From assembly GCA_031266815.1 (NCBI GenBank), contig JAISAG010000159.1:1-41942 (forward strand): DNA of 41,942 bases. Reading direction: 5' to 3'. Of the stretch, positions 1 to 41,942 are shown piece after piece. Numbering within the stretch: the first letter of the stretch is position 1; each line of letters starts with the position of its first letter. Origin of the DNA: Burkholderiaceae bacterium. Lineage in GTDB: Bacteria; Pseudomonadota; Gammaproteobacteria; Burkholderiales; Burkholderiaceae_D. The notes under the pieces are model-generated. The model worked only from the letters and a program-made list of their open reading frames with translations, was not told the DNA's origin and did no database searches. A program made the position numbers and the translations under genes.

Positions 1-66
1 CTCGTACTTCTGCATTGTGACCTGATCGGCAACGACTTTAACCCATTCCTGTTTGTTCTGGCTCGC

Positions 67-1368
67 TTACAAAAGGGAAAGGTCGGCATCCTGCCCGATA
101 CAGGCAATGATGTGGTCGGCACGAACTGTCACTGGCTTGGTTGTCGCGGCATCGGGCGCCGTCTTCATGCGCGTGAACTCGATCTGGTTACCCGCCATGA
201 CCTGGGAAGGCGCCCACCGCTCAACCAGTTCAACGCCTTCTGCCAACGCCATTTCTACTTCGTGCGGGTTGGCAGGCATCTCCCGGCGGGTACGGCGGTA
301 CCATATCTGCACTTTCTCCGCCCCCTGACGGAAAGAGGTCATGGCGGCGTCAATGGCAACATTGCCACCGCCGATAACGATGACGTGCGGACCCACTTTC
401 ATGTCCTGCCCGTTACGAACTGTGGAGAGAAGATCCATCCCGCCGAGCACAAAGGGCAAATCATCGCCCGGAACGCCCAAACGACGGGAATATTGCAGAC
501 CAAACGCCAGAAACACGGCGTCAAACCCCTGATTGCGCAGCGCCACCACACTGCGGATGGCGTGATTGGTGTGAATGACAACCCCCAGCGCCTTAACTTT
601 GTCTATTTCATCGTTCAGGCAGGAGGCGGGGAGACGGTAATTCGGAATGCCGTAGCGCATAATGCCGCCCGGATGGGCGCGCTCATCAAAAATCTCGACA
701 TGGTGCCCCCGCTGCGCAAGGTAGTAAGCGGCGGTAACGCCAGCCGGACCTGCTCCCACCACCGCCACTTTTTTTCCCGTGGACGGTGCGACTTTCCTCG
801 CGGGATACACGGAGCGAAGACGGCTTGCCACGGATTTCATGGGGCGAATGAACACTGGCTGACAGGTGGTTTTCTGAACACAGGCGGATTCGCAGGGCGC
901 GGGACAAATCAGACCGCAGGAATCCGGAAGCGGCGTGTCCTTCAACAACACATCCAGAGAGTCGCTGTAGCGTCCATGCCCTACCAGTGCCATCATGCTG
1001 GGAATATCAATGTGCGCGGGACATGCCGATTGACAGGGGGCGATACGGGGTTCGAAACACACTCCAGCGGGACAGTGACTTCCGGTAATGTGGGATAACC
1101 ACTGGTCACGCGCCGCATCAAGCGATGCTTGCAAGGCGGCACCCAGTTCCCGCTCGCTGTCGGGCAGGGCCAGGGCAAGTTGCCCCAGCCGGGCAAACTG
1201 GCTTTCACTGGCTCGCCCCAGACTGATTTCCGTGATAATGCGCGTTACTGCCGCCAGCGCACGGCGTGCCGACGGATCGGCACAGGCCTGCGAGTGAATA
1301 CGCGCACGAAATGCGGTCAGTTGCTCAATGACGGGACAAAGCGGTTTTTCTGATTCGTTTTTTGCCAT
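67..1368 (-). CDS. GltD-like NAD(P)/FAD oxidoreductase subunit associated with formate dehydrogenase; ends at an in-frame TAA although similar coding sense continues to the window edge
   Basis: Fer4_20-like N-terminal cysteines (CQSACPAHIDIPS, CGLICPAPCESACVQ), FAD motif VAVVGAGPAGVTAAYYLAQRGHHVEIFDE, NAD(P) motif VIVIGGGNVAIDAA, and ACIGQ near the C-terminus. Divergent from the Fe-S/fdhF genes. Confidence 0.88.
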   Translation of the reverse strand: MAKNESEKPLCPVIEQLTAFRARIHSQACADPSARRALAAVTRIITEISLGRASESQFARLGQLALALPDSERELGAALQASLDAARDQWLSHITGSHCPAGVCFEPRIAPCQSACPAHIDIPSMMALVGHGRYSDSLDVLLKDTPLPDSCGLICPAPCESACVQKTTCQPVFIRPMKSVASRLRSVYPARKVAPSTGKKVAVVGAGPAGVTAAYYLAQRGHHVEIFDERAHPGGIMRYGIPNYRLPASCLNDEIDKVKALGVVIHTNHAIRSVVALRNQGFDAVFLAFGLQYSRRLGVPGDDLPFVLGGMDLLSTVRNGQDMKVGPHVIVIGGGNVAIDAAMTSFRQGAEKVQIWYRRTRREMPANPHEVEMALAEGVELVERWAPSQVMAGNQIEFTRMKTAPDAATTKPVTVRADHIIACIGQDADLSLL

Positions 1369-1453
1369 TGCGTCCTAGTCTCATCTGAATAATGATCGGC
1401 AGTGTGTGAAGACAAATCCTGCGTCCGTCAAGGGCGCACAGTCCCACATTCGT

Positions 1454-1481
1454 CTGTCACGGGACACCTTTTTCCTATTAT
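1454..1481 (+). promoter_or_regulatory. candidate sigma70 promoter for the formate dehydrogenase genes (CTGTCA-N16-TATTAT)
   Basis: CTGTCA at 1454-1459 and TATTAT at 1476-1481, upstream of the ATG at 1606. Confidence 0.35.
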
Positions 1482-1605
1482 GGCACATCACACGGCGGAG
1501 GGGACATCGCACGCGAATTCCGTCTTTCGGTTATCATAAGAAGGGGGGTCCGTGTGTCGTGACAACACATCATCCTGTCGCGGGCGCCCCTTCAGGGAGA
1601 AAGAT

Positions 1606-2082
1606 ATGAGATTCATTTCTGTCGAGCCGGACAAGTGCATCGGCTGCCGGACATGCGAAATTGCCTGCGTTCTGGCGCACCGCTCCGCAAACGGCGAAAC
1701 GTCGTTGCACACGGCGCATTTTTATCCGCGTTTGCGCATTGTGAAGAACAAAAATATCACCGCGCCCGTGCAATGCCGCCAGTGCGACAATGCCGCCTGC
1801 ATCGCCGCGTGTCCGGTTGATGCCATCGAATATGTGGATGACACGGTGCAAATTGACGCAAGCAAATGTATCGGGTGCCGCTCTTGCGTCGTGGCCTGCC
1901 CGCTTGGCGCCATTGAACTGGTCAACATGTCGGTCAGACAACAGAAACTGGGCCCCGTCTCCGTACGCGACTCTGTATCTGTTGCGCAAAAATGCGACCT
2001 GTGCATTCACTCCAAAACAGGGCCCGCCTGTGTGGCAGTCTGCCCCACAAAAGCACTGCGCCTGATCAATCGCGCCGCATAG
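1606..2082 (+). CDS. HycB/HydN-like ferredoxin subunit with four 4Fe-4S motifs, formate dehydrogenase electron-transfer subunit
   Basis: Starts MRFISVEPDKCIGCRTCEIAC with an upstream AGGGAG ribosome site. Four cysteine clusters: CIGCRTCEIAC, CRQCDNAACIAACP, CIGCRSCVVACP, CDLCIHSKTGPACVAVCP. Confidence 0.92.
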   Translation: MRFISVEPDKCIGCRTCEIACVLAHRSANGETSLHTAHFYPRLRIVKNKNITAPVQCRQCDNAACIAACPVDAIEYVDDTVQIDASKCIGCRSCVVACPLGAIELVNMSVRQQKLGPVSVRDSVSVAQKCDLCIHSKTGPACVAVCPTKALRLINRAA

Positions 2083-2108
2083 CCACGCCACCGAGCCGAG
2101 GAGAAGTC

Positions 2109-4280
2109 ATGGAAAAAGTCATCACAGTGTGCCCGTACTGTGCGTCGGGATGCAAGATCTACCTGTGTGTCAAAAACGGAAAAATCGTCAGCGCCGAACC
2201 GGCAAACGGACATACCAACCAGGGAGAATTGTGCCTGAAGGGTTACTACGGATGGGAATTTCTCAACGATACCCAATTGCTGACCCCTCGCTTGAAATTT
2301 CCCATGATACGCCGTCAACGCAGCGCACCGTTTGAAGCGGTATCTTGGGATGAAGCCATCGCATTCGCCAGTTCACGCCTGATGGAGATTAAAAACACGT
2401 ACGGTCCGGATGCCATCATGGTGACCGGTTCATCCCGCGGACCGGGAAATGAGGCCAACTACGTCGCCCAAAAATTCGCCCGAGCAGCGGTCGGAACCAA
2501 CAACATCGATTGCTGCGCCCGCGTCTGCCACGCCCCTTCCGTCTCCGGTCTGGAGGTCACACTGGGCAACGGCGCGATGAGTAATTCCATCGAAGAAATT
2601 GAGGAGACTCAGTGCATCCTGGTTTTTGGCTACAACGCCGCAGATTCGCATCCCATTGTGGCACGCCGCATTGTCAAGGCAAAAGAAAAGGGTGCCAAAA
2701 TCATTGTCTGTGACCCGCGACGCATAGAAACCGCTCGCATTGCCGATTTGTACCTGCCGCTGAAAAACGGCTCCAACATGGCGCTGGTAAACGCATTCGC
2801 CAATGTCCTGCTGGAAGAGGGCTTGTACAACAAGGACTACATCAATCAATACGCCGAAGGATTCGAGGAGTACAAGGCCGTCATCTCCCAGTACACGCCG
2901 GAATATGTGGCAGATATCACCGGACTGGATCCCGAATTGATTCGGGATGCCATGTACATGTACGCATCCGCCCCCTCCGCCACCATCTTGTGGGGAATGG
3001 GCGTCACACAATGGGAACAGGCTGTTGATGTTGTCAAGGGCTTGTCCAGCCTTGCCGTCATGACCGGAAATCTGGGGCGCCCCAATGTGGGGGTAGGCCC
3101 CGTCCGTGGGCAGAATAATGTGCAGGGTGCTTGTGACATGGGTGTTCTGCCCGGAACCCTGCCGGGCTACTATCGTGTCTGGAATCCGGAACACCGCGCA
3201 AAATTCGCCGCGGCGTGGGGATTGTCCTCATTCCCGGAAAAAGCGGGAATACATCTGACGGAAGTGCCGCACGCCGTTCAGGAGGGCAAGCTCAAGGCTT
3301 TCTACATCATGGGCGAAGACCCTCTGCAAACGGATCCGGATCTTGCCGCAACCCGTACGGCTTTCGACAAGCTGGATTTTGTCATCGTTCAGGACATTTT
3401 CATGACGAAAACCGCCATGGCGGCCGATGTCATCCTGCCTGCCACCTCGTGGGGCGAGCATGAGGGAGTCTATTCCGCCGCAGACAGGGGATTTCAGCGC
3501 TTTTACAAGGCGGTTGAACCGCAAGGAGATGTCAAAATAGACTGGGAAATACACTGTCTGATGTCAACCGCCATGGGCTACCCCATGTCGTACCGGAACA
3601 CGGAAGAAATCTGGAATGAAATACGCGAGCTGTGTCCGCTGTACTACGGGGCGACCTATGAAAAGATGGCGGGAATGGGCTATATCCCGTGGCCCTGCCT
3701 GACATTGGACAGTCCGGGCACCCCGTGGTTGTACGAGAACAACCAGTTCGACACCCCAACAGGCAAGGCTCTGCTTTTCGCCGCGGAATGGCGCCCACCG
3801 CACGAAAAGATTGATGCGGATTTCCCTCTCGTACTCAGCACTGTCCGCGAAGTCGGGCACTACTCCTGCCGTTCCATGACGGGAAACTGTTTCGCGCTGC
3901 AGGCATTGGCCGACGAACCGGGATATATGCAGATACACCCGGAAGACGCCTCCAGGCTGGGCATCCGGGATCAGAAGCTGGTTTGGGTCGCTTCGCGTCG
4001 AGGGAAAGTCCTTACCAGAGCCAATGTAACCGAACGGGCAAACGTAGGTGCGGTCTATATGACGTATCAATGGTGGATAGGCGCATGCAACGAGTTGACG
4101 GTGGAAGCGTTTGACCCCATATCCAAAACACCCGAATTCAAGTACAGCGCCGTACGCGTGGAAAAGATTGACGACCAGGCATGGGCGGAGCATTACCTTG
4201 TGCAGACTTATCAGGAAATGCGAAACAGCCTGCTTGATGCGCTCCCGCGTAAAACGAAGGTAACAGCGGCAGCGGCATAA
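2109..4280 (+). CDS. fdhF: formate dehydrogenase catalytic subunit, FdhF-type molybdopterin oxidoreductase with Cys at the Sec position
   Basis: N-terminal 4Fe-4S motif CPYCASGC...GELCLKG; active-site region NNIDCCARVCHAPSVSGLEVTLGNGAMSNSIEE; molybdopterin motifs; GAGGAG ribosome site upstream. Confidence 0.95.
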   Translation: MEKVITVCPYCASGCKIYLCVKNGKIVSAEPANGHTNQGELCLKGYYGWEFLNDTQLLTPRLKFPMIRRQRSAPFEAVSWDEAIAFASSRLMEIKNTYGPDAIMVTGSSRGPGNEANYVAQKFARAAVGTNNIDCCARVCHAPSVSGLEVTLGNGAMSNSIEEIEETQCILVFGYNAADSHPIVARRIVKAKEKGAKIIVCDPRRIETARIADLYLPLKNGSNMALVNAFANVLLEEGLYNKDYINQYAEGFEEYKAVISQYTPEYVADITGLDPELIRDAMYMYASAPSATILWGMGVTQWEQAVDVVKGLSSLAVMTGNLGRPNVGVGPVRGQNNVQGACDMGVLPGTLPGYYRVWNPEHRAKFAAAWGLSSFPEKAGIHLTEVPHAVQEGKLKAFYIMGEDPLQTDPDLAATRTAFDKLDFVIVQDIFMTKTAMAADVILPATSWGEHEGVYSAADRGFQRFYKAVEPQGDVKIDWEIHCLMSTAMGYPMSYRNTEEIWNEIRELCPLYYGATYEKMAGMGYIPWPCLTLDSPGTPWLYENNQFDTPTGKALLFAAEWRPPHEKIDADFPLVLSTVREVGHYSCRSMTGNCFALQALADEPGYMQIHPEDASRLGIRDQKLVWVASRRGKVLTRANVTERANVGAVYMTYQWWIGACNELTVEAFDPISKTPEFKYSAVRVEKIDDQAWAEHYLVQTYQEMRNSLLDALPRKTKVTAAAA

Positions 4281-4299
4281 GGTCGCGCGCCGGAACACC

Positions 4300-5379
4300 T
4301 CAATCCACAAGGGCGACGCTTTTGACCTGGGCAAGTATCGGCTTTCCCGCCACCAAGCCGAGCGCAATTGCCGATTTGCGCGTAATCCGGCTTAACAGGC
4401 GGGTACGGTTTGCCGTCAGTTCAACGGTAACCATGCCCGCGCCATCGTCGTGCATGTCCGCAACGACACACGCCAAAGTATTGCGCACGCTGGTGTGAGT
4501 CGCTCCTTCCGTTGCCAGGCTCACATCGCTCGCCAAAACGCGCAGACGAATCGGCTTGCCAACCTGGTCGGCGCCCCCGGGCAAAAAGAAGTGTCCTCCA
4601 TCAAAGCTCACCGTATTCAGGTGAAACGATGCATCGTGCTCTGTCACCCGACCGTGGACAACCCCCGCGGCATCCCTGCCGTGCGCCAGCGGCAAATCCA
4701 GCCGGGTCAGTAAAAAGCGTGTCTCTCCCACACCCCGCACGGTTCCCCTATCCAGCAATACCAGGGTATCCGCCAAACTGACCATCTCGTCCAGCGCGTG
4801 GCTGACGTACAGGATCGGAATGTGAAGCTGCTCACTCAAACCGGCAAGATAGGGCAAAATCTCCCGCTTGCGCTTCACATCCAGCGACGCTAACGGCTCA
4901 TCCATCAGCAAAATGCGGGGGCTGGTCGCCAGCGCGCGGGCAATCCCCACCCGCTGTTTTTCCCCGCCGGACAAGGTATCGGGAGAACGTTCTCCCAAGT
5001 GGGCAATCCCCAGCAAGTCCATGACATAGTCCAGCGAAATGCGCCTTTGCGCGGGCGGAATACGCTTGAGCCCAAAATGCAGATTTTTTGTGACGGACAG
5101 ATGGGAAAACAGCGTCGCTTCCTGGAACACAAAACCCAGCGCCCGTTTATGGGGCGGCACAAAAATACCCTGCGCATCGTCGTGCCACACCTCGTCGCCC
5201 ACTGCAATACGACTGTTTTGAGGACGCTCCAGTCCGGCAATGGCGCGCAAAAGAGTAGATTTGCCCGCACCGGAAGCACCAAAAATACCGGTGACCCCTT
5301 CGCCCGGCAAAGACAGGTCTGTGCGCAAGGTGTAATCAGAAAAAGTGACGTGGACGCGCGCCTGGATAGATGAGCTCAT
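4300..5379 (-). CDS. modC: molybdate ABC transporter ATP-binding protein
   Basis: Walker [21 protein letters not shown]; signature [16 protein letters not shown]; Walker [14 protein letters not shown]-terminal TOBE-like region; next to modB and modA. Confidence 0.96.
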
Positions 5380-6047
5380 GCCCGTCTTTTTCCTGTCGGA
5401 TTCAGCAGATACAAGGCCAACAGCACGACGAAACTGAACAAAAGCATCCCCGCGGATAACCAGTGTGCCTGCACATACTCGATGGACTCTACATGATCAA
5501 AAATCTGGATGGACAGTACACGGGTCTTGTCAGGAATGTTCCCCCCCACCATCAGGACTACGCCGAATTCTCCCACTGTATGCGCAAACCCGATAACGGC
5601 TGCCGTCAAGTAACCCGGCTTTGCCAAAGGCAATATCACACTGAAGAAGGTATCCCACGGCGAAGCCCGCAAGGTAGCTGCCGCTTCAAGCGGCGCTTTC
5701 CCGATGGCTTCAAACGCGTTTTGCAGCGGCTGCACGACAAACGGCAGGGAATAAAACGAGGACGCCACAACCAGCCCGCCGAAACTGAAAGGAAGTGTTC
5801 CTATACCCAACCAGCCCGCCAGCTTGCCTGCCGGACCGTGCGGCCCCATGAATATCAGCAGGTAAAACCCCAGCACAGTGGGCGGCAGCACCAGTGGAAG
5901 CGCGACAACCGCGCTCACCGGCGCTTTCCACCACGCTGTAGTCTGCGACAGATACCATGCCAGCGGCGTGCAGGCGACCAGCAGAATCAGTGTGGTAACA
6001 AACGCCAGCTGGACTGTCAGCCATACCGGCGCAAGATCAGGCACCAC
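5376..6047 (-). CDS. modB: molybdate ABC transporter permease
   Basis: Hydrophobic permease with [15 protein letters not shown] and [25 protein letters not shown] motifs; ATGA overlap with modC. Confidence 0.96.
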
Positions 6048-6053
6048 AGGAAC

Positions 6054-6881
<828 letters not shown>

Positions 6882-6911
6882 CTAAATTCCGGGGGACAGG
6901 AGGCGAACCGT

Positions 6912-7673
6912 ATGAGACAAACAAACGCGCTTGCCAATGCCTTGGGCTATGACGTCGCCGACAAGCGGATTGATGTGCTGCGCCTTATCGGGAAAACCGG
7001 CTCCATCTCGCAGGCGGCGAGAGAGGCAGGTATCAGTTACAAGGCCGCATGGCAGGCTATTGATACGCTGTCCAATCTGGCAGGAGTCTCCCTGGTGGAA
7101 AAAACAGTTGGCGGTGTCGGCGGCGGCGGCGCACAGTTGACCCCCGCAGGAGAGCATTTACTGGAAATGGCGCACATTCTGGCGTGCAAACGTCACGAGT
7201 TGTTCAGCAGTATCACCAAATCGGCACATAAGCCCGACCCCGGGTTGTCCCGCCTGTTCGTTCGCACCAGTATGCGCAATCACTTGCCATGCCACATTCA
7301 CGCGCTGTCCCCAACCGCCTCCATCGTGCGGGTTGCCCTGGTTCTGCGTGATGGAACGCAGGTTGTCGCCCGCATCACGCATACCAGCGTTGAATTGCTT
7401 GCGCTGAAAGTCGGGACACCGGTATTGGCGCTCTGCAAGGCAACTGCCGTCAGTATCCGTCATAAACCGGAGCCGTCCGCAGGCACATCCCGCAATCTGC
7501 TGCGGGGAGTGGTGCGTCGCGCGTCGCGCGGCGATACGGAAGATGAAATTGCTGTTGAACTGGACGCAGGCGTCCAGCTTGTAGGCTTCTCTCCGGCAAG
7601 CCCTTCCTTATCCGAGGGAGAGACTGCCTATGCGCACGTTGAAGAATCGGCTGTCGTCATCGCCCTCTTATGA
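6912..7673 (+). CDS. modE: ModE-family molybdate-responsive transcriptional regulator
   Basis: Winged HTH RIDVLRLIGKTGSISQAAREAGISYKAAWQAIDTLSNLAGVSLVEKTVGGVGGGGAQLT plus paired mop/TOBE-like domains; GGAGGCG ribosome site upstream of the ATG at 6912. Confidence 0.95.
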   Translation: MRQTNALANALGYDVADKRIDVLRLIGKTGSISQAAREAGISYKAAWQAIDTLSNLAGVSLVEKTVGGVGGGGAQLTPAGEHLLEMAHILACKRHELFSSITKSAHKPDPGLSRLFVRTSMRNHLPCHIHALSPTASIVRVALVLRDGTQVVARITHTSVELLALKVGTPVLALCKATAVSIRHKPEPSAGTSRNLLRGVVRRASRGDTEDEIAVELDAGVQLVGFSPASPSLSEGETAYAHVEESAVVIALL

Positions 7674-8491
7674 AAACACCCGCTGCAACCGCCATAACGG
7701 CAAACTGCGTGGTTACGCAGTGGCGGAACAACCGTGCGGGCATCGAAATGGCGCAGATCGCGGAGGAAGTCCCCATCGCACTGGAGTACAACGGTATCGC
7801 GCATGTGGTCATGCTGGCAACACCAGCGGACCTGCTTGATTTCGCGTGGGGATTTTCCATGACGGAAGGAATCGTCCGCACCCCCGCTGATATTTACGAT
7901 TGTGAAATTCTGACCGGAGAAGCCGGAATCCGCGTCACCCTGCAGATCGCCAGCGAGGCGTTCATGAACATGAAAGAAAAGCGGCGACGTCTGGCAGGCA
8001 GAACAGGATGCGGACTGTGCGGAATGGAGTCGTTGCAGCAGTTGCACACACCGGCACCGGTCAACAGCACGGCGCGCGTGACATGGGCGCAATTGCAAAA
8101 CGCCATGCAGGATATGGAAACCAAACAGGTTCTGCGGGCACAAACCGGCGCGACACACGCGGCGGCGTGGATGAAAAGAGATGGAACGGTCAGTACCGTG
8201 CGCGAAGATGTGGGACGCCATAACGCGCTAGACAAACTGATCGGCGCACTCTGGCAGCAGCAGGAAGAGTTGTCTTCGGGAAGTATTCTCGTTAGCAGTC
8301 GCGCCAGCTATGAAATGGTGCAGAAGTGTGCGGCTGCCGGCGCAGGAGTACTGGCAGCCGTTTCGTCACCCACAGCCATGGCAATCCGTATGGCTGCCGC
8401 TGCCAACATAACCCTGATCGGCTTTGTACGCCGGAATGGGTGCGCCGTTTATACACACACCAACCGCTTCGACGGCAATCCGCCAGACTGA
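7670..8491 (+). CDS. fdhD: formate dehydrogenase accessory sulfurtransferase FdhD
   Basis: RTGCGLCGMESL cysteine motif, REDVGRHNALDKLIG, ILVSSRASYEMVQKCAAAG; ATGA overlap with modE. Confidence 0.96.
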   Translation: MKTPAATAITANCVVTQWRNNRAGIEMAQIAEEVPIALEYNGIAHVVMLATPADLLDFAWGFSMTEGIVRTPADIYDCEILTGEAGIRVTLQIASEAFMNMKEKRRRLAGRTGCGLCGMESLQQLHTPAPVNSTARVTWAQLQNAMQDMETKQVLRAQTGATHAAAWMKRDGTVSTVREDVGRHNALDKLIGALWQQQEELSSGSILVSSRASYEMVQKCAAAGAGVLAAVSSPTAMAIRMAAAANITLIGFVRRNGCAVYTHTNRFDGNPPD

Positions 8492-8530
8492 TTGGCACGC
8501 CGCCCCGCGAATCAAAAAGTCGTGTCACTC

Positions 8531-8812
8531 TCACGATGAGGCTACATTTTTCAGTTGCTGCTGCCACGGCTCTGTCACATCGCGTATGAGACGGTCATTT
8601 GCCATAATCTGCTTTAACAAGGATATTTTCTTGCGCAGCGCGTCCCCGGATAACGGGACACGCGGCAGACGCTTTGCCTCACGGCTCACATGGACGCATT
8701 CCCCATCCAGTTGTTCGAAATACCCCCACCGGCTGTCGTTCGCCGCCTGCGCCATTTGCGACGTAAGACAGGCAAGCCGCTCGTATACATTGATGATTTC
8801 GCATGGTTTCAT
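8531..8812 (-). CDS. small helical protein resembling flagellar chaperone FliT
   Basis: MKPCEIINVYERLACLTSQMAQAANDSRWGYFEQLDGECVHV...ISLLKQIMANDRLIRDVTEPWQQQL has the FliT-type YERL...W..L...D..IR....PW pattern. Confidence 0.55.
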   Translation of the reverse strand: MKPCEIINVYERLACLTSQMAQAANDSRWGYFEQLDGECVHVSREAKRLPRVPLSGDALRKKISLLKQIMANDRLIRDVTEPWQQQLKNVASS

Positions 8813-8945
8813 AGGTCTGCTGAAAAGAAGTGGACTCGACACTCCCTTAACGGCATATCGGGTAATCAACTTGATAGCGGCGAAAAAAACAAAGTGACGC
8901 CCCTTTCCCCGCCATTCCCTCTTATCGGGAATACCTCGCAGCCTG

Positions 8946-9791
8946 TCAGGTCGCATGAAAAACGGCCTGAATCCGCTCCAGTGCTTCCAGTGCTCCCATC
9001 TTCAGACTGATTCCCCGGGTTCGCGCATCGTCCATTTGGGGATCTGTCGGATTAATGCGGATCAGGGGCGCGTCCAGTGACTCGCTGAAACGCCTGACGG
9101 AGGGAACAGCGACCCCCGCGCCCAATTCCACAACGAGCGGCTTGCGAACCCGGTCGCGCCACGCCACCCAGTGCCGACATTGGTCGTCCGTCCGGTCGGG
9201 GACCCATCCCCAATCGCCGAACATCAGAATATTCGGGCGCGCCAGCGCACCGCAGGCGATACAAGTCGGCAAATCGCCAAGCCAGCGGCAAGCATCGTCA
9301 TCAATGGAAACCGTCAGCGCGTCCGCCTCCCAGATTCGCGCTTCGCACGGAGGGAAGCAGGCGCACTGCAAAAAATGGATGGAACCGTGACACTCTATGA
9401 TACGTCTTTCTGAAAAACCGGCCGCCTGAAATTGTCCGTCCACATTGCTTGTAAAGACAAAATCCCCGTGCGGCAAGGTTGCGGACAAGGCGCGCAGAAT
9501 ATGAAACCCCGCGTGGGGTTGTGTCCTCCGATACAGACGCAGGCGATGCCCGTAAAATCCCCATGCCCGCGCAGGATCATCGGAAAAGGCAGAGGGATTG
9601 GCAATCTGGGTAAACGCGACGCCCGCCTTTGCCAGTGGCGGATAAGCTTTCCAAAATCCCTCGTTTCCCCGGAAATCGGGCAACCCGGAATCAACACCCA
9701 TCCCCGCGCCTGCGGCAATAACCAGCGCATCCGCAGATTTCAGCCATTGCACAGCCGTCTCTATGTCGGACACCGACGCCATATCACGCAC
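8946..9791 (-). CDS. Sir2-family NAD-dependent protein deacylase (atypical sirtuin)
   Basis: GAGMGVDSGLPDFRG, TSNVDGQFQAAGF, ECHGSIHFLQC, zinc-ligand-like CACFPPC...CIACG, RPNILMFGD. Confidence 0.9.
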   Translation of the reverse strand: MRDMASVSDIETAVQWLKSADALVIAAGAGMGVDSGLPDFRGNEGFWKAYPPLAKAGVAFTQIANPSAFSDDPARAWGFYGHRLRLYRRTQPHAGFHILRALSATLPHGDFVFTSNVDGQFQAAGFSERRIIECHGSIHFLQCACFPPCEARIWEADALTVSIDDDACRWLGDLPTCIACGALARPNILMFGDWGWVPDRTDDQCRHWVAWRDRVRKPLVVELGAGVAVPSVRRFSESLDAPLIRINPTDPQMDDARTRGISLKMGALEALERIQAVFHAT

Positions 9792-9810
9792 GCGACAGGC
9801 AATGACCGCG

Positions 9811-10092
9811 CTATTTCAACTGCGCCGCCAAACCGGAAAGCAGTGTCGCTTCCTGTTCTGTCAATGTGGGCATGTACGGCAACACGGCGACCACTTTTTT
9901 CCGGATGGGCAAAAACTGTTCCAGTTGCTTTTTATCCAGCTTGTTGCCTGAATACGCCGCATCCACAACCTTGTAATAGTCGTACAATACCGCCGCTTCC
10001 GACAATTTGACCGTTGACCGGCCCGTCATTTCCACATCGAGCGACTTGCGGGTATCTGCCTGACCTTCCCCTTTTTGGCTGTCGTTTGACAT
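9811..10092 (-). CDS. hypothetical 93-aa protein
   Basis: Complete ORF in the gap between ahpF and the sirtuin, same strand, ribosome site AAGGAG upstream; no family recognised. Confidence 0.6.
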   Translation of the reverse strand: MSNDSQKGEGQADTRKSLDVEMTGRSTVKLSEAAVLYDYYKVVDAAYSGNKLDKKQLEQFLPIRKKVVAVLPYMPTLTEQEATLLSGLAAQLK

Positions 10093-10138
10093 CTCTTTGC
10101 TCCTTTCTTGCTGATAACACCAATTCCCGGACTTGCGC

Positions 10139-11689
10139 CTAGGAACGGATTAGATAATCGAAAGCACTCAATGCAGCAGTCGCGCCACTGCCCATTGCCG
10201 TAACCAGTTGCTTGTAGGGAACCGTTGTTGCATCGCCTGCGGCAAAAACACCGGAGAGAGAGGTACGCCCGTGGTCGTCCACTTCAATTTCTCCGCGCAA
10301 GGTCATTGCAAGAGTCCCCCTCAACCATTCCGTCGCTGGCTGGAGGCCAATCTGGACGAAAATCCCGTCCACATCCAGTAATTGCCTGTCGGCATGCACC
10401 TGATCCCGATAGACCAGGGTATTGACGCTATTGTCATCGCCCAGTATTTCCAGCACGCTGGCGCGCAAAACCACGCGAATGCCGGGGTGCGCCGCCACTT
10501 TTTCCTGCAGGATGGCGTCGGCCTCCATCTTGTCGCCGCGCACCAGCAACGTGACATGCTCGGTGATCCCCGCCAAATCCAGCGCGGCTTCAGCAGCGCC
10601 ATTGCCTCCCCCGACAACAGCGACCCGCTTTCCCTTGTAGAGCGGGCCGTCGCAATGCGCGCAAAAGGCAACCCCCCGCCCGATATAGATACTCTCCCCG
10701 CGCACATTTAAGCGGCTCCAGTTGGCCCCCGGTGACAGGATGACCGTACGGCTTTTCAATATCGCACCGCTCTGCGTCTGCAATTCAAACAGACCATCCT
10801 CCCGCTCTTCCAGTGAAACGATTTCCTGTATCGTCATGACATCCACCCCGCTCGCCCTGACATTCTCTTCCAGCGTCGCGGCAAGTTCAATACCTTGCAC
10901 TTCCTTTAAAATAATCATATTTTCGATCACGGTGGTACTCAAAACCTGTCCGCCGACATTTTTTGTCACCAATCCGGTTCGGATTCCCTTTCGGGACGCA
11001 TAGATCGCCGCAGTGGAACCCGCGGCACCACCCCCGACAACGAGAACATCGAACGGCGGCTTCTCCGACATTTCCGCCGCTTCTCTCTCGACACTTTCGG
11101 TGTCAACCAGTGCCAGTATCTCCCGAATGCCGACCCGCCCCGTTACCAACTGCTCTCCGTTTAAAAAAACGGTCGGAACGCTCATCACCTTGTTTTCCAC
11201 TTCTTTCAAAAAAAGCGTTCCGTCAACCATGGTGTGGGAAATCCGCGGATTCAACGTCGCCATCAAATTGAGCGACTGTACGACCTCGGGACAGTTCGTA
11301 CAGGAAAGCGACACGTACGACTCAAAATGCAGCGGCCCCTGCAATGCCTCCACCTGCGCCCGCAACTCTGAATCAATCCGGGGAGGGTGTCCCCCTGCAT
11401 GCAGCAGCGCCAGCGCAAATGAGGTGAATTCGTGCCCCATCGGCAATCCGGCAAAAGTAATGCCCATATCCTGACCCGGTGTTGTCAGCGAAAAAGAGGG
11501 TCTGCGCCCTTCTCCGTCGGCAGGCTTTGTCACACTGACCAGCGGCGACAACGCCTCTATCTCGCCGAGCATCTCCTCCATTTCTCTGGACTGCGAAACG
11601 CTGTCGTCGGTCAGCACAGTAATCTCAACCGGACGCTGCAACTTTCTGAGTAAGGCTCCAACCTGATCAAGAATCTCTTTTTCTAACAT
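10139..11689 (-). CDS. ahpF: alkyl hydroperoxide reductase subunit F
   Basis: N-terminal SLSCTNCPEVVQSLNLMA; FAD motif VVGGGAAGSTAAIYASRKG; FCAHCDGPLYKGKRVAVVGGGNGAAEAALDLA; C-terminal FAAGDATTVPYKQLVTAMGSGATAALSAFDYL. Confidence 0.97.
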   Translation of the reverse strand: MLEKEILDQVGALLRKLQRPVEITVLTDDSVSQSREMEEMLGEIEALSPLVSVTKPADGEGRRPSFSLTTPGQDMGITFAGLPMGHEFTSFALALLHAGGHPPRIDSELRAQVEALQGPLHFESYVSLSCTNCPEVVQSLNLMATLNPRISHTMVDGTLFLKEVENKVMSVPTVFLNGEQLVTGRVGIREILALVDTESVEREAAEMSEKPPFDVLVVGGGAAGSTAAIYASRKGIRTGLVTKNVGGQVLSTTVIENMIILKEVQGIELAATLEENVRASGVDVMTIQEIVSLEEREDGLFELQTQSGAILKSRTVILSPGANWSRLNVRGESIYIGRGVAFCAHCDGPLYKGKRVAVVGGGNGAAEAALDLAGITEHVTLLVRGDKMEADAILQEKVAAHPGIRVVLRASVLEILGDDNSVNTLVYRDQVHADRQLLDVDGIFVQIGLQPATEWLRGTLAMTLRGEIEVDDHGRTSLSGVFAAGDATTVPYKQLVTAMGSGATAALSAFDYLIRS

Positions 11690-11728
11690 AGCAAATCCTG
11701 TCCTTCTGTATCCAATGTCGTCCCTTCA

Positions 11729-11750
11729 TCTGCTTTCCGGGGAAAGCAGA
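11729..11750. repeat. near-perfect inverted repeat in the ahpF leader (TCTGCTTTCC-gg-GGAAAGCAGA)
   Basis: Direct reading; 10-nt arms, about 40 nt upstream of the ahpF start. Confidence 0.7.
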
Positions 11751-11843
11751 CTCTCGTGGACAATAATGCCCCTTCCGCCTGCCGATGGGTCCCGGCACCA
11801 CAACGACCATCCGCGCGCCCTGTCATCTGTTCAGAGAGCGCGC

Positions 11844-11852
11844 ATTATAGCA
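11844..11852 (-). promoter_or_regulatory. extended -10 element TGCTATAAT, candidate ahpF promoter
   Basis: Minus strand reads gatgcTATAATgcgcgc with TGn directly upstream. Confidence 0.45.
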
Positions 11853-11975
11853 TCATAGCATTACCCCGCACCCTTCTCGCCCCGAAAGGCGACGAAGGAA
11901 CGTGCAGAGTAAAACGGGAACGTCGTCGGGTCGCCGCTGCTTAAACTGGCAAGACCCGGCAGACGAGGCAACGCG

Positions 11976-12542
11976 TCAAATTTTACCAACCAGATCAAGC
12001 GATGGCGCCAGCGTTTTCGCCCCCGGTTGCCAGGAAGCGGGACACACTTCTCCCTTGTGCGTCGCCACATACTGGGCAGCTTGAACCTTGCGCAACAGCT
12101 CCGTTGCGGATCGCCCGATGCTGTTGTCGTGCACCTCACACAGCTTGATCAGTCCTTCCGGATCAATGATGAAAGTGCCGCGTAACGCGAGGCCTTCGGA
12201 CTCTATCATGACGCCAAAATTGCGAGCCAGCGCGCCCGTGGGATCACCGATCATGGGATACCGGATTTTCTTGATGGTGTCAGAGGCATCGTGCCACGCC
12301 TTGTGGGTAAAGTGGGTGTCCGTTGATACAGAGTAAATCTCTACACCGATGTTCTTGAACGAGTCGTAATGGTCTGCCAGATCGCCCAACTCGGTGGGAC
12401 AAACGAAGGTGAAATCGGCGGGATAAAAGAAGATGACGGACCACTTTCCCTTCAGGTCATCTTCGGAAACGCGGACAACTTTCCCATTGTGAAAGGCACT
12501 GTTTCTAAATGGTTTTATTTTTGTGTTGATCAAGGAAGTCAT
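11976..12542 (-). CDS. ahpC: alkyl hydroperoxide reductase subunit C (peroxiredoxin)
   Basis: FFYPADFTFVCPTELGDLADHYD peroxidatic Cys motif; resolving-Cys region EVCPASWQPG; start MTSLINTKIKPF. Confidence 0.97.
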   Translation of the reverse strand: MTSLINTKIKPFRNSAFHNGKVVRVSEDDLKGKWSVIFFYPADFTFVCPTELGDLADHYDSFKNIGVEIYSVSTDTHFTHKAWHDASDTIKKIRYPMIGDPTGALARNFGVMIESEGLALRGTFIIDPEGLIKLCEVHDNSIGRSATELLRKVQAAQYVATHKGEVCPASWQPGAKTLAPSLDLVGKI

Positions 12543-12577
12543 GTTTTCTCCTGTGGTAATGTAAAGCAATGTTGCCA

Positions 12578-12605
12578 ACGCACGCGAAATATTTTCCGCG
12601 TGCGT
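12578..12605. repeat. inverted repeat in the ahpC leader (ACGCACGCG-N10-CGCGTGCGT)
   Basis: Perfect 9-nt arms, 36 nt upstream of the ahpC start codon. Confidence 0.7.
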
Positions 12606-12642
12606 CTACCGTATTAAAACACGACTTGAATTTTTCTGCTGG

Positions 12643-13563
12643 TCACCCCCCATTTTGCAACTTTTCACTGATAAAGCGCAGAATTTTTTTCTGTTCCTTG
12701 TCTGGACGGGGGTACGCCAGATCCAGTGAGTGAAGATGACGGAGAAGGAGACTGGAAACGATAATGCGAGCGTTCTCCTTGTCGTCTGCCGGAACAATAT
12801 ACCAGGGAGATTCCTCGCGTGCCGTCTCGGCAATGCAACGCTCATATGCCTGCGCGTAGTCTTTCCAAAACTGCCGCTCGTTGATATCGGACAGGCTCAA
12901 CTTCCAGTTCTTTTCCGGCTGATCAAGGCGTGCCCGCAATCGCTCCCTCTGCTCTTCCTGCGATAGATGCAAATAGAACTTGATCACGTGCGTCCCGTTG
13001 CGGTGCAGGTGCGCTTCCAAATCGCGAATGGATTGATATCGTCCTTCCCACAGAGGGTTCCCCTTGTCCCGGGGCGCGGGAAGATGCTGTGCGTCCAGAA
13101 TGTGCGGGTGAACGCGCGCAATCAGCACATCTTCGTAGTAGGAGCGGTTGAATATCCCGATTTGCCCGCGCTCCGGCAAGCGGCATACCGCCCGCCACAA
13201 AAAATCGTGACGGGTTTCTTCATCACTGGGAGATTTGAAGCTGGCGACACGACACCCCTGCGGGCTGACGCCGGACATAACATGCCGAATCATGCCATCC
13301 TTGCCTGCGGTATCCACTGCCTGAAAAATAATCAGAACGGCGTGCCGGGCGGATGCTTGCAGAAGCACCTGCAATTTGTCCAATTCGTCTGCATGGTATT
13401 GCAAGATACGACGGTAGTGTGATCGGGAACGGTATAGGGGCTGAATTCGTGTCGGATACCGTTTCAGGCTGACCTTGCGTTTTCGGGTAACCCTGAAATC
13501 CGACGGTTTGACGCTGGGAATGGAATGTGACACCGCCAACCTCCTGCTACAAGACAATTTCAC
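12643..13563 (-). CDS. ppk2: polyphosphate kinase 2 family protein
   Basis: [66 protein letters not shown]. Confidence 0.93.
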
Positions 13564-14401
13564 CGTGAAAAACGCTGACGGCGGGACCTGTCAGCAAAAC
13601 CGGGTGGGAACCGCCGCCCCACGCAACGCGCAAGACCCCTCCCCGCATGTGTACCGTCACAGGAGAAGCAAGACGCTGGCGGCAAATGCCGGATACCACA
13701 GCAGCACAGGCACCTGTGCCACAGGCAAGCGTTTCTCCGGCGCCCCGCTCGTATACGCGCAAGCGAATGGTGTGGGAATTGACAATCTCCATAAACCCGG
13801 CATTCACCCGCCGGGGAAAGTGCGCGTGACGCTCAATTAATGGCCCCTCTTCATTGACGGGCGCATAGTCCAGCCGCGCCACATCCTGGATGGCGTGCGG
13901 ATTCCCCATTGACAGCACGGCAATCCGGGACAGGATGCCTGCACCCAGGTCAATTTGCCACATCCGCATCGTTCCTTCCATCTCGAAAGGCAGGTGACGG
14001 GCGTCAAATGGAATCCGCGCCGGATCGAAGATCGGGCTTCCCATGTTCACGGTAACCTGCCCGTCCTCTTCCAGATGCAGGGTGATGACTCCCGCCAGCG
14101 TTTCCACCCGAATCTGGCGCTTGTCCGTCAGCCCCTCCCCGGTCACGAATTTGACAAAGGCACGGGCGCCGTTACCGCACTGCTCCACCTCGCTGCCATC
14201 CGCATTAAAAATACGATAACGAAAATCAACGTCGGGAATGTGGGTTTCTTCCACCAGCAAAATCTGGTCTGCGCCCACGCCAAAACGGCGATCCGCCAGA
14301 AAATGACATTGATCCGGCGTCAGCCGCACCTTTTGGTCAATGGCATTGATCACTACAAAGTCGTTGCCTGCGCCGTGCATTTTGGTAAATCGTATTTTCA
14401 T
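13547..14401 (-). CDS. dapF: diaminopimelate epimerase
   Basis: [53 protein letters not shown]. Confidence 0.97.
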
Positions 14402-14406
14402 GATGC

Positions 14407-15282
14407 TCACCTTGTTTCGTAAAAACCGGGCTCGCCCTGCGGGCGCGACTTGAAGCGCCGATGTGTCCACCAATATTCTGCGGGATGCTCCGAAACGCGT
14501 TCTTCGATGAAGCGGTTCATCCTGTGTGCCACCTCCGCAACACTGACGGCAGGATCATTTTCCCACGGCGGATAATACGTGACCAGCCACCCCTGATAAT
14601 CAGGCAAAAAAGTCGGGACCACCGGAACGATTTTAGCGTGCGTTGCATGGGCAATCCGTGCAGGCGCGACCAGCGTCGCCGTCGGAATGCCGAAGAAAGG
14701 GACGAATTCGGCGTCCTGCAGCCCGAAATCCATATCGGGCAGCATATAAAACGGCATGTTCTTCCTGAGCGCGCGAATAATGGGCTTGATGCCCGCCCTG
14801 CGCGGAACGAGAATGGAATCCGTATTGAATCGGGTACGTCCCTGCTTGAGCATGCGGTCAGCCAGCGCGTTACGTTGTCTTGTGTAGATGGAACACCCCG
14901 TCGCGTGAAAAGTCAGGAGAACCCCCGGAATCTCCAGGCAGACGAAATGCGGACACAAAAAAATAACCGGACCGGCACGCACCTCCTCCATCGGAAACGC
15001 GGGAACGACATGCATGAGCCGCTTGATACGCGCAGCGGAAGACCACCACAAAATGCCCCGTTCCACGACACTTCTGCCGTAGAGCTGAAAATGGGATTTG
15101 GCAAGCCGGACTCGTTCCGCTTCGGTCTTGTCGGGAAAACACAGGCGCAGGTTGATCAAAGTGATCCCGCGGCGCTCCTTCAGAAAGTGATAAGCCAGCG
15201 CGCCCAGCACTCTGCCTATTCTGCCCAGCACGGGCAGCGGCAACCAGTGCAACATCCACAAAACAACGACCATGAAACGCAT
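14407..15282 (-). CDS. LpxL/HtrB-family lipid A acyltransferase
   Basis: [34 protein letters not shown]-x2-FG and FFGIPTAT motifs, near dapF. Confidence 0.92.
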
Positions 15283-15459
15283 GGGCTTTCTCTCTGACGA
15301 AGCGCGCCGCCAGGATATTCGCTATCGCAGCGCGGTAAAAATCCTGCCACTCCCGGGACAACCACACACCCGATGCGAGTAACCTCGTGATTCTACTGCG
15401 TTCTGGCGGAAGGGATAACCGAAAAATACAACAAGGTCGGGAAATGGACGTAAAATGGC

Positions 15460-15543
15460 GGCACTGTCGTGCCAAAAGGCGATACGGCAAGGTGGCAAGC
15501 CCCGTCGCCAGAGTGTTCAGGGCGTCACCACTGCCCTGAACAC
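15460..15543 (+). promoter_or_regulatory. structured leader of metK: three consecutive predicted hairpins
   Basis: GGCAC-tgtc-GTGCC (15460-15473); GGCG-at-ACGG...CCGT-CGCC (15478-15509); GTGTTCAGGGC-N9-GCCCTGAACAC (15513-15543). Confidence 0.55.
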
Positions 15544-15570
15544 CATACGTTAACCTGACCAGGAGTCTGC

Positions 15571-16737
15571 ATGCCAACCGATTTTCTTTTTACATCCGAA
15601 TCCGTTTCAGAGGGACACCCCGACAAAGTGGCGGACCAGATATCCGATGATATTCTGGACGCCATCCTTGCTGAAGATGCCTCCGGGCGCGTCGCAGCAG
15701 AAACGCTGTGCAACACAGGGCTGGTCGTACTGGCGGGCGAAATCACCACAACCGCAAACATTGACTACATCAATATCGCCCGCAACACCATCCGGCGGAT
15801 TGGCTATGACAACACGGAATACGGAATTGATTATCGCGGATGTGCGGTTCTGGTCGCCTACGACAAGCAATCGCCCGACATCGCGCAAGGGGTGGATGAA
15901 GGGAAAGGACTGGATCTGGATCAGGGCGCGGGAGATCAGGGGCTGATGTTCGGCTACGCCTGCGACGAAACACACGAACTCATGCCGGCAGCAATCCATT
16001 ACGCGCACCGGCTGGTCGAGCGGCAATCGCATCTCCGCAAGGATGGACGGCTCCCCTGGCTGCGTCCCGACGCCAAATCGCAAGTGACGCTACGCTATTC
16101 CGACGGGAAAATCGCCGGTGCGGAAACCGTGGTGCTTTCCACACAGCACGCGCCCGAGGTGACACACAAGCAGATAGAAGAAGCGGTGATCGAGGAAATT
16201 ATCAAAAAAATCATTCCCTCAGAATGGCTGACTCAAACGCGTTATCTGGTCAATCCGACAGGACGTTTCGTGGTGGGTGGCCCCATGGGAGATTGCGGGC
16301 TGACAGGACGCAAGATTATCGTGGATACCTACGGCGGCGCCTGCCCGCACGGGGGAGGCGCTTTCTCCGGGAAGGATCCGACCAAGGTGGATCGTTCCGC
16401 CGCGTACGCCGCGCGGTATGTCGCCAAAAACATCGTTGCCGCCGGGCTGGCAACGCGGTGCCGGATACAGGTCAGTTACGCCATCGGCGTGGCGCGCCCC
16501 ATCAATGTCACGGTCAATACCGAGGGAACCGGCATTATCGCCGACGACAGGATAGCTGCGCTGGTCAACGAACACTTTGACCTGCGCCCCAAAGGCATTG
16601 TTCAGATGCTGGACCTGCTCAAACCGCGTTACAGCAAAACGGCCGCATATGGTCACTTTGGCCGCGACGAGCCGGAGTTTACCTGGGAACGAACCGACAA
16701 GGCCCCTCTCCTGCGCGCCGCTGCCGGTCTGGCATAA
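15571..16737 (+). CDS. metK: S-adenosylmethionine synthetase
   Basis: [68 protein letters not shown]. Confidence 0.98.
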
Positions 16738-16773
16738 TCCCGTTCAGGGAACCCCCGCCCGGCGTGAATCGCG

Positions 16774-17187
16774 TCATGGAGCGGAGGAGGACTCGCCCGG
16801 CAACGCGGTGCCGGAAGGAGGTGTCAGCGCATCGGGCAACGGTATGCGGGTATTCCACGTATCCACGGACCAGGTTGTCGCGCCGCACTCATCGCAGGCG
16901 GGCCCGCTGGCGCCTCCCTGCGAGCGCCAGCCGCTCGGCAACCCTTTCCCGCCGCAAAACGGACAGGGCAGCATAACGGCATTCTCTTCCTCTCCCTGCC
17001 ATACCACGCGGACAATTTCCCGAATTTCATTGAACACGTTCATCGTCGCCTTGCCGACCCGCACAAAGAAAATCAGCGGAAACAGGACGGGAAGCAACAA
17101 AAACAGCAGGATACGCCGGATCAGGGCGGACTGTATGTGGACGAGCGGCGGCATATAAAGCGGCCCGCGTATCAATAATCCCGACAC
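16774..17187 (-). CDS. membrane-anchored protein with a Lar-like zinc-ribbon domain
   Basis: N-terminal hydrophobic helix ALIRRILLFLLLPVLFPLIFFV, then MLPCPFCGGKGLP...PACDECGATTWSVDTWNTR (CPFCGG...C-x2-CGA...WNTR). Confidence 0.65.
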   Translation of the reverse strand: MSGLLIRGPLYMPPLVHIQSALIRRILLFLLLPVLFPLIFFVRVGKATMNVFNEIREIVRVVWQGEEENAVMLPCPFCGGKGLPSGWRSQGGASGPACDECGATTWSVDTWNTRIPLPDALTPPSGTALPGESSSAP

Positions 17188-17233
17188 AAATCCCCGTCAC
17201 CCCGCCAGGGGGCGATGCAGGGAAACGGGAATA

Positions 17234-17476
17234 TCAGCGGAGCCTTCCTTTGCTTTTCAGGTATTTGACCGAAACGAATCCCAGCAAGGCCGCCACAAGC
17301 AGCGTGTCCAATACCCATGACTGAAAACCATCCCCGCTGAAGTTGGTGGATAACAGATCATTAAAGGTTATGGTGCCGCCAACAACCAGCGTAATGAGAA
17401 ACAACTGCCACTTTTTTATCTGCCACTGCTTTTTTGTCTGCCATTCTTCCATTGTGCCTCCCGACAAAGGACTCAT
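17234..17476 (-). CDS. small membrane protein, hypothetical (start may be 17452)
   Basis: 80 aa with two hydrophobic segments (LFLITLVVGGTITF; WVLDTLLVAALLGFVSV). Confidence 0.5.
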   Translation of the reverse strand: MSPLSGGTMEEWQTKKQWQIKKWQLFLITLVVGGTITFNDLLSTNFSGDGFQSWVLDTLLVAALLGFVSVKYLKSKGRLR

Positions 17477-17557
17477 CTGGTATCCCGCCAGAAACCGGAT
17501 ACACTACCCGGTACCCCCGCATTCTAACAGTCCGATACCGTTTCCCCAAATGCGGCG

Positions 17558-19798
17558 TCAGTGCCGTTTGACCAGTTGCACATCCGATACTTCCCGAATC
17601 AATTGAAGTGCCTTGCCGAGACTTTCTGTGGAAGGAATTTCCACTGTGAACGACATACGCGCCGTCCCCTTGCTGCTTCTGGAACTGGCATGAATAACAT
17701 TCATTTTCTCTCGCATGAAAATATCGGAGATATCACGCAGCAAGCCATGCCGATCCGTCGCCTGAACGTACACATCAACAGGATAAACCGTTTCTGTCTC
17801 CGGTGTTCCCCATTGCGTTTGCGTTACCCGCTCGGGAGAAGTACGCTGCATCTCGATAAAATTTTTGCAGTCCGCCCGGTGAATGGAAACCCCCTTGCCT
17901 CGTGTGACAAAGCCGACAATCGGATCCGGTGGCGCGGGCTTGCAGCAACGCGCCATCTGTGTCAGCAACCCTGCCGCACCCACAACCAGCACACCTGTTT
18001 TGGCCCCGCGCACCACGCTGGAGGCACGACTCTGGCGAGGCACCACCACATCATCCTTTTGCGAACCGCTCTTTTCCGGCAGGCTATCGTGCAGCACTTG
18101 CTCCAGCGTACGCAGATTCAGTTTTTCTTTACCGACCTCCAGCAGAAAATCGTCCACCCTGGCAAACCGCAGCTTCCTCGCCAGATCTTCCAGACTGACT
18201 GCAGTTTTCCCTTCTCTTTGCAACACTTTTTCAACCGCGGCGCGCCCCTGCGCCACGGTTTCCGCCTGCTCAACGGCATTAAACCATGCGCGGATCTTGG
18301 CATGTGTACGGTGGCTGACGGAAAATCCGGGGCTGAGCCAGTCCCGCGAAGGACCGGCATCCAGCCCTTTTGCTGTCATGATTTCCACGGTCTGCCCACT
18401 CTTTAGCGGCGTATTTAACGGGACCATCGCCCCGTCAACCCGCGCGCCCCGGCAGCGATGCCCGATACTGGTATGCACTTGATAGGCGAAATCGATGGGC
18501 GTGGCACCCTTGGGCAAATCCATGACCTTTCCTTGCGGCGTCAGGGCGTAAATGCGATCATCCAGCGTGGCCGCCTTGATTTTTTCCACCCAGTCGCGAT
18601 GCATATCCGCATCTTTGCTGCCTTCCGGAATTTTCAACGAAAGGACCTGACGAAGCCAGGATATTTTTTCATCGTACTGCTGTGCGCTAAAGTCAGAACC
18701 GCCCGACTCTTTGTAGCGCCAATGCGAGGCGACTCCATACTCGGCGAAATAGTGCATTTTCGTCGTACGTATCTGCACTTCCAGCGCCATACCGTCTTCT
18801 GCAATGATAATCGTGTGCAAAGACTGGTAACCATTAGGCTTGGGGCGAGAGATGTAATCGTCAAATTCTTCCAGCAACGGCGTCCACAGGCGATGCACAA
18901 TATCCAGCACCGTAAAGCACGTCTTGATATCGGAAACGATGATGCGCAACGCCCTGACATCGTGCATTTGCGAAAAATCCAGCGATTTTTCCCGCATCTT
19001 GTTCCAGATGCTGTAAATGTGCTTCGGGCGACCGGAAACCTCTGCGCGAATACCCGCCTCACCCAACGCTTCCTCAACCCGTTTAATGGCGACCTGTATG
19101 AAAGCTTCGCGCTCAATGCGTTTTTCCTCCAACTGCCTTGCAACAGACTTGTAAATCTCCGGCTCAATAAAACGAAAGGACAGGTCCTCCAGCTCCCATT
19201 TCATCTGCCATATCCCCAGCCGATTTGCCAGAGGAGCATACAATTCCAACGTTTCCTGCGCGTACTGTACCGCGGCATCATCCACCAGCTTTGTTTCGGC
19301 GATATAGCGCAAGCCAGCCATACGCAAAGCCAGAAGAATCAATACCACGCGCATATCCGACGCCATGGCAAGAAGCATCTTGCGCAGAACTTCCGCCTGC
19401 TCCTTGCGCATCTGCTCGGCATTCTTCCGACCGCCCTCGGCGGATCGGCGAACACCTCCCCGAAGATGCGGCAAACTCGCCATCTGGTGAACATTGTCAA
19501 CCATATTGACGACATCAATGCCAAAACGCTCCTCAACCGTTTTCCATGACGCCGCATCCACTTCAGGCATAACGGCAAACAATCCGGCAATACGGGTTTC
19601 CGGATCCGTATTCAGCATGGCGAGGATGGTGCAAACCGTCCGTGAAAAATCAATAATCAGCTGCCCCGTCTCCAGCGGCTTGTCATCATAAGTCTCGCAA
19701 GCAAAATCGTACGCGGCAGCAACCGACTTTGCATGTGCTGCAGGCAGCCCGGAGGCGATTTTTTCGTGTACGCTGACAAAGGTGATGGGGGAAACCAT
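17558..19798 (-). CDS. relA: RelA-type (p)ppGpp synthetase with degenerate HD domain
   Basis: Synthetase core RPKHIYSIWNKMREKSLDFSQMHDVRALRII and PNGYQSLHTII; TGS domain VMDLPKGATPIDFAYQVHTSIGHRCRGARVDG; C-terminal ACT region; HD signature absent (AGLFAVMPEVD). Confidence 0.94.
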   Translation of the reverse strand: MVSPITFVSVHEKIASGLPAAHAKSVAAAYDFACETYDDKPLETGQLIIDFSRTVCTILAMLNTDPETRIAGLFAVMPEVDAASWKTVEERFGIDVVNMVDNVHQMASLPHLRGGVRRSAEGGRKNAEQMRKEQAEVLRKMLLAMASDMRVVLILLALRMAGLRYIAETKLVDDAAVQYAQETLELYAPLANRLGIWQMKWELEDLSFRFIEPEIYKSVARQLEEKRIEREAFIQVAIKRVEEALGEAGIRAEVSGRPKHIYSIWNKMREKSLDFSQMHDVRALRIIVSDIKTCFTVLDIVHRLWTPLLEEFDDYISRPKPNGYQSLHTIIIAEDGMALEVQIRTTKMHYFAEYGVASHWRYKESGGSDFSAQQYDEKISWLRQVLSLKIPEGSKDADMHRDWVEKIKAATLDDRIYALTPQGKVMDLPKGATPIDFAYQVHTSIGHRCRGARVDGAMVPLNTPLKSGQTVEIMTAKGLDAGPSRDWLSPGFSVSHRTHAKIRAWFNAVEQAETVAQGRAAVEKVLQREGKTAVSLEDLARKLRFARVDDFLLEVGKEKLNLRTLEQVLHDSLPEKSGSQKDDVVVPRQSRASSVVRGAKTGVLVVGAAGLLTQMARCCKPAPPDPIVGFVTRGKGVSIHRADCKNFIEMQRTSPERVTQTQWGTPETETVYPVDVYVQATDRHGLLRDISDIFMREKMNVIHASSRSSKGTARMSFTVEIPSTESLGKALQLIREVSDVQLVKRH

Positions 19799-19821
19799 GG
19801 CAAATCCGTTCCGTATCGAAA

Positions 19822-20496
19822 TCAAGTGCGCAGAAAGTGAAACAGGTTGCGCAACATGCCCGCTGTTGCCCCCCATATCATGTAAGACTGATAGGGCACC
19901 GCATAAAAAGTGATGCGCTCGGCGCGTCCGGGTATGTCCGCGGAACGGCGCTCGTAATTGGCGCCCGTCAGCAGCCACGAAAGAGGCACCTCGAACACTT
20001 CTGCGACCTCGTAGGGGTCCGTCTGGATGGAAAACGGCGGATGAACGAGAGACACGACGGGCATTACGCGGTAACCGGTACCCGTAAGATACTCCGGCAA
20101 GGTTCCCAGAATGTCCACACAATGGCGACCAACGCCCACCTCTTCCTCCATCTCGCGCAATGCGGTTTCGATACGGGAGGAATCCGTCAGGTCAACCCGT
20201 CCGCCGGGGAAACTGATCTGCCCCGCGTGGTCCTGCAAATGCGCCGCACGGCGGGTCAGCAGCACTCGCAGGTCGTCTTCATCATGCACAACGATGGGCA
20301 CCAGAACTGCTGCGGGAATCCACCGGTTTCTTCCCACGGTCAGCGGCCGCTCCGGCATAACCTCGGGAATCCATGCAGGCGGGTTGGAAAAACGATAGCG
20401 CAACCACTGTGGATTAATCCGCTCCGCGGGCACAGCCGGTTCATCGCACCGTGAATCCACTGCCATTGTTGCCGGGTCAAATACGGGAAAAGCCAT
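19822..20496 (-). CDS. NUDIX hydrolase, CoA pyrophosphatase (NudL) type
   Basis: LLTRRAAHLQDHAGQISFPGGRVDLTDSSRIETALREMEEEVGV; TGGAGA ribosome site upstream of ATGGCTTTTCCC. Confidence 0.9.
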   Translation of the reverse strand: MAFPVFDPATMAVDSRCDEPAVPAERINPQWLRYRFSNPPAWIPEVMPERPLTVGRNRWIPAAVLVPIVVHDEDDLRVLLTRRAAHLQDHAGQISFPGGRVDLTDSSRIETALREMEEEVGVGRHCVDILGTLPEYLTGTGYRVMPVVSLVHPPFSIQTDPYEVAEVFEVPLSWLLTGANYERRSADIPGRAERITFYAVPYQSYMIWGATAGMLRNLFHFLRT

Positions 20497-20507
20497 GTTT
20501 TCTCCAC

Positions 20508-20536
20508 AAAAAAGGGACACTCTCTCCGAATGCCCC
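20508..20536 (-). terminator. rho-independent terminator after the rpsP-rimM-trmD-rplS operon
   Basis: Minus strand GGGGCATTC-ggaga-GAGTGTCCC-TTTTTT (9-bp stem with two G-U pairs). Confidence 0.7.
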
Positions 20537-20574
20537 TCTCTCCACCCCGCACGCGTCCCGCTCCAGGCAGCGCA

Positions 20575-20952
20575 CTACTCGGCGGACGCCGTGCTTTTGA
20601 CGGACAACTTTTCCTTGATGCGCGCCGACTTGCCGGAACGTTCGCGCAAGTAGTACAACTTGGCGCGACGAACATCTCCGCGGCGCTTGACCTCAATAGA
20701 CGCTATCAGCGGGGAATACAACTGGAATGTCCGCTCCACTCCCTCGCCAGACGAAATCTTGCGAACAATAAAATTGGAATGGATCCCTCTCTTGCGGCGC
20801 GAAATGACAACCCCTTCGTATGCCTGCACCCGCTTGCGGTTTCCTTCAACCACATTGACATTAACCACTACCGTATCCCCCGGCGCAAAATCGGGGATAT
20901 CTTTCCCGAGTCGCGCCATTTCTTCCTGCTCAAGCTGCTGAATCAAATTCAT
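20575..20952 (-). CDS. rplS: 50S ribosomal protein L19
   Basis: [60 protein letters not shown]. Confidence 0.98.
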
Positions 20953-21099
20953 GTCATCTCCTGTACCATCATGCCAGCACTGTCGGTTATCCGCTTTTCT
21001 TCTTGTGTCCGGATATCAGTCTGACAGAGGATGGGGTCATATAAAAAACACTTCCTAACCCTGCATTTTATCACGCATTCCGGCGGCGCGCAGCACACA

Positions 21100-21852
21100 C
21101 TACCCCGGAAACGCCTTTAAAAAGGCTTCATCTGTCAAAGACAGCCTGCCCGCCGCGCGCGCCTGCTCAATCAAGTCGGGACGACGCTTCTGCGTGAGCA
21201 ACAACGCCTGCTCTCTGCGCCACGTCGCTATCTCGGCGTGATTCCCTCCCAACAGGACGGGCGGCACGACCAAACCCGCATATTCCGGCGGGCGGGTATA
21301 GTGCGGACAATCCAGTATGCCCGCAACAAAGCTGTCCTGCTCAGCGGACAAGTCGTCATGCAATACCTGCGGCAATTGCCTGATTAACGCGTCCATCAAG
21401 GCCATGGCCGGAATTTCTCCGCCGGACAACACAAAGTCGCCCATACTGATTTCCTCATCAACATGCAGGTCAATCACGCGTTGGTCAATCCCCTCATACC
21501 TGCCGCACAGCAGGATCAGCCCCGGCTTTTCCTTCAGCGCCATAACGCGGTCATGCGTCAAGCGATCTCCTTGCGGCGACAGACAAATGACGTGCGCACA
21601 CCGGACTCCGGCAACACACTGCCGCTGCCTCGCCGCTGCAATGGCTTTTTCCAGCGGCTCAATCTGCATCACCATACCCGGGCCACCGCCATAAGGGCGA
21701 TCATCTACGGTACGGTAACGGTCAGTCGCGAAATCGCGCGGGTTCCACAAAGTCAGGGCGCACCGCCCCTCTTCAAACGCCCGACGGGTGACCCCGGATT
21801 GGGTCAGCGAAGAAAACATCTCGGGGAAAAGCGTCACGACATCGAAATACAT
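21100..21852 (-). CDS. trmD: tRNA (guanine-N1)-methyltransferase
   Basis: [66 protein letters not shown]. Confidence 0.98.
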
Positions 21853-21886
21853 CGGACAATCTCTCAGTGTCGGCAGGATGCAAGGG

Positions 21887-22441
21887 TCAGTAGTCCGCTT
21901 CCCAATCCACGACTATTCTTTTTTTCGGCAAATCAACCTGCTCAATGAAGGGCGCCACAAAGGGAATCAGGCATTCCCCGGCAGCATCCGGCAGACGAAC
22001 GCGCAAAATGGGATGGGCGGGATTATCCATCAGGGCGTGAACCGCACCGAGCAACACACCACGGCGGTTTATCACCTGCAAACCGATCAGGTCAACCCAA
22101 TAGAATTCGTTTTCGTCCAAAACGGGAAAGGATGCGCGCGACACGTGAACCAGTGCTCCTCTCAGGGCCTCTGCCTCCTCGCGGGAGCGAATCTCCGCCA
22201 TGTGGGCCAATAACTCGCCACCATGCGGGCGCACATCCAGCACACGGACGGAACGCAAACCCTCCCTGTCAAGCCACCACACTCTGGCAACAAACAGGCT
22301 GGACGCTTCATCAGAATACGGTCTGATGCGCACCCACCCCTCTACGCCATACGACCCCGTGACATGCGCCACCGCCACAAGGTCTGCCGGAACCGGCGTT
22401 ATCGAACCCTCGCGCGCCGGGTTTTTGACCGCGCCGGACAC
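21887..22441 (-). CDS. rimM: ribosome maturation factor RimM
   Basis: [51 protein letters not shown]; operon position. Confidence 0.97.
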
Positions 22442-22446
22442 ATTGC

Positions 22447-22695
22447 TCAGACGGACTGGCGGGATTGACGGACCAACCGTGCCACAGTAGGCGACAACTT
22501 CGCCCCGACGCTCTGCCAGTGGGCGAGACGATCCGCCGCGATGTGCAACCCTTTCTCGTTTTCAGAGGCAAACGGATTATACATACCAATGCGCTCAATA
22601 AAACGACCATCACGACGGTTGCGGGAATCAGCTGCCACAATCCGGTAGAATGGGCGTTTCTTCGCGCCACCACGCGCCAAACGAATAACAACCAT
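22447..22695 (-). CDS. rpsP: 30S ribosomal protein S16
   Basis: [41 protein letters not shown]. Confidence 0.98.
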
Positions 22696-22755
22696 GGTTA
22701 TTTCCCAAAATAATCAATACATGAACGGAGCATTATATTCCGATTTTTCAATATA

Positions 22756-23544
22756 TCAAACCCCCGTTTGTCCCGGAAGAAAACCGGCTCCCCCGGAAAT
22801 ACGCGACCGACCTTCCTCCTTGGTGACAATCAATTTTTGGTACAGTCCCCCGAAAAAGATTTCTTTCTCCAGAACGGCATGGGGAACTGCCGCAGGCAGA
22901 TAACCAGCAAGATCGTTATGCCACATATCGTCCGCAAACGGCTCGAACAGCGTGAACACCGCCTTTTGCCATAACCGGAACGGGTGCAAGGCATGCGGGC
23001 AATGGAAGTCCAGCAGGACCAGACGCCCGCCGGGTTTGAGCACCCGCAACGCCTCCGACAACATGACGCGTCTTTGCTCCGCAGGCAATTCGTGCGCCAG
23101 AAAAAACACCAGAACAAAATCATACCTGTCCGCAGGAAAAGGGAGTGCACAGGCGTCACACAGATGAAACCGGATGCGTTTGTCCGGCAAAGACAATTTT
23201 CTTTTTGCATTCTCCAGCTGCAAGGGCAACACATCCACCAGATCGAACCGCCCCTGTTCACCCAACTGCCGCTGTATACGCGGAACCAGTTGCCCGTACG
23301 CGTTGGCAACCTGCAATACGGCACCCTCAATTGGATTGGACAAGCTGGACAACGCCGCTGCGACCAGACGACGATAATTGCCCAGCAAAACCAGATTGAT
23401 CAGCGGCGCCCTGTCCCAAAACCAGACCGCCAACGGATGTCCATAAGCCCACCAGTACGTTTGCCGCAGATAATCCGGTGCCTCCGGCGACACTGCCCGG
23501 GGCACCTCGTCCTCGCACATCCGTTCTTCTTCCGATGCGTTCAT
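22756..23544 (-). CDS. rquA: class I SAM-dependent enzyme, probable rhodoquinone biosynthesis protein RquA
   Basis: PDYLRQTYWWAYGHPLAVWFWDRAPLINLVLLGNYRRL...VLQVANAYGQLVPRIQRQL...DLVDVLPLQLENAKRKL...FVLVFFLAHELPAEQRR...EKEIFFGGLYQKLIV matches the remembered RquA pattern (YWWAY-HP, QVA-x2-YG, FFLxHExP, FFGGLYQK). Confidence 0.8.
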   Translation of the reverse strand: MNASEEERMCEDEVPRAVSPEAPDYLRQTYWWAYGHPLAVWFWDRAPLINLVLLGNYRRLVAAALSSLSNPIEGAVLQVANAYGQLVPRIQRQLGEQGRFDLVDVLPLQLENAKRKLSLPDKRIRFHLCDACALPFPADRYDFVLVFFLAHELPAEQRRVMLSEALRVLKPGGRLVLLDFHCPHALHPFRLWQKAVFTLFEPFADDMWHNDLAGYLPAAVPHAVLEKEIFFGGLYQKLIVTKEEGRSRISGGAGFLPGQTGV

Positions 23545-23676
23545 ATCGTACCCATTCTACCCTTTCGGGTTCCGGGAAGACACACTTGCCTTGTCTGCGC
23601 ACCACTATTTCCATCACGCAACAGAAAAATGGTAATATGCCTGCGACAGCGCCACGAGCGGGAGAAAGACCCTGTG

Positions 23677-24945
23677 ATGTTTTCGATGCCCATCCCTACC
23701 CAGCGGTATTTTGCCGTTATCAATGCTGGCTCGTCCAGCTACAAATTTTCCCTGTTTGCCGAAATGGATGATGCCCGTCTGGAGCGCCATACCTTTGGCG
23801 AAATAGAGGGGGTTGGTCGGGACGACCCCTTCTTCCTTGCAAGAGACAGTGACCGGCGCATCGTCAGCCAGCATAGCTGGGGAACCCGGATGACCAGCCA
23901 GGCCCTTCTGGAATTTTTGGTTGACTGGATAGAAGTCCACCTTTCCCCCAACCGTTTGAACGCAGTGGGACACAGGGTGGTACACGGCGGGCCCGACTTT
24001 GTCGAGCCTGTCCTGTTGACACCGGATACGCTGGAGAGACTGCGTCGGCTTACCCCGCTTACCCCCTTGCACCACCCGAGAGTACTGGGAGTCATGGATG
24101 TGCTGACCGCGCGCTATCCCGACCTGTGCCAAATCGCCTGCTTTGACACCTCTTTTCACCAGACAAACCCCTATCTATCCCGCCTGTACGGATTGCCCGG
24201 GCACCTGACCGAAAAAGGGCTTGTCCGCTATGGCTTCCACGGCCTTTCCTACGAATACGTCATCGGAGAACTGCAACAGATAGACCCTGTTGCGGCACGG
24301 GGACGCACCATTATTGCCCATTTGGGAAGCGGTGCCAGCCTGTGCGGACTGATTGACGGGAAAAGCATTGCCAGCACCATGGGATTTTCCACGCTGGACG
24401 GGCTGGTGATGGGAACGCGAACAGGGGCGCTGGATCCGGGCGTTATCCTGTATCTGCTCCGCTATGAAAACATGAGTGTTGAAGAGTTGGAAACCATGCT
24501 TTACAAGGAATCGGGGCTTTTGGGGGTTTCCGGCATCAGCGCGGACATGCGTGATCTGTTGACGACGGGAAACCCCGCCTCAAGAACCGCGCTGGATCTG
24601 TTTGTTTACCGCGTTATCCGTGAAACAGGTTCGCTCATGGCCGCTATCGGCGGCGTTGACAACCTCGTCTTCACTGCCGGTATTGGCGAACGTTCCCCCG
24701 AAATCCGCGCAGCCATCTGCAAAGGGCTGGACTGGCTCGGCATCCGGATAGACGAAGACGCCAACCAGCACGGACACCTCTCCATCCACGCGCCAGACAG
24801 TAAAATACCCGTCTGGATCATCCCTACATTTGAAGAGCTCATGATTGCCCGCCACGGCGCACGCCTTTCCGCCGCGTTTGAGGCAGCGAAGCGGGCGCAG
24901 GCGACCGAACCACCTCCTGCAGAGACCATCGCGGGCGAACAGTAA
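23677..24945 (+). CDS. ackA: acetate kinase
   Basis: [81 protein letters not shown]. Confidence 0.95.
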
Positions 24946-25927
24946 ACCGATAGTCCCGCGTTATGGACTCTGGAACGTGCAGCAGGCGCATGGCGCCCGC
25001 CAGCGCAATCATGGCGCCGTTATCCGTACAAAACGCCAGGTCGGGATAATACACGCGGGCATCCCTTTCCTCTGCCATTTTGTCCAGACCAGCACGCAAC
25101 TGCCGGTTTGCCCCCACACCACCGGCAACCACCAGGCGCCGCAACGCCGTTTCATCCAGCGCGCGGGCGCACTTCGCCACCAGCACATCCACCGCCGCGT
25201 CTACAAACCCGCGTGCTACATCGGCGCGCCGTGCGTCATCCATCGGCAAGTCTTTCCGGGTCATCGTCAATAGTGCTGTTTTCAACCCGGAAAAACTGAA
25301 ATTCAAATCACCGGAATGCAGCAGCGGACGAGGCAAGCGACACACCCCCGTACGCCCGGATTCTGCCAGTTCGGACAAGGCTGCCCCGCCCGGATAGGGC
25401 AGTCCAAGCAATTTGGCTGATTTGTCAAACGCCTCACCAGCCGCATCATCCAGCGTTTCACCAAGCAAAATGTACTGCGCAACGCCATCCACTTGCATCA
25501 ACTGGGTATGTCCACCGGAAACAAGGAGAGCGACAAAGGGAAAATCAGGCGGAACAGGAGAAAGCAGCGGAGACAGCAAATGTCCTTCCAGATGATGAAT
25601 ACCGACTGCCGGTTTACCCAGCGCCAGCGCCAGACTGCATCCGAACGAAGCCCCGACCAGCAGGGCGCCCGCCAGCCCGGGACCCTGCGTATAAGCGACC
25701 ATGTCTATGTCTGTGCGCGACAGGTTTGCCTGCTCAAGCGCCATCTCCAGCAAGGAGGCTATCCGGCGAATGTGGTCTCGCGAAGCCAGTTCGGGCACCA
25801 CTCCGCCGTATGCGGCGTGCAAGGCAATCTGCGAATGCAATGTGTGGGCAAGCAACCCCTTGCCTGTATCGTACAAACCAATACCTGTCTCATCACAGGA
25901 TGTTTCAATGCCCAGCACGACCATCAT
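24839..25927 (-). CDS. tsaD: tRNA N6-adenosine threonylcarbamoyltransferase
   Basis: [42 protein letters not shown]-type metal motif ([14 protein letters not shown]), [22 protein letters not shown]. Confidence 0.97.
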
Positions 25928-25984
25928 ACCCTCTCGTTGCGCCCGAAAATAACGGTGCCTTCCCTCCGTACCGTACCAACCGGA

Positions 25985-26014
25985 TTGACACCTTTTTTTT
26001 TCCATGATTATAAT
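25985..26014 (+). promoter_or_regulatory. consensus sigma70 promoter of tRNA-Lys (TTGACA-N18-TATAAT)
   Basis: TTGACA at 25985-25990, TATAAT at 26009-26014; tRNA begins at 26024. Confidence 0.85.
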
Positions 26015-26023
26015 GATAGTTTC

Positions 26024-26099
26024 GGGTCGTTAGCTCAGTTGGTAGAGCAGCGGACTTTTAATCCGTTGGTCACAGGTTCGAATCCTGTACGGCCTACCA
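26024..26099 (+). tRNA. tRNA-Lys (anticodon TTT), CCA encoded
   Basis: GGGTCGTTAGCTCAGTTGGTAGAGCAGCGGACTTTTAATCCGTTGGTCACAGGTTCGAATCCTGTACGGCCTACCA folds as a 76-nt cloverleaf; anticodon loop ACTTTTAAT. Confidence 0.97.
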
Positions 26100-26301
26100 T
26101 TTTTCTGTTATCCCAAGTCCCGCAAAGCGCCGGGAAATCGCCGCCGCTGCGGCACATTATGACAGTTTGTTATTCCTGACGGTTCCCGTGCAGGGAGTCC
26201 GGCACAGGCGGATGACATGCTGCTTCAACGGAACGCAAGGGCAGGAAAGCGCGCCGCGAACCGGCCCGGCATCGTTTGCAAGTGCCGTCACGTGCCGGAA
26301 A

Positions 26302-26325
26302 AAGGGGAGCAAACCCCTTCTTTTT
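26302..26325 (+). terminator. rho-independent terminator upstream of the DUF484 gene, downstream of tRNA-Lys
   Basis: AAGGGG-agcaaa-CCCCTT-cTTTTT. Confidence 0.75.
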
Positions 26326-26391
26326 CCCCTTTCTTTTACGCCGCACTGCGCTAGAATGGGAAAATCTGTTTCGTATCTCAAGGGAACCCTC

Positions 26392-27057
26392 ATGACTCAA
26401 CACATTGATCCGGAAGCGGTTGCGGGTTATCTGAGCCGACATCCCGAATTCTTTAATGAACATGCCCTGCTGCTCAGCGAAATTCGGCTTTCCAGCCCCC
26501 GAATCGGCAATACCATTTCACTGCACGACCGCCAGATGGAAATCATGCGTGAAAAGTACAGGATGCTGGAACGGCGTATGGCGGAGATGGTGCAAATCGC
26601 GCGCAGCAACGATTCCCTGCTTTACCGCATACAGGAATGGACGCGTTCCCTCCTGAAGGTCGCGGACAACGCCAGCAGGCCCCACGCCATCACACTGGAA
26701 TTACAGAATATCCTGTCTGTCCCCTCTGCCACCCTCCGTCTGTGGCACCTTAAGGAAGAATACCGGGACAGATGGTACGCTGGCGACGTATCGGACGAAA
26801 TTATCCAGTATGCGGAAAAACTGTCCGTTCCCTATTGTGGGCAAAGCGACGGCTCGCCCGTGCGCGGCTGGTTTGACGCGGAACAGCAACCGGTTGCATC
26901 CCTTGCTGTCGCGCCACTCCGCAAGGACGATATGGTATTTGGGCTGATTGTGATGGGATCGCCCGAAGAAACGCGCTTCCGTGCGGACATGGCAACAGAT
27001 TTTCTGTCCGAAATCGCGAAGACAGCCAGCGCGGCACTGGAATGCCTGACAGCGTGA
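26392..27057 (+). CDS. DUF484 family protein
   Basis: VAGYLSRHPEFFNEHALLLSEIRL...GNTISLHDRQMEIMREKYRMLERRMAEMVQIARSNDSL; overlaps xerC. Confidence 0.9.
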   Translation: MTQHIDPEAVAGYLSRHPEFFNEHALLLSEIRLSSPRIGNTISLHDRQMEIMREKYRMLERRMAEMVQIARSNDSLLYRIQEWTRSLLKVADNASRPHAITLELQNILSVPSATLRLWHLKEEYRDRWYAGDVSDEIIQYAEKLSVPYCGQSDGSPVRGWFDAEQQPVASLAVAPLRKDDMVFGLIVMGSPEETRFRADMATDFLSEIAKTASAALECLTA

Positions 27058-28022
27058 ACACGGTCCCCACCTTCTCGGACGACGAGGCGGTGGAAACCTA
27101 TCTGGGTTGCCTGCAATCCCAACGCCAGTTCTCGCCCCACACCCTCGCCAGTTACCGCCGCGACTTGGCGCAACTGCGCCAACTATCGGAAGGAGCCCGC
27201 TTTTCTGCTCTGACCCCGAGCCACATCCGCCGCATGGTGTCCAAACTGCACGCTGGCGGGATGAATCCCCGCTCAATTGCCAGAAAGCTCTCGGCGTGGC
27301 GCGGTTTTTATAAATGGTTTGCTGAACAGGGTACGCTGGCCATCAATCCTGTTGACCACATCCGTCCTCCTCGCAGGAAGAGGACACTGCCTGACGCGCT
27401 CCCCGTTGATTCCGCCATACAACTGGTGTCCGCACAGCAAGAAGTATCCGATGCCGCACCTGACGACCAGTTGACCGCACTGTGCAATCGGGCAATGTTT
27501 GAATTACTCTACTCCAGCGGACTGCGGGTATCGGAACTGACCGGGCTTGACAGACGCTACGTTTCCGAAAACGGCTATACCTCTTCCGGCTGGATCAATC
27601 TGGATGAACAGGAAGTTACCGTAACCGGAAAAGGAAACAAAAAACGCGCGGTGCCCGTTGGACAAGCGGCGACAGATGCTATCAGGGCATGGCTGGACGC
27701 ACGCGATACCCTGATGGATTCCCGCGCAGGCGACGGACACGCGCTTTTCGTCAACCTGCATGGTCGCAGAATGACTCCCCGTCTGGTACAACTGCGCCTG
27801 AAAGCGCGCGCACGCGCGCTGCGACTGCCGCAACACGTTCATCCGCACATGCTGCGCCATTCTTTTGCATCGCACGTTCTGCAATCGTCGGGTGATTTGA
27901 GGGCTGTTCAGGAAATGCTGGGTCACACATCCATCGCATCCACCCAGGTTTACACCGCACTGGACTTTCAGCATCTTGCAAAAATATACGATGCCGCCCA
28001 CCCCAGAGCAAAAAAACGCTAG
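27042..28022 (+). CDS. xerC: tyrosine recombinase XerC
   Basis: LLYSSGLRVSELTGLD, GKGNKKRAVPVG, PHMLRHSFASHVLQSSGDLRAVQEMLGHTSIASTQVYTALD. Confidence 0.95.
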   Translation: MPDSVNTVPTFSDDEAVETYLGCLQSQRQFSPHTLASYRRDLAQLRQLSEGARFSALTPSHIRRMVSKLHAGGMNPRSIARKLSAWRGFYKWFAEQGTLAINPVDHIRPPRRKRTLPDALPVDSAIQLVSAQQEVSDAAPDDQLTALCNRAMFELLYSSGLRVSELTGLDRRYVSENGYTSSGWINLDEQEVTVTGKGNKKRAVPVGQAATDAIRAWLDARDTLMDSRAGDGHALFVNLHGRRMTPRLVQLRLKARARALRLPQHVHPHMLRHSFASHVLQSSGDLRAVQEMLGHTSIASTQVYTALDFQHLAKIYDAAHPRAKKR

Positions 28023-28235
28023 GGGAAACTTGCCACGCCGCCCCCTTTCCGCCGTCGCCCACCGGGAAAAAACGGTGTCCTCGTCTTGCATCCCCGGCAA
28101 AAACACAATAGGATAACGGCTTTTCTTTACCCACCGGAATAAACTGGTTCAGTGAGACGAAATCCATTGTCTGGTGTCCGGCATTGTCGGTTTATAATGT
28201 GACGAGCGGGTATGTACACGAAGAGGGGGTAAGCC

Positions 28236-28760
28236 GTGAGCACAAACGCCAGCAAACAAACAGCCGCAAAACCAGCGGGCAAGTCCGCCAAGAAATCTGC
28301 GACCGCGTCCGGCACGAAACCTGCGCCGCAGGCAAAGTCGGCTGCCGAAAAGAAAATGCTGACAGAGCCGGAAATCCTTCGCATGGGCGAAGACGCGTAC
28401 ATGAACGACGACCAGCTGGCCTTTTTCAAGGTGCGTCTGCAAAAGCTGCAAGGGGACCTTATCAAGAATGCGGGAGAGACAACGGAAAACCTCAGGGAAA
28501 CCCCTCTTGTTCCCGACCCGGCTGACCGCGCCACAATTGAGGAAGAACACGCGCTGGAACTGCGCACACGCGACCGTGAACGCAAACTGCTGAAGAAAAT
28601 CACGCATTCCCTGTCTTGCATTGAAGAAAAAACCTACGGATGGTGTGAGGAAACTGGCGAGCCCATCGGAATAGCCAGGCTGCTGGCGCGACCGACAGCA
28701 ACACTCTCGCTGGAAGCACAGCAGCGGCGCGAACTAAAACAGAAGCTGTACGGCGACTAG
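28236..28760 (+). CDS. dksA: RNA polymerase-binding transcription factor DksA (reduced-cysteine zinc-finger variant)
   Basis: FFKVRLQKLQGDLIKNAGET, DPADRATIEEEHALELRTRDRERKLLKKI, YGWCEETGEPIGIARLLARPTATLSLEAQQRRE. Confidence 0.93.
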   Translation: MSTNASKQTAAKPAGKSAKKSATASGTKPAPQAKSAAEKKMLTEPEILRMGEDAYMNDDQLAFFKVRLQKLQGDLIKNAGETTENLRETPLVPDPADRATIEEEHALELRTRDRERKLLKKITHSLSCIEEKTYGWCEETGEPIGIARLLARPTATLSLEAQQRRELKQKLYGD

Positions 28761-28802
28761 CCCTCTGCCGCTCTGCGGCGGGAGCACCGTCGAGGGAACC
28801 CG

Positions 28803-29891
28803 TCACCGCTCAATGACAAGCGATTTGATTCCCTCTATTCCCAACTGCCCTGCCGCGTTGTCTGCGTCCTCCCGCGTGCGGAAGGGTCCGGCAAGCAAGC
28901 GGTAAAGCTGGTCTGTCACCACCAGGCCCATGCCGGGTAGCAGATGCGCCCATTGCAGCATATACGCCGCCTGCGCTGTCTGGGCATATTCCCGTTGCTG
29001 GTACGCTCCCAGTTGAAGATAGTAGGAGGGAGCGCCCGCTACCGGCTTTGCCCCTGCGTGAGGCGAAACGGGGTCATCCGGCGGCACAGCCGGAAAAGCG
29101 GGTACTGGCGGTACAACCGGGGCGGATGTGGGTGCCGACGCAGGTTCAAGGGCAGGTGTGGATACCGGCGCGGGTTTGGGAACGGGAGCGGGCGGGGATA
29201 CCGGCGCAGGTGTCGGTGCGACGATAACAGCGGGTACGGCAGGCTCGTCGCCCCCGCGACCCCGGTTGATCCGCTCTATTTCGTCCGGCAGCAGGCGTTC
29301 GACCAGAACCCGCCCGCTCCCCGCCTGCAGATACCCCAATTTGAGCGCGGCGGTGTAAGACAGATCCAGAACACGGTCATGCAGGAAAGGGCCTCTGTCA
29401 TTGACACGAACGATGACCTGTTTCCCGTTGTTAAGGTGTGTCACACGAACATAACTGGGTATCGGCAATATCGGGTGCGCCGCCGTCATTTTGAACATGT
29501 CATAAATCTCGCCGGATGCGGTTTTTTGTCCGTGGAACTTCCTGCCGTACCAGCTTGCCATGCCAGTTACGCGGTATGGTCTGTTATCGGTAATGGGAAC
29601 ATACGTCTTGCCCAACACCGTATAGGGTCTGCTGGTCGCGCGCAGATAGGGTTCCACTCTGGGGACAGCGTCCGGCGTATTTTCCAGTCCTTCGGGGGCG
29701 CGGCCCAGAGGGCCATCGTCCTGATAATACCCGCCCTGACCCGAGCCTGTCCTGTGCGAGCCCTTCCCGCGCGATGACAAATACCCGCCTCCCTTGTGAA
29801 GGATACTGCAGGCGGTCAACCCGAAGCAGGCAAGGCACAGAAAGAACCGGCAACCGTATCGGAACACACTGGACGGAAGCGTTACGGGCAT
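28803..29891 (-). CDS. rlpA: RlpA family septal ring lytic transglycosylase-like lipoprotein with SPOR domain
   Basis: Lipobox LTAC; GMASWYGRKFHGQKTASGEIYDMFKMTAAHPILPIPSYVRVTHLNNGKQVIVRVNDRGPF; C-terminal SPOR-like YYLQLGAYQQREYAQTAQ. Confidence 0.93.
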   Translation of the reverse strand: MPVTLPSSVFRYGCRFFLCLACFGLTACSILHKGGGYLSSRGKGSHRTGSGQGGYYQDDGPLGRAPEGLENTPDAVPRVEPYLRATSRPYTVLGKTYVPITDNRPYRVTGMASWYGRKFHGQKTASGEIYDMFKMTAAHPILPIPSYVRVTHLNNGKQVIVRVNDRGPFLHDRVLDLSYTAALKLGYLQAGSGRVLVERLLPDEIERINRGRGGDEPAVPAVIVAPTPAPVSPPAPVPKPAPVSTPALEPASAPTSAPVVPPVPAFPAVPPDDPVSPHAGAKPVAGAPSYYLQLGAYQQREYAQTAQAAYMLQWAHLLPGMGLVVTDQLYRLLAGPFRTREDADNAAGQLGIEGIKSLVIER

Positions 29892-29907
29892 GGCGATTTG
29901 CCTTTCG

Positions 29908-31020
29908 TCAGGTCTGATGCAGTCGGCGATTTCGCTGAATGCTCATCAAAATGCCTGCCCCCAACCCAAGTGAAACCATCGCTGTTCCGCCGTAACTCAT
30001 CAACGGCAGGGGGACGCCCACAACGGGCAGAATGCCGCTTACCATTCCCATATTGACAAAGGCGTATGTGAAAAACATCATCGTAATCGCCCCGGACAAG
30101 AGACGGGAAAAGACAGTGGGTGCATTCTGGGAAATCATGAATCCCCGCGCAATCAGGAACGAGTACAAAATCAGCAGCAGGATATTGCCGATCAACCCGA
30201 ATTCTTCCGCGTAAACCGCGAAAATAAAGTCTGTTGTCCGCTCTGGAATAAAATTCAGATAGGCTTGCGTTCCTCGCAGCCAGCCTTTTCCGGTAATACC
30301 GCCCGACCCGATTGCGATAGTCGACTGGATAATGTGGAATCCCCGCCCCAGCGGGTCTGATGAAGGGTCAATCAGCATCATCACCCGCTGACGCTGATAA
30401 TCGTACAACAATGACCAGACGACGGGGAGGCTGGCAATGCCTGCCACAAACACCCCGACAAGCACCTTCCATGAAATCCCCGCAAGAAAGATGACATAAA
30501 ACCCGATTGCCCCCACCAGAAGGGCGGTTCCCAAATCTGGTTGCCGGACAACCAGTGCCGTTGGCAATCCGACCAGTGCAATCGCCGCCAAAAAACCGTG
30601 CCATCCGATTTTGCCTTCCCTGCGCTGGAAAAACCAGGCAAGCATCAGGGGCACGGCAATTTTCATGATTTCAGAAGGCTGAATAATGACCCCCACATTC
30701 AGCCACCGGCGCGCGCCCTTGCGAACCAGCCCAAACAAGGCAACCGCGAGCAACAGCATGACGCCGACCGTGTAAATGGGAACAGCAAAGCGCATCAGCA
30801 CCTGAGGTGGAACGCTCGCAGCAAACCACATCACGATAAAGCCCAGCAGGATATTGCGTATCTGGTCTTCCACTCTCCCCGGAAAATCAATGCCCGCCGA
30901 ATAAAGCGTAATCAGCCCGGTCGAGACAATCAAAAACATAATCAGCGCCAACTGGGCATCCAGTATGGCGATGCGCGCTCTGAAAAAGCGGATTATCGTA
31001 TTCTTGTCAGGAATATTCAT
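29908..31020 (-). CDS. rodA: rod shape-determining protein RodA (SEDS family)
   Basis: QPDLGTALLVGAIGFYVIFLAG, GSGGITGKGWLRGTQAYLNFIPERTTDFIFAVYAEEFGLIG, LPLMSYGGTAMVSLGLGAGILMSI. Confidence 0.97.
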   Translation of the reverse strand: MNIPDKNTIIRFFRARIAILDAQLALIMFLIVSTGLITLYSAGIDFPGRVEDQIRNILLGFIVMWFAASVPPQVLMRFAVPIYTVGVMLLLAVALFGLVRKGARRWLNVGVIIQPSEIMKIAVPLMLAWFFQRREGKIGWHGFLAAIALVGLPTALVVRQPDLGTALLVGAIGFYVIFLAGISWKVLVGVFVAGIASLPVVWSLLYDYQRQRVMMLIDPSSDPLGRGFHIIQSTIAIGSGGITGKGWLRGTQAYLNFIPERTTDFIFAVYAEEFGLIGNILLLILYSFLIARGFMISQNAPTVFSRLLSGAITMMFFTYAFVNMGMVSGILPVVGVPLPLMSYGGTAMVSLGLGAGILMSIQRNRRLHQT

Positions 31021-31029
31021 AGCGCCTCG

Positions 31030-33021
31030 TCACGGGACAACATCCCCGCTTCCTTTATGAGAATCATCCGGTAAAGTGGCAGGAAGCCCTTCTCCCCGGA
31101 TAAACGGATCATCATCGTCATCCGAATCGTCTGCCTCATCCACCTCTCTCGGTTGTTCAGACAGCGGTCGCCCTGTAGGACGTTTACCCAGCAGATAGTA
31201 ATCCAGCGCCTTTCTGGCGATGGGCGCGGCGGCAGAAGCGCCAAACCCGCCATTTTCGACAATCACCGCAAGCGCAATCCGGGGCTCGTTCGCAGGCGCA
31301 AACGCGATATACAGGGCATGGTCACGGTGTCGTTCCGCAACACGGCTGGCGCTGTATCTTTCATTCTGTTTCATGGCGATAACCTGTGCAGTACCCGTTT
31401 TACCCGCAGACTCATACCCGGCGTTGATAAACGACCTTGCCGATGTTCCCTCTCTGGGCACACCAACCATTGCCCGTTTCACGACATCAATATTCTCCTG
31501 CCGGAGCGTCACGCGGCGCGACTCGGAAACAACCGGCGTCCGTTCGTGCGTAACACTGTTCTCAATCGCGTGAACCAGATGCGGCGCTCTCGTATTGCCA
31601 TTATTACTCAAAAGCGCGGTCACATAAGCCATTTGAATCGGGGTAAACGAATTGTACCCCTGACCAATGCCCAGCGAAATCGTTTCCCCTGCGTACCATT
31701 TCTGCTGTTCGGGCGTTTTGAAAGCGGTTCTTTTCCACTCCGTTGACGGGAGAAGCCCTTTTCTTTCGTGCGCCAGGTCCACACCTGTCAACTCTCCGAA
31801 CCCCATCTGCTGCATGAAACTGTGTATGGCATCCACACCCATATCATTTGCCAGCACGTAGTAATACGTATCACATGACTGAACAATGGACTTGTACATA
31901 TTCACAATGCCGTGCCCTCCCGCCTTGTCGTCGCGGAAGCGATGGTTGCCAAAATTAAAATACCCCGGGTCGGCAATACTGGAATCCGGCGTTCGTTTTC
32001 CCGATTCCAGCGCCGCCAGCGCCATGAATGGCTTGTAAGTGGAACCCGGCGGATAGGCGCCCCGGATTGGTCTGTTGATAAGCGGCCGATCCAGGGAAGT
32101 ATTCAGTTCATCCCAGTTTCGCGAATCAATCCCCTCCACGAAAAGATTGGGGTCAAATGTCGGCATGGAGACATAGGCAAGGATTTCGCCTGTTTCCGGC
32201 TCAATCGCAACCAGCGCGCCCCGGCGTTTCCCGAACGCCTCCTCCACAATCTTCTGCAATTCGATATCAAGGGACAAAACCAGATTGTTGCCGGGCAGGG
32301 GAGCACGTTGCGACAAAATCCGGATTGCCTTGCCACCGGCAGACACCTCCATTTTCTCGTACCCAACGGTCCCCCGCAGCTCCCGCTCGTAACTCTGCTC
32401 GACACCCTCCTTGCCGATATGGCTCACTCCCCGGTAATCGGCTTCCTCATCCTCGGACAACGCCTCTATATCCTTTTTGCTGATACGACCAATGTAGCCA
32501 ATCACGTGCGATGCCACAGCCCCCAGCGGATACTGCCGAAAAAGGCGCGCCTGAATCTCGACACCGGGGAAACGATACCGCTGTGCGGCAAAGCGGGCAA
32601 CCTCCTCGTCTGTCAGGCGGCTTCGGATGGGAATGCTTTCAAAGCGCCGGGATTCTTCCAGCATTTTTCTGAAACGCTTTCTGTCACGCGGCTCAATCGT
32701 CACAATTTTAGCGAGTGCGTTGAGCACATCTGCCATCTCCCCGTCAATCCGGGAAGGCGTAATTTCCAGGGTGTACGCAGAATAATTGTGCGCCAGCACC
32801 ACACCATTGCGATCCACAATCACACCCCGGTTCGGCACAATGGGCACGATGGACACACGGTTTTCCTCTGCCTGCGCGGCGTATTCATCGTGCATGACCA
32901 CCTGAAGCCAGATAAACCGGACAAACAGAACGAAAAAAGCGCACAATACCGCAACCGCCAACACCAGCAAGCGCTGCTGGAAAAAATGCAAATCGCGGTC
33001 TGTGTCACTCATCTGTGCCAT
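31030..33021 (-). CDS. mrdA: penicillin-binding protein 2
   Basis: YPPGSTYKPFMALAALESG (SxxK), SCDTYYY (SxN-type region), SAGKTGTAQV (KTG). Confidence 0.97.
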   Translation of the reverse strand: MAQMSDTDRDLHFFQQRLLVLAVAVLCAFFVLFVRFIWLQVVMHDEYAAQAEENRVSIVPIVPNRGVIVDRNGVVLAHNYSAYTLEITPSRIDGEMADVLNALAKIVTIEPRDRKRFRKMLEESRRFESIPIRSRLTDEEVARFAAQRYRFPGVEIQARLFRQYPLGAVASHVIGYIGRISKKDIEALSEDEEADYRGVSHIGKEGVEQSYERELRGTVGYEKMEVSAGGKAIRILSQRAPLPGNNLVLSLDIELQKIVEEAFGKRRGALVAIEPETGEILAYVSMPTFDPNLFVEGIDSRNWDELNTSLDRPLINRPIRGAYPPGSTYKPFMALAALESGKRTPDSSIADPGYFNFGNHRFRDDKAGGHGIVNMYKSIVQSCDTYYYVLANDMGVDAIHSFMQQMGFGELTGVDLAHERKGLLPSTEWKRTAFKTPEQQKWYAGETISLGIGQGYNSFTPIQMAYVTALLSNNGNTRAPHLVHAIENSVTHERTPVVSESRRVTLRQENIDVVKRAMVGVPREGTSARSFINAGYESAGKTGTAQVIAMKQNERYSASRVAERHRDHALYIAFAPANEPRIALAVIVENGGFGASAAAPIARKALDYYLLGKRPTGRPLSEQPREVDEADDSDDDDDPFIRGEGLPATLPDDSHKGSGDVVP

Positions 33022-33075
33022 GCGACAACCCTTTCCGCCGTATCAACCGGATAAATCGGCATGGCGCACATCCTC

Positions 33076-33597
33076 TTACAGAGGGCGGTCCGGGTCTTTA
33101 TCTGCCGCCCGCCGCTGGGGCGCCAGCAAGATAACGGTAACAACCGGCCACAACACCGCAGCGACAAAACTGTCCAGCAAGTAGAACCAGCCCGTAAAGC
33201 GGTCGTTGACAACAAACTGGACAAACATCTGGATCAACTGCGAAATCAGCAGCAAAGGCAACACGTGCAAAGCCTGCTTTCTGACAGGAAACCAGAGGAC
33301 ACGCCGGTGTATCGTGATAACAAAATAGGACAGCAGCACATATGCCAGCGCATTTTCACCCAGCAAAACGGCGTTGTTCACATCCATCAGCAGGCCCATG
33401 CAAAAAGCCGTCCCCATGCCGACCCGCCTTGGCTGGTGAATCCCCCAAAAAACCAGACACAACGCGACAAAATCAGGCATCCCTATAATCCGCCCCCAGG
33501 GTTGCAAATTCAGCAGAAAGGCAACCAGAAAGCTGAACGCAATGAAAAGGGGGCTGGCGGGCAGCAAGATATAAGTGCCTGGCTGCGTGCGGTTCAT
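33076..33597 (-). CDS. mreD: rod shape-determining protein MreD
   Basis: Five to six hydrophobic helices, PDFVALCLVFWGIHQPRRVGMGTAFCMGLLMDV; ATGA overlap with mreC. Confidence 0.94.
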   Translation of the reverse strand: MNRTQPGTYILLPASPLFIAFSFLVAFLLNLQPWGRIIGMPDFVALCLVFWGIHQPRRVGMGTAFCMGLLMDVNNAVLLGENALAYVLLSYFVITIHRRVLWFPVRKQALHVLPLLLISQLIQMFVQFVVNDRFTGWFYLLDSFVAAVLWPVVTVILLAPQRRAADKDPDRPL

Positions 33598-34526
33598 TTG
33601 GTACCTGCCTTCTTCCTGGCGGGCGCGGCACCCTTTCTGATCCGTTTTTTCGCGGGAGCGGCCCGTTTCTCCGCCTCCGGCGGCGGAGGCGGTATTTTTA
33701 TGTCGGCAAGCAGAACCAGCACGTGACGATTCTTGTCCAATCCGGCCAACGGACGGCACAGAATCTGGTTGAAGGTACCGGCCTTTTCCACCACGTCTGT
33801 AACCTCACCCACCGCTAGTCCAGAGGGATACAAACCGTCAATCCCGGAGGTCACCAGCACATCGCCAGCCTTGATATCCGCGTTGGCGCTCACAAAACGC
33901 AGCTCCAGGTATCCCGGCTGCCCGCTGCCATACACCACGCTTCGCACGCCGCTCCGCAGAGATTGAACCGGAATAACCTGATCCCTGTCTGTGAGCAAAC
34001 TCACCTCTGCGGTCGAAAAAAACACCCGGGTTACCTGCCCGACAACACCCCCTTCGTCAATGACCGGCTGTCCCAACACCACGCCGTCATTGGTCCCCTT
34101 GTTCAGAACCACCTTTCGTGAATAGGGCGAACGGGCATCGTACAAAATCTCGGCGGAAATGGACCTGACATCCACCTGGCGAGTCAGCTTCAGCAGTTCG
34201 CGCAGGTGCTGGTTTTCAGTAGCAAGCAACTGCGCCTGCTGTAAGGTCTGCGCATTCTCCAGCACTTTCTTCCGGGACTGCTCCAGTTCGTCCTGCAACT
34301 CCTCCACAGAACTCAGGTAATCCCCCGCCATATACAACAGATCGCGAGGAAACAATGCGGCTCTTTGCGCGGGATATAAGGCAAAGCCGATAATCTGGCG
34401 GACTTGCGTCAGTGTTTTCAGGCGGGAATCCACCATCAACAGGACAATGGCAAACAGCAAAAAAACGACAACCCGCACCAGGGCAGGCATTCCCTGCTTG
34501 AATAACGGTGGCGGTACGGAATACAT
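33594..34526 (-). CDS. mreC: rod shape-determining protein MreC
   Basis: LRELLKLTRQVDVRSISAEILYDARSPYSRKVVLNKGTNDGVVLGQPVIDEGGVVGQV...SGIDGLYPSGLAVGEV. Confidence 0.97.
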   Translation of the reverse strand: MYSVPPPLFKQGMPALVRVVVFLLFAIVLLMVDSRLKTLTQVRQIIGFALYPAQRAALFPRDLLYMAGDYLSSVEELQDELEQSRKKVLENAQTLQQAQLLATENQHLRELLKLTRQVDVRSISAEILYDARSPYSRKVVLNKGTNDGVVLGQPVIDEGGVVGQVTRVFFSTAEVSLLTDRDQVIPVQSLRSGVRSVVYGSGQPGYLELRFVSANADIKAGDVLVTSGIDGLYPSGLAVGEVTDVVEKAGTFNQILCRPLAGLDKNRHVLVLLADIKIPPPPPEAEKRAAPAKKRIRKGAAPARKKAGTK

Positions 34527-34605
34527 TGATGATGAGTCTCGTTACAAATACCCGGCGGGCTCTCCCCCAGGCAAGGGGGACGCAGCCACGCCGGAGTCTG
34601 CCTCC

Positions 34606-35754
<1,149 letters not shown>

Positions 35755-35865
35755 TTACCTTATAATCCGCGCGATATTGACGGGGTTCCCTTATGCCACC
35801 TGTTTTTCTGACACTTTTTAAGAAGTGTTTGGTACACTTCCACCTTTCGCTTTTCCTTTTTCGAT

Positions 35866-36168
35866 ATGCCGCTCACGCTTGCCGACGTACTGCAAATTGC
35901 CCGGTTGTCCCAGTTGGACATTCCGGAAACGCAGCTCCAGAAAAGTCTGGACCAAATGAACGATATCCTCGCATTGGTCGAGGAGATGCGCGCCGTTGAC
36001 ACCACGGGTGTTGAACCGTTGAGTCACCCCGTCTCGGCGTTTCAGCAAGACCTCGCACTGCGGTTGCGGGAAGACGCCGTTACGGAATCCGACCAGCGCG
36101 CCGCGTACCGGCAAAACGCCCCCGCCGCGCAGGATGGGTTGTTTTTGGTCCCCAAAGTTATTGAGTGA
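35866..36168 (+). CDS. gatC: Asp-tRNA(Asn)/Glu-tRNA(Gln) amidotransferase subunit C
   Basis: [21 protein letters not shown]...[12 protein letters not shown]...LREDAVTE; upstream of gatA. Confidence 0.95.
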
Positions 36169-36193
36169 TATCCCTCTTCGCAACGAGCAAACC

Positions 36194-37660
36194 ATGCACA
36201 CCAAAACCGTTTCGGCCCTGTCGAACGCACTCCGGGCGAAAACCGTTTCCGCAACCGAACTGAGCCAGCTTTTTCTGGCACGCATCCGCGCCAGCACGCA
36301 CAACGCCTTTTTGCATGTGGACGAAGCGCTGACACTGGCGCAGGCAAAAGAAGCTGACAAGCGCATTGCAAAAGGAAACGCCCACCGCCTGACCGGCATA
36401 CCGGTTGCGCACAAGGATATCTTTGTCACGCGTCACTGGCGAACGACTGCCGCATCAAACATGCTGGCAAACTACACCAGCCCTTTTGATGCCACTGTCG
36501 TTGAAAAACTGTCCGCTGCGGGCATGGTCACGCTGGGGAAATTGAATTGCGACGAATTTGCCATGGGTTCCTCCAATGAAAACTCCTTCTTTGGCCCCGT
36601 CAAAAACCCCTGGGATACCGCCGCAGTCACAGGAGGGTCATCCGGCGGATCGGCCGCCGCGGTTGCAGCACGCTTAACACCAGCGAGCACCGCAACTGAT
36701 ACGGGCGGCTCTATCCGTCAGCCCGCCGCGCTCTGCGGCGCAACCGGCATCAAGCCGACCTACGGACGCGTTTCCCGTTACGGGATGATCGCCTACGCCT
36801 CTTCACTTGATCAAGCTGGCCCCATCGCCAAAACAGCAGAAGATTGCGCCCTGCTCCTGACCGATATGTCCGGGTTTGACACGCGCGACGCAACCAGCAT
36901 TGACCGCCCCGCAGAAGACTTCACCCGCCAACTGGACGCGCCGCTGACAGGGTTGCGTATTGGCGTCCCGCGAGAATACTTCGGGGAAGGACTTGCTGAT
37001 GAAGTCGCAGTATCCGTTCAGCAAGCGCTGGCGGAATATGAAAAGCGCGGCGCGAAACTGGTGGACATCTCTCTTGCCAATACCGCATTCTGCATCCCGG
37101 CATATTACGTCATCGCTCCTGCCGAAGCCTCTTCCAACCTGAGCCGCTTTGATGGCGTCCGTTACGGGCATCGTGCCGAAAACTATACCGACCTGCAAGA
37201 CATGTACCGCAAAACCCGGACAGAAGGCTTCGGCGAAGAAGTCAAACGCCGCATTCTGATCGGCACCTACGTCCTCAGCCATGGCTATTACGATGCCTAT
37301 TATGTACAAGCGCAGAAAATCCGCAGACGAATCGCCCGGGACTTCATGGCCGCTTTCTCGCAGTGCGATGTCGTGATGGGACCGGTTTCCCCCACCGTTG
37401 CATGGAATATCGGCGACAAAACGGACGACCCCGTTGCCAACTACCTGGGAGACATCTACACCCTGTCCGCCAACCTGGCGGGTTTACCCGCCATGTCCGT
37501 TCCCTGCGGGTGGGGTCGCGCCGAAAACCACGCGCGCCGCCCGGTCGGCCTGCAAATCATTGGCAACTACTTCGAAGAATCGCGTATCCTCAATGTTGCC
37601 CACCAGTACCAGAACGTCACGGACTGGCACCTGCAAGCACCCGAACAGGACGCCCCGTGA
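36194..37660 (+). CDS. gatA: Asp-tRNA(Asn)/Glu-tRNA(Gln) amidotransferase subunit A
   Basis: [61 protein letters not shown]. Confidence 0.98.
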
Positions 37661-37706
37661 ACCCGGATTAACCCGCTGCCCTCCCGCACATCGTAAAGGA
37701 AACCTC

Positions 37707-39167
37707 ATGCAATGGGAAATCGTGATCGGCCTTGAAACCCATGTCCAGCTCCAAACCTGTTCAAAAATGTTCAGCGGAGCCTCGACCGACTTTGGTGCCG
37801 AACCAAACGCGCAAGCGTGCCCTGTTGACCTGGCGCTACCGGGCACCCTGCCTGTTGCCAACCGGCTCGCCGTTGATCGGGCAATCCGGTTTGGATTGGC
37901 TGTCGGCGCGGAAATCGCACCCGTTTCCGTTTTCGCACGCAAGAACTACTTCTACCCCGACCTCCCCAAGGGATACCAGATCAGCCAGTACGAAAAACCC
38001 GTTGTCCAGGGCGGCACCCTTTCCTTTCCTGTTGAAGACCCGCACAGTCCTGCCATGAAAACCATCAGGCTCACCCGCGCCCACCTTGAAGAAGACGCGG
38101 GAAAATCCGTTCACGAAAACTGGGTTGACCTGAGCGGCATAGACCTCAACCGCGCAGGAACCCCCCTGCTGGAAATTGTTACCGAACCCGACATGCGCAG
38201 CGCCGCCGAAGCCGTCGCCTATGCGCGGACACTGCATGCGCTTGTCGTATGGCTGGGAATATGTGATGGCAACATGCAGGAAGGCTCCTTCCGTTGTGAC
38301 GCCAACATCTCCGTCCGCCCGCTAGGCTCAAGCACATTGGGTACCCGTTGCGAGATAAAAAATCTCAATTCTTTCCGCCATCTGGAAGACGCCATCCATT
38401 TTGAGTCGGAACGCCAGATAGAACTGATCGAAAGCGGCGGCAGCATCATACAGGCGACCCGCCTTTACGACCCGGACAAACGGGAAACACGGGAAATGCG
38501 CACCAAGGAAGACGCGCAAGACTACCGTTACTTTCCCGACCCCGACCTGCCGCCTCTCCTCATCCCGCGCGAATGGATTGCACAAGTCGAAAGCGACATG
38601 CCGGAACTGCCCCCTGCCACCCGCGCCCGCTTCATGCGGGACTATGCCCTTTCCGAATACGACGCCAGTGTCCTGACACAATCCCGCGCCATGGCGGATT
38701 ACTACGAACAAGTTGTGGCAGAGGCAGGAGCGGCGCTGGCAAAACAAAGTGCCAACTGGCTGATGGGTGATGTGGCTTCTGCGCTGAATCGCGCTGCCAT
38801 CCCGGTTGAATCCATTCCGGTCAGCGCCATCCAGCTTGCCCGCCTGCTCAAACGAATCGCGGACGGCACGCTCTCCAACAAAATCGCAAAAGATATTTTT
38901 GCCGACATGTGGCAATCCCCCTCTGCCGATGCGGACTACGCCGATGACATCATCGCCCGGAAGGGCCTGAAACAAATCTCCGACACAAGTGAACTGGAAA
39001 AAATCGTGGACGCAGTGCTGGCGGACAACGCAAAATCGGTCGCGGAATTTCAGGCGGGCAAGGAAAAAGCGTTCAACGCGCTGGTCGGTCAAGTGATGAA
39101 AGCAACAAAGGGCAAGGGAAACCCGGCGCAAGTCAATGCCCTGCTCCGAAAAAAACTGACTGGCTGA
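37707..39167 (+). CDS. gatB: Asp-tRNA(Asn)/Glu-tRNA(Gln) amidotransferase subunit B
   Basis: [67 protein letters not shown]. Confidence 0.98.
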
Positions 39168-39343
39168 CGTGCGCACAGCACTCCCGCCGGATTGGCGGAG
39201 CAGGGTTTGGCGCGTACAATAGCCCCATCGCACCGCCCATATGCGCCGTAGAGGTGTTGTCATGCGTATTGCCGATGCCGCGCAGGATGCGCGGGTACAA
39301 CAAAAGGACAGATTTCCGCAAACCCGTAACCGTGGAGAGAAAT

Positions 39344-41275
39344 ATGCCCCGCCCCCTTCGCACACTGTGTCTGGCCGCCAGTCTGCTTTCCCTGACCGCC
39401 CTTGCCGGCGACAAACCGGCAGTGCCTGCCCCTACCACGTTAACCGCGTTCCATTCCGAAAAAGAATTGGAGCAATGGTTTGAACACCAACAACAACTGT
39501 TCAAAAAGAAAAACCAGCGTCAGCGATCACGAGGAAAGAAAAAGCTGAGCGAGGCTCCCCTCCCAGCCGCCGCAGCCCCTCTCCAGGAGGCCAAGAGCGT
39601 CGCCCCCGCCGCAGAAGCATCCATCACCAACGCGCAGACAGCCGGGGTAGATGAAGGCGGTATCGTCAAGCAACACGGCGACTACCTGATCATCCTCCGG
39701 CGCGGACGCCTTTTTACCATCCGGATAGGAGACGGGCAGCTGACCCCCGCTTCATATGCACCTGCCTATGCGCCCGACTCCCAGCCGTACGAAGCCTGGT
39801 ACGACGAAATACTCGTCTCCGGCAGCACAATCGCCGTCATTGGCTACAGCTACCGCAAGGGCGGAACAGAAATTGTGCTGTTCACCCTGGGAGAGCAAGG
39901 CGAACTGCAATATCGGGCGACCCACATTTTGCGCTCGAACGATTACTACTCCTCACGAAACTACGCCAGCCGTCTTGTCGGCAACAAACTGATTTTTTAC
40001 ACGCCGCTCTTCCTTAACTTCTGGCGCGGACTGCCGGATAACCTGCCTGCGGTCCGCCACTGGCGAGCGAAAGAAGCGGGTTCGTTTCAACGCATTGCCC
40101 CCGCCACCCAAATCTACCGCACCACTGATGACCTGGATCCGGCAGGCGGTATCGCCCTTCACACCGTGCAAATCTGCGACATCGCGGACGCCGGGCTGAC
40201 CTGTACCGCAAAAGGCATTCTTGCCCAATCGGGCAGGGAATTTTATGTTTCCAAAGACGCGGTTTACATCTGGACAGCACCCTGGGCGTGGCAAAAACAA
40301 ACGGAAGAGTCCCCTCCCGTCAATGCCAGCCTGTTTCGCCTTCCCTTAAACGCAACAGAAGCCCCCACGGCAATCAAGGCGTGGGGAAGCCCTATTGACC
40401 AATTCTCCTTCAAGGAAAGCGAAGACGGCCACCTCTATGTCCTGCTTCGCGCCGAAGCCCCCATCAGAAGCATGTGGGCATCCGAAATCGGCAGCGGGGA
40501 CCTTGCCCTCCTCCGCTTGCCCATCCGTGACCCCCGCTTTGGAGAAGGGTCGCAATCCACCCCTGTCAGCTACTACCATCCCCTACCCGCACCACAAGGA
40601 AACCAGCGCAGCATCCAGAACCGCTACATCGGGAATTACCTGGTCTATGGCGCGGGAGGACACCCCCGGTGGAACAATGCCGTCCCGCACACCGCCTACC
40701 TTGTTGACTGGGCAAAAACCCGCCTGGCGGGCGAGCTATCCCTCAACCATCCCATCGAGCGTATTGAAGCGCTGGGCAACGCACCCCTCTTGGTCGGCGC
40801 ACAACAAAACGACCTCTATTTCAGCAGTATTGCCCCGAGCGAGCGCGAAGAAGCCGCGCCGTTTCGGGTCGCCAGCCAATTCATCCTGTCCGCTGCCGCT
40901 CAAGGAGAAACCCGCAGTCACGGCTTCTTTTACAAACCGACTGGTCCCGGACGCGGCATACTGGGACTTCCTTTCCGGGGACAAGGCTGGCAGCGGCTCG
41001 CCAACCCATCCGGCAGCGGCATCATCTATCTTGGCAACGACAACCTGAACTTGCGCAAAATCGGCGCGCTGACTGCGGAAACGCCCACGCAAAAAGACAA
41101 CTGCATCACCTCCTGCGTCGACTGGTATGGCAACGCCAGACCACTCTTCATCCGGGACCGTCTTTTCGCCCTCATGGGGTACGAAATCGTAGAAGGGCGT
41201 ATTGTGGATGGCAAGCTGACCGAAGTTCGTCGGATTGACTACGGGGCAGTGTGGCGTGTAAAAAAAATCCCCTGA
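39344..41275 (+). CDS. secreted beta-propeller domain protein
   Basis: Signal peptide MPRPLRTLCLAASLLSLTALAG; TNAQTAGVDEGGIVKQHGDYLIILRRGRLFTIRI resembles the start of the 'Beta propeller domain' family (PF09826); internal WYDEILVSGSTIAVIGYSY-type blades. Confidence 0.8.
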   Translation: MPRPLRTLCLAASLLSLTALAGDKPAVPAPTTLTAFHSEKELEQWFEHQQQLFKKKNQRQRSRGKKKLSEAPLPAAAAPLQEAKSVAPAAEASITNAQTAGVDEGGIVKQHGDYLIILRRGRLFTIRIGDGQLTPASYAPAYAPDSQPYEAWYDEILVSGSTIAVIGYSYRKGGTEIVLFTLGEQGELQYRATHILRSNDYYSSRNYASRLVGNKLIFYTPLFLNFWRGLPDNLPAVRHWRAKEAGSFQRIAPATQIYRTTDDLDPAGGIALHTVQICDIADAGLTCTAKGILAQSGREFYVSKDAVYIWTAPWAWQKQTEESPPVNASLFRLPLNATEAPTAIKAWGSPIDQFSFKESEDGHLYVLLRAEAPIRSMWASEIGSGDLALLRLPIRDPRFGEGSQSTPVSYYHPLPAPQGNQRSIQNRYIGNYLVYGAGGHPRWNNAVPHTAYLVDWAKTRLAGELSLNHPIERIEALGNAPLLVGAQQNDLYFSSIAPSEREEAAPFRVASQFILSAAAQGETRSHGFFYKPTGPGRGILGLPFRGQGWQRLANPSGSGIIYLGNDNLNLRKIGALTAETPTQKDNCITSCVDWYGNARPLFIRDRLFALMGYEIVEGRIVDGKLTEVRRIDYGAVWRVKKIP

Positions 41276-41298
41276 GCTGTGGTAGCAAAGGGGATTTT
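41261..41298 (-). terminator. rho-independent terminator of the rRNA operon, overlapping the end of the convergent CDS
   Basis: Minus strand AAAATCCCC-N17-GGGGATTTTTTT; 9-bp perfect stem followed by a T tract. Confidence 0.85.
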
Positions 41299-41311
41299 GT
41301 GGTGAGGGGGT

Positions 41312-41425
41312 GCCTGACAATAACCTACTTTCGCACTGGTTTCAGCACTATCATTGGCGCAGTATCGTTTCACGGTCCTGTTCGGGATGGGAAGGGGTGG
41401 GGCCAACCTGCTATGGTCGTCAGGC
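41312..41425 (-). rRNA. rrf: 5S ribosomal RNA
   Basis: Minus strand GCCTGACGACCATAGCAGGTTGGCCCCACCCCTTCCCATCCCGAACAGGACCGTGAAACGATACTGCGCC...GTGCGAAAGTAGGTTATTGTCAGGC. Confidence 0.95.
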
Positions 41426-41540
41426 TTAACTTGTTGACGCTATGCAGGAGCATAGTGTCCAATTTGGGTTAAAGCACGGTAAAGAAGCGTGATTACTACA
41501 ACACGTTAACTGTCTTCACCACTTTGGTCAAAGTGATGAG

Positions 41541-41942
<402 letters not shown>

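Follow-up and report, generated by a model that had tools for sequence, protein, structure and literature searches.

RquA in the genus Oxalobacter: a genus-wide rhodoquinone gene in genomes where no complex II was found

RquA converts ubiquinone to rhodoquinone with SAM and Mn2+, and rhodoquinone has, to our knowledge, been discussed almost entirely as a carrier for fumarate reduction. Every rquA-bearing eukaryote in a 2018 survey had complex II (PMC5953543). Among betaproteobacteria (G045, G117, Ramlibacter, Rubrivivax, and Rhodoferax), RquAs of the same family that are ~45-50% identical to the one described here are encoded beside a second SdhA/FrdA, at a distance of no more than 3 kb, whereas the Oxalobacter genomes have no SdhA/FrdA to adjoin and their rquA is located instead by ackA and rpsP or by the ATP synthase operon. 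Here, an rquA gene is described from a 41,942-nucleotide contig (JAISAG010000159.1; hereafter the window, meaning this whole stretch) of an uncultured Oxalobacter draft genome (G000, assembly GCA_031266815.1; 1.87 Mb, 175 contigs, 88% complete). Like Rhodospirillum rubrum RquA (Rru_A3227) and other members of the NF038261 family, its product passes the curated cut-off and has a disrupted SAM motif I, both pocket aspartates, and a class I methyltransferase fold, but the window genome has no complex II to pair with the product. What makes the locus interesting is that a rhodoquinone gene kept across the genus lacks the partner usually found with it; the RquA itself is ordinary.

Identity and setting of the rquA gene

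The open reading frame starts with ATG, and its product contains all four motifs in which the initial annotation of this DNA had seen an RquA-like pattern: YWWAYGHP (residues 30-37), LQVANAYGQ (77-85), FFLAHELP (147-154), and FFGGLYQKLI (230-239). In a profile search the protein matched NF038261, the NCBIfam equivalog for the rhodoquinone biosynthesis methyltransferase RquA, with 247.5 bits (cut-off 175; E = 1.1e-73), residues 23-241 aligning to positions 2-217 of the 218-position model. Weak matches to UbiE-family and generic methyltransferase models were also obtained, and could be read to mean that the protein is a methyltransferase of the UbiE/COQ5 or another generic type rather than RquA. 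This alternative is so improbable that it was rejected: the best UbiE model reached 50.8 bits against a cut-off of 216, the genome encodes a separate UbiE (TIGR01934, 240 bits against 158), and in a tree of 60 RquA rows rooted with 2 UbiE rows as the outgroup the window protein fell within RquA, the two families being split by a branch length of 5 with support of 100/100. UbiE/COQ5 proteins are like the window RquA in fold, in the aligned aspartates, and in an identity of 39% over 108 residues, but they differ from it in clade, in the intact GxGxG-type motif of UbiE, and in the reaction catalyzed. The identity that had been proposed thus withstood the profile and phylogenetic comparisons suggested with it, placement with UbiE not being seen, and, as judged from its sequence, the window gene is RquA, an ordinary member of a known family.

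The replacement of the acidic-GxGxG motif, also pointed out in the initial annotation, is borne out by alignment with the UbiE of the same genome, in which LQVANAYGQL is matched by LDIASGTGDL. Across 59 RquA rows L77, Q78, Y83, and G84 are invariant, and the Cys81 of most sampled members of the NF038261 family is Asn in the window RquA and in four sister sequences. Two aspartates, D104 and D130, were mapped onto D118 and D143 of R. rubrum RquA by means of the UbiE alignment and spacing (Table 1). Both aspartates have SAM-contacting counterparts in related enzymes, that of D118 contacting the ribose in Coq5, and replacing D118 and D143 together abolished rhodoquinone synthesis by R. rubrum RquA in vivo (PMC9814641). 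Both are among the 51 of 54 near-invariant positions that the window RquA keeps; of the three altered positions two are conservative changes, and Cys81 to Asn is the notable one. An AlphaFold2 model of the protein (mean pLDDT 85.9) adopts the fold of class I methyltransferases, and its top PDB matches include SAM-bound yeast Coq5. A sequence search of the PDB found no solved RquA structure and matched only distant generic methyltransferases.

As had been described, rquA is divergent from ackA, the likely start of which is 132 bp from that of rquA. A simple scan detected no sigma-70-like site in the region between the two genes. On the other side of rquA, a strong -10/-35-like site (TTGATA-16-TATAAT, positions 22759-22732) suggests that rpsP may have its own promoter, and a weak terminator-like stem is located between rquA and rpsP; an operon of these two genes is possible.

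Table 1. Positions of rquA, its neighbors, and selected RquA residues in the window
Feature	Position	Strand	Evidence
rquA, RquA, 262 aa	22756..23544	-	NF038261 score; tree; conserved positions
Degenerate SAM motif I, residues 77-85 (LQVANAYGQ)	23290..23316	-	UbiE alignment; 59 RquA rows
D104 codon, counterpart of R. rubrum D118	23233..23235	-	Invariant in 59 rows; aligned to D of UbiE 'LTDI'
D130 codon, counterpart of R. rubrum D143	23155..23157	-	95% conserved; aligned to D of UbiE 'CDAEKLPF'
rquA-ackA intergenic region, 132 bp	23545..23676	.	ORF coordinates
ackA, acetate/propionate family kinase (start codon inferred)	23677..24945	+	TIGR00016, 325 bits against 293.4
tsaD, next gene beyond ackA	24839..26005	-	TIGR03723, 419 bits against 296
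rpsP (ribosomal protein S16), 60 bp downstream of rquA	22447..22695	-	TIGR00002, 93.2 bits against 45.3
rimM	21887..22441	-	TIGR02273, 146.9 bits against 66.2
trmD	21100..21852	-	NF000648, 303 bits against 220

Distribution, inheritance, and divergence in Oxalobacter

Oxalobacter are oxalate-eating gut anaerobes, and the named members of the genus include O. formigenes HC-1 and O. paraformigenes HOxBLS. A total of 12 of 13 Oxalobacter genomes encode RquA, the one without a match being 62% complete; rquA is a trait of the genus. Most of these genomes have the gene order tsaD, ackA (divergent), rquA, rpsP, rimM, and trmD, as do HC-1 and HOxBLS, the RquAs of which are only 50-51% identical to the long-branch window copy. 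The tsaD-ackA-rquA arrangement is common to Oxalobacter and its sister genus. In three Oxalobacter genomes from the rumen or sheep omasum (L033, L038, and L040), rquA is found directly before the ATP synthase operon (at ~8000-10300 in each), where AtpI, AtpB, and the ATP synthase subunits were recognized by eye from the sequence. The RquAs of Oxalobacter and the sister genus form a single clade (support 98/100), which, together with the synteny of tsaD, ackA, and rquA, indicates that the gene was inherited from a common ancestor of the two genera and kept despite relocation. Lateral transfer, through which the initial annotation had described rquA as spreading, is thus not needed to explain its distribution within the genus. 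Public MAG records labeled as Alistipes senegalensis (L028, JAMPER010000001.1) and Bordetella parapertussis (L057) also carry rquA; the RquA of the former groups with Oxalobacter, with 97% identity to that of an O. formigenes MAG, and the record looks mislabeled.

The window copy has diverged fast. Its branch in the tree is 0.82 long, compared to ~0.1-0.2 in its relatives, and its identity to other Oxalobacter RquAs is ~17-19 points below that of its sisters, while AckA, TrmD, and TsaD are not accelerated. To O. formigenes, for example, the window RquA is 50% identical and that of a sister genome (L026) 69%, compared to 64 and 66% for AckA and 70 and 75% for TsaD. The acceleration appears confined to RquA of the window species, where the gene looks intact but fast-evolving; the long branch could reflect relaxed constraint in this one species. 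A stronger interpretation is that RquA, at least in the window species, is vestigial or on its way to losing function, with rhodoquinone made in traces or not at all and without an essential role. The fast evolution relative to the neighboring genes and the failure to find a known partner enzyme for rhodoquinone speak for such a loss. Against these stand the retention of an intact rquA in 12 of 13 genomes and through relocation, and the conservation in the window copy of nearly all near-invariant positions detailed above, which make loss of function improbable.

Quinone supply and missing partner enzymes

UbiT, UbiU, and UbiV act in an O2-independent route to ubiquinone, and all three are encoded in a cluster in the window genome (UbiU, 544.5 bits against a cut-off of 440; UbiV, 363.4 against 275; UbiT, 113.2 against 46.9). 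UbiA was above its cut-off in 13 of 13 Oxalobacter genomes. With the Ubi proteins searched for (UbiA, UbiE, UbiT, UbiU, and UbiV) all present, ubiquinone should be available as the substrate for rhodoquinone, and the absence of ubiquinone biosynthesis, which had been put forward as evidence that would speak against RquA, was not seen. O. formigenes appears to depend solely on the O2-independent ubiquinone pathway (PMC6747719). Rhodoquinone in Oxalobacter was not named in the literature searched, in which the two are mentioned together only through the title of a reference.

The initial annotation had connected rquA with fumarate respiration through a complex II working in reverse and had proposed a search for fumarate reductase-like sdh or frd genes. 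No SdhA/FrdA was above the cut-off in any of the 13 Oxalobacter genomes, six of which are 99-100% complete, or in either of two sister-genus genomes. Each matching Oxalobacter genome yielded a single protein of ~391 bits on the SdhA/FrdA model, short of the cut-off of 567. In the window genome this homolog (PF00890/TIGR01812) is the L-aspartate oxidase NadB, with 889.5 bits on the NadB model, and the matches in other Oxalobacter genomes, alike in length and score, were taken as NadB; the two sister-genus genomes likewise had a NadB-like protein only. A wider search for a second strong PF00890 member found none in the Oxalobacter genomes. As a positive control, the same search recovered SdhA with ~800 bits in 12 of 12 comparison genomes, comprising nine rquA-bearing genomes from other genera, so that all nine rquA-bearing genomes outside the Oxalobacter clade have SdhA, and three rquA-negative relatives.

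That rhodoquinol nonetheless feeds a fumarate reductase, complex II being run backwards in fumarate respiration, has in its favor that this is the established use of rhodoquinone elsewhere (PMC5953543) and that SdhA/FrdA is encoded within a few kb of rquA at 21 of the 44 non-Oxalobacter loci with enough flanking sequence. At the 10 loci of the Oxalobacter clade the corresponding count is zero, the only homolog in these genomes is a soluble enzyme, and the search that returned no SdhA/FrdA above the cut-off in Oxalobacter and its sister genus succeeded in every comparison genome. Fumarate respiration was rejected on this evidence and is very unlikely to be how these cells use rhodoquinone. Other common outlets are also missing. 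Neither a heme-copper oxidase nor cytochrome bd was detected in the Oxalobacter genomes searched, and an aerobic use of rhodoquinone through these oxidase families was rejected. Similarly, the molybdopterin reductase family (PF00384) is represented in Oxalobacter by formate dehydrogenase FdhA and NuoG only, and respiration of nitrate, DMSO, TMAO, or thiosulfate by molybdopterin enzymes was rejected.

Possible uses of rhodoquinone and other features of the genome

With no complex II and no oxidase of the families searched, a rhodoquinone pool in Oxalobacter cannot feed fumarate reduction as it does in Rhodospirillum or anaerobic mitochondria. Encoded in these genomes are complex I and a dihydroorotate dehydrogenase (PyrD). 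Complex I is represented by NuoD in 12 of 13 Oxalobacter genomes, with NuoD, NuoF, NuoG, and NuoH confirmed, and a full-length DHO_dh match was obtained in all Oxalobacter genomes except the least complete one. In the window genome and in O. formigenes HC-1 the latter protein is a class 2, quinone-dependent PyrD (TIGR01036, 415-434 bits against 200). Since PyrD needs oxidized quinone and there is no known quinol oxidase, its electrons need an outlet, for which a reversed complex I is one option.

We propose that a functional RquA would exchange a methoxy group of ubiquinone for an amino group from SAM, so that a small, low-potential rhodoquinone pool would arise from ubiquinone supplied by the O2-independent pathway. 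This pool would accept electrons from quinone-dependent biosynthetic dehydrogenases, class 2 PyrD foremost, and the electrons would be returned to NAD+ by complex I working in reverse, driven by the proton-motive force that oxalate/formate exchange generates. Standard potentials are about +110 mV for ubiquinone and about -320 mV for NAD. The value for rhodoquinone is -63 mV (PMC11707229). By our own arithmetic from these standard potentials, with 4 H+ moved for every 2 electrons, the proton-motive force needed to drive complex I backwards would fall from ~215 mV with ubiquinol to ~130 mV with rhodoquinol, and a cell exchanging oxalate for formate might well reach the lower value but not the higher. 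We give a probability of about 0.4 to the reading that rhodoquinone serves as the acceptor for PyrD, with the electrons passed back to NAD+ by reverse complex I, close variants included.

The chief competitor is an anaerobic chain running forward, in which NADH would be oxidized by a proton-pumping complex I and rhodoquinone would pass the electrons to an acceptor reductase outside the families searched. Candidates would include nitrite or sulfite reduction by NrfHA/NrfBCD, a bc1 complex with cytochrome c peroxidase, MsrPQ, or an uncharacterized enzyme. Complex I is found throughout the genus, in line with such a chain, and the position of rquA next to the ATP synthase operon in the three rumen genomes fits a link to energy conservation. 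The genus lacks, however, oxidases of the families searched, complex II-type flavoproteins, and molybdopterin reductases other than FdhA and NuoG, and with them the commonest outlets for a forward chain. We regard it as a serious possibility but place it behind the return of PyrD electrons through reverse complex I. The more sweeping form of the latter, namely that across the genus, lacking fumarate reductase and terminal oxidase, rhodoquinone is a redox buffer from which PyrD electrons reach NAD+ via reverse complex I, is offered tentatively and is unlikely to hold in full. Should it be true, rhodoquinone would have a use other than fumarate reduction in a whole genus of obligate anaerobes, one with a culturable gut representative of medical interest because of kidney stones. 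An apparently exclusive O2-independent supply of ubiquinone, a genus-wide rquA, and the lack of complex II together make Oxalobacter a clean setting for a role of a low-potential quinone without fumarate reduction.

Several other genes of the window genome concern peroxide and formate metabolism. A peroxide defense pair, ahpF and ahpC, lies side by side in the window (10139-12578), in a genus without a detected terminal oxidase. At positions 67-8491 the window encodes a formate dehydrogenase cluster comprising a GltD-like NAD(P)-binding oxidoreductase (67-1368), FdhA (1992-4280; 901 bits against 666), modABC, a ModE-like regulator, and FdhD; the corresponding cluster of O. formigenes HC-1 additionally includes a HydN-like Fe-S protein (L165). 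Another contig of the draft (C36) carries a hydrogenase-4/formate-hydrogenlyase operon (L149, 3786-13607) that is cut by the contig end and encodes HyfB (839.7 bits against 667), a HyfH-like Fe-S protein, and large and small NiFe subunits. The operon occurs in this genome alone among the 13 of Oxalobacter, and its tetranucleotide correlation with the window is 0.88; it may stem from contamination of the draft. This operon and the formate dehydrogenase of the window could together convert formate to H2.
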